This document shows positions 1-64,000 of a DNA stretch of 64,000 nt, in pieces. This DNA comes from Alphaproteobacteria bacterium (GTDB lineage: Bacteria; Pseudomonadota; Alphaproteobacteria; Micropepsales; Micropepsaceae): positions 682,001 through 746,000 of the forward strand of contig WGMH01000001.1 in NCBI GenBank assembly GCA_016125165.1. The letters are read 5' to 3'. How positions within the stretch are numbered: position 1 is the first letter of the stretch; each line of letters opens with the position of its first letter. The notes under the pieces are model-generated. The model was not told where the DNA came from and ran no database searches. It saw nothing but the letters and a program-made list of their open reading frames with translations. Made by a program: the position numbers and the translations under genes.

Positions 1-743
1 ATGCCGAAGTCGAAGCGGCGCAGCATCTGCGCTACCGCGTGTTCTACGAAGAGATGGCGGCCGTGCCTTCGCCTGCGATGCGCGAAGCCCGTCGTGACTT
101 CGATCAGTTCGACGAATATTGCGATCACATGCTGGTCGTTGACCGCGAAGCGCATGGCGAAGACGGCCAGCCGCTCGTCGTCGGCACCTATCGCATGATG
201 CGCGACGAGCACGCGAAGAAAGCCGGCGGCTTCTACACCAGCGGCGAGTTCGACATCACAGCCATGCTTGCCAATGTGGACAAGGGTGCACGCCTTCTCG
301 AACTCGGCCGCTCCTGCGTGCTCAAGGAATACCGAAGCAAGCCCGCCACCATGCAGCTTTTGTGGAAGGGCGTGATGGCCTATGTGGCCCGCTTCTCCAT
401 CGACGTGATGTTCGGCTGCGCCTCCTTCCCCGGAACCGACCCGAAGGAACACGCGCTGCCGCTTTCCTACCTCCACCATTTCCACCCGATGCCGCCCGAA
501 ACGCCCGTGCGCACGCTGCCGCATCTCTATGTGGACATGAACATCATCCCGAAGGATCAGATCGATCCAAAGGAAGCCCTGCGCGGCGTGCCGCCGCTCA
601 TCAAGGGCTATGTGCGCGTGGGTGCCTGCATCGGCGATGGCGCCTTTGTGGACAAGCAGTTCAGCACCACGGATGTGTTCATCTACGTACCGCTGTCCGG
701 CATGACGACAAAGTACCGCGAGCGCTTCGGGCTCTCAACGTAA
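1..743 (+). CDS. OlsB-like GNAT N-acyltransferase (5' end outside window)
   Basis: The reading frame is open from base 3 and runs into the window from the left, so the true start is upstream. Residues near the edge (LRYRVFYEEM, then DYCDHMLVVD-like text) match the hemolysin/OlsB acyltransferase family, which moves an acyl group onto ornithine or a similar amine in membrane lipid synthesis. ELGRSCVLKEYR and the LPLSYLHHF segment are also family-like. The stop is TAA at 741-743. It converges on the glutathione synthase gene, with only 3 bases between the two. Substrate (ornithine lipid or other) is inferred, not shown. Confidence 0.8.
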   Translation, partial: AEVEAAQHLRYRVFYEEMAAVPSPAMREARRDFDQFDEYCDHMLVVDREAHGEDGQPLVVGTYRMMRDEHAKKAGGFYTSGEFDITAMLANVDKGARLLELGRSCVLKEYRSKPATMQLLWKGVMAYVARFSIDVMFGCASFPGTDPKEHALPLSYLHHFHPMPPETPVRTLPHLYVDMNIIPKDQIDPKEALRGVPPLIKGYVRVGACIGDGAFVDKQFSTTDVFIYVPLSGMTTKYRERFGLST

Positions 744-746
744 GCG

Positions 747-1694
747 TTATCGCGCGCTGAGCCGCTTCTCGATCGCATCCCATACAAGTGCCGCGATATC
801 CGCGCCGCCGAAGCGTTTCACTTCCCAGATGCCGGTGGGTGAAGTGACGTTGATCTCGGTGAGATAATCCCCGATCACGTCGATGCCGGTGAAGATGAGC
901 CCGCGACGCTTCAGTTCCGGTCCGAGCGTCTTGCAGATTTCTTCTTCGCGCGCGGTGAGCGTGGTGGCTTCGGGCCGCCCGCCCACGTGCATGTTTGAGC
1001 GCGCCTCACCCGCAGCCGGAACGCGATTGATCGCGCCCGCGAATTCGCCGTCCACCAGAATGATGCGCTTGTCGCCCTTGCGCACTTCCGGCACGTAGCG
1101 CTGCACAATCACCGGCTCGCGATAGAACTGCGTGAACATCTCCAGCAGCGAACCGAGGTTCTCGTCATCTTCCTTCACGCGGAACACGCCTGCGCCGCCG
1201 TTGCCGTAGAGCGGCTTCAGGATGATGTCCTTGTGATCGGCGCGGAATTTGCGGATTTCGTTCTTGTCGGTCGTGATGAGCGTCGGCGGCATCAGATCCT
1301 TGAATTCGGTCACGAAAAGCTTCTCCGGTGCGTTACGCACATGCGCCGGATCGTTCACCACCAGGGTCTTCGGATGCAGTCGCTCCAGAATATGAGTGGC
1401 GGTGATGTAGGCCATGTCGAAGGGCGGATCCTGCCGCATCAGGATCACATCCATCGCGGAAAGATCGCGCACAGCCTGCACACTGAGTGTGAAATGATCG
1501 CCGCGCACATTGCGCACATGCAGTTCGCTGGCGAGTGCCGTCACCTTGCCGTCGCGAAACGTCAGATCGCGTGGCCCGTAGTAGAAGAGCTTGTGTCCGC
1601 GCGCCTGCCCTTCCAGCGCCAGTGCGAAGGTGGAATCGCCCGCGATGTCGATGCGGTCGATAGGGTCCATCTGGATGGCGACGGATAAGGACAT
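747..1694 (-). CDS. gshB: Glutathione synthetase
   Basis: The 315-residue protein has the usual length for the ATP-grasp enzyme that joins gamma-glutamylcysteine to glycine, the last step of glutathione synthesis in the cytoplasm. The substrate-side motif MRQDPPFD is at about residues 86-93 and the ATP-binding glycine loop [10 protein letters not shown] at 160-169; the end carries EINVTSPTG. It is the last gene of a leftward group (rsmI, yraN, SirB1-like, gshB) and begins 10 bases after the previous stop, so co-transcription is likely. Confidence 0.95.
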
Positions 1695-1704
1695 GGCGTT
1701 GTTC

Positions 1705-2526
1705 CTAGTTGAGCCGGCGTTTCAGGCTGGAAAGCGCGATGGCCGCTTCATTGTGCAGCGGCGCGCCAGACTTTGCGATATCGAGACAGGATTCATAGGC
1801 CTTGCGTGCGGCGCCAAGCGCGCCCGTCACTTCGTTGAGCCGCGCAAGTTCCAGCCACAGATCCGGCCGGCGCGGCGCGATCATCACCATGCGCCGGGCA
1901 ATCTCCAACGCCCGCACGCGCTCGCCAAGATTGAGCGCACGAATCTTGATGTTGTTGATCAGACGCAGCAGAACTTCGGTATCGCTCACCGGTTCGGAAA
2001 GCCGCACGTCTTCCACCGCCTGCGATCCCATGCCCGGCGGAGCGCCGAGTTTCTCGCGGTCAAGCGCAGCACCGCCATTGAACGGATCGATCAATGCTTC
2101 GCTGCCGGGAACCGCGATGCGCAACAGGAAATGGCCAGACGTATTGAGACCCTGCGCCTCATATCCTGCCGCGCGCGCAGCGTGGATATAGAGTATGCCG
2201 AGTGCCACCGGCAGACCGCGCCGCCGGTCAATCACCGACATGAAGTCGGCGTTCAGCGGATCATCGAATGAAACCCGGTCGCCGTCATAACCGAAGCGCC
2301 CCACCATCAGTGCCGAGAGGGATTTCGCGCCATCTTCCGCGTGCGAGGCGAGGCGTGCTTCGCCGCGCGCGGCATCGGCAATTTCGCTCAGATGGCTGAC
2401 ATAGGAACCCAAGGGCTGATTGCCGTGATCCATCGCCGAAAGCATCAATGCAGCCATGGCGATATCGTGCGGCCCTTCGCCCGTCTCGCCAAGCTGCTTC
2501 AGATAGTCCGCCGGATGGGGTGTCAT
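1705..2526 (-). CDS. SirB1/transglutaminase-like family protein
   Basis: A 273-residue protein with the SirB1-type transglutaminase-like core: [18 protein letters not shown] followed by [20 protein letters not shown] and a GHFLLRI segment at about residues 95-150. The C-terminal third ([20 protein letters not shown]) looks like a TPR helix pair. The family is widespread but its biochemical job is unclear; it may be a non-catalytic transglutaminase fold. It lies in the rsmI-yraN-gshB group with short gaps on both sides (18 and 10 bases). Confidence 0.8.
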
Positions 2527-2544
2527 GGTGCCCGCAATATTGCC

Positions 2545-2931
2545 CTAAGCCGTTTCCGCCCGCCACGCATTGCGGATATGGCGAGGCCAGCCGCCCGGTG
2601 CAACCGTCACGATGTCGTAGCGCACGCCCTTGCGGCCAAGCCGGGGCTTTCGCGCCATATAGTGGTTGGCCGCGCGCACAATGCGGCCCTGCTGGCGCGG
2701 CCCGACCGATTCAATCGCCGCCAATCCGGTTTCGCGCTGCTTGACCTCGATGAAGCACAGCATCCCAAGGGGGCTGAGCGCCACCATGTCGATCTCGCCC
2801 ATCGGAGTCTTCAACCGCCGCTCCAGAATGCGATAGCCCTTCAGCCGCAGGAACAGCGCTGCCAGCGTTTCGCTGCGGCGTCCACGCTTTTCAGCCTCGC
2901 GCCGCCGCTCGCTATTCGTTCGCGCTGTCAT
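2545..2931 (-). CDS. YraN/UPF0102 family nuclease-like protein
   Basis: The 128-residue protein matches the UPF0102 family in length and sequence: GRRSETLAALFLRLKGYRIL, then GEIDMVA and FIEVKQR at about residues 45-65. The E-D-ExK order is that of a PD-(D/E)xK nuclease fold, but activity is not established for most members. The start overlaps the end of rsmI by 20 bases on the same strand. The rsmI-yraN neighbourhood is also seen in E. coli (yraL, yraM, yraN). Confidence 0.85.
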   Translation of the reverse strand: MTARTNSERRREAEKRGRRSETLAALFLRLKGYRILERRLKTPMGEIDMVALSPLGMLCFIEVKQRETGLAAIESVGPRQQGRIVRAANHYMARKPRLGRKGVRYDIVTVAPGGWPRHIRNAWRAETA

Positions 2932-3850
2932 CGGCTTTCTTCAATTCGAGAGCGCGCTCGTAAAGCGAATGGCGCGGCACTTCGAGCGCCCTGGAGAGCA
3001 GATCGGATGCCGCACGTACCGGCATGAAGGCGAGTGCATCCTTCAACAGCGTATCAGCGCGCGCCCAATCCGTTCCATCATCGTGGCCCGGCCCCACAAG
3101 CACTGTGATTTCGCCCTTGGGCGCATCGACGAGCGCGTAGTGCGCCGCAAGACCGTCAAGATCATCGCGCCGCACTTCCTCAAAATGTTTGGTCAGCTCG
3201 CGCGCGACGGCTGCCTTGCGCTTGCCGAACACCGCCGCCATGTCGGCAAGGCTTTCCTTCAGCCGCTGCGGGGATTCGAAAAAAATGAGCGTGGCGCGCA
3301 CATCCTTCAGCTCGCCGAACATCGTCCTGCGTTCACCGGATTTGCTGGGCGCAAAACCCGCGAACAGAAACCGGTCGCTGGGAAGACCGGAAAGCGTCAA
3401 TGCTGTGAGCGGCGCGGAGGGGCCGGGAATCGCATGCACGGCAAGGCCCAAAAGCAGCGCCTCGCTCACCAGCTTGTAGCCCGGGTCCGATACCAGCGGT
3501 GTTCCGGCATCGGAAACAAGTGCGATCCGTGCCCCGCCCTGGAGTTGCCCGATCAGGCGTGGCCGCTCGCGGGCGCCATTGTGGTCATTGTAGGCCGTGA
3601 GGGGTTTGCGGATGTTATGGATGGCCAGAAGTTTCGCGGTAACGCGGGTGTCCTCGGCCGCAATTCCGTCGCAGGCTTGCAGTACATCCAGCGCCCGAAG
3701 CGTGATGTCGCGCGCGTTGCCGATGGGTGTCGCCACTACGTAAAGACCCGAGGGCAGCTCGGAATTTTGCGATTTTTCCGGCCGCGGATTAGTCTCGCCG
3801 CCGCTGGTCCGCCCCTTTGAGGATGCCGATGTCTGCTTCTGCCGTTTCAT
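2912..3850 (-). CDS. rsmI: 16S rRNA 2'-O-methyltransferase RsmI
   Basis: The core begins GLYVVATPIGNARDITLRAL and continues with EDTRVTAKLL and the SDAGTPLVSDPG motif, diagnostic for RsmI, which methylates C1402 of 16S rRNA using SAM. The start at 3850 gives 312 residues with a basic, serine-rich leader of about 35 residues before the domain; a GGAG lies 10 bases upstream. Longer starts would run deeper into the divergent lipoprotein gene. Even this start overlaps that gene's 5' end by about 22 bases, so the rsmI promoter must lie inside the neighbouring coding region. Confidence 0.93.
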   Translation of the reverse strand: MKRQKQTSASSKGRTSGGETNPRPEKSQNSELPSGLYVVATPIGNARDITLRALDVLQACDGIAAEDTRVTAKLLAIHNIRKPLTAYNDHNGARERPRLIGQLQGGARIALVSDAGTPLVSDPGYKLVSEALLLGLAVHAIPGPSAPLTALTLSGLPSDRFLFAGFAPSKSGERRTMFGELKDVRATLIFFESPQRLKESLADMAAVFGKRKAAVARELTKHFEEVRRDDLDGLAAHYALVDAPKGEITVLVGPGHDDGTDWARADTLLKDALAFMPVRAASDLLSRALEVPRHSLYERALELKKADDSANE

Positions 3851-5091
3851 CAATTTTCCGCTCCGCGCGCCTTTGTGCCATTGCAGGGGCAATTTCGATA
3901 GCGGCTCTTGTTTCGGGCTGCGCATCGGGTCCTGGCGAAGCCGTCAAACCGGCCAAGCCGGTTGTCGAGCAGAATACCGGTCCGGTCACCGTGCCGAGCC
4001 ATCTGCTGACCTCTGATCAGCCCGGTTTCCTCAGGCTGCCCAACATGGCTCCGGGCCGCACGCCGGTTCGCGTCGGTATCCTGCTGCCCTTCTCCAATGC
4101 CTCCGCGCAGACCCGCGCACTGGCGCAGGCCATGATGAAAGCCGCGCAGCTTTCGCTGTTCGACGCCCACAATTCCGACATCGTGCTGATTGCAGGCGAT
4201 GAAGGATCCTCTGCCCAGACGGCCGCCAATTCGGCCCGCCAGCTTCTGGATCAGGGTGCGGAAATCATCATCGGCCCGCTGTTCTCGCAGTCTGTCTCTG
4301 CCATTGCGCCAATAGCACGCGACCGTGGCGTGCCGATCATCGGATTTTCGACCGATCGCGGCGTGGGCGGTGATGGCGTTTATCTTCTGAGCTTCCAGCC
4401 GGAAAACGAGGTGAAGCGCATCATTGGCTACGCCGCGGCTCATGGCAGCGCGAATTTCGCGGCGCTCATTCCGCAAAATGCCTATGGCAACCACATCGCC
4501 GGCGCGTTCGAGGAAAACGTCACCGCCGATGGCGGCAAGGTCGTGGCCTTGCAGCGGTTCAATCCTGCAGGTGACGACGCCGCCGCCGCCAGCGCCAGCA
4601 TCGCTGCACAGCATCCCGATGCGATCCTCATTGCCGATGGCGGAAACGCGCTAAAGGTCATCCTGCCTGCACTTGATGCCAACGGCGTCGATCGCGCGCG
4701 CACCAAGCTTCTCGGCACCGGTCTGTGGAACGATTCATCTGCCTCACGCGACGCGGCGCTGCAGGGCGCATGGTTCCCGGCGCCAGCCCCCTTTGCGGAT
4801 GACAGCTTCAACGCCAAGTTCAAGGAGACCTTCGGGACCAACCCGCCGCAGCTGGCGTCGCTGTCCTATGACGCGATCGCGCTCGTGGCGCTCCTGGCAG
4901 GCGGACAGCCCTATCACCGTTTTACGCGCGAGGCGATCACTGATCCCAATGGTTTTGCGGGCATCAATGGCATCTTCCGCTTCCGTCCCGATGGCGGATC
5001 GGAGCGCGGGCTTTCAGTGCTGGGCGTGAACGTCGATGGCGCAACCATCGTTGACCGCGCGCCCACGACCTTTCAGCCGCAAGGTTCCTAA
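3829..5091 (+). CDS. LpoA/YraM-like penicillin-binding protein activator lipoprotein
   Basis: The 420-residue protein has a lipoprotein signal with lipobox LVSGC near residue 28, then a two-lobed periplasmic-binding-protein fold (VRVGILLPFSNAS, IIGPLFSQSVSAIAPIA, FAALIPQNAYGNHIAGAFEE). This matches the C-terminal domain of LpoA/YraM, an outer-membrane activator of penicillin-binding proteins. The ATG at 3829 is chosen because GAGG ends 6 bases before it; 3823 is an alternative. The pairing with rsmI is the same as in E. coli. It lacks the long N-terminal TPR domain of gammaproteobacterial LpoA, so activator function here is inferred. Confidence 0.8.
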   Translation: MSASAVSSIFRSARLCAIAGAISIAALVSGCASGPGEAVKPAKPVVEQNTGPVTVPSHLLTSDQPGFLRLPNMAPGRTPVRVGILLPFSNASAQTRALAQAMMKAAQLSLFDAHNSDIVLIAGDEGSSAQTAANSARQLLDQGAEIIIGPLFSQSVSAIAPIARDRGVPIIGFSTDRGVGGDGVYLLSFQPENEVKRIIGYAAAHGSANFAALIPQNAYGNHIAGAFEENVTADGGKVVALQRFNPAGDDAAAASASIAAQHPDAILIADGGNALKVILPALDANGVDRARTKLLGTGLWNDSSASRDAALQGAWFPAPAPFADDSFNAKFKETFGTNPPQLASLSYDAIALVALLAGGQPYHRFTREAITDPNGFAGINGIFRFRPDGGSERGLSVLGVNVDGATIVDRAPTTFQPQGS

Positions 5092-6227
5092 TTCGCCAGT
5101 TCCGCGATCACGCGGTTGAGCACAAGCCGCCCTTTTGCGGTGGCGGCAATGCGCGTGCGCTCACGCGCGAGAAATCCGTCCTGCACGAGCGCGATGATGC
5201 GACCTTCGTCAGGCTTCCAGTTCCAACGTCGTGCGAAATCCTCCAGGTCGAGTCCTTCGCGCAATCTCAAATTCATCACAAGGTGTTCGCGCGCGGCGTC
5301 TTCAGGTGCGATCGGACTTTGTTCTGCCATGCCTTCGCCGCGTTCCGCGACGGTTTGCAGCCAGCGTTCCGGCAACTTCTCCGTCACGGTGGCGATGCGT
5401 TTGCCGCACGCGGTGATGCGGCCATGGGCACCGGGTCCCGCACCCGCATAGTCACCGTAGCGCCAATAGAGCAGATTGTGGCGGCATTCCGCGCCGGACG
5501 CGGCGTGATTTGAAATCTCGTAGGCGGGACGCCCAGCGGCCTCACACATTTCCTGCGTCAGATCGTAGAGCGCGGCGGCGTGCTCATCATCGGGAATATG
5601 CAGCCTTCCCGTGCGAGCCAGAGCCGCGAAAGGCGTCTGCGGTTCTATGGTGAGTTGATAGAGCGATAAATGCTCCGTTCCGAATGCCAGTGCGTCCCGC
5701 AATTCCGCGCGCCACGCCGCAATGGATTGTTCTGGCCGCGCATAGATCAGATCCAGCGAAACCCGATCGAACGCTTCCATCGCCGCTTTCAGTGCTGCCT
5801 TGCCTTCGGTCACCGTGTGCAGGCGGCCCAGGAATTTCAGGTCGGCGTCGTTGAGCGCCTGCATGCCAACCGACAGCCGATTTACGCCTGCCGCGCGGTA
5901 GTCGGCGAAATGTCCGGCATCGGCACTGGCCGGATTCGCTTCCAGCGTGACCTCACAGTCGTTCGCCATCGGCCACAGCCGATGAACATGTTCAAGCACG
6001 CGCGCAACGGCCTTGCCGCTCATCAGCGATGGCGTGCCGCCGCCGAAAAATACTGTCCCCACGCGCGGCGCATCGTCCTGCTGCGATCTGATCCAGCCCA
6101 ATTCCCGACCGATGGCATCGATCCATGCCGCCTCGTCGTAAGACTGCCGCACGTGGCTGTTGAAATCGCAGTAGGGACATTTGGCAGCGCAGAACGGCCA
6201 ATGGATGTAGACGCCAAATCCGCTCAT
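5088..6227 (-). CDS. hemW: Radical SAM heme chaperone HemW
   Basis: The 379-residue protein carries the radical-SAM cluster motif CxxxCxxC at residues 13, 17 and 20 in the context [19 protein letters not shown], plus FFGGGTPSL and [12 protein letters not shown], typical of HemW. HemW was long mislabelled coproporphyrinogen III oxidase; the extra cysteine after the cluster motif found in HemN is absent. The stop overlaps the convergent lipoprotein stop by 4 bases, and the start overlaps the rdgB stop by ATGA, so it is translationally coupled to rdgB. Confidence 0.95.
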
Positions 6228-6820
6228 GAAAGGCTGCGCTTGAATTTCTCAAACGCGCGCGCGCGATGATTGGTGCGATGCTTTTCATCCGGTTCCAATT
6301 CGCCATAAGTGCGCGTTTCGCCTTCCGCCACGAAGATGGGGTCATAGCCAAAGCCGTTCTTTCCGCGCGGTGGAAATTCCAGATGGCCGTGAACTTCGCC
6401 CTGGAACGCGTCCACCGTGCCGGAGGGATCGCAGAGTGCCAGAACGCAGACAAATTTGGCGCGCGTGTTATCCGCGCCCTTGTCCTTCAGTTCCCGCTCG
6501 ACACGCGTCATGGCGGCTGCGAAATCGCGCTCTTCTCCACCCCAGCGGGCCGAATAGATTCCGGGCGCACCATCCAGAGCTTCAACCGCAAGACCGGAAT
6601 CGTCCGCGAGCGCGTAGCAATTTGTGGCCAGCGCTGCGGCGCGAGCCTTCAACGCTGCATTCTCCACGAAGGTTGCGCCGGTTTCTTCCGGTTCAGGAAG
6701 GCCAAGCTGGCCCGCGCCTTTGGTTTCGATGCCGAAGGGCGCCAGCATCTGCATGATCTCGCGCACCTTGCCCGCATTGTGGCTGGCGACGATGAGCGTG
6801 GCGCCCCTGGGCAGCTTCAT
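6224..6820 (-). CDS. rdgB: RdgB/HAM1 non-canonical purine NTP pyrophosphatase
   Basis: The 198-residue protein starts with the family signature [14 protein letters not shown], and has [22 protein letters not shown] at about residues 70-95 and GFGYDPIF near 155. It hydrolyses dITP, ITP and XTP to keep deaminated purines out of nucleic acids. ATGA overlaps join it to rph upstream and hemW downstream, a three-gene leftward operon common in alphaproteobacteria. Confidence 0.96.
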
Positions 6821-7530
6821 GCGAACGCCGCTTTCTGGAGAGCCACCAGTTCCTCACAGCCTTTGCGCGCGAGACGCAGCAGCGCTGCGAACTCATCATC
6901 GCTGAACGGCGCGCCTTCCGCAGTGCCCTGAATCTCGACAAGGCCGCCCTTTCCGGTGAGCACGAAATTCGCGTCCGTCTCGGCGGTGGAATCTTCGTCG
7001 TAGTCCAGATCGAGCACGGGTGTGCCCTTCACGATCCCGCATGACACGGCTGCCACGTGATCCTTCAGTGCGCTCTTGGCGATCATGCCGGTCTTCTGCA
7101 TGAAGCCGATGCATTGGGCGAGCGCGACATAGCCGCCCGTGATGGAGGCTGTGCGCGTGCCGCCATCGGCCTGTATGACATCGCAATCGATCACGATCTG
7201 CCGCTCGCCCAGAACGGTCATGTCCACCACGGCACGCAATGAGCGGCCCACCAGCCGCTGAATTTCCTGCGTGCGGCCCGATTGTTTTCCGGCCACGGAT
7301 TCGCGGCGCATGCGCTCATGGGTGGAGCGGGGGAGCATGCCGTATTCCGCCGTCACCCAGCCTTTCCCGGTACCCTTGAGGAACGGCGGAGCGCGTTCCT
7401 CAAGGCTGGCAGTGACCAGCACATGTGTATTTCCGAATTTCACGAAGCAGGAGCCTTCGGCATGGCGGGCATAGCCCGGCTCAAGGCTGACGGAGCGTAG
7501 TTGATCGGCTGCGCGGCCGGATGGGCGCAT
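6817..7530 (-). CDS. rph: Ribonuclease PH
   Basis: The 237-residue protein has the full RNase PH sequence: [48 protein letters not shown] and the [17 protein letters not shown] segment. It trims the 3' ends of tRNA precursors by phosphorolysis. It is the first gene of rph-rdgB-hemW and is divergent from hrcA; the 115-base gap between them must hold both promoters, but no clear element could be assigned there. Confidence 0.97.
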
Positions 7531-7645
7531 AAGGTGTGTCCCTTGAAGTTCGATGTGTCAGAGGCTACCTAGCCTTGCCGGGCCGCGCCCCGCAATGCAC
7601 CGCCCGGCCCACGAAATTTGTGACGGCTTTTCAAAGGTTTAGATC

Positions 7646-8734
7646 GTGAGCGGCCCCACCCTCGATGCCAGTCAGGCGCGCCTTTTGGCGGCGGATCTTG
7701 GCGCGCGCCCGCGCGAGGTGTTCCGCCACCTGGTTGATGCCTTTCTTACTTCGGGTGAGCCGGTGGGGTCGCGCACCCTGTCGCAGCGCTTGCCGCTGTC
7801 GCTTTCGCCTGCCTCGATCCGCAATGTGATGGCCGATCTGGAGGCGCTGGGACTGCTCTATGCGCCGCACACCAGTGCAGGCCGCGTGCCCACAGAACGG
7901 GGACTTCGGCTCTTTGTCGACGGCCTGCTGGAAGTAGGCGAACTCACGCCCGAAGAACGCCGCTCTATCGAAGCCCGCGTCGCAGGAACCGAGCGCGGCA
8001 TAGAAGACGTGCTCACACAGGCCACCATGATGCTTTCCGGGCTCTCGCGTTGCGCGGGCCTTGTGATGGCCGCCAAGCAGGATGCCGTGCTCAAGCACAT
8101 CGAATTCGTGCAGGTGGAGCCGGGCCGGGCACTCGCCATCATCGTCAGCGAGGATGGCCAGGTCGAGAACCGGTTGATCGCAACGCCCGCCGGACTTCCC
8201 GCTTCGGCACTGAGCGAAGCGTCCAACTATCTCAATGCCCGCCTGCGTGGGCGCACGCTTGAATCAGCGCGTGCCGAGATACTCGCGGAACTGGAAAGCG
8301 AACGTGCCGAGCTTGATTCGCTGTCCGCCAAGATCGTGGCCGAAGGTCTGGCCACGCTCGCCACGCCCGGCACCGGGCGCCGCGCGGAGGAAAAGGTGCT
8401 GATCGTGCGCGGCACGTCACACCTGCTCGACACCATGGAAGCGCAGGCCGACCTTGAACGCATTCGCACGCTCTTCGACGACATTGAGCGCAAAAACGAT
8501 CTCATTCGCCTTCTGGAATCGGCGGGCGATGGCGATGGCGTACGCATCTTCATCGGTTCGGAGAACCGGCTGTTCAGCCTGTCCGGCTCATCGATCATCG
8601 CAGCACCGTATGCGAACGCACAGGGAAAAATCGTTGGCGTCGTTGGTGTTCTGGGGCCCACGCGCCTGAACTACGCACGTATCATCCCGATGGTGGATCA
8701 CACGGCAAAGGTCGTGGGCCGCCTGCTCGGCTAA
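7646..8734 (+). CDS. hrcA: Heat-inducible transcription repressor HrcA
   Basis: The 362-residue protein matches HrcA throughout: REVFRHLVDAFLTSGEPVGSRTL, the winged-helix segment SPASIRNVMADLEALGLLYAPHTSAGRVPT near residues 55-85, and the C-terminal GVLGPTRLNYARIIPMVDHTA. HrcA binds the CIRCE operator to repress groESL; no CIRCE copy was seen in this window, so its targets lie elsewhere. Start is GTG at 7646. grpE follows 12 bases after the stop, the usual hrcA-grpE pair. Confidence 0.96.
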   Translation: MSGPTLDASQARLLAADLGARPREVFRHLVDAFLTSGEPVGSRTLSQRLPLSLSPASIRNVMADLEALGLLYAPHTSAGRVPTERGLRLFVDGLLEVGELTPEERRSIEARVAGTERGIEDVLTQATMMLSGLSRCAGLVMAAKQDAVLKHIEFVQVEPGRALAIIVSEDGQVENRLIATPAGLPASALSEASNYLNARLRGRTLESARAEILAELESERAELDSLSAKIVAEGLATLATPGTGRRAEEKVLIVRGTSHLLDTMEAQADLERIRTLFDDIERKNDLIRLLESAGDGDGVRIFIGSENRLFSLSGSSIIAAPYANAQGKIVGVVGVLGPTRLNYARIIPMVDHTAKVVGRLLG

Positions 8735-8746
8735 GAAAGAAAATTC

Positions 8747-9310
8747 ATGAGCGACGAGAACCAATCCCCCGAAAATGCCGAAGCCAATGGCATCGACGAT
8801 GCCGCCGACGTGGCAGCGCTGAAAGCCGAAATGGCCGAGATGAAGGACCGGATGCTTCGTGCCCTCGCCGATGCGGAGAACACACGCCGCCGCGCCGAAC
8901 GCGAACGTTCCGACGCTTCGCAATATGCCGTAACCGGTTTTGCGCGCGACATGCTGGGCGTGGCCGACAATCTGCGCCGCGCGCTCGATGCATTGCCGGC
9001 CGAAATTCTCGAAGCCGCGAATCCGCAGCTGAAAGCGGTGATCGAAGGGGTGGAGGCGACCGAGCGCGGACTTCTATCCACGCTCGAACGGCACAAGGTC
9101 AAAATCGTCGATACCTCGGGCAAGTTCGATCCCAACCTGCATCAGGCGATCGCGGAGGTGCCCGGCAACGGCATTCCGGCGGGCAATATCGTCAATGTGG
9201 TGCAGACCGGCTATGTGATCGGTGACCGGCTCCTGCGCCCCGCCATGGTCACCGTGGCCCGTGCGGGCGATGCGCCAGCACCTCAAGGTGGCGTGGATAC
9301 GCAGGCTTGA
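8747..9310 (+). CDS. grpE: Nucleotide exchange factor GrpE
   Basis: The 187-residue protein has an acidic N-terminus, a long coiled-coil helix ([29 protein letters not shown]) and the GrpE signature in [14 protein letters not shown] and [17 protein letters not shown]. It releases ADP from DnaK in the heat-shock chaperone cycle. dnaK and dnaJ are not nearby. It follows hrcA closely and is probably co-transcribed with it. Confidence 0.96.
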
Positions 9311-9342
9311 GATAATCTTCGGCGAGCGCAAAACTGGTCGCC

Positions 9343-10398
9343 ATGAGCGAATCCGCAGCACGCAGTGCCGGTCCGGGCGAACTCCGGCCGGAGCTGCCAT
9401 TCGAGCAGGCGGTCTTTGTTGCCTCGCCGTTTGGCACGTTTCTGACCAGTGCGGCCATATTTCTGGCGCTCTACGGCGCCTTTCTTGTCTGCGCCTTGGT
9501 CTATGGCGTCGAATTGGTCCGGCGCGCGCCCGGCGGCGTCATATTTGAAAACGGCACTTGGCCCGCCTTTGTGATGTCGCTGCTTTGCGCGACGGTGCTC
9601 GGCATGCAGCGCTTCGCGCTCAAGGCCGACAGCCGTGACCGCGAGGCTTTCGCGCAAGTGCTGAAAGGCGGCGGGAGTGCTGCTAGGTCGGTCGATTTCG
9701 CGCGGCGCAGCTCGAAGCTCGTACATGCCACATGGCTCGGCGTCGGACTTGGTGCGCTGTTAAGCGTTTTCATCCTCTACAACCAGGGCATGAAGGACGC
9801 CTTTGCCGCGCCGCTGGTATTCGTGTGGTTTTGGCTTGTACTCACGGCATTGGCGGTCATGTTCACCCGTGGCGTGGAGATGACGCGCCGCGGCGGGCGC
9901 AATCACGCGAAGCTGCTTGCCGACGAGCTGAACATCGACCTTCTGCGCGCTGACAGGCTCACGGTTCTTGGTCGTTCGGCGACGCGGCCAGCGCTGATCT
10001 GGCTGGTGACCAGCGCCGTGATCTGTCTTTTTTTCGTCACGGGCAATGTCGACTGGTTCACTCTCGCGCTCCTGGGGAGCAGCGCCGCGATGGGGTTCTG
10101 GATTTTCGCCAGCAGCATGATGCGCGTGCATCATCATATTCGCGCGGCGAAGGCGAAGGAGCTGGAGAGCCTGCGCTGCCAGATTGAGACCGCACGCGCC
10201 GAACTGCATGACGATCCGCAGGCCTGCGCGCGCATCCAGGCACTGCTTGCCTATGAAGCACGCATCGAGAACGCGCGCGAATGGGCCTTCGACCAGCCCA
10301 CGGCCCTGCGCGTCGCCGTCTATCTCTTCATTCCCGCGACGGCCTGGTTCGGTCAGGCCGCCGCCCAGTTCTTCGTGGAGCATCTCGTTCATGTCTGA
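9343..10398 (+). CDS. Multi-pass inner-membrane protein of unknown function
   Basis: I do not recognise a family for this 351-residue protein. Hydrophobic segments lie at about residues 35-60, 75-92, 128-147, 153-172, 217-236, 240-262 and 322-345, so six or seven membrane spans are likely. A charged helical stretch at about 265-315 ([25 protein letters not shown]) sits before the last span and could be a cytoplasmic coiled coil. The stop overlaps the start of dapB by 8 bases, which points to coupled translation with lysine/cell-wall synthesis, but that gives no function. Confidence 0.75.
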
Positions 10399-11185
10399 GC
10401 CGTTGAAAGTCGTCGTTGCGGGTGCGGCCGGGCGCATGGGCAAAGCGCTGATCGCGGCCATTGCCGCCAACGACGATCTGCAACTCTTCGGCGCGCTGGA
10501 AGCCAAGGGCAAGCCATGCATTGGCGAAAGCGTGAACGGGGTATCCATCACCGACGATCCTCTGCCGGTGCTGGCGCATGCCCAGGTGCTGATTGATTTC
10601 ACGCGACCGGAATCCACTGTCGAGCTGGCCGCACTATCGGCGCAGGCGCGCATCGTGCATGTGATCGGTACCACGGGACTTTCGACCGACGACAACGCGA
10701 AGATCCGCGCCGCCGCCCGCCACGCGGTGATCGTGAAGTCCGGGAATATGAGCCTTGGCGTCAATCTTCTGGCGGCGCTGGTGAAACAGGCTGCGCGCGC
10801 CCTGCCCGATTTCGATGTCGAGATTGTGGAGATGCATCACCGCATGAAGGTGGATTCACCCTCCGGCACCGCGCTCTTGCTGGGCGAAGCCGCCGCCGAG
10901 GGCCGCGACATCAACTTGGGCGAAAAGTCCCAGCGCGCGCGCGACGGCATCACCGGCCCCCGCAACAGCGGCGATATCGGCTTTGCCTCGCTGCGTGGTG
11001 GCACGGTGGTGGGCGAGCACAAGGTCATTCTCGCAGGCCCACACGAGCGCATCGAACTTGGACACATCGCCGAAGACCGCAGCATCTTTGCAAACGGCGC
11101 CCTCGCGGCCGCCCGTTGGGGCCACGGCAAAAAGCCCGGCCTTTATTCCATGGCCGATGTGCTGGGCTTGAACGAAAAAGCCTAA
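10391..11185 (+). CDS. dapB: 4-hydroxy-tetrahydrodipicolinate reductase
   Basis: The 264-residue protein starts [20 protein letters not shown], the NAD(P)-binding glycine motif, and has the catalytic-region signature [20 protein letters not shown] at about residues 140-160. It reduces HTPA to tetrahydrodipicolinate in the diaminopimelate/lysine pathway. The ATG at 10391 is chosen because it matches the family N-terminus; upstream in-frame codons belong to the membrane-protein gene read in another frame. Its stop overlaps that of the convergent AraC-Ogt gene by 4 bases. Confidence 0.96.
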
Positions 11186-12045
11186 GCCGCGCGTTCCATC
11201 CGTGCCGCTTCCACCGCCAGCATTGCGCGCTTGCGCGGCAGGCCCCAGTGATAGCCATGCAGCGCGCCATCGCTGCCAAGCACGCGATGACAGGGAATCA
11301 ACCACGAGATCGGATTGCGGCCCACGGCGGTACCGACCGCGCGCGAGGCCTTCGCCGCGTCGATCTTCTCGGCAATGGTGCGATAGGTCGTGACCTTGCC
11401 TTGCGGAATCGCTAGCAGCGCCTGCCACACCTTGATCTGCCACGGCGTACCGAGCAAATGCAGGCCAACCGGCGCGGAGTCCGGCGTTGCTGCGAAGATC
11501 TGCTTCACCAGCATCGCGGTGCGTCGTGCCTCTTCGTGGAATTGCGCGCGCGGCCAGCGCGCCATCATGTCGTCGAGCATTTCCTGCTCTTCACCCTCAT
11601 CGCCGAAGGCAAGTCCGCACACGCCCTTGTCGGTCGCCATCAGAAGCGCGATTCCGAACGGGCAATCGTGAAAGCCGAAATCGATCGCAAGCCCTTCACC
11701 GCCGCGCGCATAATCGCCCGGCGTCATCGCCTCGATCTTCAAACACAGATCGTGCAGGCGCGAAGGGCCGGACAGTCCGGCATCGAGCGCTGCGTCCAGC
11801 ACGCTTGCGCCGGCCTGAAGCCCGCGCTTGGCATGACCGAGCGTCAGATGTCCGACGAAACTCTTGGGGCTCACGCCGACATAGCGGCTGAACACGCGCT
11901 GAAAGTGAAATGGGGAGAGGCCTGCCACGCCCGCCGCATCATCGAGAGAGGGCTGGTCGATATAGTGCTCCGCCAGAAAACGGATGGCGCGGCCGACACG
12001 GCGATAGTCGCTGCCGGCCTCATCGGGGGTGATCGTCTTGCTCAT
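11182..12045 (-). CDS. AraC domain fused to O6-alkylguanine-DNA methyltransferase (Ada-like)
   Basis: The 287-residue protein joins an AraC-type helix-turn-helix domain (residues about 15-115: [28 protein letters not shown]) to an Ogt/MGMT domain with active-site PCHRV, Cys252. The N-terminal zinc domain of full Ada, which repairs phosphotriesters, is absent. It probably repairs O6-methylguanine and may act as a regulator, but without the Ada switch cysteine its control must differ. The start at 12045 ([11 protein letters not shown]) fits the domain edge. Family annotation often calls this Ada or Ogt. Confidence 0.9.
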
Positions 12046-12119
12046 GGGCACAAGATGGCGATTCCCGGCGCCGGTTTCGACCCGATTCTTGCGGGGTGTT
12101 TTGTTGTCAGAACCGGCAG

Positions 12120-12584
12120 CTAAAAAGCCCGGTATTCCCGCGCCTCGCGCAGGGCCGCCGCGAGCGTTTTCCCAAATGATTCCCGATCCTTGGGGCCGAG
12201 AAAGGCACCAAGCGAAACCGCGCGGCCCTGGGCGCGCACGACCACCGGCCCCCATTCCTGCACATCCACACGCGCCCAATACGGATTGAGCGTCTCGTGC
12301 TCCGGCGGCCGTTTCGGAGCCAGGCGCTGAATGGAAAGAGAACCCGGCGTTAGCGTGATGTGCTCGGCGCGCTCTGCGGCTTTGCGGCTGGCAAAAAAAG
12401 CCCACGCCAGAATGCCCACATCAGCGCCCATGAAAGGGGCGACCGGCCATGCGCCCCGCAAAACAAAATAGAGTGCGAAGGCAGCGTTGAACGCGCATAC
12501 CGTCATCAAAATCCAGAGCAGCGTGCGGGCGCGCATCGGCGGGTTGGGCCGCAAAGTGGCGTTCAGGATAACGGGCGCGTCCAT
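12120..12584 (-). CDS. DUF2244 membrane protein
   Basis: The 154-residue protein has two hydrophobic segments at about residues 20-42 and 47-65 followed by a soluble tail with LNPYWARVDV and GRAVSLGAFLGPKDRESF, the pattern of DUF2244. Function is unknown. In alphaproteobacteria this family is commonly found close to nth, as here, although the two genes lie on opposite strands and a small lipoprotein gene sits between them. Confidence 0.8.
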   Translation of the reverse strand: MDAPVILNATLRPNPPMRARTLLWILMTVCAFNAAFALYFVLRGAWPVAPFMGADVGILAWAFFASRKAAERAEHITLTPGSLSIQRLAPKRPPEHETLNPYWARVDVQEWGPVVVRAQGRAVSLGAFLGPKDRESFGKTLAAALREAREYRAF

Positions 12585-12640
12585 GTTTCCAGAATGCGCC
12601 CGTTCCTCAATCCCGGCAAGAATGCGTCAAACCCACGCAC

Positions 12641-12934
12641 TCAATACCTGCGATGACAGCGCTTTTCCCAGCGATGCTTTTCCGCATCGTTGTGCCACGG
12701 CGGATCGCCAAGGTTGACGTCACAAGGATCGGTCAGTGCACCAGTGGCGGCGCCTGCGATTGCTCCGATCAGCGCACCCTTTCCAGCACTCCCGGTGACG
12801 GAACCGATTGCCAGACCGGCTGCGCCGCCCAACAGTCCGCCCGAAAGTGCGCGATCATTCGTCGTCGTTCCGCAACCCGCGACCAGAATGGTGCAGGCCA
12901 TCGCCGAGCCGATCATTGCCGTTCTCAGGTTCAT
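12641..12934 (-). CDS. Small glycine-zipper lipoprotein
   Basis: The 97-residue protein has a lipoprotein signal with lipobox LVAGC at Cys21, then a glycine-zipper stretch (GGLLGGAAGLAIGS, then GALIGAIAGAATGAL) and a Cys-containing basic tail ending KRCHRRY. Glycine-zipper lipoproteins of this kind sit in the cell envelope; the exact role is unknown. The ATG at 12934 has a good GGAGG about 6 bases upstream, which decides the start. Confidence 0.78.
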   Translation of the reverse strand: MNLRTAMIGSAMACTILVAGCGTTTNDRALSGGLLGGAAGLAIGSVTGSAGKGALIGAIAGAATGALTDPCDVNLGDPPWHNDAEKHRWEKRCHRRY

Positions 12935-13055
12935 TATTGCCTCCGCAAATGCGTTGCGATGTGTGGATAACGGCTTTGCACGCGCGCCGTTCCTCTGCAT
13001 GTCTGCGGCGATTTCATGGCAGAGTGGAACCACCGGGCCGATCGAGGGTTTCGCG

Positions 13056-13739
13056 ATGCCGCGCAAATTTTCAAAAAAAGAGATCCACGAATTCTTTGCG
13101 CGTTTGCGGAAGATGGATCCGGAACCACGCACGGAACTGAACTATGTCAATCCCTACACACTGCTTGTTGCGGTGGTTCTGTCCGCGCAGGCGACTGACA
13201 AAGGCGTGAACAAGGCGACCGGACCGCTCTTTGCAAAGGTGCACGATCCCGCGGCCATGGAGAAGCTGGGCGAAGCGGGGCTGACGCAATACATCAAGAC
13301 CATCGGTCTGTTTCGCAACAAGGCGAAAAACGTGATCGCGCTATCAAAGGCGCTGATCGAGCAGCATGACGGCAAGGTTCCGCGCGAGCGCGCGGCACTC
13401 GAAGCCTTGCCCGGCGTCGGACGCAAGACCGCGAACGTGGTTCTCAATGTTGCGTTCGGCGAACCCACGATTGCGGTTGATACGCATATCTTCCGTGTAT
13501 CGAACCGCACGGGCATTGCGCCGGGAAAGGATGTGCGTGCGGTGGAAGACGCCCTTGAGAAAATCGTGCCAGATGAATTCAAGCTGCGTGCGCACCACTG
13601 GCTGATCCTGCATGGCCGCTACACATGCGTGGCGCGCAAGCCCCACTGTCCAACCTGCGTGGTACGTGATCTGTGCCGCTTCAGGGACAAGACAAAGGAA
13701 GTGGTTACGAAACCGCGTTCCGCCCGCGCATCGCACTAA
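13056..13739 (+). CDS. nth: Endonuclease III
   Basis: The 227-residue protein has the helix-hairpin-helix LPGVGRKTANVVL with catalytic Lys124, the catalytic Asp142 in VDTHIFRV, and the [4Fe-4S] motif C-x6-C-x2-C-x5-C at Cys191, 198, 201 and 207. It removes oxidised pyrimidines and nicks abasic sites in base excision repair. The ATG at 13056 is preceded by GAGG at 8 bases; an in-frame ATG at 12999 is possible. Its last 35 bases overlap the end of a convergent lipoprotein gene. Confidence 0.96.
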   Translation: MPRKFSKKEIHEFFARLRKMDPEPRTELNYVNPYTLLVAVVLSAQATDKGVNKATGPLFAKVHDPAAMEKLGEAGLTQYIKTIGLFRNKAKNVIALSKALIEQHDGKVPRERAALEALPGVGRKTANVVLNVAFGEPTIAVDTHIFRVSNRTGIAPGKDVRAVEDALEKIVPDEFKLRAHHWLILHGRYTCVARKPHCPTCVVRDLCRFRDKTKEVVTKPRSARASH

Positions 13740-14061
13740 GGCAATCGAGGTCGGCCGCAATGCTGCGGCCACGCGGCAGCGTCTCGACATGGCGCACGGC
13801 AAGCGCGCCACTATCCTTGTAAAGGAAGAAGAACGCCTTGCAGGTCGCGCTGTCATAGCGCCACAACTCGAACGAGCCGTCCTTGCGTACAAATTGCGGT
13901 TTACCCATCGCGCCGGTAAGGGCCGCAGCCTTGATGCCGTAGAATTCGGCGGGCTCGCCCGGCGGCGGCGTTTCGATCGCCTGCGGGCCCTCTTCGCGCG
14001 GACCGCTGGCGCAGGCCGCAAGCCCTGCCGCGAGCAAAAGAACGGCAATCCTGCGGATCAT
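13705..14061 (-). CDS. Small lipoprotein of unknown function
   Basis: A 118-residue protein with a clear lipoprotein signal (lipobox LAAC, Cys17), followed by PAEFYGIKAAALTGAMGKPQ and ELWRYDSATCKAFFFLY. The ALTGAMGKP and W-Y-C pattern resembles small alphaproteobacterial lipoproteins of the SmpA/OmlA-like kind, but I cannot name a family with confidence. It starts by ATGA overlap with the upstream EI24 gene, so the two are coupled. Its end overlaps nth by 35 bases on the opposite strand. Confidence 0.75.
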   Translation of the reverse strand: MIRRIAVLLLAAGLAACASGPREEGPQAIETPPPGEPAEFYGIKAAALTGAMGKPQFVRKDGSFELWRYDSATCKAFFFLYKDSGALAVRHVETLPRGRSIAADLDCLSAMRGRNAVS

Positions 14062-14732
14062 GCGGCCTGCTCCTCATGTGCCATGCGCTTGAACACATGC
14101 ACCATTAGCGCGGCGCCGAACAGCGGCGCAACAAGGCTTGCACCGGGGATCATGGCCAGAGTGGCGATGACAATTCCACCACCCCACACGCGCCACCATT
14201 TTTTGCCTCTCAGGCGGTTCGCACTGTCAGGTGGCAAGTGGCGCAGGGTAGCGAGTTCAAAATATTCGCGCCCCAGCAGCCAGCCGTTCACCATCACCGT
14301 CACCAGCGGCCCCACAATCGGCAGGAACACCGCAACCGGCAGCAGCAGCAGATCGACAAGGATCACCCAGAACGCCAGCTTCAACCCGGCCCACAGACCG
14401 GTGAAGAACGGAACGCCCCGTGACGGCGGATCGGCCGGGTAATCATGACGCTCCACCGCCTCGGCGATATCGTCCAGAAACAGCGATGCGAACAGCGCCG
14501 CCACGGGCGCGCCCAGAAAGAACAGCGCAATGGCAAGGCCAATGGAGGCCAGAAAATCCACCGCAACGTTCACCCATTGCCAATGCAAGGTGGGAAGTTG
14601 CGAAAGGCCCATTTGCAGGCCGACGAACAGCAGAACGAATAGAACCAGCGTCAGCGCAACGGATTTCAGCACCACGCCCATGAATGCGCGGTCGGAAATC
14701 ATCCGGGCGGCCTTGCTGATGCTTGCGAACAC
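14058..14732 (-). CDS. EI24/CysZ-like membrane protein
   Basis: The 224-residue protein has four to five hydrophobic segments (about 22-45, 55-85, 120-160, 190-215) and the EI24-domain arrangement: DDIAEAVERHDYP in a cytoplasmic loop, VGPLVTVMVNGWLLGREYFELATLRH, and GGGIVIATLAMIPGASLVAPLFGAALMVHVF. CysZ members take up sulfate, but alphaproteobacterial relatives are uncharacterised. It is the first gene of a two-gene unit with the lipoprotein and is divergent from the kinase gene. Confidence 0.8.
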   Translation of the reverse strand: MFASISKAARMISDRAFMGVVLKSVALTLVLFVLLFVGLQMGLSQLPTLHWQWVNVAVDFLASIGLAIALFFLGAPVAALFASLFLDDIAEAVERHDYPADPPSRGVPFFTGLWAGLKLAFWVILVDLLLLPVAVFLPIVGPLVTVMVNGWLLGREYFELATLRHLPPDSANRLRGKKWWRVWGGGIVIATLAMIPGASLVAPLFGAALMVHVFKRMAHEEQAA

Positions 14733-14780
14733 AGGTCCGGTCCACTATGCGGGTGCGATGCACCTTAAGGGATGAGCAGC

Positions 14781-15773
14781 ATGGCGCAAGGTTTCGATGT
14801 TGTGGGCATGGGCGGGGCGATCGTGGACGTGATTGCGCCGGTGCATGACGGGTTTTTGCTCACGCACAACATCGCCAAGGGCGTGATGACGCTCATCGAC
14901 GAATTCCGCGCCAATGTCCTTTATGAGGCGTTTGACGATACGCGTGAGATCGCCGGTGGCTCGGCAGCGAACACCATGGCGGGTTTTGCATCGCTCGGTG
15001 GCAATGGCAGCTTCATCGGCAAGGTGAAAGACGACCGGCTGGGTGAGAGTTTCATCCAGAGCCTGAGGGCATCTGGCGTTGATTATACCATCGCGCCAGC
15101 GCAAAGCGGCCCCTCCACTGCGTGTTGCCTCATCGCCGTGACCGATGACGGCCAGCGCAGCATGAATACATATCTGGGCGCGGCGCGCGAACTTTCACCG
15201 GCAGATATCGACGAGGCCGCAGTTGCAAAGGCCGACATTCTCTATATCGAGGGCTATCTTTGGGATGCGCCTGATCCCAAGGCTGCCATTACCAAGGCCA
15301 TCGGTATTGCAAAAAAGTCCGGCAGGAAAGCGGCTCTCACCCTGTCTGATCCGTTTTGCGTGGGCCGCTGGCGCGATGAATTTCTGTCGTTGCTGAGGAA
15401 CGATCTCGATATCGTCTTTGCAAACGAAGAAGAGGCCAAGGCGCTGTTCGAGCTGGAGAACTTCGACGACGTTCTGCAGCAGTTTGAAAGCTGGGATGGG
15501 ATTGCCGCCATCACGCGTTCGGCCAAGGGCTGCGTGGTGGCCAGGAAAGGCGAAGTCCACGTCATCGACGCCGCGCCGGTTTCCCGGGTCATCGACACCA
15601 CCGGCGCGGGCGACCAGTTCGCGGCGGGATTCCTCTACGGCGTCACGCACGGCAAGAGCCTTGCGGATTGCGGCCGGCTTGGCGCGCTATGCGCTGCGGA
15701 AGTGATCTCGCACTATGGCGCCCGGCCGGATGTTTCTCTCAAGGCGCTGGCGCAAGAAAACGGACTGATCTGA
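14781..15773 (+). CDS. PfkB-family carbohydrate/adenosine kinase
   Basis: The protein of about 330 residues has both PfkB signatures: the N-terminal glycine motif EIAGGSAANTMAGFASLGG (with the ribokinase-type GG) and the C-terminal DTTGAGDQFAAGFLYG containing the catalytic Asp. The closest recognised group is the alphaproteobacterial adenosine kinase-like branch, which phosphorylates adenosine or a related sugar/nucleoside; substrate is not proven. ATG 14781 is preferred since AAGG lies about 10 bases upstream; ATG 14772 is in frame but directly abuts that motif. Confidence 0.88.
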   Translation: MAQGFDVVGMGGAIVDVIAPVHDGFLLTHNIAKGVMTLIDEFRANVLYEAFDDTREIAGGSAANTMAGFASLGGNGSFIGKVKDDRLGESFIQSLRASGVDYTIAPAQSGPSTACCLIAVTDDGQRSMNTYLGAARELSPADIDEAAVAKADILYIEGYLWDAPDPKAAITKAIGIAKKSGRKAALTLSDPFCVGRWRDEFLSLLRNDLDIVFANEEEAKALFELENFDDVLQQFESWDGIAAITRSAKGCVVARKGEVHVIDAAPVSRVIDTTGAGDQFAAGFLYGVTHGKSLADCGRLGALCAAEVISHYGARPDVSLKALAQENGLI

Positions 15774-15777
15774 GTTA

Positions 15778-16323
15778 TCAGATTCCGGGCGAGCCCGGTT
15801 CGTCGCGTGTGTGAAAATACATCGCTCCGAGCACGAAGCTTGTTGCGTCGCGTGCATCCCGCATGGGCGCCAGAAAGATTTCTCCGGCAAGGTAGTCGGC
15901 GCTGGGTATCTCGAAATTTCCCTGGATGCGCAGCGGCTGTTCGTTGTCGAGCACCGCATCGATGCAGGCAGACCAGCGCGGGACAAGGTTCGCCGGCAGG
16001 AATTCGTGCATCACCCGTCCGTTCATGTCGCCCAGAATCTCGGTAATCCGCAATCCTACTAGCCGGAACCGATAGATCGCGCCACCGCGGCCGGTGATGC
16101 GTTCGATGATCATGGTGTTGGATATGACGCTTTTCAGCGCGCGAAGATCGAAATCGTGCCGTCTGGGAATGCCCTGGCGGGCTTTGGCGCGCCACAGGTC
16201 GCACAATTCACGCAAGGCGGGTTCGCGGAACTGAAATTCGCGATCACTTTTGAGCGGCCATCTGAGCGCCTTGGCAATGGCATTCAGCGCTTCGGCCGCA
16301 TCCCTGGTTGCAACCTCTCCCAT
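15778..16323 (-). CDS. PAS domain protein (PAS_5 type)
   Basis: The 181-residue protein is built around one PAS-like domain: LRELCDLWRAKARQGIPRRHDFDL, then GGAIYRFRLVGLRITEILGDMNGR and FLAPMRDARD. This type is common in alphaproteobacteria as a stand-alone protein with no output domain. Ligand and partner are unknown. It converges on the kinase gene, with 4 bases between them. Confidence 0.75.
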   Translation of the reverse strand: MGEVATRDAAEALNAIAKALRWPLKSDREFQFREPALRELCDLWRAKARQGIPRRHDFDLRALKSVISNTMIIERITGRGGAIYRFRLVGLRITEILGDMNGRVMHEFLPANLVPRWSACIDAVLDNEQPLRIQGNFEIPSADYLAGEIFLAPMRDARDATSFVLGAMYFHTRDEPGSPGI

Positions 16324-16411
16324 ACGCCCACCCTAGCGGGCATTGGTCAATCGCTTCTTAAGGAACACTGGCGTAGCCCGGATCGGGTAACTTCGATGCC
16401 GCCGCCTGAAT

Positions 16412-16834
16412 TCAGTCGTCGCGATAGACTTTTTCGCGGCGCTCGTGACGTTCCTGCGCTTCAATGGAAAGCGTTGCGATCGGCCGTGCATCCAGCCGCT
16501 TTAGCGTGATGGGCTCGCCGGTTTCTTCGCAGAAACCGTAAGAGCCATCTTCGATGCGGCGCAGAGCTGCATCGATCTTGGCGATGAGCTTGCGCTGGCG
16601 ATCCCGCGTGCGCAGCTCAAGCTGGCGTTCGGCTTCGGTGGACGCACGATCCGCCAGATCGGCGTGCGGAACAGTTTCGGCCTGCAGATTCTGGATCGTT
16701 TCGCGGCTTTCGCGAAGGATCTCGTCTTTCCAGGCGTTGAGCTTGCGGCGGAAATATTCGCGCTGCAGCTCATTCATGAAGGGCTCATTCTCCGACGGCT
16801 TGTAGCCAGGCGGAAGTTCAATACCCATCGACAT
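16412..16834 (-). CDS. dksA: RNA polymerase-binding transcription factor DksA
   Basis: The 140-residue protein has the DksA coiled coil with DLADRAS at residues 59-65 (the acidic tip motif DxxDxA) and a C-terminal globule with GFCEETGEPITLKRLDARP. DksA enters the RNA polymerase secondary channel and helps ppGpp reset transcription in starvation. Only one of the four zinc-finger cysteines of E. coli DksA is kept (Cys102), a form usual in alphaproteobacteria, so it likely folds without zinc. Leftward fliX lies just upstream of it. Confidence 0.93.
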   Translation of the reverse strand: MSMGIELPPGYKPSENEPFMNELQREYFRRKLNAWKDEILRESRETIQNLQAETVPHADLADRASTEAERQLELRTRDRQRKLIAKIDAALRRIEDGSYGFCEETGEPITLKRLDARPIATLSIEAQERHERREKVYRDD

Positions 16835-16974
16835 TCCCCGTGGTGAATCGCCCGTAACCCATAAGAGGGGCGCCTTATACAGAAGCTGCGACGCAGCGGC
16901 AACCGCACAATTGCGACGGCCGCAAAGACCTGCCGTGGAAAAATATTGTTGCGCTACAGGGGGTTAACGGCGCC

Positions 16975-17400
16975 TCAGGCGACGCGGTTTTCCGCCACTT
17001 CCAGCTTGGCCAGTTCCACACGGGCGCGAAGTTCGATTTCGTCCAGCACGCCCTGCAGCTTGGGATCGGCGAAGGTGTCGCTGCGGCGCGTGACGGCGTT
17101 GGCGAGGCGATTCAACGTCGCGCGCGGAATGCCGCCCGAAAGCAGCCCGTCGCGGACTTCATCGAGCAGATTGAGCAGGGCTTCGCCGTGCTGGAGCCCG
17201 CGGGAACGTCCCGCCGTGGAGTCATCCACATTCTGAAGTGCCAGGATGCTGTCGAGCGCCGCGAGCGGCGCGGGACCGGTGACGGTCTGCGCGCGAGGTT
17301 GATCGGCGGTGGACACGCTGAATGACGACGAAGAGGCCCCCGGCTTGCCCAGCCGGCGGATATTCGACGATTCAATGCGGCCTGACCCTTCGATCTTCAC
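16975..17400 (-). CDS. fliX: Flagellar assembly regulator FliX
   Basis: The 141-residue protein starting at GTG 17400 (VKIEGSGRIES) matches FliX: a glycine/serine-rich leader, then ALDSILALQNVDD, RGLQHGEALLNLLDEVRDGLLSG and the C-terminal LQGVLDEIELRARVELAKLE. In Caulobacter FliX works with FlbD to couple basal-body assembly to late flagellar gene expression. No other flagellar gene is in this window, so it is isolated from its usual partners. A longer start would extend into sequence without family similarity. Confidence 0.85.
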   Translation of the reverse strand: MKIEGSGRIESSNIRRLGKPGASSSSFSVSTADQPRAQTVTGPAPLAALDSILALQNVDDSTAGRSRGLQHGEALLNLLDEVRDGLLSGGIPRATLNRLANAVTRRSDTFADPKLQGVLDEIELRARVELAKLEVAENRVA

Positions 17401-17517
17401 GGGGCGTGTGGTCCTACTGCGACACCTTACCTTTACGCACCCATGGTTAAGGCCGGGTGAATGCGACAACCGGCGCGCTGGCGCGAACACCCGTCTGCGG
17501 CTTAGCTGCCCCTCGCC

Positions 17518-17895
17518 TTGGGGGCCGCATTGGCAAATCGCCGCCACTTTCACATCGCAACCTTTGCGCTGTTCGTCGCGCTGCTGACACGCGCGCTCGT
17601 TCCAGCAGGGTGGATGCCCGCGGTAGATGGCCGGGGGCTGGCGCTCTGCACGATGGACGGCGCGGTTACCGAGGCCGTCCATCACGGCGATACGCCCGAT
17701 TCATCGCATCGCGACAGCAATTCGGTTTGCCCTTTCGCGGCGGCCGCCCACAGCGCACCGCCACCGTCTGTCATCACGGTCCTGCTGCCGCGCCTGTCTG
17801 AGCACGTTGCCGACATCGTTCCAGCGTATGCGACCGTCATTGCGAACGCGCCACCGACCCAGAACACCCCGCGCGCGCCACCGTTTTTCATCTGA
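17518..17895 (+). CDS. DUF2946-like protein, first gene of a copper-handling locus
   Basis: The product of about 120 residues has one hydrophobic N-terminal segment (FALFVALLTRALVPAGWMP), a conserved-looking LCTMDG and CPFAAA with two cysteines, a histidine stretch (HHGDTPDSSHRD), and ends RAPPFFI. This is the DUF2946 pattern, often found beside copper-related TonB receptors. No ATG fits; TTG 17518 or TTG 17530 are the possible starts, so the N-terminus is uncertain. It lies 71 bases upstream of the receptor gene on the same strand. Confidence 0.7.
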   Translation: MGAALANRRHFHIATFALFVALLTRALVPAGWMPAVDGRGLALCTMDGAVTEAVHHGDTPDSSHRDSNSVCPFAAAAHSAPPPSVITVLLPRLSEHVADIVPAYATVIANAPPTQNTPRAPPFFI

Positions 17896-17966
17896 GCACA
17901 GCGCCTTTCGCCGCCGCATGCGAAATGTGCATGCGGCGCCCGTTGCCATTCAGATGAGAAACAAAC

Positions 17967-20021
17967 ATGACCTCTTTCTATCGTCGCGCCATGTGTGGCG
18001 CAGCTTTCGCCGCATTGGCGAGCACCGCCCTTGTTGCACCTGCCCATGCCCAGAACGTGGAAACCGTTATCGTCACTGCCAGCAAGATCAAGGAAGATCC
18101 GCCCATCGTAGCCGAAGCGCGCAAGCGGCTTTCGCGCACTCCCGGCGCGGTGGCTGTTGTCGCCGCCGAGACCTATGAGAACCGCCTCGTCATCGGCATG
18201 CCTGATCTCTTGCGCGATGTTCCCGGCGTGATTTCCGAGAAGCGCTACGGTGAAGAATCGCGCCTTTCCATTCGCGGCTCCGGCATCTCGCAGGCCTATC
18301 ACCAGCGCGGCGTTCTCTTGGCGCAGGATGGCGTGCCGTTCGCCGATGCAGATGGATTTTCCGACTTCCAGAAAGTCGATGCGCTGGGCGCGCGCTATAT
18401 CGAAGTCTACAAGGGTGGCAATGCGCTGCGCTTCGGCGGCGCGCAGCTTGGCGGCGCGATCAACCTGATATCGCCCACGGGCCGCACGGCGGATTCCGAA
18501 TACAGCTTCCGCATCGAAGGCGGATCTTTTGGCACATTCCGTACACGCGGCGCGCTGGCGGAATCTGGCGAGAACGTCGATGTCTATGCATCCGCCGAAG
18601 GTTTGACGGCAGACGGCTATCGCGAACGAAGCGGCCAGCGGCAGTCTCGCGGCACGCTCAACATCGGCTACGATTTCGGTGACGAGCAGGAAATCCGGCT
18701 TATCGCCTATGGCGCCGACATCATGCAGGAAGTGCCAGGAACGCTGAACCTGTTGGATGCGATCAACAATCCGCATCGTGCCGGCGCAGGCGTCGTGGCC
18801 AACAAATGGGCGCGCAACCAGCAGGTGGGACGGCTCTCGCTGCAAACGCACTGGAAACTCGCCGACGGGCTCAACTTCGAGGGTGGCGTCTATGTCACGC
18901 ATACCGATCTGCACCACCCCATCAGCATCGTGATCGATCAGGATGTTCAGAATCAGGGCGCCTTTGGCCGCTTTGATTGGACTGGTGAGGCCCTAGGACG
19001 CCCCGCCGATCTGTTCTTCGGTGTGTCCTATCGCGATGGCACCAACGATCAGGACCTTTATGCCAACATCGGCGGCATGGATGGCTTTCACTTTGGTGAC
19101 AGCCAGCAGAAGGCAAGCGGACTGGACATCTTCGCAGAAGGTCGCTGGTTCGTGATAGACAATCTGGCGCTCGTGGCCGGTGCATCGCTCGGCAAGGCCA
19201 CGCGCGAATATCACGATCATCTCAATCCCGCGAACGACGACTCCCGGGATTTCAACTGGCTGGCGCCGCGCTTCGGCGTGCTTTGGGAAGATGAAAGTGG
19301 TACGCAGGTCTATGCCAATTTCACCCGTTCGGTGGAGCCGCCGCATTATGGTGCGCTGGTACAATCACCCTTTCCGGGCTTTGTACCCGTGGCTTCGCAG
19401 GATGCATGGACGGGCGAAATCGGCACACGTGGCCACACCGGCGCCCTGACGTGGGACTTCACACTCTATCGTTCGCAGGTTCGCCACGAGCTTCTGAGCT
19501 ATGCCGTGTTCGGCCTGCCTGCCGCGTTCTTCAATGCAGACCGCACCATCCATCAGGGTCTTGAAGCGGCGCTTGACTGGCGCATCGCCGAAGACGCCGA
19601 TTGGGGTTCGCTGCTCCTTCGCCAAAGCTATAGCTGGTCGGATTTCACTTTCGACAACGATGCCACCTATGGCAACAACCGTTTGCCTGTGGTGCCGGAA
19701 CATCAGTACCGCGCGGAATTGCGCTATGGGAATCCGAACGGCTTCTTTATCGCCCCGTCGCTCGAATGGCGGCCTGTGGCAACGAATGTGGACTACGCGA
19801 ACACGTTGAAGGCGCCGTCCTTCGTCGTGTTCTCTCTCGGCGCCGGTTACACTGTGAACGACCACATCTCGCTGTTCATGGATGCGCGCAATCTCGCCGA
19901 CAAACACTATGTGCCGGAGTTCGGTGCGGTTACCGACGCCAGCAATCCGCTGGTGAACACCGCAGTGTTCTATCCCGGCGAAGGGCGTTCGCTCTTCGTG
20001 GGTCTGACGGCAAAGTACTGA
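17967..20021 (+). CDS. TonB-dependent outer-membrane receptor (probable copper receptor)
   Basis: The 684-residue protein has a signal peptide ending PAHAQ, a TonB box-like ETVIVTASK, a plug domain (MPDLLRDVPGV, RLSIRGSGI, VYKGGNALRFGGAQLGGAINLIS) and a 22-strand-type barrel ending with an aromatic residue (VGLTAKY). It imports a ligand across the outer membrane with TonB energy. The plug resembles FecA-type receptors; copper as ligand is inferred from the flanking DUF2946, copper uptake-associated and YcnI genes. The stop overlaps the next start by one base (TGATG). Confidence 0.9.
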   Translation: MTSFYRRAMCGAAFAALASTALVAPAHAQNVETVIVTASKIKEDPPIVAEARKRLSRTPGAVAVVAAETYENRLVIGMPDLLRDVPGVISEKRYGEESRLSIRGSGISQAYHQRGVLLAQDGVPFADADGFSDFQKVDALGARYIEVYKGGNALRFGGAQLGGAINLISPTGRTADSEYSFRIEGGSFGTFRTRGALAESGENVDVYASAEGLTADGYRERSGQRQSRGTLNIGYDFGDEQEIRLIAYGADIMQEVPGTLNLLDAINNPHRAGAGVVANKWARNQQVGRLSLQTHWKLADGLNFEGGVYVTHTDLHHPISIVIDQDVQNQGAFGRFDWTGEALGRPADLFFGVSYRDGTNDQDLYANIGGMDGFHFGDSQQKASGLDIFAEGRWFVIDNLALVAGASLGKATREYHDHLNPANDDSRDFNWLAPRFGVLWEDESGTQVYANFTRSVEPPHYGALVQSPFPGFVPVASQDAWTGEIGTRGHTGALTWDFTLYRSQVRHELLSYAVFGLPAAFFNADRTIHQGLEAALDWRIAEDADWGSLLLRQSYSWSDFTFDNDATYGNNRLPVVPEHQYRAELRYGNPNGFFIAPSLEWRPVATNVDYANTLKAPSFVVFSLGAGYTVNDHISLFMDARNLADKHYVPEFGAVTDASNPLVNTAVFYPGEGRSLFVGLTAKY

Positions 20022-20455
20022 TGAAGACGGTGCTCAAAATCCTCACGCTGGCTGCAACGCTGCACATTGCAGGTTGCGGTCCGCGTGAGGACGCCGCACG
20101 CAATGACATTCTGCACGTCATGCATGCGACATGGGACCGGCCCGATGCATCGCTCGATGCCGGTCCCGTCGCCATTTCCGGCGACTATGCCGTTGCCGAT
20201 TGGACTCAAGGCAACATGGGCGGTCGGGCATTGCTCGTTCGCAGCAAAAGCATCTGGCAAGTGGATGTGTGCGGCGGCGATGCATTGCGAAAAGCCGGAG
20301 CGCTCAAATCCATGGGCGTTCCGGCAAGCGACGCCGATGCGCTCGCCTCCGGACTTGCCGATCTTGAAAAGACCATTTCGCCGGAACGGCTCGCGCGCAT
20401 GGCGAGCTTCAATGGCCTCATCCGTATGAAACCATCCGAAGGACAAACCCGATGA
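20021..20455 (+). CDS. Copper uptake system-associated lipoprotein-like protein
   Basis: The 144-residue protein has a lipoprotein signal with IAGC at Cys19, then DILHVMHATWDRPDASLDAGPVAI and DYAVADWTQGNMGGRALLVRS, which I recognise as the family annotated copper uptake system-associated protein. Its biochemical role is unknown. TGATG overlap with the receptor and ATGA-like closeness to the next gene (start at 20452, a 4-base overlap) show it is part of one operon. Confidence 0.75.
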   Translation: MKTVLKILTLAATLHIAGCGPREDAARNDILHVMHATWDRPDASLDAGPVAISGDYAVADWTQGNMGGRALLVRSKSIWQVDVCGGDALRKAGALKSMGVPASDADALASGLADLEKTISPERLARMASFNGLIRMKPSEGQTR

Positions 20456-20946
20456 AATATCACCGCGTGTTCCTCGCTGCGCTCCTTGCAGCACTCGTTC
20501 CCCTCAAGGCCTCCGCGCACGTCGTGTTTGCCGATGCGATGGCGGATCCCGGCGTGTACTACGCGGGCTTTCTGCGCGTGGGCCACGGTTGCGATGGTTC
20601 GCCCACGCTCACGCTTACCGTCACCATTCCCGATGGAGTCGATATGGCGCATCCGCAACCCAAGCCGGGCTGGACACTCGAAACCGCGAAAGACAAGAAC
20701 GGCCGCGTCACGTCCATTACCTGGCGCGGGCGGCTTGAGGCCGATCAGTTCGATCAATTCGGCGTGCTGGTGAAATTGCCGAAGGTCGAAGGCCCGCTTT
20801 ATTTCCCGACGAAGCAGGTCTGCGAGAAGGGCGAACAGAACTGGTCGGACATTCCAAAGCCCGAGCAGGATTGGCACGACGTGCCCCATCCCGCGCCGGT
20901 AGTGAACATCATGGAGGGGATGTCATCGATGATGATGCATCACTAG
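20452..20946 (+). CDS. YcnI/DUF1775-type periplasmic copper-binding protein
   Basis: The 164-residue protein has a signal peptide cleaved after ASA so that His23 becomes the mature N-terminus, as needed for the mono-histidine copper brace known in YcnI. It keeps the family motif GHGCDGSPT and the tryptophan-rich WSDIP region. The end is methionine/histidine-rich (MEGMSSMMMHH), which could add copper ligands. It closes the four-gene set DUF2946, TonB receptor, lipoprotein, YcnI, and probably carries copper in the periplasm. Confidence 0.85.
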   Translation: MKYHRVFLAALLAALVPLKASAHVVFADAMADPGVYYAGFLRVGHGCDGSPTLTLTVTIPDGVDMAHPQPKPGWTLETAKDKNGRVTSITWRGRLEADQFDQFGVLVKLPKVEGPLYFPTKQVCEKGEQNWSDIPKPEQDWHDVPHPAPVVNIMEGMSSMMMHH

Positions 20947-20950
20947 CGCA

Positions 20951-21433
20951 TCACGCGCGGTGATAAGGATGGCCGCTCAGGATCGTGAAGGCGCGATAGA
21001 CCTGCTCGGCCAGCATCGCGCGTACCAGAAGATGCGGCCAAATCTGCGGACCGAAGGCCAGACTGCGGCTGGCCTTCACCGCCGGACCGGGATCGAGGCC
21101 ATCGGGACCACCGATCAGAAACACCAGATCGCGCGCGCCTGCATCGCGCAAGGCTGCAAGAGCTTCGGCGAAATCTTCGCTCGTCATGCCCTTGCCTTTG
21201 GCATCCAGAAATATCGCATGCGCGCCCTGGGGAATGCGCGCGGCGAGACGTTCACCTTCCTCGCGAATACGCGAGCGTGACTCCCTGAGCTTGGAAACCG
21301 GAACTTCCACCACTTCAACGTTGGTGAATCCCGCGCGCTTGCCGATGGCTTTGGCGCGGCCGATGTAATCGTCGGTCAGCGAGCCTTCCGGCGTTCCGCG
21401 CGCGACACCCACCGCGAGGATGTGAAGCCGCAT
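20951..21433 (-). CDS. rlmH: 23S rRNA pseudouridine-1915 N3-methyltransferase RlmH
   Basis: The 160-residue protein has the SPOUT methyltransferase sequence: MRLHILAVGVARGTPEG, VEVPVSK, LDAKGKGMTSEDFAEAL, FLIGGPDGLDP and the final LLVRAMLAEQVYRAFTILSGHPYHR. It methylates the pseudouridine at 1915 of 23S rRNA in the mature 70S ribosome. The start at 21433 lies 1 base past the rsfS stop, and rsfS-rlmH is a standard pair. Last gene of the leftward obgE-to-rlmH run. Confidence 0.97.
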   Translation of the reverse strand: MRLHILAVGVARGTPEGSLTDDYIGRAKAIGKRAGFTNVEVVEVPVSKLRESRSRIREEGERLAARIPQGAHAIFLDAKGKGMTSEDFAEALAALRDAGARDLVFLIGGPDGLDPGPAVKASRSLAFGPQIWPHLLVRAMLAEQVYRAFTILSGHPYHRA

Positions 21434-21434
21434 C

Positions 21435-21935
21435 TCAGCGCGCCGATGCGCCGCTGCGTGAAGGTTCCTGAACGCTCCACATGCCTTCGAGGTCATAATA
21501 GGTGCGCACTTCGGGGCGGAAGATGTGCACGATCACATCGCCGGCATCGACCAGCACCCAATCGCCGCCCGCAAGCCCATCCACGGGCCGCGTGCCGTAA
21601 CCGGCTTCCTTGAGTTTGCGCGCCAGATGTTCGGCGGTCGCCGAGACGTGACGGGCCGAACGTCCGCTTGCGATGACCAACGCATCGGCCAGCGAGGAGC
21701 GGCCCTCCAGGTCGATCGTGACAATGTCGGTGGCTTTGTCGTCGTCGAGCGATTTGAGGATGCGCGCGAGAAGCGTGGGCTCTGCTGCAGCTTCGGGTTT
21801 TGTCTTTGCGCGTTTCGCCTTGGGAGCGGCTTTGGGCTTCGCGGCGGCCTTTTTCTTGGGTGCGACAGCCTTGGTCTTGGAAACGGCAGCGGGTTTGCGG
21901 CTCAGTGGGTCATCCTCCAGCAACGGAATATGCAA
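21435..21935 (-). CDS. rsfS: Ribosomal silencing factor RsfS
   Basis: The RsfS domain occupies the last 110 residues (LLARILKSLDDDKATDIVTIDLEGRS, VIASGRSARHVSATAEHL, WVLVDAGDVIVHIF, YDLEGMW); it binds L14 and keeps ribosomal subunits apart in starvation. Before it is a lysine/alanine-rich leader of 40-50 residues (KKKAAAKPKAAPKAKRAK), longer than in many homologues. No ATG is available: TTG 21935 is used here, but a perfect GGAGG sits 8 bases before an in-frame CTG at 21905, which may be the real start. Confidence 0.9.
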   Translation of the reverse strand: MHIPLLEDDPLSRKPAAVSKTKAVAPKKKAAAKPKAAPKAKRAKTKPEAAAEPTLLARILKSLDDDKATDIVTIDLEGRSSLADALVIASGRSARHVSATAEHLARKLKEAGYGTRPVDGLAGGDWVLVDAGDVIVHIFRPEVRTYYDLEGMWSVQEPSRSGASAR

Positions 21936-22007
21936 TCGCCGTGAAGGAACGGTTTGCCCGGACTTTCATGCTTGACGCCGCGTGCCTCCAGCAATTGCCG
22001 GGCGACA

Positions 22008-22655
22008 CTAGCACGGCAGAATTGCCGGAACCAAGAGATCGCCCCATGAACCTTTCGCGCGGATGGCCGTTGCGCTTGCTGCGCAACGCCGGCCATCCAG
22101 TACGATCAAGGCTGGCGGCTCGGCACGCATGAAATGCTTCGGATCGCAATGGCGATAATCCGCCAGCCGGTGCGCGGCCTTGGCCTTTAAGGGCGCCAGG
22201 ACGGAGCCCGGGCGGGTGACAACGGCAATGGGAATGCGGCGCGCAATGTCCTGCCAGCGGCGCCAGCGGTGGAACCCTTCAAGATTGTCGGTTCCCATCA
22301 GCCAGACGAATTTCACGTCCGGAAAGCGGCGCTGAAGTTTCGTCACAGTATCGACGGTGTAACGCGTACCAAGTGCGCGCTCGACATCCAGCACGAAGAT
22401 GCGCGGATGGTTTTCAAACCGGTCCGCCGCAAATGCGAGGCGCTGCTGCAAGGGAGCCATTCCGACGCGGCCCTTCAGCGGATTTTGCGGGCTCACCAGC
22501 CACCATACGAAATCAAGGCCGAGCTTTTTCAGCGCCATCTCGCTGATGTGCAGGTGACCTTCATGCGCCGGATTGAACGAGCCGCCGAGAAGGCCGATCT
22601 TCAACCCCGGCGCCAATGTTGCCGGCGGAGATAGAAACGCCGAATGCCTAGCCAC
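22008..22655 (-). CDS. nadD: Nicotinate-nucleotide adenylyltransferase
   Basis: The 215-residue protein has the nucleotidyltransferase motif [22 protein letters not shown] (with the HxGH catalytic site) and [17 protein letters not shown]; it adenylates nicotinate mononucleotide for NAD synthesis. Start is GTG 22655, overlapping the proA stop by 8 bases. The proB-proA-nadD-rsfS-rlmH order is typical of the class. Confidence 0.96.
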
Positions 22656-23921
22656 GAACCTGCCCCGCTCCCCGCACGATATATTTGAAGGTGGTCAGAT
22701 GCTCCACGCCAACCGGCCCGCGCGCATGCAGCTTGCCGGTGCCGATGCCGATTTCCGCGCCCATGCCGAATTCGCCGCCATCGGCGAACTGCGTGGAGGC
22801 GTTCCACAGCACGATCGCCGAATCGAGCGCGCTCAGAAAATGCTCTGCCACCTGCGCATCTTCGCTCACGATGGCTTCTGTATGGCGGGAGCCATAAGTA
22901 TCGATATGGCGGATTGCTTCGTCCACGCCATCCACCGCCCGCACCGAGATGATCGCGTCGAGATATTCGGTACGCCAATCCTCCTCGCGCGCGCGCGCGG
23001 CCTTGGCAAACACTGCGCACACCGCATCATCGCCACGAATTTCGCAGCCTGCGCCGGCAAGGTCCTTAAGGATCGCCACGCCGAGAGACGGCAGGACAGC
23101 GCGGTCGATCAGCAATGATTCGGTCGCGCCGCAGATTCCCGTCCGCCGCATCTTGGCGTCCAGCACGATGGCGCGGGCCTTCGCAGCATCGGCCTTTGCA
23201 TGCACATAGACGTGACAAATGCCTTCCAGATGCGCGAGCACCGGCACCCGCGCCTCGGCCTGCACGCGCGCCACCAATCCCTTGCCGCCGCGCGGAATGA
23301 TAAGGTCGATGGCCCCGTCCAGCCCCTTCAGCATTTCGCCAACCGCCGCGCGGTCCGTGGTCGGCACAAGCTGCACGCATCGGGCATCAAGTCCGGCGGA
23401 GCGCAAGCCTTCCACGAAGGCGGCATGAATGGCGGCATTGGAATGCGCCGCTTCCGAACCGCCGCGCAGGATCACTGCATTGCCCGCTTTCAGGCAGAGT
23501 GCCGCGGCGTCCGCCGTCACATTGGGGCGGCTCTCATAGATCATGCCGATCACGCCGATGGGCGTGGCCACGCGCGCAATGTCGAGACCGTTTGGCCGCG
23601 TCCAGCGCGCCAGCTCCCGCCCCACTGGATCAGCCTGTGCGGCGACATCCTCAATGCCCTTTGCCATCGCTTCGATGCGCGCGTCATTCAGCGTGAGCCG
23701 GTCGCTCATTGCGGGCGAGAGCGTGGTGGCGTTTTCCAGATCGCGCGCATTGGCAGCGAGAATCTGCGCGGCGCGATCACGGATGGCCGATGCGGCCTGA
23801 TGCAGGGCATGGTTTTTGTCGTGCGTGGTCGCGGTGCGCAGATATGCAGCGCCCGCCTTGGCGCGCATACCGATCTCGTTCATCCCGGTGGCAATGCCGC
23901 CCGTCATCGTTGCGCGCGCAT

Positions 23922-23925
<4 letters not shown>
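22648..23925 (-). CDS. proA: Gamma-glutamyl phosphate reductase
   Basis: The 425-residue protein matches Pro[41 protein letters not shown], the catalytic-cysteine region [15 protein letters not shown], and [10 protein letters not shown] near the end. It reduces gamma-glutamyl phosphate to the semialdehyde for proline. It starts by ATGA-type overlap with proB, so the two steps are made together. Confidence 0.97.
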
Positions 23926-26637
<2,712 letters not shown>

Positions 26638-26670
26638 GACACGTGTTCCCTCCGTCGCAGCGAGGGAAAG

Positions 26671-26700
26671 AAAAAAGGGAAGATGGCGGACCATCTTCCC
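26671..26700 (-). terminator. Intrinsic terminator after rpmA
   Basis: On the minus strand a perfect 10-bp stem (GGGAAGATGG with CCATCTTCCC, 4-base loop) is followed directly by six T. It lies 46 bases past the rpmA stop and 34 bases before the GNAT start, so it should end or attenuate ribosomal-protein transcription before the GNAT-obgE operon. Confidence 0.88.
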
Positions 26701-26711
26701 TCGCGTGATGA

Positions 26712-26731
26712 GCCGCCAATTGATTGGCGGC
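26712..26731 (-). repeat. Near-perfect palindrome just upstream of the rpmA terminator
   Basis: GCCGCCAAT and ATTGGCGGC form a 9-bp inverted repeat separated by TG. It precedes the terminator hairpin by 11 bases on the minus strand, making a double-hairpin 3' end for the rplU-rpmA message. It has no T tract of its own; it may protect the mRNA end. Confidence 0.6.
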
Positions 26732-26746
26732 CTATGTCGATGCCGC

Positions 26747-27025
26747 CTATTCCGCCGCCGTGGCCGCCGGGTTCGATGCAATCACGGATACAAACGTGCG
26801 GCGCTTGTAGCCCTTCTTGAACGCAACCTGGCCGTCCGAGAGCGCGAACAGCGTGTGATCCTTGCCCATGCCGACATTGGTGCCGGGATGGAACTGCGTG
26901 CCGCGCTGACGCACGATGACGTTGCCCGCTTCGATGACTTCGCCACCGAACTTCTTCACGCCGAGCATTTTGGGGTTCGAATCGCGTCCGTTGCGCGATG
27001 AGCCGCCGGCCTTTTTGTGCGCCAT
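26747..27025 (-). CDS. rpmA: 50S ribosomal protein L27
   Basis: The 92-residue protein starts [20 protein letters not shown], which is the mature-type L27 N-terminus with no cleavable leader, and contains [23 protein letters not shown]27 lies at the peptidyl-transferase centre. It follows rplU by 32 bases in the universal L21-L27 operon. Confidence 0.98.
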
Positions 27026-27057
27026 GGTTCTTGGTCCTTACGCGTTGCCCGCAGGCG

Positions 27058-27369
27058 TCAGCCTGCAATGATGGAATTGATCTTCACTTTCGTGAAGTGC
27101 TGACGGCTGCCACGCTTCCTGTGGGTGTTCTTGCGGCGCTTCTTCTTGAAGGCCACGACCTTCGGGCCGCGCCCATGTTCGACGATTTCGGCTTCGACCG
27201 CCGCGCCCGCCACCAGAGGCGTGCCCGTCTTGGGGGCGTCGCCGCCCAGCATCAGCACTTCGCCGAGCGTGATCTTGGAGCCCACTTCGCCTTCGAGCTT
27301 GGAGATCGAAAGGACGTCGTTGGCCGCGACCTTGTACTGCTTGCCGCCGGTGCGGATGACCGCGAACAT
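27058..27369 (-). CDS. rplU: 50S ribosomal protein L21
   Basis: The 103-residue protein begins MFAVIRTGGKQYKVAANDVL and ends with the KKKRRKNTHRKRGSRQHFTKVKI-type basic tail, fully typical of L21. It is the first gene of the operon, with a clear promoter upstream and a leader of about 54 bases that includes a small GC hairpin. Confidence 0.98.
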   Translation of the reverse strand: MFAVIRTGGKQYKVAANDVLSISKLEGEVGSKITLGEVLMLGGDAPKTGTPLVAGAAVEAEIVEHGRGPKVVAFKKKRRKNTHRKRGSRQHFTKVKINSIIAG

Positions 27370-27429
27370 GGCTTAAATCCTTGAAATTGCTTGCATTCCC
27401 GAAACGGCGTGGCCGCTCAGGAGCGCGGC

Positions 27430-27457
27430 AATATACGGATGCCGCGTTCCCGGTCAA
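27430..27457 (-). promoter_or_regulatory. Sigma-70-type promoter of rplU-rpmA
   Basis: On the minus strand TTGACC (-35) and TATATT (-10) are separated by 16 bases. The expected start of transcription is near 27423, giving a leader of about 54 bases before rplU. The leader contains GCCGC and GCGGC arms, a possible site of ribosomal-protein feedback. Confidence 0.75.
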
Positions 27458-27589
27458 GCGGCACGATTTGGGGCTCGAATTTGACCTCCGAAAAGCCCTG
27501 CCACTGGAGGGTTTCCAGTCCCGGCGCGGCTAGGGAGGCACGGCTCCCCGTGCCATCCTTTGGCTGATTTGCAATCTTCGGGGGACGGC

Positions 27590-28378
27590 ATGGCCTACAA
27601 GGATGCGCTGAAGGAATACACCGAATTTTCTTTCGATGACGGACGCTGGAAACGGCAGGTGTTCCGGCGCGGATCGGGGCCCGCTGTCATCATCATCCAT
27701 GAAATGCCGGGGCTTCACCCCCTCGTGATCCGTTTTGCCGATCGTGTGGCTGCAGCGGGCATGACGGTGTTTCTGCCCTCGCTGTTTGGAACACCGGGCC
27801 GCCCTGTCACCACTGGCTATGCGCTTTCGACAATGGTCGCCACCATCTGCATCCGCCGCGAATTCAATGTCTGGCATTCCGGCAAATCGAGCCCGATGGT
27901 CGATTGGCTGCGCGCGCTTGCGAAGAAAGTGCATGGCGAATGCGGCGGCAAAGGTGTTGGCGCGGTGGGCATGTGTTTCACCGGCGGCTTTGCGCTTGCC
28001 ATGATGACGGAGCCTTCGGTGGTAGCGCCGGTGCTCTCGCAACCTTCCATGCCCATCGGCAAGAAGAACCGCGCAGGGATAGATGTGTCGCCTTCTGAAA
28101 TCGCCTGCGCAAAGAAGCGCTTCGCCGACGAGAATCTCTCGATGATGGGCCTTCGTTTCAAAGGCGACAATCTCGTGCGCGCCGAGCGCTTTGAAACGTT
28201 GAAACGCGAATTCGGCGACAAGTTCGAGGCCATCGAGCTTGACGATGTTCACGCCGCGCCCGGTCCGGTTGGTCCGCATTCGGTGCTCACCGTCAATATG
28301 ATCGACGAACCCGGCAGCGAAACCAAAAAGGTCGAAGAGCGCGTGATTGCCTTCTTCAAGGAGCGCACTGGCGCTTAG
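27590..28378 (+). CDS. Dienelactone hydrolase family protein
   Basis: The 262-residue alpha/beta hydrolase has the family motifs: Glu in VIIIHEMPGLHP (residues about 33-44), the nucleophile-elbow GMCFTGG with Cys129, and a late His in the VGPHSVL region. The cysteine nucleophile is typical of dienelactone hydrolases that open lactone rings. Substrate is unknown. The ATG at 27590 follows a GGGGA motif; an earlier TTG at 27560 is less likely. Confidence 0.88.
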   Translation: MAYKDALKEYTEFSFDDGRWKRQVFRRGSGPAVIIIHEMPGLHPLVIRFADRVAAAGMTVFLPSLFGTPGRPVTTGYALSTMVATICIRREFNVWHSGKSSPMVDWLRALAKKVHGECGGKGVGAVGMCFTGGFALAMMTEPSVVAPVLSQPSMPIGKKNRAGIDVSPSEIACAKKRFADENLSMMGLRFKGDNLVRAERFETLKREFGDKFEAIELDDVHAAPGPVGPHSVLTVNMIDEPGSETKKVEERVIAFFKERTGA

Positions 28379-28899
28379 GCTTCTTTCTTCCGCCGCAACA
28401 GGCCAAGCAATCCCAGCACCCAGAGCGCGAGGCCGACAAAGAAACAGAGGCTCTTGACGGTGCTCGCCGTCACCGCCAGCGAGGCGATGTGATCGCTTGG
28501 CTGGCCCATCAGCATGCTGAATTCGAGCGTGTTCTCGATCGCATCGAAAATGGCGCCCGCCAGCGGCACGGCAGCCAGAAGCGTAAAAATCCGGAACAGC
28601 ATTTTCGGCGCGAAGGCATCGCGTGCCGCGAGTGCGCCGTAGTAAAGGCCAAATCCCCATAGCGGCATGAAGAGATAATCGAAACCAAGACTGAACCCTG
28701 CCATCGCCGTGTGCTGCTGTACGCGCCACGCAAAGAGAATGCGGTTCACATTTTCCGCAGTTCCCGCGCTTTGCAGCGCTAGCGTGCCGTAACCAGTCTC
28801 GCTTTTCAGTTTGGTATCGAGCCATGCGAGCACGGCAAACGTGATGATCGCCAGTATGCTGGTAACCGCCCAGCGCAAAGTCCGCTGCTTGATGGCCAT
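28375..28899 (-). CDS. Four-span membrane protein of unknown function
   Basis: The 174-residue protein has hydrophobic segments at about residues 9-28, 65-88, 95-122 and 135-165, and a basic tail (RRKKEA). The sequence FDAIENTLEFSML lies in the middle loop. I do not recognise the family. The ATG at 28899 has GGGGGAAA upstream. It converges on the hydrolase gene with a 4-base overlap of the stops. Confidence 0.7.
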   Translation of the reverse strand: MAIKQRTLRWAVTSILAIITFAVLAWLDTKLKSETGYGTLALQSAGTAENVNRILFAWRVQQHTAMAGFSLGFDYLFMPLWGFGLYYGALAARDAFAPKMLFRIFTLLAAVPLAGAIFDAIENTLEFSMLMGQPSDHIASLAVTASTVKSLCFFVGLALWVLGLLGLLRRKKEA

Positions 28900-28968
28900 G
28901 AATTTCCCCCGATAAACTTTGCGGCGCACTTTACGGGCGCGGCGTAATAAGAAAAGAGCGAAGCGGAC

Positions 28969-29511
28969 ATGAGCGGATTGCAGCATCGTCTGGCCGTGGT
29001 GGCGGATATTCCCGCGCTCACCCAACTGATGAACGAAGCCATCGCCGTGCATCTGGCCGTCCATCTGCCGCCGGAGGGCGTCGCCGCGTCCTATTCCGTG
29101 ATGGGGTTGGACAGTCAGCTCATCGAAGACGGCACCTATTTCGTGATCTCCACCGATGGCGCGATAGGGGGGTGCGGCGGCTGGTCGAGGCGGGCGACGT
29201 TGTTCGGTGGCGATCATTCCGCCGGGCGAAGCGCCCGCCTGCTCGATCCGGCAAGCGAGCCCGCGCGCGTGCGCGCGATGTATACAAGCCCCGCTTTCGC
29301 GCGGCGCGGGATCGGGCGGCGCATCCTTTCGTTGTGCGAAGAGGCCGCGGCGCGTGAGGGCTTTCGCGCCTTGGGACTGGCCGCCACGCTCTCCGGCCTG
29401 CCGCTCTATCGCGCCTATGGTTTTTCGGATGTCGAAGCCTTCGCGGCGGCCACGCCATCGGGCTTCGCGGTGCCGCTGGTGCGGATGCAAAAGACGATAA
29501 CCGCGCGTTGA
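28969..29511 (+). CDS. GNAT family N-acetyltransferase
   Basis: The 180-residue protein has the GNAT acetyl-CoA motif in MYTSPAFARRGIGRRILSLCEEAAAREGF and the closing LPLYRAYGFSDVEAF. The TYFVISTDGAIGGCGGWSRRATLFGG segment is typical of a branch of small-molecule or protein acetyltransferases. Target unknown. It is divergent from the four-span membrane protein gene. Confidence 0.88.
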   Translation: MSGLQHRLAVVADIPALTQLMNEAIAVHLAVHLPPEGVAASYSVMGLDSQLIEDGTYFVISTDGAIGGCGGWSRRATLFGGDHSAGRSARLLDPASEPARVRAMYTSPAFARRGIGRRILSLCEEAAAREGFRALGLAATLSGLPLYRAYGFSDVEAFAAATPSGFAVPLVRMQKTITAR

Positions 29512-29556
29512 CCTGCGGCTTGCACAAAGCCGGGGGAGTGCTTAGGCAGAGCGCCC

Positions 29557-30174
29557 ATGCGCCCGATCTATGACGTGCTCTACAATTTTCACTGGATCAT
29601 ACCCGGCGAGGTTGCCCGCTCGGCGCAGGCCTATGCAGGGTTTCTGGGACCGTTCCTGAAGGTTCACCGCATCGCCACGCTTATCAACCTGCGCGGGCCC
29701 AATGCGCGTTACATGTGGTGGCGCTATGAGGCGCGCGTCTGCGATAAGCTCAGCGTCGAGCACAAGAACACGATGCTGAATTCCCGCCGCCTGCCCACGC
29801 GGCAGATGCTGATCAACCTGATCGACGCCTTCGACAGCGCCAAGACACCGATCCTTCTGAAATGCTCTGGCGGACAGGATCGTTCGAGCTTCGCGGCGGC
29901 GCTCTATCTCATCAACCGTTTCGGCTGGGATGCGAAGGAGCGCGCGCGTGCACAATTCGCGCGCTGGCCCTACCTGCACAATCCAAAGAAGCATCAACGC
30001 TGGCTGAAACCGTTTTTGGATTTCGCCGCCGAAGAAGCAAATGGCAAGCCGCTTCGCGCCTTCATCGAAAACGACTATACGCCCGAACGTTTGAAGGCAT
30101 GGCTGGAAGCGCGTGGGCTCGGCGATACGTTTCGCGGGCTCTACGACAAGCCCGGCACCGCGCCGGGGCTTTGA
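29557..30174 (+). CDS. Tyrosine/dual-specificity phosphatase-like protein
   Basis: The 205-residue protein has the cysteine-phosphatase P-loop CSGGQDRS: Cys103 and Arg109 match C-x5-R. The upstream LINLRGPN motif, and the start RPIYDVLYNFHWIIPGEVARSAQ, fit the bacterial dual-specificity phosphatase group. Substrate could be a protein or an inositol/lipid phosphate. The stop shares one base with the alkB start (TGATG), so the two are co-translated. Confidence 0.85.
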   Translation: MRPIYDVLYNFHWIIPGEVARSAQAYAGFLGPFLKVHRIATLINLRGPNARYMWWRYEARVCDKLSVEHKNTMLNSRRLPTRQMLINLIDAFDSAKTPILLKCSGGQDRSSFAAALYLINRFGWDAKERARAQFARWPYLHNPKKHQRWLKPFLDFAAEEANGKPLRAFIENDYTPERLKAWLEARGLGDTFRGLYDKPGTAPGL

Positions 30175-30803
30175 TGGCAACGCTTCAGCCCGGCGTTGTG
30201 CTGTGGCCGGGCTTGCTCGATGCTGCGGCGCAGGCCGCGCTCGTCGCGGAAATCTTCGTGTTGCTGAAAGACGCGCCGCTTTATCGACCCACCATGCCGC
30301 GCTCGGGAAAACCGTTCTCGGTGGAGGAATCCAGTTTCGGTCCGCTCGGCTGGGTGTCGGATGTGAAGGGCTATCGCTATGCGCCCGTGCATCCCTTCAC
30401 CGGAAAACCATGGCCCGCCATTCCACAGATGCTGATGGATCTTTGGGATGCGCAAACGCGCTATCCCGCGCCGCCGGAATGTTGTCTCGTCAATCACTAT
30501 AGCGAGGATGCGAAGATGGGCCTGCATCAGGATCGGGACGAAGCAGATTTCGATGCGCCCGTGCTTTCGGTATCGCTTGGCGATGACGCGTTCTTCCGCA
30601 TCGGCGGCGAAGCGCGTGGCGGCAATACGGCGCGCGTGAAACTGGCATCGGGCGATGTGCTGATGTTTGGCGGCCCGGCGCGCCTCGCCTTTCACGGCAT
30701 CGATCGCATTGTGCCTGGCACCTCTCGGCTTGTTCCCGGCGGCGGGCGCCTCAATCTGACGCTCCGGCGGGTAACAAAAAAAGACGCCCGACCAGGGGGC
30801 TGA
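30174..30803 (+). CDS. alkB: AlkB family alpha-ketoglutarate-dependent dioxygenase
   Basis: The 209-residue protein has the AlkB iron site HxD at His118/Asp120 (LHQDRDEAD), the distal His174 (FHGIDR), NHY at 107-109, and the 2-oxoglutarate arginines Arg192 and Arg198 in GRLNLTLR. It removes 1-methyladenine and 3-methylcytosine by oxidation. Its last nine or so codons lie inside a hairpin that is the terminator of a leftward small RNA. The tail KKDARPGG is lineage-specific. Confidence 0.94.
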   Translation: MATLQPGVVLWPGLLDAAAQAALVAEIFVLLKDAPLYRPTMPRSGKPFSVEESSFGPLGWVSDVKGYRYAPVHPFTGKPWPAIPQMLMDLWDAQTRYPAPPECCLVNHYSEDAKMGLHQDRDEADFDAPVLSVSLGDDAFFRIGGEARGGNTARVKLASGDVLMFGGPARLAFHGIDRIVPGTSRLVPGGGRLNLTLRRVTKKDARPGG

Positions 30804-30926
30804 TCGGGCGCCGGTTTGCGCCGTTACGCGCGTGGTACCGGGAGGGGATGACCGGTACCTTGCGAAGGATGCTCTCCGGCGTGCGAGCGGGGGGGCAGTG
30901 CTAGCCGGAGAGGCAATATCCTTCGC
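30776..30926 (-). ncRNA. Candidate small RNA with three C-rich hairpin loops
   Basis: Read leftward, a promoter ends 5 bases before 30926, where a 9-bp stem begins (GCGAAGGAT at 30926-30918 with ATCCTTCGC at 30870-30862). Inside it is a second 9-bp stem, CTCTCCGGC with GCCGGAGAG, whose loop holds seven C. Hairpin 2 is GGTACCGG with CCGGTACC (30859-30834), loop containing CCCC. Hairpin 3 (30810-30785) has an 11-bp stem, a CCCC loop, and seven T after it. No reading frame is apparent. Length about 150 nt. C-rich loops suggest pairing to Shine-Dalgarno regions, as in some alphaproteobacterial sRNAs, but no known family was recognised. Confidence 0.65.
30783..30812 (-). terminator. Intrinsic terminator of the candidate small RNA
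   Basis: CGCCCGATCAG pairs with CTGGTCGGGCG (11 bp, one G-U) around a CCCC loop, then GTC and seven T at 30782-30776 on the minus strand. The alkB stop codon (30801-30803) lies within the stem on the other strand. It could also end leftward transcripts from the MOSC-aminotransferase operon. Confidence 0.85.
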
Positions 30927-30931
30927 GATCA

Positions 30932-30960
30932 AACCTATGCATTCAGGCCACAGTTGGCAA
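30932..30960 (-). promoter_or_regulatory. Sigma-70-type promoter for the candidate small RNA
   Basis: On the minus strand TTGCCA (30960-30955) and TAGGTT (30937-30932) are exactly 17 bases apart. The predicted start of transcription falls on the first base of the first hairpin stem (about 30926), which supports both the promoter and the RNA. Confidence 0.6.
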
Positions 30961-31038
30961 GTTTTTTCTTCTGAAAAGGAGTTCATGCAACTTTAGTGCG
31001 TGACAGTTGCATAACTGACACAACCAAATTGGGGCGAA

Positions 31039-31683
31039 TCAGCCCGGCTCCAGCCAGCGATTGACGATGCGCCGCCAGGCTTTTGCCAGCGCCGGTGCCG
31101 CCAAAGTCCGCTCCCGCACGTCCGCCGGAACACCCGGATGCATGCCCGAAACGAAGGCTTCGCGGATGTCAGGCCCACTGCCCTGCTGTGTGCGCACGAG
31201 TTCCGCGCCGGATACGGGCGCGGCTCCTTCGGCGACCACGCGGAAATAAATCCCGCATCGCGCGGATTGGGTCATGCGCGCGGGAATATCTTCTCGCATC
31301 GTGTGCAGCGCAAGTTTGAAGCAGGGCGCGCGCGGCTGACACACTTCGATCACCGCATCGCCCCACTGAAAGCGATCGCCGATCGCGAAGGTGGTTTCGT
31401 CTTCGCAATCAAGCGTCAGATTTTCGCCAAAGGTTGCAGGTCCGCAGTCGAGCTTGTGCTCACGCTGCCACCAAGCCCAATGCCCTGCCGGATAGGCATA
31501 GACCGCCTTTTCCAAGCCGCCATGCACGGAAAGATCGGCCTGCCCGTCGCCCTCGATATTCTCGCGGCGCACGAACAGACTGTTCGCCGCCACCGGCTTC
31601 TTGGCGATGCCGGAGAAGATCTCTTCGCCGTTCATCACCGCCAGAAGCTGCGGACGCGCCACATTCACCGAAAGAATGCGCAT
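31039..31683 (-). CDS. MOSC domain protein (YiiM-like)
   Basis: The 214-residue protein starts MRILSVNVARPQLLAV and carries the MOSC features: DLSVHGGLEKAVYAYP, GPATFGENLTL, GDRFQWGDAVIEVCQPRAPCFKLA with a conserved cysteine, and GIYFRVVAEG. YiiM-type MOSC proteins bind a molybdenum cofactor and reduce N-hydroxylated compounds such as 6-hydroxylaminopurine. The TAATG overlap couples it to the aminotransferase gene upstream. Confidence 0.9.
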   Translation of the reverse strand: MRILSVNVARPQLLAVMNGEEIFSGIAKKPVAANSLFVRRENIEGDGQADLSVHGGLEKAVYAYPAGHWAWWQREHKLDCGPATFGENLTLDCEDETTFAIGDRFQWGDAVIEVCQPRAPCFKLALHTMREDIPARMTQSARCGIYFRVVAEGAAPVSGAELVRTQQGSGPDIREAFVSGMHPGVPADVRERTLAAPALAKAWRRIVNRWLEPG

Positions 31684-33068
31684 TACATCTTTCCGTAATC
31701 GCGCGCGGTGTTGTCGATGGCGGATTTCAGCTTGGCAATGATCTCTTCCACTTCCGATTCCACAATGGTGAGCGGCGGGCTCAAGACCATCGTGTCGCGG
31801 ATGGCGCGGCTGATGAGGCCGCTGTTGAAGCAGTAATTGCGGCAATGTGTTCCGACATCACCGACATTCGCGAAAAAGGCGCGCTCGTTCTTGTTGGGCA
31901 CCAGTTCGATGGCCGCGAGCAGACCCAGCCCGCGCACCTCGCCCACCAGCGGATGTGGTTCGAAGGTTTCGCGCAGCCGCTTCTGGAAATAGGCGCCGAC
32001 GCCGCCCTTCGTTCGGCCCACAAGCCCGTCGCGTTCCATCACTTCGAGATTCTTCAGCGCCACCGCCGACGCCACGGGGTGGCCCGAATAGGTGTAGCCG
32101 TGCACCATTTCTTCGTTCGCGTTCAAAAGCGTATCGGCCATGCGTTCGCCGAGCGAGATTGCCGAAATCGGCTGATAGCCCGAGGAAAGCCCTTTTGCCA
32201 TCGTCATGATGTCGGGGCGGATGCCATAGGTGTTCGCGCCGAACCATTCGCCTGTGCGCCCGAAGCCCGTAATGACTTCGTCGAGATGCAGCAGCACATC
32301 GTATTTCTGGCAAACACGTTGCACCTCGGGCCAATAGGTCGATGGCGGAAAGATCAGTCCGCCCGCGCCCTGCACCGGCTCGGCCGAGAACGAGGCGACA
32401 TTCTCCGGTCCCAGTTCGACGATCTTGTCTTCAAGGGCCTTGGCGATGAGAACGCCAAAGGCTTCCGGGTCGATATCGCCATAGCCATTTGCCTTCGCGC
32501 CGAACCAGTAGGGCGTTGGCACCTTCTCGAATCCGGGCAGCGGCAGGTCCCATTGCGGATGCATGGGTGTCAGGCCCGACAGCGACGCCGCCGCCATCGT
32601 CACGCCGTGATAGGCAAGCTCGCGCGAGAGATGGATTTTCTTCTTCGTCTTGCCCTTCAGGTTCCAGTAATAGCGGATCAGCTTCAAAGCGCTGTCATTT
32701 GCTTCCGAACCGGAATTGGCGAACAGCACGCGCTCATGGCCTTCCGGCAAAAGTTTCGCGAGCTTCGCGGCAAGGTCGATGGTGTACGGGTTCGTCGTTT
32801 TGAAGAAGTGGTTATAATAGGGAAGCGTTCGGAGCGCCTCGCAGCCGGCTTCCGCCAATTCCTTGTTGCCGTAGCCCACCTGCACGCACCAGAGCCCGGC
32901 CATGCCATCGATGATCTTGTGGCCTTCGCTGTCCCACAGATAGACGCCTTCGGCGTGGGTGATCACGCGCACGCCTTCCTTGTTGAGCGCGGCGGTATCG
33001 GAGAACGGATGAACGTGATGGGCGGCGTCGAGCGCCTGCCAATGCTTGGTGCGGTTGTGCGTTGTCAT
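31683..33068 (-). CDS. Class III aminotransferase (putrescine-pyruvate type, SpuC-like)
   Basis: The 461-residue PLP enzyme has WDSEGHKIIDGMAGLWCVQVGYG, the FANSGSEANDSALKLIRYYW motif, LHLDEVITGFGRTGEWFG, and the PLP lysine in DIMTMAKGLSSGYQPISA. The best match in memory is the putrescine/omega-amino acid:pyruvate aminotransferase group. A glutamine synthetase-like gene and a GATase at 37.5-39.6 kb support polyamine use. The ATG at 33068 is set by the family N-terminus (HWQALDAAHHVHPF). Confidence 0.9.
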   Translation of the reverse strand: MTTHNRTKHWQALDAAHHVHPFSDTAALNKEGVRVITHAEGVYLWDSEGHKIIDGMAGLWCVQVGYGNKELAEAGCEALRTLPYYNHFFKTTNPYTIDLAAKLAKLLPEGHERVLFANSGSEANDSALKLIRYYWNLKGKTKKKIHLSRELAYHGVTMAAASLSGLTPMHPQWDLPLPGFEKVPTPYWFGAKANGYGDIDPEAFGVLIAKALEDKIVELGPENVASFSAEPVQGAGGLIFPPSTYWPEVQRVCQKYDVLLHLDEVITGFGRTGEWFGANTYGIRPDIMTMAKGLSSGYQPISAISLGERMADTLLNANEEMVHGYTYSGHPVASAVALKNLEVMERDGLVGRTKGGVGAYFQKRLRETFEPHPLVGEVRGLGLLAAIELVPNKNERAFFANVGDVGTHCRNYCFNSGLISRAIRDTMVLSPPLTIVESEVEEIIAKLKSAIDNTARDYGKM

Positions 33069-33244
33069 TGTGAGCCTGCCTGAATCGAAAAAATGCCTGG
33101 GAGGAGCCAAAGCTCCGGCGGAACAAAAGCCGTCAGGCGCTCGGCGGATTGTAGCCGATGCGGGCGCAGAGAATCAGCAGGGCGTGCTTGCGCGTCATGC
33201 CCTCTTCTAGCAGGGCATGATGGCAAGGTCACGGCAGGGAAAGG

Positions 33245-33883
33245 TCAGGCCGTAGGCCGGGCCGCCATGGCGGCGGTCTTTGCCCAGGCAGGAAGGGCGG
33301 CCATCTGCGCATACCAGCGTTTAATCTCGCCAAAAGGTTCAACGGGGAGCTTGCCGCCTTCGGTCATGGTGAGCGGCGCGGCAAGCGAGAAATCGGCAAT
33401 GGTAAGGCTGTCGCCGCAAACCCACTTGCGCCCATTCAGATGTGCATCGAGCACCCCGGCGAATTTGTTGAACTGCGCGGTTCCCTTTTCCACTTCCGCC
33501 GGATCGGGCGCGCCGCGGCCGAAAAATCCCTTCACGAAATTCTCGAAGATCAGGATAGCGCAGGCCGGATCGAAGCTGCACGATTCCCAGAACATCCAGC
33601 GCAACACGTCGGCGTGACCCTTCGGATCGGCGGGCAGGAATCCGGCGTCTGGTTTGAGCGTGGCAAGATAGACAAGGATCGCGTTCGATTCCCACAGGGT
33701 GAAATTGCCATCGGTGAGCGAGGGCATGCGTTTGTTGGGATTGATCGCCACATAGCCGGGCTGCGTCTGCTCGCCCTTGGTGAGATCGACCAGCTTGAAT
33801 TCATAGGGAATGGCGATGTGGTTGGCGAAACTCAAAACCTTGAAGCCGCGCGGGCTGGAAGGAAACGCATGGATCGTGAGCAT
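33245..33883 (-). CDS. Glutathione S-transferase family protein
   Basis: The 212-residue protein has a thioredoxin-fold N-terminal domain (LTIHAFPSSPRGFKVLSFANH, NPNKRMPSLTDGNFTLWESNAILVYLA) and an all-helical C-terminal domain with GDSLTIADFSLAAPL, the usual GST folding motif. It conjugates glutathione to an unknown electrophile or is a reductase. Glutathione synthase is present in the same window. A membrane protein gene lies 12 bases upstream. Confidence 0.92.
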   Translation of the reverse strand: MLTIHAFPSSPRGFKVLSFANHIAIPYEFKLVDLTKGEQTQPGYVAINPNKRMPSLTDGNFTLWESNAILVYLATLKPDAGFLPADPKGHADVLRWMFWESCSFDPACAILIFENFVKGFFGRGAPDPAEVEKGTAQFNKFAGVLDAHLNGRKWVCGDSLTIADFSLAAPLTMTEGGKLPVEPFGEIKRWYAQMAALPAWAKTAAMAARPTA

Positions 33884-33895
33884 GAGACACCTCTC

Positions 33896-34285
33896 TCAGT
33901 CGCGCTCGTTCGGAACGATGGGCATGGTGAGGCAGCCCAGAAAGATGAGCGCCGCGCTCGCCGCCCCGATATGGGCGCCCATGGCGGGGCCGTATTGCAT
34001 GTAGAGCAGCGCTGAAACGCCGCCGGGGATCAGCATCAGCAGCAGATAGATTCCCCGGGCTGCGATGCGCGGCCAGATGGTGGCCAGACCGAACACGGTG
34101 GTTAGAACGGCGCAGGTGATGGAATCGAACAGCCACAGCACCTTGAGAGCGCCACTGTAGAGCACCGGCAGATTGGAGGTATCCGCCACCGCGGCCATCG
34201 CCTTGAAGGCTAGCGTGTTCAGGATCGTGGCAAGCGCCAGCGTCAGCGCCGCAAGGCCGAACATCAGCCGCGAAACAAAGCCCAT
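33896..34285 (-). CDS. Four-span small membrane protein
   Basis: The 129-residue protein starting at ATG 34285 (MGFVSRLMFGLAALTLALA) has hydrophobic segments at about residues 5-27, 47-68, 73-93 and 100-120. Family not recognised. It is 12 bases upstream of the GST gene on the same strand and may be co-transcribed with it. Confidence 0.7.
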   Translation of the reverse strand: MGFVSRLMFGLAALTLALATILNTLAFKAMAAVADTSNLPVLYSGALKVLWLFDSITCAVLTTVFGLATIWPRIAARGIYLLLMLIPGGVSALLYMQYGPAMGAHIGAASAALIFLGCLTMPIVPNERD

Positions 34286-34321
34286 ACCTTCCCCCAAGCC
34301 CGAAAGCGCGCATATCAAGCG

Positions 34322-35761
34322 CTACCTGGCAGGCTTCTGTCTAGGCTTGCGCGGCTTGGGCGGCTGGATATTGAGGTCGGCATGCACGGTGCCGGTGGCG
34401 GTGAAGCTGGCGAGGAAGCCGTCTTTCGTCCAGGTCAGGTGCGGGTCGCCGAATTCTGCCACGTCGCCGGTGATCTGCACGCCGCGTGCGGGGGGCTTGG
34501 CGAGTGCCTTGCGGATCTGCACGTGCAGCTTGTCGATCTCCGGCCCGGCATCGAACACCAGATGCCTTTGCAGTTCGGCCCGCAGCGCATCGCGCTCCAG
34601 CGCATGGATCGCCTTCAGGATCAGGCCGGCTGACTCTACGTCATAGACCAGATTCACGATGGATATCTTGCGCGCCTTCGCACTGTAGACCGGCTTCCCC
34701 CGCAGATAGCCCGTGCCGCAGGATTTGAACCACCCGAACAAATCCCACGTTTGCGTCAGGCAAAAGCTCGCGCGCACCACCACATCGTCATGCGACGGGA
34801 TGAAATTGATCGCGCTAAAATTCAACCGCGCGCCGCTTGCGCGCACCGGATGTTTTTCCAGCCGGTCCATCACGATCTTCGCGGCATCGCCATAGGACAG
34901 CATCGCAGGAACCGAGAAGGTGAAGGCGTTGGATGGCGCTTCCAGAAATTGCGGCGCAGGCAGGTGTGGCGGCTTTGCGGGCATTTGCGGTTTTCCGCCC
35001 ACAACCACCCGGGCCACACCCTCCACCGCCAGCGTCACGATGGCCGCGTTGTTCGCGGTGCGCAGCGGTCCAACGAATATTCTTTTCGGTGAAAGCAGAA
35101 GCCACGCCTCCGGTTTCTTGCCGACCTTGATCGGACGGAATGCCTTTTCCCATAGCCGTTGCGCCTGCGGCCGGATTTTCAGGCTCGAAACAAGCTGCCG
35201 GTCGAGCGCTTTGAAGATCGGCTTTGAAAGGTGCTCCTCGTTCTGGTTCCACAGATCCGTCAGATCAAATCCAATGGGCCCTACCCGCAGATCGCCATGA
35301 TCGAGATGCACGGTGCCTTGTGAACTGGATTGCAGTTTCCAGTCGGGCTTGAGACGAACGGTGCTTGTGGCGCTGGCAAGGCCGCGCGCATGCGCATCGA
35401 CGCCGGTCTTCAGGAGCTTCGATTTGAAATCCAGATGTGCCGCCACCGAGAACGGCAGCGCGATCCGGATCGCATTGCCCGACGCCGAACCGGCAAAGGG
35501 GCCGTCGCGCGTCGCGATGAGATCGAGTTTGCATTTTCCGTGCGGGCATTTCACGCGCTTGCCCTTGATCTGGGCGAGTTGCGCCTTGGTCTTCTCGTCA
35601 AGCTGCTTCAGCACATCCGTCATCGGAATGGCGAGTGTGGCGGCGATGGTGGAGGATTGCGGCGGCGGCGGTTCGGGTGGCGGCGTCACCTTCGGTGGCG
35701 GCGCGTCAAAGCGGCCGCAAGCGCACAGCATCAAAAGCAGAAGAAGAACGGAGCGTCGCAT
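34322..35761 (-). CDS. DUF4403 family lipoprotein
   Basis: The 479-residue protein has a lipoprotein signal (LMLCACG), a proline-rich linker (APPPKVTPPPEPPPPQSS), and a long beta-rich body with TIAATLAIPMTDVLKQLDEKT and NLVYDVESAGLILKAIHAL, the DUF4403 pattern. The fold resembles lipid-transfer-type TULIP domains, but no function is known. It ends with a basic proline-rich tail (KPRKPRQKPAR). The ATG at 35761 opens the signal peptide. Confidence 0.82.
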   Translation of the reverse strand: MRRSVLLLLLMLCACGRFDAPPPKVTPPPEPPPPQSSTIAATLAIPMTDVLKQLDEKTKAQLAQIKGKRVKCPHGKCKLDLIATRDGPFAGSASGNAIRIALPFSVAAHLDFKSKLLKTGVDAHARGLASATSTVRLKPDWKLQSSSQGTVHLDHGDLRVGPIGFDLTDLWNQNEEHLSKPIFKALDRQLVSSLKIRPQAQRLWEKAFRPIKVGKKPEAWLLLSPKRIFVGPLRTANNAAIVTLAVEGVARVVVGGKPQMPAKPPHLPAPQFLEAPSNAFTFSVPAMLSYGDAAKIVMDRLEKHPVRASGARLNFSAINFIPSHDDVVVRASFCLTQTWDLFGWFKSCGTGYLRGKPVYSAKARKISIVNLVYDVESAGLILKAIHALERDALRAELQRHLVFDAGPEIDKLHVQIRKALAKPPARGVQITGDVAEFGDPHLTWTKDGFLASFTATGTVHADLNIQPPKPRKPRQKPAR

Positions 35762-35820
35762 GGCGCAAGTGTTGCGCCGGATCGCGACAACTTGCCAGAG
35801 GTGCAATCGCCTGGCGGCCG

Positions 35821-37440
35821 TCAGCCCCAGAATTCCAGAACACCCTTGCGCTTGGCGCGCTGCGCGGGAACTGGCGGCTTCTTGCCGGGCTTGCCCAGAA
35901 GGTATCCCTGCCCCATGTCGAAGCCCATGTCTGCACAGCGCTTCTTGATGTCAGCGGTCTCGATGCATTCGGCGATGGTTTCAACACCCAGATCCTTGCA
36001 CAGGTTCAGTGTGCCGGAGAGCAGCGTATCGCCGCGCGTCGACTCGCCGATCTTCTTGATGAGGGAACCGTCAAACTTCACATAATCGACCGCCAATGCA
36101 TTCAGATATTGCAGCGAGGCTGCGCCCGCGCCGAAATCATCGAGCCCGACGCGAAAGCCCATGTCACGCAGCACCTGAATCGCGCTGTTGGCCACTTCCA
36201 GCTCGGAGATTTCCGCCGTCTCCGTGATCTCGATCATGAGACGGTTCCGGAATTTGCGCTTGTGCGCCAGAAGTCCGGCCACCATGCCGAAGGCGGCAGG
36301 CGTGATCAGCGTGTGCCCCGAAAGATTCACGGCGATGGGACTGCATTCGCCATCGCGATCCAGAACCGCCAGAACGCGCGCCGTCGCGGCCAGGTCGAAG
36401 GCGCCCGCCATGTTCATGGCTTCGGCAAATTTGATCGCCTTGCCGGTATCCTGATTGCCGCCGAACCGCGCCAGCGCTTCGCAGTGCGTCAGTGCGCCGG
36501 AAGCAAGGCTGTAGATGGGCTGAAAGGAAAGCTCGAACGCACCCTCCGCCACATCCTTGGTGAAGGCCAGAGCACGTTTTTCAGTTTCGCCCAGAAGCCT
36601 GTCGAAGGCTTCGCCGGCGTCGGCCGGCATGGTCTTGTGTTCACCGCTGACAAAGCCATCCACCACATAACGCACCGCAAGCATGCGTTGATCGGCGCTC
36701 AATTCCTTGCCCTGCAGGGACATCAACGTCTCTTCGATCGGCAACGCGCCAGCGCCACCTTCCTCAAGCGCAGCGAGAATGCGTGAAGCAAGGCCGCCCG
36801 CACCGGATTGTTCACCGCCAATGGCGCCGAAGTGGGTGGCATCAAGGCGCGCGGCGGCCTTGGCATTGCCCGCTGCAACCGCATTGCCGATGCGCGACAG
36901 CAATTTGTTGGCATCCGATTGCGGCAGCTTCGCGCAAACATCCTCAAGACCCGGCACATTCACCAGCGCCAACGCATCCTTGCCCGATGCCATTTCGCGC
37001 GCCGCGGCAAGAAAGGAATCGCGGTCCGAAAGTCCGGTCTGCGCATCCTTGCCCGGGGATGCGTAGCTCTCGCGCGAGCCCGGCTTGGACAGCGTGCAGG
37101 AGATGCGCGTGCCGTTCTGCGGCAGATGACACAGCGAAACGAATGCGGGGCTGCCATCCGCCAGCTTGAGCCTGATCGGTCCGGCGCGCCCGCCCCGTCC
37201 CAGCGCCTTGGCGAAGGTGGCGAATTTCACGCCATCGGATGGATCGAACAGCTTTCCCGCTGGCGTTCCGGCAAGCTCGCCGCTGTTGGAGAATCCGCTG
37301 ACCGCGCCGGTCGCGAAGGAGATTTTCAGATCGCGTTCGATTTCAAACAAAAGATCGGCGTTTGCGAAAGCAAATCCGAGCAGGCGGGCAGCATCGAGCA
37401 TGGCCAGTTTTTCAGCGTATCCGCAGAGAATTTCGCGCAT
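35821..37440 (-). CDS. EAL-domain cyclic-di-GMP phosphodiesterase with degenerate GGDEF
   Basis: The 539-residue protein has a PAS-like N-terminus (about 20-120), a poor GGDEF-like region (135-240, from TGLSDRDSF, lacking the GGDEF signature), and an EAL domain from about 290. Catalytic residues appear intact: EAL at 321-323, Asn372, Glu404/407, Asp434-Asp435 in DDFGAG, Lys455, Glu491 and Gln511. It should break down cyclic-di-GMP, so favour motility over attachment. No membrane span. Partner cyclase not in this window. Confidence 0.88.
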   Translation of the reverse strand: MREILCGYAEKLAMLDAARLLGFAFANADLLFEIERDLKISFATGAVSGFSNSGELAGTPAGKLFDPSDGVKFATFAKALGRGGRAGPIRLKLADGSPAFVSLCHLPQNGTRISCTLSKPGSRESYASPGKDAQTGLSDRDSFLAAAREMASGKDALALVNVPGLEDVCAKLPQSDANKLLSRIGNAVAAGNAKAAARLDATHFGAIGGEQSGAGGLASRILAALEEGGAGALPIEETLMSLQGKELSADQRMLAVRYVVDGFVSGEHKTMPADAGEAFDRLLGETEKRALAFTKDVAEGAFELSFQPIYSLASGALTHCEALARFGGNQDTGKAIKFAEAMNMAGAFDLAATARVLAVLDRDGECSPIAVNLSGHTLITPAAFGMVAGLLAHKRKFRNRLMIEITETAEISELEVANSAIQVLRDMGFRVGLDDFGAGAASLQYLNALAVDYVKFDGSLIKKIGESTRGDTLLSGTLNLCKDLGVETIAECIETADIKKRCADMGFDMGQGYLLGKPGKKPPVPAQRAKRKGVLEFWG

Positions 37441-37513
37441 CGAGCCCTTAAGGCGCGTTAATGGCCCTGTGCCGAAACGGGAAACGTGCTGAAATATTGC
37501 CGCAGCAGTGCGC

Positions 37514-38869
37514 TCAGACGTTCAGCAGCAGATGCTGGCGCTCCCACGGACTGATGACCTGCTGGTAGGCGTCGTGCTCGGAAGCCTTCACGTCGCTGTA
37601 AAGCTGCACGAACTTCTCACCCAGAACTTCCTTCAGATCGGATGAGGCGCGAAAGCGGTTGATCGCATCGAGAATGTGACGCGGCAATTGATAGCGCGAA
37701 GACTCATAGGCGTTGCCTTCCATTGCCTTGGTCGGCGCGAGATTTTCGACCATTCCCAGATAGCCACAGGCGAGCGACGCGGCGAAGGCCAGATAGGGAT
37801 TGGCGTCGGCGCCGGGCACCCTGTTTTCGATACGCCGGTTCTTTACGTCGGAAATCGGAACGCGCAGGCCCACGGTCCGATTCTCGTGGCCCCAATGGGT
37901 GTTGATCGGCGCGGAGAGAAACCGCACGAGACGGCGATAGGAATTCACGAAGGGCGCAATCAGCGGCATGGCCGCGGGCAGGTGACGCTGCAGACCTGCG
38001 ATATGCGCCAGGAACAGGCGCGTGTCCTTGCCCTGCTTGGTAGCGAACAGACTTTTGCCACGCGCGGTATCCACCACGCTTTGATGGATATGCATGGCCG
38101 AGCCCGGTTCCTGTTCATAGGGTTTGGCCATGAAGGTGGCGTAGATGTCGTGACGCAAGGCCGCCTGCCGCACGGTGCGCTTGAAGAGGAAGGTCTGGTC
38201 GGCCAGCGCCAGCGGGTCACCATGATTGAAATTGATTTCGACCTGCGCCACGCCCTCTTCGTGGATCAGGCTGTCGATGCTGATGTCCTGCTGCTCGCAA
38301 TAGTCATAAACATCTTCGAACAGCGGATCGAACTCGTTCACCGCATCGATGCCGTAGGCCTGACGTCCCGTTTGCGGACGGCCGGTTTTGCCGGCGGGTG
38401 GCTGCAACGGATAGTCCGGATCGAGATTTTTCGCCGCCAGGAAGAACTCCAGCTCCGGCGCGATAATCGGCCGCCAGCCCTTCGCCTCATAGAGCGCAAG
38501 GACGCGCTTGAGGATCGCGCGTGGCGAAACCTCGATCTCTTCTTCCTGTGCATTGAGGCAGGTGCAGATCACCTGCGCGGTCGGCTCCTTGTACCAGGGC
38601 ACGATGCGCAGCGTGTCCACCTCGGGCACCATCGTCATGTCGGGTGCCTGATAGGTGAGAATTTCGGTGTCGCAATCCGCGCCTGTCACCATCTGCCCGA
38701 AGATGGATTCGGGCAGGCGCAGCGTGCCGTTCACCATGCCGCTGAGGAATTTGTTGGTCGGCAGAATCTTGCCGCGCGGAATTCCCGCCATGTCGGAAAC
38801 AAGGCATTCCACTTCGGTGATGCGCCGCTCTTTCAGCCAGGCGGCGATTTCGTCTGCGTCGCGGCTCAT
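37514..38869 (-). CDS. Glutamine synthetase family protein (gamma-glutamylputrescine synthetase type)
   Basis: The 451-residue protein is a class I/III glutamine synthetase relative: EVECLVSDMAGIPRGKILPT at the start, APELEFFL metal site, VAQVEINFNHGDPLALAD, FMAKPYEQEPGSAMHIHQS, and ENRVPGADANPYLAFAASLA. The N-terminus and pairing with a gamma-glutamyl hydrolase point to PuuA/SpuI rather than to GlnA. It overlaps that hydrolase gene by ATGA. GlnA's adenylylation tyrosine region is not conserved. Confidence 0.88.
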   Translation of the reverse strand: MSRDADEIAAWLKERRITEVECLVSDMAGIPRGKILPTNKFLSGMVNGTLRLPESIFGQMVTGADCDTEILTYQAPDMTMVPEVDTLRIVPWYKEPTAQVICTCLNAQEEEIEVSPRAILKRVLALYEAKGWRPIIAPELEFFLAAKNLDPDYPLQPPAGKTGRPQTGRQAYGIDAVNEFDPLFEDVYDYCEQQDISIDSLIHEEGVAQVEINFNHGDPLALADQTFLFKRTVRQAALRHDIYATFMAKPYEQEPGSAMHIHQSVVDTARGKSLFATKQGKDTRLFLAHIAGLQRHLPAAMPLIAPFVNSYRRLVRFLSAPINTHWGHENRTVGLRVPISDVKNRRIENRVPGADANPYLAFAASLACGYLGMVENLAPTKAMEGNAYESSRYQLPRHILDAINRFRASSDLKEVLGEKFVQLYSDVKASEHDAYQQVISPWERQHLLLNV

Positions 38870-39624
38870 GCGCGCCCCTTTGCGTATTGGCGGGCTGCTT
38901 CGCCGAAAGCGGCAAAGATGGCGCGCGATACCGGATTGGCGGCCCATTGCCATTCCGGATGCCACTGCACGCCGAACACAAATCCCTTCGCACGCGGCAT
39001 GGAAACCGCCTCGATCTGTCCATCGGGCGCGATTGCGTCGGCATGCAGCGACGCCGCAAGCCGGTCGATGCCCTGACTGTGCAGCGAATTCACCTGAAAG
39101 CTGCGTTCCGGAATCATGTCCGCGAGCAGGCCGCCATCCTGAACATGCATTGCGTGTACGGGCGCATACTGCACTTCGATGGCTGCATGCTTGTCTTCGC
39201 GATGATCGAAGCGGCCGGGAATTTCCTGGATGTGCTGATAAAGCGTGCCACCCAGCGCCACGTTCAGCTCCTGAAAACCGCGGCAGACGCAAAGCGTCGG
39301 CACACCGGCTTCGATAGCGGCTGCCAGAAGCGGCAAGGTCGTCTCGTCGCGCGCTTCATCCTGCAGCACACCTTCGCGCGGTGCTGGCCCGCCATAACGC
39401 GACGGCGAGACGTTTGACGGCGAGCCGGTGAACAGAAGTCCGTCAACACTCGCCAGTATGTCGGCCGGGGAGATTGCCGGATCGAGCACGGGGATCAGCA
39501 GCGGCAGCAGGCCGGAGCCATCGCGGATGGCGGTGATGTATTTCTCGCCCACCATGTGGAAGGGGTGCGGACCCACGACACGGCGGTCGCAAGGGATTCC
39601 GGCAAGGATCGGGCGGGGCGGCAT
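38866..39624 (-). CDS. Class I glutamine amidotransferase (gamma-glutamyl-GABA hydrolase type)
   Basis: The 252-residue protein has the catalytic cysteine Cys114 in TLCVCRGFQELNVALGG and the His222/Glu224 pair in FGVQWHPEW, the PuuD-type triad. PuuD hydrolyses gamma-glutamyl-GABA to GABA and glutamate. Starting from the ATG at 39624 (MPPRPILAGIPCD) gives the normal length. It is the first gene of a two-gene unit with the glutamine synthetase-like gene. Confidence 0.9.
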   Translation of the reverse strand: MPPRPILAGIPCDRRVVGPHPFHMVGEKYITAIRDGSGLLPLLIPVLDPAISPADILASVDGLLFTGSPSNVSPSRYGGPAPREGVLQDEARDETTLPLLAAAIEAGVPTLCVCRGFQELNVALGGTLYQHIQEIPGRFDHREDKHAAIEVQYAPVHAMHVQDGGLLADMIPERSFQVNSLHSQGIDRLAASLHADAIAPDGQIEAVSMPRAKGFVFGVQWHPEWQWAANPVSRAIFAAFGEAARQYAKGRA

Positions 39625-39687
39625 GAAAGGGTCTCTCGCTGAAAAAGGGCCTAGCACGGCCCCAAAATGCCAGCAAGGCAGGCCCCT

Positions 39688-40308
39688 TTAACCCTTGTCT
39701 TTCAGGCCGAACAGCGACAGCGGAACGGGCGTTCCGGTCTGGACATCGCGCAGGGTGACCGTGGTGGGAAGGCCCTGCCCGTCCACGATGGTCCATTGCT
39801 TCAGTTCGGGATCGGGTCCGGAAAACACGATGGTGATGTTGCCTGTCGCGCGGCGATCGTTGGAGCGTGCATGCACGATGATCTGGCCATCCTGCCGCTC
39901 GATGCCGACCACGTCCTTGTTGCTGGCAAGTTTCAGGCGATTGGACAGCAGCAGGTTGAGCGGCGTGGAAGACAGCGGATAGCTGTCCTGCGTCTTGAGC
40001 TGCGTGTTGTAGACGGTGATGGACAGGCCGTTGCTCACCACCATGGTGGGACTGGGCGGATTGTAGTCGAAGCGCATCTTGCCGGGCTTCGAAATGAAGA
40101 AGCGGCCTTGCGCCACCGAGCCATCCGGGCCGATCTGCACGAAGCTACCGGTCATTGTCTGAACGGCATTGAGATAGGCGCTGACCTTGTCGAGATCGGC
40201 CTTCTGTTCGTCGCTCCAGCTTGCGGGGCGCGTGATGCCTGCCCCGCTCACAAGTACAAGACAAAGCGGAAGAAGCAAAATGCGGATCAGCCTGTTCATG
40301 CGCCGCAT
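39688..40308 (-). CDS. LolA-like outer-membrane lipoprotein carrier
   Basis: The 206-residue protein has a signal peptide ending in the ASG/AGI region, then the LolA-type core: LDKVSAYLNAVQTMTGSFVQIGPDG, GRFFISKPGKMRFDYNPPSPTMVVSNG, and LSLFGLKDKG. LolA carries lipoproteins across the periplasm to LolB. Alphaproteobacterial members are divergent and LolB is often absent. ATG 40308 or 40299 could be the start. Confidence 0.88.
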   Translation of the reverse strand: MRRMNRLIRILLLPLCLVLVSGAGITRPASWSDEQKADLDKVSAYLNAVQTMTGSFVQIGPDGSVAQGRFFISKPGKMRFDYNPPSPTMVVSNGLSITVYNTQLKTQDSYPLSSTPLNLLLSNRLKLASNKDVVGIERQDGQIIVHARSNDRRATGNITIVFSGPDPELKQWTIVDGQGLPTTVTLRDVQTGTPVPLSLFGLKDKG

Positions 40309-40337
40309 CTAGCCGGATTTTGTGGCGGAATGAAGGT

Positions 40338-40952
40338 TCAGGCCGCTTCGCCCGTCACCTGTCCGGCGTGATGCGGACAGATACCGTTGACCATCAGATC
40401 GAGCACGCCGTCCAGTTCGTGTTCCAGCTTTGGCAGGGTCAGCTTCGACCACAGCTGCGGATAGCGGAATTTCATGGTGGCGGACTGGATCATCTCCGCC
40501 GTCTTTTCCTTGTCCTCGGATGTGAACTCGCCGCGCCGTTCGGCTTCATCCATCAGCGCCACCAGGACCTTGCGCTCATTGGCGAGCATCCAGTTGGCGA
40601 ATTCGGGGCGTTCGCTCGAAATCACGCTCGCCATTTCCAGTGCGCGCGGATCTTTCTCGAGCTTGTTGTAGGTGCGGCGGAGTTCGGTGAAGAGCAGATC
40701 GCGCAGCCTCTCCACGGCATTGCGCTTGGGCGCCACGGCCAGCTTCATCAGCACTTCCAGATGCGATGTATAATCTTCGCTGGCGATCGCTTCGGCGATG
40801 TCGAGCTTGCCGGGGAAGAAGCGATAAAGATTGCCGGGGGACATGCTGCAATCCGCCGCAATTTCCGCCATCGTGGTCTTGCCATAGCCGAAGTGCGAAA
40901 AGCGCTTCTTGGCGGCTTCAACAATCTGGGAACGCACGGAATCCTTGGTCAT
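40338..40952 (-). CDS. TetR-family transcriptional regulator
   Basis: The 204-residue protein has an N-terminal TetR helix-turn-helix: RSQIVEAAKKRFSHFGYGKTTMAEIAADCSMSPGNLYRFFPGK. The C-terminal ligand-binding domain is unassigned. The ATG at 40952 (MTKDSVRSQ) fits the family length; a longer start overlapping gpsA would be possible. The gap to the divergent gpsA gene holds GAATA and TATTC arms about 10 bases apart at 41012-41031, a weak operator candidate. Confidence 0.88.
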   Translation of the reverse strand: MTKDSVRSQIVEAAKKRFSHFGYGKTTMAEIAADCSMSPGNLYRFFPGKLDIAEAIASEDYTSHLEVLMKLAVAPKRNAVERLRDLLFTELRRTYNKLEKDPRALEMASVISSERPEFANWMLANERKVLVALMDEAERRGEFTSEDKEKTAEMIQSATMKFRYPQLWSKLTLPKLEHELDGVLDLMVNGICPHHAGQVTGEAA

Positions 40953-41063
40953 GGAATCTCTGTTTCCCCCTGCAGGTTGTGGCTCTTGTTGCGGAAACGA
41001 TAGAGAGAATTTCTGAATAATCAACAAACTATTCATTCTTTCGCAGTGCAGCATGGCGGACAG

Positions 41064-42083
41064 GTGAGGAACTTGACAGGAATATCAACAGCTTATGAGC
41101 GGATCGGGGTAATGGGCGCGGGTGCCTGGGGAACCGCGCTAGCCCTCGTCGCGGCGGAAGCGGGGCGAAAAACCACGCTCTGGGCGCGGGAACCAGAGGT
41201 GCTCGCCACCATCCATGCCCACCGGGAGAACACCACCTTCCTGCCGGGCGTGCGCCTGCCCGACACCATCCGCGCGACCGGGAACATGGCCGAAGCCGCC
41301 GACGCCGATGCCCTTCTCATGGTGGTGCCCGCGCAACATCTGCGCTCGTCGCTTCAGGCATTTGCACCGCATGTAAAACCGGGAACGCCCATCGTTCTGT
41401 GCGCCAAGGGCATCGAGCGCGGCAGCGGTCTTCTGCTGAGCGAAGTGCTGCACGAATGTTTGCCATCGTGCGTTCCGGCGATACTTTCCGGGCCCTCCTT
41501 CGCGGTCGATGTCGCGCGCCATCTTCCCACCGCCGTCACCATCGCCGCGCCCGGCGATGCATCCATTCGACTGCAGGCCGCACTCAGCCACGCGACGTTC
41601 CGCCCCTATGCCAGCGATGATGTGCTCGGCGTTGCGCTTGGTGGCGCGGCGAAAAATGTCTATGCGATTGCCAGCGGTATCGTGTCGGGTCTTGGCCTTG
41701 GCGAAAGTGCGTGCGCGGCGCTGATCGCGCGCAGCTTCGCAGAGCTGTCGCGGCTGGGCGAAGCGATGGGCGCGCGCCGCGACACGCTGAGCGGACTTTC
41801 GGGCCTTGGCGATCTTGTACTCACCGCGACCAGCGAGACCTCGCGCAATTTCCGTTTCGGCGTTGCGATCGGAAAGTCCGGTTCCATATCGCGCGCCTCT
41901 GCGCCGAACCAGCCGCTTGCCGAAGGCGCGGCCACGGCCCCTGCTCTTGTCGCGCGCGGACGCCGCCATGGTGTCGAATTGCCTGTGGCCGAAACCACCG
42001 CTGAAATTCTGGATGGATCGCTTGCGCTCGACGCCGCCATTCCGCGATTGATGTCGCGCCCGCTCAAATCGGAAACCGCCTGA
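41064..42083 (+). CDS. gpsA: NAD(P)-dependent glycerol-3-phosphate dehydrogenase
   Basis: The protein of about 339 residues has the Rossmann motif GVMGAGAWGTALALVAAEAG, then GPSFAVDVARHLPTAVTIA, the catalytic-lysine region ALGGAAKNVYAIASGI, and LSGLGDLVLTATSETSRNF. It makes glycerol-3-phosphate for phospholipids. No ATG fits; GTG 41064, GTG 41046 or TTG 41073 are the possible starts, each within 9 codons. It is followed by YciI and EVE genes, as usual in the class, but the customary upstream tsaD is replaced by a TetR gene. Confidence 0.93.
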   Translation: MRNLTGISTAYERIGVMGAGAWGTALALVAAEAGRKTTLWAREPEVLATIHAHRENTTFLPGVRLPDTIRATGNMAEAADADALLMVVPAQHLRSSLQAFAPHVKPGTPIVLCAKGIERGSGLLLSEVLHECLPSCVPAILSGPSFAVDVARHLPTAVTIAAPGDASIRLQAALSHATFRPYASDDVLGVALGGAAKNVYAIASGIVSGLGLGESACAALIARSFAELSRLGEAMGARRDTLSGLSGLGDLVLTATSETSRNFRFGVAIGKSGSISRASAPNQPLAEGAATAPALVARGRRHGVELPVAETTAEILDGSLALDAAIPRLMSRPLKSETA

Positions 42084-42094
42084 GGAAACACGCC

Positions 42095-42385
42095 ATGCTT
42101 TTTGTCGTCATCGCCAAGGACAAACCGGGTTCGCTTGCACTGCGCATGGCCACGCGCGACGCGCATTTCGCTTATGGCAAGGAAACCGGCGTCATCAAGC
42201 TGGGTGGCCCCTTCCTTGATGCAAAGGGCGATATGGCCGGCAGCCTCATCATCGTCGAGGCCGAGAGTCTTGAAGCCGCGAAGACGTGGCACGAAAACGA
42301 TCCTTACAAGAAGGCCGGGCTCTTCGCGCACTCCGAAGTGCAGCCCTGGAAACCCACGTTCAACGGCGTTGAGGCGAAATTCTGA
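42095..42385 (+). CDS. YciI family protein
   Basis: The 96-residue protein has the YCII fold sequence FVVIAKDKPGSLALRMATRDAHFAYGKE, with the conserved His-Asp region and GGPFLDAKGDMAGSLIIVEAESLEAA. The family resembles muconolactone isomerases and may bind small ligands; function unknown. It begins 11 bases after gpsA and shares one base with the EVE gene (TGATG), so the three form an operon. Confidence 0.9.
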   Translation: MLFVVIAKDKPGSLALRMATRDAHFAYGKETGVIKLGGPFLDAKGDMAGSLIIVEAESLEAAKTWHENDPYKKAGLFAHSEVQPWKPTFNGVEAKF

Positions 42386-42798
42386 TGGCGTACTGGCTGT
42401 TCAAGAGCGAAGCGGAGACCTGGAGCTGGGATCAGCAGAAGGCCAAAGGGGCAAAGGGCGAGCCGTGGAGCGGCGTGCGCAACCATCAGGCCAAGCTCAA
42501 CATGATGAAAATGAAGAAGGGCGATCTCGGTTTTTTCTATCACTCCGGTGATCAGAAGCAGATCGTCGGCACTGTCGAAGTCATCCGCGAGTACGAACCC
42601 GATCCCACGGACGAAACCGGCAAGTTCGGACTCGTCACTGTGAAAGCGCTACAGGATCTTCCAAGGCCGCTCACGCTCGCCAACGCAAAGAAGGACGCAA
42701 AGCTGAAGGACATGGTGCTGGTCAACAACACGCGCCTGTCCGTGCAGCCGGTGACGGCTGGGGAGTGGAGCCACATCCTCAAACTTTGCGGCGCCTGA
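42385..42798 (+). CDS. EVE domain protein
   Basis: The 137-residue protein is a single EVE domain: AYWLFKSEAETWSWDQQ, GVRNHQAKLNMMKMKKGDLGFFYHSG, and IVGTVEVIREYEPDPTD. EVE domains belong to the PUA-like superfamily and bind modified bases in nucleic acids. In alphaproteobacteria it commonly follows gpsA and YciI, as here. No restriction genes are nearby. Confidence 0.92.
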   Translation: MAYWLFKSEAETWSWDQQKAKGAKGEPWSGVRNHQAKLNMMKMKKGDLGFFYHSGDQKQIVGTVEVIREYEPDPTDETGKFGLVTVKALQDLPRPLTLANAKKDAKLKDMVLVNNTRLSVQPVTAGEWSHILKLCGA

Positions 42799-42803
42799 TT
42801 GGC

Positions 42804-42986
42804 CTAGCGCGGAATTTTCCGCAACCGGCGCGCCACTTCGCTCGCCTCATCGCGCATGCGATTGTTGCGCACGTCGATCGGCTCGAACTCGGGGCGGATC
42901 GACACGCCTTGACGCGGATGCAACGCGGGGTGCTCGGCGTCGGGCGCGGGTTGCGGCTTTGCAGTTTCGTTGCGCTTGGTGGTCAT
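42804..42986 (-). CDS. Small hypothetical protein
   Basis: The 60-residue product starts at ATG 42986 (MTTKRNETAKP) and is rich in charged residues and proline, with RPEFEPIDVRNNRMRDEASEVARRLRKIPR at its end. It has no signal peptide or membrane span. I do not recognise it. It is convergent with the EVE gene, five bases apart, and has coding-like composition, but it could be spurious. Confidence 0.45.
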   Translation of the reverse strand: MTTKRNETAKPQPAPDAEHPALHPRQGVSIRPEFEPIDVRNNRMRDEASEVARRLRKIPR

Positions 42987-43009
42987 GCCACCCAAACGCG
43001 CGCGAAGGT

Positions 43010-43546
43010 CTATTGTTCCTTCGGCGCGTCCTCTTCCTTGGTCTTGCCGTCGTTGGTGCTGTCCTTGGCGTCGGTTTTCGGAACCGCGCGCGCGAACAGA
43101 ACATTGCCGTCATCGGCCTGCACGCCCATCAGCATGACGCATTTTTCGTTGGCGATGTCGTTGCACAGAAGATCGAACACGACGGCATATTGCGCCGCGT
43201 CTGTAGTTCCAACGCAAGTGTAACGGCCCTGCATCTTGGTTGCCGCCGGCGCCGTGGAGGCGAGCTTGGTGTAGCCGGGCAGGATGCCGTAATCGGTCGC
43301 GCCCTTGAGAGCGGTCTTGCACACTTCCTGGAGCGCTGCCTTGTTCGCCGCTTCATTTTCTGGCGATGGCTGCTGGCTCTGCTGCGGCTGGTCCACGGGT
43401 TGCTCGGGGATCGGTTCGAGTTTCGGCACTTTCAGTGCGAAGTAGACTGCCACGCCCAGTGCGATGACCAGCACCACGCCAATTGTGATGAGCGCGACGC
43501 GCCACTCCCGCAGGGTGGCGTTATGCTCGTTATGAGGATCGGACAT
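43010..43546 (-). CDS. Membrane-anchored hypothetical protein
   Basis: The 178-residue protein starts at ATG 43546 (MSDPHNEHNATLREWRV), has one membrane span at about residues 17-38 (ALITIGVVLVIALGVAVYFAL), a proline/glutamine-rich linker, and a periplasmic domain with several cysteines (VCKTALKG, GRYTCVG, FDLLCNDIANEKCVMLMG) that could form disulfides. Charged low-complexity tail. Family unknown. Confidence 0.72.
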   Translation of the reverse strand: MSDPHNEHNATLREWRVALITIGVVLVIALGVAVYFALKVPKLEPIPEQPVDQPQQSQQPSPENEAANKAALQEVCKTALKGATDYGILPGYTKLASTAPAATKMQGRYTCVGTTDAAQYAVVFDLLCNDIANEKCVMLMGVQADDGNVLFARAVPKTDAKDSTNDGKTKEEDAPKEQ

Positions 43547-43618
43547 GGAGGGCCGCCTGGCGAAGTTCCGGGCTGCGTGTTTAGCCAAGCGCTGGCCAAC
43601 CCGCAACGCGGCCAAACG

Positions 43619-43655
43619 AAAAGGCCGCTGGGACGGTTAAATCCCGCGGCCTTTC
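43619..43655 (-). terminator. Intrinsic terminator after the Inh-like gene
   Basis: AAAGGCCGC and GCGGCCTTT arms (with TGGGA and TCCC extending the stem) form a strong hairpin flanked by A and T runs, 22 bases past the stop at 43677 on the minus strand. It could act in both directions. Confidence 0.82.
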
Positions 43656-43676
43656 CGGCGAAGCAGCCGGGGAGTC

Positions 43677-44006
43677 TTACCGGCTAAGGGCAACCTTGCG
43701 GCTGTCATAGACGCGCTTGCCTTCGAATCCTTCGCCCTTCGGTTTCAGGATGGCGACAAGTTCGTCGGAGGCCGACAGCAGCTTGATGTTGGAACCGGAG
43801 GTTTCCCAGTGCGCGACGGCATAATTGCCGGTCGGGCAGGTCCCCGTGGTCACAACGGTCTGGTCTTCATTGATCGTGATCGAGCAGTCGGTATTGCTGC
43901 CGACCGTATATTTCCACTGCCCCGTGGCGGCGGTGTCGGCAAAAGCAGCGGAGGAAGCGAGAACCGCGAGGCCGCCAGCCACAGCCGAAATGATGAGTCT
44001 ATTCAT
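43677..44006 (-). CDS. Inh/omp19-type protease inhibitor-like secreted protein
   Basis: The 109-residue protein has a signal peptide ending AFA, then TGQWKYTVGSNTDCSITINED, a second cysteine in TGTCPTGN, AVAHWETSGSNIKLLSASDELVAIL. The W, two cysteines and the LxLxS-x-ELVA strand fit the AprI/Inh metalloprotease-inhibitor barrel. The assignment is moderate; partner protease unknown. A clear terminator follows. Confidence 0.65.
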   Translation of the reverse strand: MNRLIISAVAGGLAVLASSAAFADTAATGQWKYTVGSNTDCSITINEDQTVVTTGTCPTGNYAVAHWETSGSNIKLLSASDELVAILKPKGEGFEGKRVYDSRKVALSR

Positions 44007-44125
44007 GTGAACATCTCCGTAAGCGTTCAGTGTTCAGAACATAGGATACCGCCCCCGGCCTTGAGAAGTGTCATTTCGGCATGAGGTGAATGTTTTTGCG
44101 GGCCTTGAAATTGGGCACTCGTCCC

Positions 44126-44779
44126 CTAGGCGCGAAAAAGCCAATTCGCGAAGGGGGTTATCAAAAGGGCGGCAAGGCATTGGGCGAGGATGAAAAGGGG
44201 TGCGTCACCGGGCGCAATGCCTGAAAAGGTGGCGGTGAAGGCTCTGGCCACGGTCACGGCGGGGTTGGCGAAGGATGTTGAAGCTGTGAACCAGTAAGCC
44301 GCCGTGATGTAGAGGCCGACCGCGGCGGCGGTTGCCAGAAGTCCATGCCTGGCCATGCCGTAGATCGTCAGCAGCAGCCCGGCGGTGGCCACGCCCTCGG
44401 CCAGCCACTGCGATGTGCCGGTCCGCACTTTGAGACCCATCACCAGCGGCGCGATGTCGAACATCGCATGTGCCAGCATGGTGCCCGCCACACCGCCCGC
44501 GAACTGCACGGCGATGTAGAGCGCCGCATCGCGGGGCGCGATCTTGCGCGAGAGCGCCATGGATAGCGTCACCGCCGGATTGAAATGCGCACCCGACAGC
44601 GGCGCGAAGATGAAAATCAAAACCGTCAGCAGCGCGCCGGTTGCTACCGCATTGCACAGAAGCGCAAGCGCGATGTCGTGCGTCAGCCGTTCGGCCATGA
44701 TGCCCGAGCCGACGACACCGGCCACCAGAAGCATGGTGCCAAGCCCCTCGGCCATCAGCGCGCGCGCGCGGTCCTGCAT
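44126..44779 (-). CDS. aqpS: Arsenic-operon aquaporin (AqpS-like MIP channel)
   Basis: The 217-residue protein has six membrane segments and both NPA motifs (HFNPAVT near residue 70, FANPAVT near 180), so it is a major intrinsic protein channel. Its place at the end of arsR-arsI-arsC matches AqpS of Sinorhizobium, which lets As(III) made by ArsC flow out of the cell. No ArsB or Acr3 pump is present here. Start is ATG 44779; TTG 44791, overlapping the arsC stop, is an alternative. Confidence 0.85.
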   Translation of the reverse strand: MQDRARALMAEGLGTMLLVAGVVGSGIMAERLTHDIALALLCNAVATGALLTVLIFIFAPLSGAHFNPAVTLSMALSRKIAPRDAALYIAVQFAGGVAGTMLAHAMFDIAPLVMGLKVRTGTSQWLAEGVATAGLLLTIYGMARHGLLATAAAVGLYITAAYWFTASTSFANPAVTVARAFTATFSGIAPGDAPLFILAQCLAALLITPFANWLFRA

Positions 44780-44787
44780 GTTGCGTT

Positions 44788-45279
44788 TCAACTCTTTCCG
44801 ATCTCGTCCACGCGCGCTTTCAGCGTCATGCGGTCGAGCTTGTCGATGGGCAGCGATGTGAAGATGCGGATGCGATTGGTCAGCAGGCGCAGCGCCTCAC
44901 GAAAGGCCTGCATCCTTTCGGCGTCGCTGCCTTCGACCGCCGCCGGATCGGGAACGCCCCAATGCGCGGTCACCGGCTGGCCGGGCCATAGCGGACACAC
45001 TTCGCCCGCCGCGTCGTCGCAAACCGTGAAGACGAAATCCATCTGCGGCGCATTTGGTTTTGCAAACTCGTCCCAGCTCTTGGAACGCAGCCCCTCCGTC
45101 GGCAAATGAAGCTGTTCGAGCAGCTTCAGTGATAGCGGGTTGACTTCACCCTTCGGAAAGGAGCCAGCCGAACAGCCGCGAAAGCGCCCTTTGCCGTCAT
45201 GGTTCAGAACGGCTTCGGCGAGGATCGATCGCGCCGAATTGCCCGTGCACAGAAAGAGCACGTTGAAAACTTTGCTCAT
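44788..45279 (-). CDS. arsC: Arsenate reductase (low-molecular-weight phosphatase type)
   Basis: The 163-residue protein begins with the phosphatase loop FLCTGNSARSILAEA (Cys11, Arg17), and has two further cysteines at 87 and 95 (FTVCDD and EVCPLWPG), the relay needed in thioredoxin-coupled ArsC. It reduces arsenate to arsenite in the cytoplasm. ATG 45279 gives the normal N-terminus. It lies 8 bases after arsI and directly before aqpS. Confidence 0.93.
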   Translation of the reverse strand: MSKVFNVLFLCTGNSARSILAEAVLNHDGKGRFRGCSAGSFPKGEVNPLSLKLLEQLHLPTEGLRSKSWDEFAKPNAPQMDFVFTVCDDAAGEVCPLWPGQPVTAHWGVPDPAAVEGSDAERMQAFREALRLLTNRIRIFTSLPIDKLDRMTLKARVDEIGKS

Positions 45280-45287
45280 GGGATCGT

Positions 45288-45776
45288 TTATCCGCAGCAG
45301 GCTGTTGTGGTCTTGGGTGCTTCGGCAATCGCAGGCGCAGCCGGTCCGCAGCATGCGCTTGCAGGCTTTGTGGCGCCTTCCCTGCGCACTTCATCGGCGC
45401 CGACGCCGAAGGTGGTGAGATCGCCCGTGGTCAGGAACGTTTCCCAGCGCACGCCTTGCGGATCTTCCGCCCAGGATTTCTCACCGCGCGCATAACAGCA
45501 GGTCGCGCCCTTCTCGATCAGCACTTCACCAGCGGCGTTCTTCGCGCGTTCGCTCACCGCTTCGAGTTCGGTTTCGCTTTCGACCTGAATGCCAAGATGG
45601 CCAAGACCCGCTTCGCCGCCGCGCGCGGAAATGGCGAAGTTCACGCGCGGATCGTCCAGCATCCATTTCGCGTAATCGGATTCGAGCCGTGTCGGCTGGC
45701 TGCCGAACAGCGCGGAGTAGAAGCGCACGGACTGCGCGATGTCACGAACATGCAGATGCACATGAAGCCGGTTCAT
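45288..45776 (-). CDS. arsI: ArsI/CadI family organoarsenical lyase
   Basis: The 162-residue vicinal-oxygen-chelate protein has residues matching the C-As lyase ArsI: His5 in LHVHLHV, His60 in GLGHLGI, the arsenic-binding pair Cys93-Cys94 in GATCCYA, and Glu112. ArsI breaks methylarsenite into As(III), which aqpS can export. The C-terminus carries two more CC pairs (SACCG, TACCG). Start overlaps the arsR end by 35 bases. CadI is a possible alternative name. Confidence 0.88.
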   Translation of the reverse strand: MNRLHVHLHVRDIAQSVRFYSALFGSQPTRLESDYAKWMLDDPRVNFAISARGGEAGLGHLGIQVESETELEAVSERAKNAAGEVLIEKGATCCYARGEKSWAEDPQGVRWETFLTTGDLTTFGVGADEVRREGATKPASACCGPAAPAIAEAPKTTTACCG

Positions 45777-46092
45777 TGCTTGTCTCCAGACCACAGATTT
45801 CGGGGCGGCCCGCACAGCAATCCTTCATCAGGAAGGAGAGCAGGGCGCGCATGCCGTCGTAGCGGGCGGCATAGATGAGGCTGCGCCCGGCCCTGCGTTG
45901 CGCGATCAGGCCGGCGCGTTCGAGTTCTTTCAGGTGAAAGGACAGGGTGGGGGCAGGGGTGCCGAGTGCCTCCGCAATGCTGCCCGCCGAGACGCCATCC
46001 GGCCCCGCAATCACCAGATGCCGGAAAATCGCCAGCCGCGTTTCCTGGGCAAGGGCGGAAAGGGCCGTGAGAGCGTCTTTTGATTCCATCAT
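45742..46092 (-). CDS. arsR: ArsR-family arsenic-responsive repressor
   Basis: The 116-residue protein has the ArsR winged helix (LSALAQETRLAIFRHLV, GTPAPTLSFHLKELERAGLI, RSLIYAARYDGM) and a C-terminal cysteine set, Cys92-Cys93 and Cys100 in KDCCAGRPEIC, resembling the three-cysteine As(III) site of Acidithiobacillus ArsR. It should repress its own operon until arsenite binds. Two ATGs lie in tandem (46092 and 46089). The promoter is so close that the message may be leaderless. Confidence 0.9.
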   Translation of the reverse strand: MMESKDALTALSALAQETRLAIFRHLVIAGPDGVSAGSIAEALGTPAPTLSFHLKELERAGLIAQRRAGRSLIYAARYDGMRALLSFLMKDCCAGRPEICGLETSNEPASCASACS

Positions 46093-46123
46093 TCCAAAAT
46101 AATGGAAATATTGGAGCTTGCAA
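46084..46123 (-). promoter_or_regulatory. Promoter and candidate ArsR operator of the ars operon
   Basis: On the minus strand TTGCAA (46123-46118) and TATTTT (46101-46096) are 16 bases apart. Overlapping inverted arms occur: TTCCAT at 46084-46089 with ATGGAA at 46102-46107, and CCAA/TTGG ends at 46094-46114. An ArsR dimer bound here would block polymerase. The region is much more AT-rich than its surroundings. Confidence 0.55.
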
Positions 46124-46249
46124 GTGCTGAAATAATTCCTATATCCGGTCTTCAGTCTCGCCAAAGTGAACGCATGGCCGCCCCGCCGCCAAAAGCGCTA
46201 GGCGGACAGGCGCGATCCGGTGCCAAATAGCGACGGAAATCATCGGCTT

Positions 46250-46268
46250 ACCGGCCAACCCGGCCGGT
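46250..46268. repeat. Short inverted repeat in the leader of the M13 peptidase gene
   Basis: ACCGGCC and GGCCGGT, 5 bases apart, followed by the palindrome TGAATTCA. It lies about 30 bases before the peptidase start and could be an operator or an mRNA hairpin; no regulator can be named. Confidence 0.4.
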
Positions 46269-46298
46269 TGAATTCAACTTTTTTAGGAGGGGGTGATC

Positions 46299-48356
46299 AT
46301 GAAGCGGTCAATCGGATTGGGGCTTCTGTTTTCGGCGCTGCTGGCAACCGCGGCCATGGCCGCGCCGCAATATGGCGATGCCGGATTTGAACTTTCGAAC
46401 CGCGACCTCTCCACAAAGCCGGGTGATGACTTCTTCCAATACGCCAACGGCACCTGGCTGAAGAACACACCGATACCTGGCGACAAATCCGCCGTGTCGC
46501 TTCGCCTCGCCATGAGCGACCTCACCGAACAGCGCCTGCACGATCTCCTCGAAGCCGCAAGCGCCAGCGCGCCGCACAAGCCCGGCACGCTCGAAGGCAA
46601 GGTGGGCGCCTACTACAAATCCTTCATGGATGAAGCGCATGTCGAAGCGCTGGGCGCCACGCCGCTCAAGGCCGGTATCGATACCATCCGCAGCGCGAAG
46701 TCGCGATCAGACATCGCCGCGCTCATGGGCCGCAACAATGCCGATTTCGAAAACGCGCTCGCCTATCTCTACATCGATGTCGATCTGAAGAACCCGGATG
46801 TCTATGCGATCTATCTCACGCAGGGCGGTCTCGGCCTTCCGGATCGCGATTACTACCTCTCCAAGGATTTCGAAAAGGAGAAGGCGGCCTATGAGAGCCA
46901 TGCCGCAACGCTCCTTTCGCTGATCGGCTGGAAAGATCCGAAAGACGCTGCAGCCAAGATCGTCGCGCTCGAAACCAAGATTGCCGATGCGAGCTGGACG
47001 CGCGCGCAGCAACGCGATCTTTCCAACACCTACAACCCCATGAGTGTGGATGCGCTCCTGCAATACGCACCGGGCTTCGATTGGCGCGCCTACATGAAAG
47101 GCATGAAGCTCGGCGACGCTTCGCGTGTCATCGTTGCGGAGAAATCGGCGTTCCCGAAGATCGCGGCGATTTTCGGTTCGGCCGATCTCGACACGTTGAA
47201 GGCGTGGGTCGCCTATCACTATGCCGACAACGCCTCGCCCTATCTCTCAAAAGCCTTTGCCGATGCGTGGTTCGATCTGCATGGCAAGGTGCTCGGCGGA
47301 CAGAAGGAACAGAAGCTGCGCTGGAAGCGCGGCGTGCAGGTGGTCGCGGGCGGCGATTTCCTCACCGGCGAGCGTCTCAACTATTTCGGCAATATGGGCT
47401 GGGGCGTGGGCGAACTTTTTGCCGCGAAATATTTCCCGCCATCCGCAAAAGCCAAGATCGAAGAACTCGTCCAGAATCTGAAGGCGGCCTATCGCGTGCG
47501 CATCCAGAATCTCGACTGGATGGGACCAGAAACGAAGAAAGAGGCGCTCGAAAAGCTCGAGACCTATAACATCAAGGTCGGCTATCCCGACAATCCGCGC
47601 GATTATTCTTCGCTCGTGATCCTCGACGACGATCCGCTCGGCAATGCGCAGCGCTCTGCCGCGCTCGAATGGGCCTATCACGCATCGAAGCTGGGCAAGC
47701 CGGTGGACAAGAGCGAATGGTTCATGACCCCGCAAACGAACGACGCCTATAACGGCTCGCTGCGCGACATCGTGTTTCCCGCCGGCATACTGCAGGCGCC
47801 GATGTTCGATGCCGATGCCGATCCCGCCTACAACTACGGCGCCATCGGCGGGGTGATCGGTCACGAACTGACGCACGGCTTCGACGATCAGGGCCGCAAG
47901 ATCGACGCCAAGGGCGCGCTCCGCGATTGGTGGACGGAAACCGACGGCAAGGAATTCGAAGCCCGCGCGTCCAAACTCGGCGCGCAATATTCGAGCTACG
48001 AGCCGTTACCGGGCCTTCACATCAAGGGCGAGCTCACCATGGGCGAGAACATCGCCGATGCGGGCGGGCTCACGCTGGCACTCGATGCCTATCACGCCTC
48101 GCTGCACGGCAAGCCCGCGCCGGTCGTGGACGGTTACACCGGCGACCAGCGCGTATTCCTGGGCTGGGCGGAAGCCTGGTGCGGCCGCTACACCGATGAC
48201 GCCATCCGCCAGCAGGTCGTCAGCGATCCGCACTCCTACCGCAAGTTCCGCGTCAACGGCGTGGTTGTGAACATCGACGCCTGGTACGCCGCCTTCGGCG
48301 TCAAACCGGGCAACAAGATGTATTTGGCCCCGAAGGACCGCGTGCACATCTGGTAA
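46299..48356 (+). CDS. M13 family zinc metallopeptidase (PepO/neprilysin-like)
   Basis: The 685-residue protein has a signal peptide ending AMAAP, the M13 N-terminal domain (KPGDDFFQYANGTWL), and the zinc site HELTH at residues 522-526 with Glu583 in GENIADAGG. It cleaves peptides in the periplasm or outside the cell. ATG 46299 is chosen because AGGAGG lies 8 bases upstream. It is transcribed alone and is followed by a palindromic repeat element. Confidence 0.94.
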   Translation: MKRSIGLGLLFSALLATAAMAAPQYGDAGFELSNRDLSTKPGDDFFQYANGTWLKNTPIPGDKSAVSLRLAMSDLTEQRLHDLLEAASASAPHKPGTLEGKVGAYYKSFMDEAHVEALGATPLKAGIDTIRSAKSRSDIAALMGRNNADFENALAYLYIDVDLKNPDVYAIYLTQGGLGLPDRDYYLSKDFEKEKAAYESHAATLLSLIGWKDPKDAAAKIVALETKIADASWTRAQQRDLSNTYNPMSVDALLQYAPGFDWRAYMKGMKLGDASRVIVAEKSAFPKIAAIFGSADLDTLKAWVAYHYADNASPYLSKAFADAWFDLHGKVLGGQKEQKLRWKRGVQVVAGGDFLTGERLNYFGNMGWGVGELFAAKYFPPSAKAKIEELVQNLKAAYRVRIQNLDWMGPETKKEALEKLETYNIKVGYPDNPRDYSSLVILDDDPLGNAQRSAALEWAYHASKLGKPVDKSEWFMTPQTNDAYNGSLRDIVFPAGILQAPMFDADADPAYNYGAIGGVIGHELTHGFDDQGRKIDAKGALRDWWTETDGKEFEARASKLGAQYSSYEPLPGLHIKGELTMGENIADAGGLTLALDAYHASLHGKPAPVVDGYTGDQRVFLGWAEAWCGRYTDDAIRQQVVSDPHSYRKFRVNGVVVNIDAWYAAFGVKPGNKMYLAPKDRVHIW

Positions 48357-48357
48357 G

Positions 48358-48566
48358 CCTTTTCCTCCCCTGCGAGAGCGGGGGAGGGTCGGCTTGGACG
48401 CGCTCGGACCAATGGCGCGCATCCGCCGACGGCCGGCGCGAAGCGACCGAATGACGGAGGGGGAACGGCAGTGGTGCAGAACGATCTCCGTTACACACAC
48501 CCCCTCCGCCTCACTCACTTCGTGAGTTCAGCACCGCCCCCGTAAGACGGGGAAGGAAAAAGCCAC
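48358..48566. repeat. Palindromic MITE-like intergenic element
   Basis: The roughly 200-base spacer has imperfect terminal inverted repeats (CCTTTTCCTCCCC at the left; CGGGGAAGGAAAAAG at the right), each carrying its own small GC hairpin. Inside are CGGAGGGGG (48455) with CCCCCTCCG (48500) and ACTCAC-TTC-GTGAGT (48514-48528). No reading frame of note. Such palindromic spacers recur in many alphaproteobacterial genomes and may serve as terminator or mRNA stabiliser. Target-site duplication not clear. Confidence 0.6.
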
Positions 48567-48570
48567 ACTG

Positions 48571-48990
48571 CTACTCGCCCAAAATGTGCAGCAGCACCTC
48601 GCGCCGGTGCGGCGCGTCGCGGTGTTCGAACAGGTAAAGCCCCTGCCAGATGCCGAGCGCCATCGCGCCGTTTCGCACGGGGATCGAAAGCGAGGCTTGC
48701 GTCAGCGCGGCGCGGATATGGCCGGGCATGTCGTCGGGCCCTTCCGCTGTGTGGCGATAAAGCGAAGGATCGCGCGAGACGAGACCCGCGAAAAACGTAT
48801 CGAGGTCTTTCAGAACATCGCTGTCGGCGTTCTCCTGAATGAGCAGCGATGCCGATGTGTGGCGAATGAAACAGATGAGAAGCCCGCTCTGGATTTCACT
48901 GTCGAACACAAAGCCGGCTGCATCGCCGGTGAAATCGGTGAGGCCCGAACCCTTCGTCGCAATCGAAAGCGTGTGAAAGCACTGCTTCAC
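48571..48990 (-). CDS. YjbQ family protein (UPF0047)
   Basis: The 139-residue protein has the YjbQ sequence: LTDFTGDAAGFV, LLICFIRHTSASLLIQENADSDVLKDLD, the HTAEGPDDMPGHIRAALT motif, and GIWQGLYLFEHRDAPHRREV. Members can act as a weak secondary thiamine phosphate synthase; true role uncertain. It overlaps the Smr gene upstream by 4 bases. Confidence 0.92.
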   Translation of the reverse strand: MKQCFHTLSIATKGSGLTDFTGDAAGFVFDSEIQSGLLICFIRHTSASLLIQENADSDVLKDLDTFFAGLVSRDPSLYRHTAEGPDDMPGHIRAALTQASLSIPVRNGAMALGIWQGLYLFEHRDAPHRREVLLHILGE

Positions 48991-49472
48991 AGCCGCGAAC
49001 CCCGGCGCAGATAGACATAGAGCGCGCCCGCGCCGCCATGTTTTCGGTGCGCATGGCGCACATCGGCGATGAACGGCTTGAATTCAGGTTCCTTCAGCCA
49101 GCGCGGCGCCATGCGTGCGAGCGAGCCGCGCGGCTTGCCCGCAAGACCCAGATCGAACGGTCCGTCTTCATCGCGCACACGCCCCGTAACCACCAGCACG
49201 AGCTTGCAATTGCGTGCCACCGCGCCCCGAATAAAGGTGAGCAGCGCGCGATGCGCCTGCGCCTCCGTGAGCCCGTGCAGATCGAAGCGCGCCTCCGGTT
49301 CCAGCTCGCCGCGCTTCAACCTGTCTGCCGTATTGCCGTCGATCCCTGCATCGACAGGGGCCGCTTTCTTCGCGGACTTTGCGCCCGCCGCATCGGGCGC
49401 GCGTGGCGCGGTCTTGCGCGCGACGGTTTCGAACAGGGCGCGTTCTTCCGGCGTGACAGTGCGCTTCGTCAT
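48987..49472 (-). CDS. Smr domain protein
   Basis: The 161-residue protein has an alanine/lysine-rich N-terminus and a C-terminal Smr domain starting FDLHGLTEAQAHRALLTFI, with KLVLVVTGRV and HRKHGGAGALYVYLRR, the DxH and HGxxG-type motifs of MutS2-type nicking or RNA-cleaving domains. It overlaps mltA and the YjbQ gene by 4 bases each. Target nucleic acid is unknown. Confidence 0.9.
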   Translation of the reverse strand: MTKRTVTPEERALFETVARKTAPRAPDAAGAKSAKKAAPVDAGIDGNTADRLKRGELEPEARFDLHGLTEAQAHRALLTFIRGAVARNCKLVLVVTGRVRDEDGPFDLGLAGKPRGSLARMAPRWLKEPEFKPFIADVRHAHRKHGGAGALYVYLRRGSRL

Positions 49473-50716
49473 GGAGAATAGGTTTTGCCGGAACCGAGCG
49501 CGGCGGCAACAGGTTTCGGCAGCAGCACGAACAGGGTACCGCGCGCCTTCATCTTGCCTGCAATCGTCTCGGCGCGCGCGCCCGCGCCCCAATAGACATC
49601 GCCACGCACAGCACCGCGAATGGCGCCGCCGGTATCCTGTGCGACGAGAAGGCGGTGAAATGGCTCCTCGCCGTCACCATTCGGAACATCGGCCACCAGA
49701 TAAACCGGCGTTCCCAGCGCGTGCATCCGCTGATCGACGGCAAGGCTGGCTTCCGCAGTCAGCGGCACGCCTTCGCTGCCATTTGCACCGAGCGAGGGAT
49801 CGGCCATCGGCTCTTCCTGGAAGAACACAAAGGACTCATTCGATTCCATCACACCCTGCGCATCCTTCGGATGCGCTTCGAGCCACGCGCGGATTGATTG
49901 CAACGATACCGTTTCTCGCGAAAGTTCACCCCGCTGGATGAGCGTGCGGCCGATGGCGGTGTAGGCGCGGCCATTGGTGCCAGCAAAGGCAAGCCGAATG
50001 GCCGTGCCGTCGTCCAGCACCACGCGCCCCGAACCTTGTATGTGCAGAAAGAACGCGGCCACCGGATCTTCGGCATAGACGAGCACCGGCGCATCCTTCA
50101 GCGCTCCGGCATTGATCTGCGCATGCGTGGGGTAGGGCACAAGCCGGTGATCGACAACGCGGCCCGCGATGCGCTCTTTCGGAATATCCGGCTTCTTCAA
50201 AATCTCCGCGAAACTTGCGAGGTCCACCATCACAAGATCGGGGGGAAGACCATAAAGCGGCGTTTCATAGGCACCGTGCCGCGTGCGGCTCGCTTTCAGT
50301 TCCGGCTCGTAATAGCCGGTGAACAAGCCTTCCTTGGTGTCGCCGGAAGAAACAGCCACCGGCACGAACCAGGTCTCGAAGAAGCGCCGTGCCGTTTGCG
50401 CATCCGCGCTCGTCGATGGCGCAGCCGCACACGCGCCCCGCCAATCGCCTGCCGTGCCCGCATAGCCTGCGCCACCCATGCTTGAAAGCGCACTCTTTTT
50501 GCCAATCACCGCGCACGAACGGCGAAAGGCCGAAAGCGCCGCGCGCGCATCGGATGTTTTCCAGTCGGGCAGATCGGCAAAGGTCGCGGGCACAAGCCGC
50601 ATACCCGCCACTTGCGGTTCAGGCGGTGGCGCTGGCTTGCGAAGAATGAACCACGCGGCAATCGCGGCTGCGATCAGAAGCAGCGCGGCTATCGCAATCT
50701 GGAGATTGCGCGACAA
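49469..50716 (-). CDS. mltA: Membrane-bound lytic murein transglycosylase A
   Basis: The 415-residue protein has an N-terminal membrane span (about 6-25), then the MltA domain: GLFTGYYEPELKASRTRHGAYETPLYG, DAPVLVYAEDPVAAFFLHIQGSGRV, and the 3D-domain motif AQDTGGAIRGAVRGDVYWG with the catalytic Asp. It cleaves peptidoglycan to form 1,6-anhydromuropeptides. No lipobox; anchored by the span. Overlaps smr by 4 bases. Confidence 0.94.
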   Translation of the reverse strand: MSRNLQIAIAALLLIAAAIAAWFILRKPAPPPEPQVAGMRLVPATFADLPDWKTSDARAALSAFRRSCAVIGKKSALSSMGGAGYAGTAGDWRGACAAAPSTSADAQTARRFFETWFVPVAVSSGDTKEGLFTGYYEPELKASRTRHGAYETPLYGLPPDLVMVDLASFAEILKKPDIPKERIAGRVVDHRLVPYPTHAQINAGALKDAPVLVYAEDPVAAFFLHIQGSGRVVLDDGTAIRLAFAGTNGRAYTAIGRTLIQRGELSRETVSLQSIRAWLEAHPKDAQGVMESNESFVFFQEEPMADPSLGANGSEGVPLTAEASLAVDQRMHALGTPVYLVADVPNGDGEEPFHRLLVAQDTGGAIRGAVRGDVYWGAGARAETIAGKMKARGTLFVLLPKPVAAALGSGKTYSP

Positions 50717-50725
50717 CGCCGGGGA

Positions 50726-51412
50726 TCAGGCTTCGGCGCCGGAGGTGGACACCAGCTGCCAGTTGGGGTCGCTGGAGCGCACATCGCGCGCGAAGGTCCA
50801 GATGTCGTTCACAGTCTGCACCTGCTTGGCATCGCCTTCCAGCACATTGCCTTGCGCATCCACCGTGGCCGAAATGAACTTGGACTTGAACGAAAGCGTG
50901 ATCTCAGCGTCGCGCGCGTTTAAAGCCGCTTCGGTGATCTTCACATCGTCGAGCCCGACGAAGGTGAATTCCACCTTTTCGCCCCGTTGCTCACGCCCGC
51001 GGATCACGCCATCGAACGCGGCGAACACTTCCCCGCTCAGGAGCGGCCGCAGATCGTCGCGCGCGCCGGCGGCGAATGCCGTGACGATCATTTCATAGGC
51101 CTGCCGCGCGCCGGCGATGAAGGAATCAGTGTCAAAATGCCGGTCGGCGAGCTTGATATCCATCAGGCCGCGCGCCACCGGATCGGAGGGCCGCTCGATA
51201 TTGGCTTCGGCGCGCTGGGTGCGGTCGGGCAGGGTAACGACCTTGCCGGACGGGTCGGTGGCCGGCTTCTGGCCAGGCGCGTTCATGCCATAGCGTTCCT
51301 GCGGCGGGCGCTCATTGCCAGTGCGACGGCCGAGCACGGTGTAGAGGCGGAACAGCACAACGCCTGCCACCATCGCCAGCACAAGAATTTCCAGGAACTG
51401 CGAATTACCCAT
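50726..51412 (-). CDS. Tim44-like domain protein (TimA)
   Basis: The 228-residue protein has one membrane span (residues 5-25, LEILVLAMVAGVVLFRLYTVLG) followed by RTGNERPPQE, then a Tim44-like/NTF2 fold domain with FIAGARQAYEMIVTAFAAGARDDLRPLLSGEVFAAF. The bacterial protein is related to mitochondrial Tim44; the role is not settled. It starts the leftward tim44-mltA-smr-yjbQ unit and is divergent from secB, a standard alphaproteobacterial order. Confidence 0.92.
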   Translation of the reverse strand: MGNSQFLEILVLAMVAGVVLFRLYTVLGRRTGNERPPQERYGMNAPGQKPATDPSGKVVTLPDRTQRAEANIERPSDPVARGLMDIKLADRHFDTDSFIAGARQAYEMIVTAFAAGARDDLRPLLSGEVFAAFDGVIRGREQRGEKVEFTFVGLDDVKITEAALNARDAEITLSFKSKFISATVDAQGNVLEGDAKQVQTVNDIWTFARDVRSSDPNWQLVSTSGAEA

Positions 51413-51427
51413 ACCGTCAAAACCCTT

Positions 51428-51459
51428 GTCCGAAGATGTCTTCGGACGGTCGAACCGTC
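51428..51459. repeat. Two adjoining palindromes between tim44 and secB
   Basis: GTCCGAAGA and TCTTCGGAC form a perfect 9-bp inverted repeat around TG (51428-51447). It runs into GACGGT-CGA-ACCGTC (51445-51459). They lie 16 bases before the tim44 start on the minus side. They may be an operator pair or leader hairpins. Confidence 0.5.
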
Positions 51460-51604
51460 ATCATGCCCCGAAGAATTCAGCCTAAACTTTGCGGCGCTTC
51501 GGGTCCAGCGCCCATGGCCTTGCAGTTAACGCTGACATGTCTGCTTCGCTTGTCTGTCTGCGGCAAAACATGCTAGCCCCGCCCCTCTTTTAGATAGGCG
51601 ATCC

Positions 51605-52096
51605 ATGAGCGACTTCCAGCAGCCGGGCGACGGCCAATCTCCAGACGGAGCCGATCTGTCCAATCTCCGCATTCAGGTGGTTGGGCAATATGTGAAGGAT
51701 TTGTCCTTCGAAAACCCCGGTGCGCCGTTCAGTTTCCAAGGCCGCCCGGCGATTGACCTCGGCGTCGACCTTCAGGCCCGCCGCATGGATACTTCGCGCT
51801 TTGAGGTGGAACTGAAGCTGCGCGTAACCGCGAAGGTCGAGGAAAAGCCCGCCTTCCTGCTGGAACTGGTCTATGCGGGCCTTTTCCAGATCGAAAACGC
51901 GCCCGACGAAATGCTGCAGCCGATCCTTCTGATCGAAGCGCCGCACATCCTGTTCCCGTTCGCGCGGCGCGTGGTCGCAGACATCGTGCGCGACGGCGGC
52001 ATGCCACCCCTGATGATCGAACCGATCGATTTCGGCGGACTGTTCCGTGCCAAACAGGCCGAAATGCAGGGCGGTGGCGCCACGCAGAGCGTCTAG
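51605..52096 (+). CDS. secB: Protein-export chaperone SecB
   Basis: The 163-residue protein has the SecB core: VVGQYVKDLSFENPGAP, DLGVDLQARRMDTSRFEVELKLRV, FLLELVYAGLFQI, and ILFPFARRVVADIVRDGGMPPLMIEPIDF. It keeps preproteins unfolded and hands them to SecA. Convergent with dnaQ (3-base gap). Confidence 0.97.
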   Translation: MSDFQQPGDGQSPDGADLSNLRIQVVGQYVKDLSFENPGAPFSFQGRPAIDLGVDLQARRMDTSRFEVELKLRVTAKVEEKPAFLLELVYAGLFQIENAPDEMLQPILLIEAPHILFPFARRVVADIVRDGGMPPLMIEPIDFGGLFRAKQAEMQGGGATQSV

Positions 52097-52099
52097 CCT

Positions 52100-52792
52100 C
52101 TAGCGCGCTTTCCAGTTCCACACCGGCTCATCGCCAAGCTCTTTGGCGATGAAAGCCGCGTGGGCAGCTTCCTCTTCGGGCGTGATGCGCGGGGCCAGCG
52201 GCGCGGGGCGCAGCCGCGGTGTCCGCTTGGCCACATCCAGCACCACCATCGTATCGCGCGCGCCGAGACTGAGATTGGTCTGCCGTCCGCCCAGCAGCTC
52301 CAGATAGACCCGTGCGGTCAGCTCGGCGTCGAGCAGTGCGCCGTGCTTGGCGCGGCCCGACAGGTCGATGCCGAACCGCTTGCACAATTCATCCAGCGAA
52401 TAGCGCGCGCCGGGCAGCTTGGCCTTGGCGATATCGATGGTGTCGATGGCGCGGGCGATGGGGATGGGTGCGCGCGCCACACGCGACAATTCCGCATTGA
52501 TGAACTTGATGTCGAAGGCGGCGTTGTGGATCACCAGCGGCGCATCGCCCAGAAACGCCAGCATTTCATCGCAGACATCGGCGAAGAGGGGCTTGTCGGC
52601 CAGAAATTCATCGCTGATCCCATGCACCCGCTGCGACTCGATGGGCACGAGGCGTTCGGGGTTGAGATAGGCCTGAAAGGTATTGCCGGTGGGAATATGG
52701 TCCACCAGTTCCACCGCGCCGATTTCGATCACGCGATGGCCCTCGGCGGGCTCCAGTCCCGTGGTTTCGGTATCCAGTACGACTTCACGCAT
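52100..52792 (-). CDS. dnaQ: DNA polymerase III epsilon subunit
   Basis: The 230-residue protein has the proofreading exonuclease motifs: VLDTETTGLEP (ExoI), VIHNAAFDIKFINAE (ExoII) and KHGALLDAELTARVY (ExoIII, HxxxxD). The C-terminal tail (EEEAAHAAFIAKEL) binds the polymerase. The start overlaps the coaE stop by 8 bases, so it is the last gene of the ppsR-maf-aroE-coaE-dnaQ operon. Confidence 0.97.
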   Translation of the reverse strand: MREVVLDTETTGLEPAEGHRVIEIGAVELVDHIPTGNTFQAYLNPERLVPIESQRVHGISDEFLADKPLFADVCDEMLAFLGDAPLVIHNAAFDIKFINAELSRVARAPIPIARAIDTIDIAKAKLPGARYSLDELCKRFGIDLSGRAKHGALLDAELTARVYLELLGGRQTNLSLGARDTMVVLDVAKRTPRLRPAPLAPRITPEEEAAHAAFIAKELGDEPVWNWKAR

Positions 52793-53414
52793 CCTGTGCA
52801 GATTGTCCCTTCGCGCGGCGTTCGTGCAGCGCCGCCACCACCGCTTTCACCTGTTCGAAAGCGTGGTCCAGACCCTTGTCTGTCTCAACCACGAAATGGG
52901 CTTTTGCACGCTTTTCTGCATCAGGCATCTGGCGGGCCAATATGTGATCGAGCTTGTCGGGTGTCATGCCGGGGCGGGCGAGCACGCGTTCGCGCTGGAT
53001 GTGGTGCGGCGCTGAAACGACCACCACCGCATCCATCCGCGCATGGCCGCCGGATTCGAACAGCAGCGGAATATCGAGCACCACAAGCTCCGCGCCATCC
53101 TTCATGGCCTCTTCCAGAAATCTGCGCTGCTCATGCGCCACGAGCGGATGAACGATCTGTTCAAGGCGTTGGAAGTCGTCCGGCTTTTCGGTGAGGCGGC
53201 GGCCGAGCTCGGCGCGATCCACTTTCCCGTCCGTCACCGTGCCGGGAAATGCCTCGGCAATGTGCGGCACAGCGGCGCCTCCGACCTCATAGAGCCGGTG
53301 TACGGCGGCATCGGCGTCATACACCGGGATATTCAACCGCCGGAACATCTTCGCGGTTTCGCTCTTGCCCATGCCGATCGAGCCGGTAAGGCCGACGAGA
53401 TAAGGCCGCTTCAT
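52785..53414 (-). CDS. coaE: Dephospho-CoA kinase
   Basis: The 209-residue protein begins MKRPYLVGLTGSIGMGKSET, the P-loop, and has PVYDADAAVHRLY and LVVLDIPLLFESG, typical of CoaE, which adds the last phosphate in CoA synthesis. The ATG at 53414 overlaps the aroE stop (ATGA); an in-frame upstream extension would lie within aroE. Confidence 0.96.
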   Translation of the reverse strand: MKRPYLVGLTGSIGMGKSETAKMFRRLNIPVYDADAAVHRLYEVGGAAVPHIAEAFPGTVTDGKVDRAELGRRLTEKPDDFQRLEQIVHPLVAHEQRRFLEEAMKDGAELVVLDIPLLFESGGHARMDAVVVVSAPHHIQRERVLARPGMTPDKLDHILARQMPDAEKRAKAHFVVETDKGLDHAFEQVKAVVAALHERRAKGQSAQDA

Positions 53415-54259
53415 GCGTTCAACGCCTTCACGAGTTCCGCACGCAATTCCGTCGTCACCTCCGGCCTCACACCGAAGAAAGCCTCGAACGCCGGAACCGC
53501 CTGATGCAGCAGCATGCCCAATCCATCCACCGTCGGTTGCCCGCGTTCCCGCGCGCGTTTCAGCAAATCGGTTTCGAGCGGATTGTAGACGATGTCGCAC
53601 ACCGCCGCAGTCTTCGGCAGCGGATCGAGCGGAAGATCGAGCATGTTCTGCCCTTTCATCCCCGCGCTGGTGGTGTTGAGAAGAAGCCCCACACCATCGG
53701 CGGCTTCGCGCCACTTCTCCCAGGCGAACACGGAAATCGTTGCCGTCACGAAGGGCCGCAGGCTTGCCGCCATGCTTTCGGCCTTGGCGGGACTGCGCGC
53801 CAGAACACGAACGGTGCGCATGCCGAGCGCATCGAGCGCGATGATACCCGCCCGTGCCGCGCCGCCCGCACCCAGCATGACCGCAGCCTTGCCAGACAGC
53901 GTGTCGCCAAGAGCTTCCTTCAGGCTTGCGGCAAGTCCATCGGCATCGGTGTTGCGGCCAACATATGCGCCGTTCTCGAACACCAGCAGATTCACCGCTC
54001 CGGCAGCCCTGGCGCGCGCATCCAGCGTGTGCGCAATGGCGAACGCCGCTTCCTTGTGCGGCACCGTCACGTTCACGCCGGCAAAGCCCGCCGTCACCAG
54101 TCCGCCAAGCGCGCGCGAAAAATCCTCGCGCCGGATCGCCAGCGGCACGAATGCGCCGGAGATTCCATATTGCTTCAGCCAGAATTCATGCAGCCGCGGC
54201 GAGAGCGAATGCGAAACCGGCCAGCCCACAACGCCTGCAACGCGCATCACGGTACTCAT
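53411..54259 (-). CDS. aroE: Shikimate dehydrogenase
   Basis: The 282-residue protein has the substrate motif VVGWPVSHSLSPRLHEFWL, the catalytic Lys in NVTVPHKEAAF, the NADP motif GAGGAARAGIIAL and DIVYNPLETDLLKRA. It reduces 3-dehydroshikimate in aromatic synthesis. It overlaps maf and coaE by 4 bases at its two ends. Confidence 0.97.
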   Translation of the reverse strand: MSTVMRVAGVVGWPVSHSLSPRLHEFWLKQYGISGAFVPLAIRREDFSRALGGLVTAGFAGVNVTVPHKEAAFAIAHTLDARARAAGAVNLLVFENGAYVGRNTDADGLAASLKEALGDTLSGKAAVMLGAGGAARAGIIALDALGMRTVRVLARSPAKAESMAASLRPFVTATISVFAWEKWREAADGVGLLLNTTSAGMKGQNMLDLPLDPLPKTAAVCDIVYNPLETDLLKRARERGQPTVDGLGMLLHQAVPAFEAFFGVRPEVTTELRAELVKALNA

Positions 54260-54852
54260 CGCGTCAGCACCCCATGCTCGCGCAGCGGCGTAAGCAATTG
54301 CAGCAGCGGCAGGCCCTGCACCGCGAAATAGTCGCCGTCGATGCGTTCGAAAAATTGCAGTCCGTCATCTTCAACGCGATAGCAGCCTACGCCCCGCAGC
54401 AATTCGGCGCCGTGACGATTGAGATAGTCGTCAAGGAACGCTTCACTGAACTCCCGCATCAAAAGGCTCACCTTCGCAGTGTGCCGCCAGATCGGCGCGC
54501 CATCCTTGGCGAGCACAGCGGCACTGAAAAGCTCATGGCGCTGTCCGCGCAGGCGCCACAGCAGCGCGCGTGCCGCTTCCAGACTCTCGCACTTGTTCAC
54601 CAGTTCACCATCGAAGCCCAGAACCTGATCGCCGCCCAGAACGATTACGCCGCCGATCTTGTGCGACACTCGCACCGCCTTCAGTTCGGCAAGCGCATCG
54701 GCCACGCCGGCAAAGCTGATCCCCTCGGCGAGCAAGGCCTCTTTCACACTGTCTTCGTCAACATGCGCGGGCACAACGTCAAAAGGAACGCCAGCGTGCT
54801 GCAGCATCCTTGCGCGCGACGAACTCGCGGAGGCCAGTACCAGCGCGCTCAT
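54256..54852 (-). CDS. maf: Maf-like nucleotide pyrophosphatase
   Basis: The 198-residue protein has the Maf signature LVLASASSSRARMLQHAGVPF and VLGGDQVLGFDGELVNK. Maf proteins hydrolyse modified or canonical nucleoside triphosphates and slow septum formation when overproduced. ATGA overlap with ppsR and with aroE. Confidence 0.95.
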   Translation of the reverse strand: MSALVLASASSSRARMLQHAGVPFDVVPAHVDEDSVKEALLAEGISFAGVADALAELKAVRVSHKIGGVIVLGGDQVLGFDGELVNKCESLEAARALLWRLRGQRHELFSAAVLAKDGAPIWRHTAKVSLLMREFSEAFLDDYLNRHGAELLRGVGCYRVEDDGLQFFERIDGDYFAVQGLPLLQLLTPLREHGVLTR

Positions 54853-55658
54853 GCATCACTCCGGTCGGCCAGAAGATTCAGCACGGCGGCGGCGGTTTCT
54901 TCCACCGACCGCCGCGACACGTCGATCTGAGGCCAGCCATGCTGTTCGAACAATTGTCGCGTCTGCGCAACCTCGGCGCGCACATCCTCGGCGTCAACGT
55001 AAGATGTCGCACGGGATTCGCCCATGGTGTTGAGCCGGTTTCGCCGCACCTGCAGCAACCGGTCCGGCGATGCCCACAAACCAACCACAAGCGGTTTTGT
55101 TGCTGTGAGCAACTGCCGTGGCGGTGCAATGCCAGGTACCAGCGGTACATTCGCCGCGCGCACGCCGCGTATGGCAAGATATACACACGTAGGCGTTTTC
55201 GACGTCCGGCTCGCGCCGGTCAGGATCACTTCAGCATTGTCGATGGTGTCGAGGGCTTGCCCGTCATCATGCGCAATGGTGAAGTTAAGAGCCTCGATGC
55301 GCTGCAGATAACGCGAATCCACTTCGTGCTGGCCGCCCGGACGATGGGATTCCGAGGCGCCGACGAACTGCCGCATCATCGCGATGGGTCCATCCAGCAC
55401 GCCCTGATGGGGCACACCCATTTCGCGGCACTGAGTTTCCAGCATCTGCCGCAGATCCGGATTGACGAGCGTGAAGAACACAAGTCCCGGTTCTTCGCGA
55501 ATATGTTCCACAACACGTTGCAATTGCTTGGGACTTCGAACCAGCGCGTAGAAATGTTCCTCGATCTGTACACCTTCGAATTGCGCAGCGGCAGCCTTGG
55601 CGATCGCATTCAGCGTTTCGCCGGTTGCATCCGACACAAGGTGAAGATGAAAACTCAC
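54849..55658 (-). CDS. Pyruvate, phosphate dikinase regulatory kinase/phosphotransferase (DUF299)
   Basis: The 269-residue protein starts at GTG 55658 (VSFHLHLVSDATGETLNAIAKAA), preceded by GGAG at 6 bases. It has the P-loop-like VILTGASRTSKTPTCVYLA and PLVVGLWASPDRLLQVRRNRL, typical of the bifunctional enzyme that switches PPDK on and off. It is the RP001 homologue of the Caulobacter origin region. First gene of the leftward operon ending with dnaQ; divergent from hemE. Confidence 0.95.
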   Translation of the reverse strand: MSFHLHLVSDATGETLNAIAKAAAAQFEGVQIEEHFYALVRSPKQLQRVVEHIREEPGLVFFTLVNPDLRQMLETQCREMGVPHQGVLDGPIAMMRQFVGASESHRPGGQHEVDSRYLQRIEALNFTIAHDDGQALDTIDNAEVILTGASRTSKTPTCVYLAIRGVRAANVPLVPGIAPPRQLLTATKPLVVGLWASPDRLLQVRRNRLNTMGESRATSYVDAEDVRAEVAQTRQLFEQHGWPQIDVSRRSVEETAAAVLNLLADRSDA

Positions 55659-55919
55659 AATCCGCTCCAGACCCTGTTCACCGATCCGCCATTCCTGCAC
55701 AGCCAGGACCACATTCGCCCTGTTGCTCCCAGCCCAACCATTCCATCCCCAGCGCCGGTGGCTGCTTTTCATCCGGCCGTGGATGATATCAGAGCCGGGT
55801 GTGACCGAGACTCCCCTTGAGTCTCAAGACGTTGCAGCCTAGAGGATCAACCGGTCACCGGATACTCCACAACTCACAGCCCAAACACCATCAACATCAT
55901 CTCTTAGGAGTCTTTCTTC
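55659..55919. other. ppsR-hemE gap, candidate position of oriC
   Basis: In Caulobacter the origin lies between hemE and the ppsR-type gene RP001. This 261-base gap has the same neighbours, divergently arranged. Visible features are a perfect hairpin, GAGACTC-CCCTT-GAGTCTC (55807-55825), and two poor 7-of-9 matches to the DnaA box (55778-55786 on the minus strand, 55863-55871 on the plus strand). There is no AT-rich stretch and no TTAA-N7-TTAA CtrA site, so origin function is not supported by sequence alone. Confidence 0.35.
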
Positions 55920-56960
55920 TTGAAGGATGTTTCTCCGAGCGCGGTTGTGAAAATCCTGGAAGGCGAAGCGCTGTGGCCTCCGCCAGTTTGGCTGATGCGG
56001 CAGGCCGGACGCTATCTGCCCGAGTATCGGAGCCTGCGTGCGAAGGCGGGCAATTTCTGGACGATGTGCAACGATCCGGCGATGGCTGCCGAGATCACGT
56101 TGCAACCGATCCGCCGTTTCGGTCTGGATGCTGCGATCATCTTCTCGGATATCCTCACGGTTCCCAATGCGCTCGGTGTTCCGGTGCGCTTTGAAGAGGG
56201 CGAGGGTCCGGTGCTCGATGCCGTCGCCTCACTTGATGGTCTTGAGCGCGATCCCGATGTGTGGGCCGAGAAGCTCTCACCCGCTTATGAGACGCTGAGG
56301 CGTGTGCGAGGGGCCCTTGGTCCTGAGACTGCGGTTCTTGGCTTTGCGGGTGCGCCCTGGACGCTGGCGACCTATATGGCCGAAGGCGGAGGTTCGTCCG
56401 ATCAACGTGCGGCGAAGCTCTGGAGCTATCGCAACGCGGATTCGTTCAGCCGCCTCCTGGCGCTGATCGGCGATTGTGTCTCACGGCATCTGATAGCCCA
56501 GCTCGACGCCGGAGCCGATGCGGTCCAGATTTTCGACAGCTGGGCCTCCGGCCTTCCCAAGCGGCAGTTCGAGGATTGGGTGATCGCGCCGACGCGGCGC
56601 ATCGTGCAGCAGGTGCGCGCGGCCCGGCCCGGCGCGTGCATCATCGGGTTTCCCCGTGCCGCAACACTCGAAGGCTATCGCCGTTACGCTGAACATACCG
56701 GCGTCAATGCTGTCTCGGTGGATACGGCCATGCCAATGGCATGGGCCGCCGAAAATCTTTCGCCACAGGTTGCAGTGCAGGGCAATCTTGATCCCATTGC
56801 GTTGATCGCGGGCGGTTCGGCCCTGCGGAGCGCTGTGGATGAGATCGTGACGGCGTTTTCCGGCAAGCGGCTGATCTTCAATCTCGGTCATGGCGTATTG
56901 CCCGAAACACCGCCCGATCATGTGGCGGCATTGCTTGAACTGGTGCGGGCCGCGCGGTGA
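55920..56960 (+). CDS. hemE: Uroporphyrinogen decarboxylase
   Basis: The 346-residue protein has both HemE signatures: PPVWLMRQAGRYLPEYR (residues about 21-37) and GFAGAPWTLATYMAEGG, with IIFSDILTVPNALG between them. It removes four carboxyl groups from uroporphyrinogen III. Start is TTG 55920, 9 bases after TTAGGAG. It overlaps hemH by 4 bases. Confidence 0.97.
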   Translation: MKDVSPSAVVKILEGEALWPPPVWLMRQAGRYLPEYRSLRAKAGNFWTMCNDPAMAAEITLQPIRRFGLDAAIIFSDILTVPNALGVPVRFEEGEGPVLDAVASLDGLERDPDVWAEKLSPAYETLRRVRGALGPETAVLGFAGAPWTLATYMAEGGGSSDQRAAKLWSYRNADSFSRLLALIGDCVSRHLIAQLDAGADAVQIFDSWASGLPKRQFEDWVIAPTRRIVQQVRAARPGACIIGFPRAATLEGYRRYAEHTGVNAVSVDTAMPMAWAAENLSPQVAVQGNLDPIALIAGGSALRSAVDEIVTAFSGKRLIFNLGHGVLPETPPDHVAALLELVRAAR

Positions 56961-57991
56961 AACTCGCGATAGTCCTTTTCAACCTTGGCGGGCCGGACAG
57001 TCCGGAGGCGGTCGAGCCGTTTCTGCGCAATCTGTTTTCCGACAAGGCGATCATTTCCTTGCCCGCGCTTTTTCGCGTGCCCCTGGCGCGCTTCATCGCG
57101 GCGCGGCGTGCGCCTTTGGCCCGCGAGATTTATGGCCGGATCGGCGGACGTTCGCCCATCGTGCCGGAAACCGAAGAGCAGGGCCGCGCGCTCGAAACCA
57201 CTCTCGCCGCGCAGGGCATTGCCGCGAAGACATTCATCGCAATGCGCTACTGGCATCCGATGAGCGACGCGGCGGCGCGCGCGGTGGCAGCGTGGAATCC
57301 GGATCGGGTGGTGCTGTTGCCGCTTTATCCGCAGCATTCCACCACCACCACGGCATCGTCGCTGGATGCCTGGCAGAACGCCGCGCGTGCCGCCGGCCTT
57401 TCCGTCCCGGTGTCGCGGATTTGCTGTTATCCCGATGAGGAAGGTTTCATCGCCGCGCAGGCGGATGCCATCGCCGAAGCGTTCACCCGGAGAATGCCGG
57501 GTGTGGATTATCGGCTGTTGCTAAGTGCGCATGGCCTTCCAAAACGCACGGTGGAGGCGGGCGATCCCTATCAGTGGCAGGTGGAAAAAACCGCTGAAGC
57601 GATTGTGGAGAAGCTGGGGATAGACGGCCTCGACTGGAATGTCTGCTATCAAAGCCGCGTCGGTCCGCTTGAATGGATCGGGCCCGCCACCGATGCGGAA
57701 ATCCGCCGCGCGGGCGCCGGACAAAAGGGCGTCATCATCGCGCCGATTGCGTTCGTGTCTGAGCATTCCGAAACGCTGGTGGAGCTGGATATCGAATATG
57801 CAAAGCTGGCGCATGAAGCGGGCGTGGCCGATTATGTGCGCGTGAAGGCTGTGGGCACGGCGCCGGAATTCATTGCGGGCCTGGCGCGTCTTGTGGCGCG
57901 CGCGATCACAACCAAGGGGCCGGTGAATTGCGCGGCCGGGCGGATCTGTCCGGCGAAGTTCTCCGGATGCGGATGGGAGAAGGTGGCATGA
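56957..57991 (+). CDS. hemH: Ferrochelatase
   Basis: The 344-residue protein has LFNLGGPDSPEAVEPFLRNLF, the catalytic His in LLLSAHGLPKR (near residue 195) and the Glu in FVSEHSETLVELDIEY. It inserts iron into protoporphyrin IX. Three C-terminal cysteines (325, 331, 338) suggest the [2Fe-2S] cluster known in Caulobacter ferrochelatase. GTG start; ATGA overlap with hemJ. Confidence 0.97.
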   Translation: MKLAIVLFNLGGPDSPEAVEPFLRNLFSDKAIISLPALFRVPLARFIAARRAPLAREIYGRIGGRSPIVPETEEQGRALETTLAAQGIAAKTFIAMRYWHPMSDAAARAVAAWNPDRVVLLPLYPQHSTTTTASSLDAWQNAARAAGLSVPVSRICCYPDEEGFIAAQADAIAEAFTRRMPGVDYRLLLSAHGLPKRTVEAGDPYQWQVEKTAEAIVEKLGIDGLDWNVCYQSRVGPLEWIGPATDAEIRRAGAGQKGVIIAPIAFVSEHSETLVELDIEYAKLAHEAGVADYVRVKAVGTAPEFIAGLARLVARAITTKGPVNCAAGRICPAKFSGCGWEKVA

Positions 57992-58434
57992 TGGATGCGC
58001 TGGCCGGATGGCTCCTGTGGTTCAAGGCATTGCACATTATTGCCGTGATCGCATGGATGAGCGGCATGCTCTATCTGCCGCGCCTGTTCGTCTATCACAC
58101 CGAGACCGTGCCCGGCGCGCCCGACAGCGAACGCTTCAAGGTGATGGAGCGCAAACTTCTGAAGATCATCATCAATCCGGCGATGATCGCCACCTGGGTG
58201 TTCGGCCTCTTGCAGGCCTTCATCATTCCAGGCATCTGGCACGAGGGCTGGTTTCACACCAAGCTTGCACTGGTACTCATCCTCTCCGGCGTCCACGGTT
58301 ACTATGTGGGCTGCGTCCGGCGTTTCGCACAGGATGCCAACACCAGACCCGCGCGCTTCTACCGGATGCTGAACGAGGTGCCGACGGTTCTTATGATCCT
58401 CATCGTGATCCTCGTGGTGGTGAAGCCGTTTTGA
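57988..58434 (+). CDS. hemJ: Protoporphyrinogen IX oxidase HemJ
   Basis: The 148-residue membrane protein has four spans and the HemJ motifs: LLWFKALHIIAVIAWMSGMLYLPRLFVYH (conserved His), MERKLLKIIINPAMIATWVFG, WFHTKLALVLILSGVHGYY and NEVPTVLMILIVILVVVKPF. It oxidises protoporphyrinogen IX, the step before ferrochelatase. Third gene of hemE-hemH-hemJ. Confidence 0.95.
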   Translation: MMDALAGWLLWFKALHIIAVIAWMSGMLYLPRLFVYHTETVPGAPDSERFKVMERKLLKIIINPAMIATWVFGLLQAFIIPGIWHEGWFHTKLALVLILSGVHGYYVGCVRRFAQDANTRPARFYRMLNEVPTVLMILIVILVVVKPF

Positions 58435-58476
58435 GTTGATAACTCTTCGAAAGTTTTAGTTAGGCGGAGATTCGTT

Positions 58477-58770
58477 GTGGCAATTAAGTCTTCAGGAAGT
58501 CGAAAGGAATATTTTGACGAAGATTTTGTTGAGGGCGCGATACGTTCTCTGCAACGAAGCACTCAACGCATTCAATGGCGAGCCGATACTGGAGCGTGGC
58601 CGAACGAGCCGATTGGGAAATATCGGCAAACTATGGAAGACCAAATTGAGCGACTGATTAAAGAGGAGATAGACCGCCGGCGGCGTGGCGAGGTGGTAGA
58701 CTCCGAGCGCAAGGGCCCCGTCATTCACAGGCGGAGGCGCGGGAGAAATCGGATGATTCCGACTAAATAG
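58477..58770 (+). CDS. Small charged hypothetical protein
   Basis: The 97-residue product from GTG 58477 has GGAG 7 bases upstream. It is strongly charged and probably helical (MEDQIERLIKEEIDRRRRGE), with a basic tail (HRRRRGRNR). No family recognised. Its first half is clearly more AT-rich than hemJ and rho, so it may be an insertion between two genes that are normally adjacent. Could be a nucleic-acid-binding protein, but that is only a guess. Confidence 0.55.
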   Translation: MAIKSSGSRKEYFDEDFVEGAIRSLQRSTQRIQWRADTGAWPNEPIGKYRQTMEDQIERLIKEEIDRRRRGEVVDSERKGPVIHRRRRGRNRMIPTK

Positions 58771-58840
58771 CCCGACTTCTGTGGGAGCGGATGTCCAAAT
58801 AGGCTTGCTCCGAATTAGCAGACCGCCCCTTGCAAACCGT

Positions 58841-58869
58841 TTGCACCGTCCCCAAATCGGCGGTATAAG
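58841..58869 (+). promoter_or_regulatory. Sigma-70-type promoter of rho
   Basis: TTGCAC (58841-58846) and TATAAG (58864-58869) are exactly 17 bases apart. The predicted start near 58876 gives a leader of about 180 bases before rho, long enough for the Rho autoregulation known in other bacteria. Confidence 0.75.
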
Positions 58870-59056
58870 GCGTTCAGTTCCCCTTCGACACCGCTAAGGC
58901 CGCCCGCGCGATCCGTTGCGTGGAGCCGAAGCCGGAGCACCCGGCGCGGGTCGCATCTCATTTCAAAAAGGCATCGCGGGTGCTGCTTCGGCGGCGTCCG
59001 GCGCCAGAGCGAACACCTCATCTCCAATCTCAATCCGTGTTTCAGGTAACCATCTC

Positions 59057-60340
<1,284 letters not shown>

Positions 60341-60352
60341 CGGGGGTTTGCG

Positions 60353-61189
60353 ATGCGGGCAGCGCTTCTGGCCATTTTCGGTTTGGTGCTGTCCGCAAGC
60401 CTCGCGCACGCGGCCCCGCTATCGCCTGCGGTTCAACAGAGCCTCGCGGGCGAATGGCGCGCCAATCCTGAAAAGCCGAATGGCGCGTGCGGCGCGGATG
60501 CCGGCAATGGCGACATCCTCATGGTGATCGAGTTTGCGCTCACCGGCGGCACCATCAGCCTCGATGACGGCACCGAAGGTGGCGGCGAATACGCCATAGC
60601 TTCCGGCATGGCCGACAAATCGCACATCACGCTGAAAACGACCGAGGACACGGCCTTCACTTTCGCGCGCCTCTCCGGCGGCTTGCTGAAGGCGGATGCA
60701 TCGGCGGAAAGCATCGGCGGCATGACCTTCAAGCGCTGCCGCCCGCCCGCCGACCGCAGCGCGATCAAGCTCACCAAGGCCCAGCTTGCCGACGTGGCAC
60801 ATGATTTTCTGCCCAAGCGCTATGTGTTCATCGACACGCGCGCGAAGAAGGGCTGCAAGGCCACCGATTATCAGTATGTGTTTTTCAATCTCGTCGGCCC
60901 GCTCGCTTTCGAAGCCGGACGCTGGAACAGCTACCACGTCGGCGAACTTCTGGCCGATGGCAAGAAACCGAAGCTGCCGCTCGACGACATCGCCAACTTC
61001 ACCATCGGCAAGGCGGACTATGCAAACGGCGCCTACCGCTTCACGCTCACAGAACTGATCCCGCCCAACAACGCGCGCGGCGACACCACCACCATCACGC
61101 TGAAGCTCGCCAAGGATGGCACCGCGACCATCCCCGAATGGAAGCGCACCTACAAACGCTGCGCCGAAAGCGAACTGGCGGCGCAGTAG
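60353..61189 (+). CDS. Secreted protein of unknown function
   Basis: The 278-residue protein has a signal peptide ending AHA-AP. The mature part starts with a lipocalin-like LAGEWRANPEKPNGACGADAGNGDILMVIEF, then a region with FKRCRPP and a cysteine pair (KKGCKATDYQYVFFNL, YKRCAESEL). It may hold two small beta-barrels. Family not recognised. It starts 12 bases after rho, where mnmE is found in many relatives. Confidence 0.75.
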   Translation: MRAALLAIFGLVLSASLAHAAPLSPAVQQSLAGEWRANPEKPNGACGADAGNGDILMVIEFALTGGTISLDDGTEGGGEYAIASGMADKSHITLKTTEDTAFTFARLSGGLLKADASAESIGGMTFKRCRPPADRSAIKLTKAQLADVAHDFLPKRYVFIDTRAKKGCKATDYQYVFFNLVGPLAFEAGRWNSYHVGELLADGKKPKLPLDDIANFTIGKADYANGAYRFTLTELIPPNNARGDTTTITLKLAKDGTATIPEWKRTYKRCAESELAAQ

Positions 61190-61212
61190 GGCGGCGAAAC
61201 CAGCAGGCTTGA

Positions 61213-61266
61213 ATCACCTCCCCTGTGTGGGAGGTTGAAATTGCAAGGCAATTTCGGGTGGGGGGA
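61213..61266. repeat. Alphaproteobacterial palindromic spacer repeat
   Basis: CCTCCCC and GGGAGG arms, followed by AAATTGC-AAG-GCAATTT and GGGTGGGGGGA. This arrangement resembles a repeat I recall in intergenic regions of many alphaproteobacteria. It shares CCTCCCCTG with the element at 48358. No coding potential. Confidence 0.55.
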
Positions 61267-61334
61267 CAACACAAGCGCTGGCCCCAACCTCCAATACGCG
61301 CCATGATTGCACTGCATATTGGCGCAAATTGCAT

Positions 61335-63845
61335 ATGGCCCACGAAGACCTTTGGCAGAACGAACATTTCCGCAAAGCCTTCCAACGCTGGTGGGATGAG
61401 GACTGGTCGTGGGATGGGCTGGCTGAAAAGCACAATAAAAAGTCGTTGGACTACAAACCGAACAAATTTCTAAGTTCGCTGCAGGACGTGTGGCGCGAAG
61501 AAGAAAATCAAAAACGCCTGATCGTTTTTGCCGACCGCGAATGGACCCGTTTCCACCTGCCGCCCTTCGATCGCGAGGGCAATCCATGTCCGCCCGAGCT
61601 GTTCAGCGCCGCCAAGAACGCTGATTGCGTCAAAAAATTGCAGAACCGCCTGCAGCGGACAGGCGCGCCAGACGGCGAGACGATCAAACGTGAAGGCCTC
61701 TGGGCTGTCGCGCAATTCACCGATCTGCGTGGCGTTGTCCTTCCCGAATCGTTTGTCTTCGACGGCGATTCCCTGATTGCCGATTTTGAGTCTGCGATTT
61801 TCATGGGCGGCCTGGCGTTTGGGAAGCGCGTTATTGCGCGGTTCGGCGACGCGACGTTCACCGGGGATGCGCGGTTCGGCGGTGCGACGTTCACCGGGGA
61901 TGCGGGGTTCCGCGGCGCGACGTTCACCGGGGATGCGTGGTTCGGCGGAGCGACGTTCACCGGAGATGCGTGGTTCGGCGGCGCGACGTTCACCGGGGAG
62001 GCGCGATTCGGCGGTGCGACGTTCTCCGGGGATGCGTGGTTCGGCGGCGCGACGTTCACCGGGGAGGCGCGGTTCGGCGACGCGACGTTCTCCGGGGATG
62101 CGTGGTTCGGCGGCGCAACGTTCTCCGGGTATGCTGGGTTCCGCGGCGCGACGTTCACCGGGGATGCGCGATTCGGCGGCGCGACGTTCACCGGGGATGC
62201 GCGGTTCGGCGGCGCGACGTTCAGCGGGGTTGCGTGGTTCCGCGGCGCGACGTTCACCGGGGATGCGCGGTTCGGCGACGCGGCGTTCGCCGGGGTTGCG
62301 TGGTTCGGCGACGCGACGTTCACCGGGGATGCGTGGTTCGGCGGCGCGACGTTCACCGGGGAGGCGCGGTTCGGCGACGCGACGTTCACCGGGGATGCGT
62401 GGTTCGGCGGCGCGACGTTCACCGGGGAGGCGCGGTTCGGCGGCGCGACGTTCACCGGGGAGGCGCGGTTCGGCGGCGCGACGTTCACCGGGGATGCGCG
62501 GTTCGGCGGAGCGACGTTCACCGGAGATGCGCGGTTCGACTACGCGACGTTCACCGGGGATGCGGGGTTCGACAGCGCGACGTTCACGGGGGAGGCGTGG
62601 TTTGGTAGTGCGACGTTCACCGGGGATGCTGGGTTCTGCGGCGCGACGTTCACCGGGGTTGCGTGGATTGGCGGCGCGACGTTCACCGGGGATGCGGGGT
62701 TCGGCGGTGCGACGTTCGCCCGGGATGCTGGGTTCGGCGGCGCGACGTTTACCGGAGATGCGCGGTTCGACAGCGCGACGTTCACCAGGGGTGCGTGGTT
62801 CGACAACGCGACGTTCTCCGGGAATGCGTGGTTCCGCGACGCGACGTTCTCAGGGGGTGCGAATTTCAGCGGGACCGGCCCGTTCGAGAAGCGCGCGAGT
62901 TTCGAGTATGCGCGTTTCTATCGTGGTGTTGAATTCTCTGGGCGCACCTTCCGCGAGCGGACGGAGTTTTCCAAAGCACGATTTCATGGCGTACCAAAAT
63001 TTCACGGCGCCAAATTGCATCCCGATACGAGGTTCCAGAATGCTTGGTTTTCGGGAGAGAGTTACGCCCTTCCTCCACTGAGTCGCGAATGGTTCTATGA
63101 GGCTTTGTTGCATCGTTCCAATCAGGAGGCCATCAAGGAAGAACGTCCAGCCGCGCGGACGCGGCTGGCCATATGGATGCAAGGCCGCCGCAGAATGTGG
63201 GACCGTAGAGGGCTGCTCGGGCGGTGGAAGGCGCCGCGATTTGGCGGGTGGTTGTTCGAGACGCGCCGGTTTCCAGAGCTCGCGATGGTCGGCACCGCGC
63301 GCAACAAGGACGCCGAAGAATACGAGATCGCCTATCGCCAGCTGCGGCGGCTGTGCGCCGATATCGGCAGCATCGAATATGAAGGCCTGTTTCACGCGCT
63401 GGAACTGAAGGCGCACCGTGCCCGCACCGACACGCAAATCCCGGCGCGAATTGCATCGTGGCTCTATGAGATGCTGTCCGACTATGGCCGCTCGATGGCG
63501 CGTCCCATGCTGGCGCTGCTGAACGCGTGGTTTCTGGCGGTGATCTTCTATCTGCTGCTGTTCCTGCCGCCCTACGATTCCGCTGGGCCCGGCATGAGTG
63601 AAGCGGCATGCCGAGCGATGGGCTCTCCTCCGGGCACCGAAATCTGGACAGCCGCTGCGCGCGAATTCCTTCCTTCGCTCTTCGGTATGTCCGCCGTTGC
63701 GAACCGGCCCGAATGGCTGCGCTGCGCCGAAGGCTCGCACCCGCTGCTGTTCTTCACGGCCGGCGTGCTGCAGATTCTCGTCTTCATTGCCTGCGTTTCG
63801 CTGTTCCTGATCGCGCTTCGGCGGCGCTTTCAGCTTCGGGATTGA
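61335..63845 (+). CDS. Membrane-anchored pentapeptide-like repeat protein
   Basis: The 836-residue protein has an N-terminal tryptophan-rich domain (about 1-170), a repeat region at residues 173-513 made of 31 copies of an 11-residue unit (consensus ATFTGDAWFGG), a few degenerate repeats, a soluble linker, and two membrane spans at about 726-745 and 803-827. The repeat fits the Pentapeptide_3 type with phenylalanines alternating 5 and 6 apart, likely a right-handed beta-helix. Function unknown. ATG 61335 is preferred over TTG 61329. Confidence 0.88.
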   Translation: MAHEDLWQNEHFRKAFQRWWDEDWSWDGLAEKHNKKSLDYKPNKFLSSLQDVWREEENQKRLIVFADREWTRFHLPPFDREGNPCPPELFSAAKNADCVKKLQNRLQRTGAPDGETIKREGLWAVAQFTDLRGVVLPESFVFDGDSLIADFESAIFMGGLAFGKRVIARFGDATFTGDARFGGATFTGDAGFRGATFTGDAWFGGATFTGDAWFGGATFTGEARFGGATFSGDAWFGGATFTGEARFGDATFSGDAWFGGATFSGYAGFRGATFTGDARFGGATFTGDARFGGATFSGVAWFRGATFTGDARFGDAAFAGVAWFGDATFTGDAWFGGATFTGEARFGDATFTGDAWFGGATFTGEARFGGATFTGEARFGGATFTGDARFGGATFTGDARFDYATFTGDAGFDSATFTGEAWFGSATFTGDAGFCGATFTGVAWIGGATFTGDAGFGGATFARDAGFGGATFTGDARFDSATFTRGAWFDNATFSGNAWFRDATFSGGANFSGTGPFEKRASFEYARFYRGVEFSGRTFRERTEFSKARFHGVPKFHGAKLHPDTRFQNAWFSGESYALPPLSREWFYEALLHRSNQEAIKEERPAARTRLAIWMQGRRRMWDRRGLLGRWKAPRFGGWLFETRRFPELAMVGTARNKDAEEYEIAYRQLRRLCADIGSIEYEGLFHALELKAHRARTDTQIPARIASWLYEMLSDYGRSMARPMLALLNAWFLAVIFYLLLFLPPYDSAGPGMSEAACRAMGSPPGTEIWTAAAREFLPSLFGMSAVANRPEWLRCAEGSHPLLFFTAGVLQILVFIACVSLFLIALRRRFQLRD
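61851..62873 (+). repeat. 31 tandem copies of a 33-bp coding repeat
   Basis: Exactly 31 units of 33 bp, with no insertion or deletion. The typical unit begins GCGACGTTCACCGGGGATGC and ends with a TTCGGCGGC-type segment. Many units differ by only one to four bases, and GDAWFGG/GEARFGG pairs repeat as 66-bp dimers (units 4-8, 15-19), showing recent expansion. Divergence is higher in the last ten units. Confidence 0.97.
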
Positions 63846-63849
63846 CCAC

Positions 63850-63993
63850 TTGGCCGGTACCCTCCTCATTCTCACCGGCTCTCCCGGGTCGGGGAAATCG
63901 ACGGTGGCGAAGCTGCTCATGGCGGGCGCGGAGGAGAAGGCCGCGCATCTGCTCGCCTGGAATTGCTCTAGTGATCCTTGGTGCGGCTGGTGA
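63850..63993 (+). pseudogene. Truncated P-loop ATP-binding (AAA_33-type kinase) gene
   Basis: From TTG 63850 the frame reads LAGTLLILTGSPGSGKSTVA, a clear Walker A start of a small P-loop kinase, then KLLMAGAEEKAAHL. After about 30 residues the family similarity ends and a stop follows at 63991-63993 (47 codons). Relatives are about 170 residues long. It looks like a 5' remnant whose 3' part was lost next to a convergent gene. Confidence 0.5.
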
Positions 63994-64000
63994 TCCAGTC
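63968..64000 (-). CDS. Possible C-terminal end of a leftward gene (cut by window)
   Basis: On the minus strand the last codons read DWITSRTKDH then TAG at 63970-63968. The frame is open to the window edge. The product cannot be identified from ten residues. Its end overlaps the tail of the truncated P-loop frame. Confidence 0.3.
   Translation of the reverse strand, partial: DWITSRTKDH

Follow-up and report, generated by a model that had tools for sequence, protein, structure and literature searches.

Between an alkB-like gene and a MOSC-domain gene in the 64,000-nucleotide stretch of alphaproteobacterial DNA analysed here (the window), the minus strand carries a row of hairpins with C-rich loops, which raises the question of whether this locus encodes a regulatory RNA of its own, to which known RNA it might be related and which genes it might control. 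A preliminary description had proposed an undescribed small RNA (sRNA) with three C-rich loops, antisense to the end of alkB and regulating translation in trans. The features of the locus are collected in Table 1.

Table 1. Coordinates of the sRNA, its parts and the surrounding features in the window
Feature	Position	Strand	Basis
Dual-specificity-phosphatase-like (dsp) gene, frequent neighbour in the genus	29557..30174	+	Pfam matches under the curated cut-off
alkB-like 2OG-Fe(II) oxygenase gene, convergent, 28-nt overlap with the sRNA	30174..30803	+	Pfam PF13532, 4e-54
sRNA gene, probably RusT-type, ~150 nt	30776..30927	-	fold, covariance model R1, covariation
Stem-loop 4, intrinsic terminator with T7 tail	30776..30812	-	fold; double changes in 12/13 pairs
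Stem-loop 3, GCGC-GUAACG-GCGC	30818..30831	-	position corresponds to the place of the Hfq site in RusT
Stem-loop 2, putative seed hairpin by analogy with RusT SL2	30834..30859	-	fold; double changes in 7/7 modelled pairs
Loop 2, UCAUCCCCUC, complementary to G-rich Shine-Dalgarno sequences	30842..30851	-	CCCC kept in 43/43 aligned rows (found with a C-rich model)
Stem-loop 1, long interrupted hairpin	30862..30926	-	fold; arm-swap test
Loop 1, ACUGCCCCCCCGCUC	30885..30899	-	CCCC kept in 43/43 aligned rows, 42 distinct (found with a C-rich model)
Promoter, -35 TTGCCA (30960-30955), 17-nt spacer, -10 TAGGTT (30937-30932)	30932..30960	-	sequence; anchor conservation
Partly conserved upstream element ending in CTGTCA	31001..31020	-	in 26/38 regions, first TGTC 44 or 45 bases before the -35
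MOSC-domain gene, upstream of the sRNA	31039..31683	-	Pfam PF03473, 1.8e-25
Class-III aminotransferase gene, upstream neighbour linking to the xth locus in relatives	31683..33110	-	synteny; homolog in a relative is PF00202
Candidate target site GGAGGGGGTGA, ahead of the start codon (ATG, 46299) of an M13 peptidase gene	46286..46296	+	11 contiguous pairs with loop 2, one of them G-U; predicted

The locus encodes a structured RNA with its own promoter

The minus strand of the sRNA gene folded at -82.7 kcal/mol (z -8.29), and none of 200 shuffled sequences was as stable. The fold comprised four hairpins and not the three successive ones reported previously, the short GCGC-GUAACG-GCGC stem at 30831-30818 having been missed. 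All three C-rich loops of the preliminary description were present in it, with CCCCCCC in loop 1, CCCC as part of CCCCUC in loop 2 and CCCC in the terminator loop, and the terminator consisted of 13 pairs followed by seven T, as described. The sRNA scored 134.9 bits with covariance model R1, whose training set includes the window, and the own genome held one strong copy. With ATG and GTG frames considered, the RNA of the window contained neither start codon, and the longest such frame across 21 homologs ranged from 0 to 33 aa. A second, weak R1 match in the own genome (27.7 bits, E 0.006) was taken as chance, because it was absent at E <= 0.01 from the list of R2, a covariance model broader than R1.

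The minus-strand promoter proposed for the sRNA, TTGCCA-17-TAGGTT, was confirmed, with five bases between its -10 and position 30926, where pairing in the long hairpin begins. The TTG-N5-TGT anchor was found in 38/38 upstream regions examined, the window's own included, TGCATA stood at the matching place in 35 of the 38, and the consensus of these regions read TTGcAAacTGTgGC-N5-TGCATAg.tT. A general sigma-70 scan listed 0 promoters, the sRNA promoter being among those it did not list. These computations show that the sRNA has a conserved promoter of its own. The upstream element ending in CTGTCA is perhaps a transcription-factor site. Its distance from the -35 is about 45 bases, and in some relatives its sequence resembles a palindrome. 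The motif CAA-N3-5-TTG, which we take to be that of NtrX, was not enriched in the 38 sRNA promoters (3/38 and 5/38), which is weak evidence against NtrX control.

Stems and two of the C-rich loops are conserved

Pairing was assessed in two alignments. In the plain MAFFT alignment (A2) of 21 homologs, both sides had changed in 17 of the 33 pairs and 94.6% of cells could pair, a value reached by 0/500 shuffles. The model-fitted alignment (A4) of 43 rows (42 distinct, L069 and L093 being identical) showed double changes in 28/33 pairs with 96.4% pairing, counts that lean towards structure because this alignment was fitted to the model. Stem-loop 3 was near-invariant and therefore provided little covariation evidence. 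In an arm-swap test of stem 1, native arms paired with a mean of -26.2 kcal/mol versus about -15.5 kcal/mol for foreign arms (0/2000 permutations; 49 of 51 homologs, L025 and L062 being skipped); the test covered the whole of stem 1, including the outer part that lies outside the models, and rests on the mean, the native partner ranking first for about half of the 49 homologs.

The compensating changes looked for in the stems were thus found in both alignments, and the expectation of conserved C loops held in part. Loops 1 and 2 kept CCCC in 43/43 aligned rows, a count that is partly circular because the rows were found with a C-rich model, whereas the terminator loop kept it in just 15/43. 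These results demonstrate that the RNA structure is under selection. They support a free-standing, structured RNA whose stems and C-rich loops 1 and 2 are conserved, in agreement with the independent RNA proposed at the outset, and we regard the sRNA as real with high confidence.

Homologs are found beyond the order and point to the lolA-xth locus

Plain DNA comparison matched 18 of 25 genomes of the genus at E < 1e-6, the own genome included. Within the window's order, model R1 matched 92 of 96 genomes, covering 7/7 genera. In the class it matched 62 of 385 sampled genomes at E <= 0.1, and R2 matched 50 of the 385 at E <= 0.01. In a phylum sample, 6/200 genomes matched, namely the own genome plus five others from its class (the 26 genomes listed were all the own genome or members of this class). 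Outside the window's order, homologs are scattered through other Alphaproteobacteria. When a pattern search required TMCCCCT, which excludes the common TCCCCT form, seven of 19 loci were true by R1. The Xanthobacter pattern matches (L089, L090) had no R1 support and were rejected. Weak class matches at L134, L141, L145, L147 and L148 adjoined no linked gene and are doubtful. Very divergent C-rich hairpin elements with weak R2 scores were also observed 3' of lolA, some of them followed by xth, in further families (L132, L133, L136, L137, L140, L142, L144 and L146).

Gene neighbourhoods were compared with lolA, xth, aminotransferase and MOSC genes named by Pfam; the gene upstream of lolA is presumably ftsK. 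The order ftsK-lolA-RNA-DUF-xth was found in eight loci of six other families (L110, L112-L115 and L117-L119; the contig of L110 stops before xth), and several further loci had lolA upstream of the RNA, xth downstream of it, or both. The order aminotransferase-RNA-DUF-xth was found in six loci (L111, L116, L124, L138, L093 and L100, of which L111 and L093 are probably one contig). Among these, L124 belongs to the window's own family, in which L121 (aminotransferase and DUF) and L122 (aminotransferase and xth) keep part of the arrangement. In the window itself, neither lolA nor xth is a neighbour of the sRNA; the same aminotransferase gene lies upstream with the MOSC gene in between, and alkB and dsp replace DUF-xth. 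The window copy is tied to the lolA-xth locus through the own-family intermediates L121, L122 and L124. A conserved protein of ~200 aa is encoded between the sRNA and xth (L112:5216-5824 and relatives). This DUF-like protein gave no Pfam match in the one representative tested.

The sRNA resembles RusT in locus and architecture

No Rfam family reached its gathering score in the window or in the 43 fetched loci (17, 9 and 17), doubtful loci included. For an sRNA at the lolA-xth locus, the open-licence papers searched pointed to the RusT paper alone (PMC11005374). The available text of that paper describes RusT as CCNA_R0199 of Caulobacter crescentus, a 118-nt RNA between lolA and xth with four stem-loops, which pairs via loop 2, depends on Hfq and binds it at stem-loop 3, is repressed by NtrX and induced by iron starvation and zinc, and represses TonB-dependent receptors and ompW; homologs are reported there from Caulobacteraceae close to C. 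crescentus (PMC11005374). The label "undescribed" therefore holds as far as Rfam is concerned and fails in that the locus and the four-stem-loop plan fit RusT.

Compared by the available published description, the likeness extends to the lolA-xth locus, which RusT shares with homologs of our sRNA in other families of the class, to the four stem-loops, the last being an intrinsic terminator as in the window fold, and to loop 2 as a pairing site with conserved C (here CCCC in every aligned row). The two differ in length (118 nt for RusT, about 150 nt for the window sRNA), in position, the window gene lying between the aminotransferase/MOSC pair and alkB/dsp and RusT between lolA and xth, and in range, the window sRNA family being wider in the class than the Caulobacteraceae from which that text reports RusT homologs. 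Judged by locus and architecture, with RusT taken from its description, the window sRNA is likely a RusT-type RNA, and its function is likely shared with RusT.

Several other RNAs with C-rich elements were considered, those from the literature on the available parts of their published accounts. In mechanism, the nearest counterpart is sX13 of Xanthomonas; its stem-loops carry loops rich in C, through which it acts on G-rich motifs at ribosome-binding sites (PMC3771888). It differs in being gammaproteobacterial and Hfq-independent with three stem-loops, and we claim no homology with it. The alpha-r8 family (MmgR, SisA-D) is alphaproteobacterial and has an anti-Shine-Dalgarno core, but this core, UUUCCUCCCU, is described as a single-stranded stretch (PMC12559287). 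GsrN (PMC5869019) and CcnA (PMC8959179) of Caulobacter resemble the window sRNA in that a C-rich loop pairs with G-tracts in 5' leaders; GsrN, however, is part of the sigma-EcfG stress response, and its homologs are mostly located next to that locus, C. crescentus being an exception (PMC5869019), and CcnA lies at the replication origin (PMC8959179). Rhizobiales-2 RNA (RF01723) has similar CCUCCCC and CCCCCC stretches. The window reached 19.2 bits with this model against a cut-off of 40 (E = 4), which is not a match, and a search across the class gave 0/289, with the control also lacking a match anywhere, so that this figure carries no weight.

Loop 2 is predicted to pair with G-rich ribosome-binding sites

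In the proposed mechanism, loop 2 (UCAUCCCCUCCC), and perhaps loop 1, would pair with G-rich Shine-Dalgarno regions, above all those of TonB-dependent receptors and other exported proteins. Pairing would block translation, aided by Hfq through stem-loop 3 and the U tail, and transcription may respond to envelope or iron stress. An hfq gene is present in the own genome.

We compared G-tracts at receptor starts with those at other genes. Across five genomes of the order, 55 of 80 TonB-receptor genes had GGGG no more than 24 bases upstream of the start, versus 21 of 171 other genes; among strong-Shine-Dalgarno starts of the same genomes it was found in 54/72 receptors versus 18/76 others. Two genomes without an R2 match showed GGGG at 16/29 receptors versus 6/46 other genes (16/28 versus 6/20 when matched for Shine-Dalgarno strength, p 0.058), and two genomes of other families that carry the RNA showed no significant excess (G032, 3/3 versus 2/6; G133, 8/18 versus 9/39). 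G-tracts at receptor starts are therefore compatible with the sRNA and not specific for it. The score used to choose start codons takes Shine-Dalgarno strength into account and was applied alike to receptors and background. The receptors used, out of all plug-domain matches, were 17/17 (G000), 20/66 (G088), 20/63 (G057), 20/37 (G052), 5/11 (G012), 20/55 (G133), 3/5 (G032), 20/45 (G037) and 12/29 (G035). The receptor loci of the survey were L224-L240 and, in other genomes, L241-L360; the count leaves out G110, G122, G131 and G116, and rows L248, L294, L308, L314, L327, L338 and L345 were dropped from it.

Within the window, the best of 55 gene starts was the predicted site at the M13 peptidase gene (-22.1 kcal/mol). 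Across the own genome, the perfect 8-mer GGGAGGGG preceded an ATG in 16 rows (one site appearing twice) versus 4 for the reversed control pattern, an excess that reflects Shine-Dalgarno sequences in general, because a similar one was seen in genomes without a detected copy (G030, G035). Genes 3' of these 8-mer sites include those of COQ9-like, 2Fe-2S and beta-lactamase-family proteins, which are leads only. For loop 1, the pairing energies of receptor starts were no better than those of other starts (p 0.11). Its 12-base complement GCGRGCGGGGGG occurred in the own genome at the sRNA locus and had no other perfect partner there, and three relatives held five further sites altogether. Loop 1 is also longer, and varies less, than pairing with a Shine-Dalgarno sequence would require. 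As a whole, we infer a trans-acting, Shine-Dalgarno-pairing role as the best account of the locus, and the sRNA probably represses outer-membrane protein genes by loop pairing.

Discussion

We read the locus as a free-standing, trans-acting sRNA of ~150 nt, most likely a divergent and relocated ortholog of RusT, and give this reading a probability of roughly 0.7. A GC-rich sequence yields many hairpins, and a terminator scan showed no excess over shuffled sequences (2 versus 2.8), as would be expected of a mere bidirectional terminator or of chance hairpins; this explanation is refuted by the z value of the fold, the compensating changes and the conserved promoter. It is also very improbable that the RNA acts in cis as an antisense RNA on alkB, as its placement in the preliminary description might suggest. 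The 28-nt overlap with the alkB 3' end exists, but it is confined to the terminator and is incidental, because alkB was not detected beside the sRNA in several relatives. In L015, L018, L023, L024, L123 and L127 the sRNA still adjoins dsp but no alkB was detected beside it, nor was any alkB detected in its vicinity in other families, so that synteny largely refutes a cis-antisense role.

Harder to dismiss, though still improbable, is a decoy or sponge whose C-rich loops would capture a protein or some other RNA in place of mRNAs. The conservation of loop 1 across about 15 nt and the confinement of its complement to the sRNA in the own genome would suit such a role, which for loop 1 alone is compatible with the RusT-type reading; against it stand the complementarity of loop 2 to G-rich ribosome-binding sites and the available accounts of RusT (PMC11005374) and sX13 (PMC3771888), both of which work by pairing. 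Finally, the window RNA could be a C-rich-loop alphaproteobacterial sRNA that is not homologous to RusT, with unrelated sRNAs sharing the lolA-xth gap across families. RusT is known here from its published description, and its homologs are reported, in the available text, from Caulobacteraceae (PMC11005374). Among five divergent forms of the lolA-xth type, each trimmed to 118 nt, position 53 was C in three and G in two, a split that favours neither view. The same locus, however, carries model matches in several families, and the four-stem-loop plan with its terminator is identical to the one described, which makes non-homology unlikely, if worth keeping in mind.

We tentatively suggest a possible broader picture, in which the RNA belongs to an old sRNA family spread across the Alphaproteobacteria and has two separate conserved elements. 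Loop 2 would be a general seed that pairs with outer-membrane receptor mRNAs at their G-rich ribosome-binding sites, and loop 1 (ACUGCCCCCCCGCUC) would be the recognition site of a protein or RNA partner.

In the available text, RusT has so far been described from one bacterial family (PMC11005374). The sRNA of the window is probably a distant, relocated relative of this iron-stress RNA, whose C-rich loops most likely mask the ribosome-binding sites of outer-membrane protein genes, and the family to which it belongs provides a testable explanation of why G-tracts mark the starts of TonB-receptor genes.
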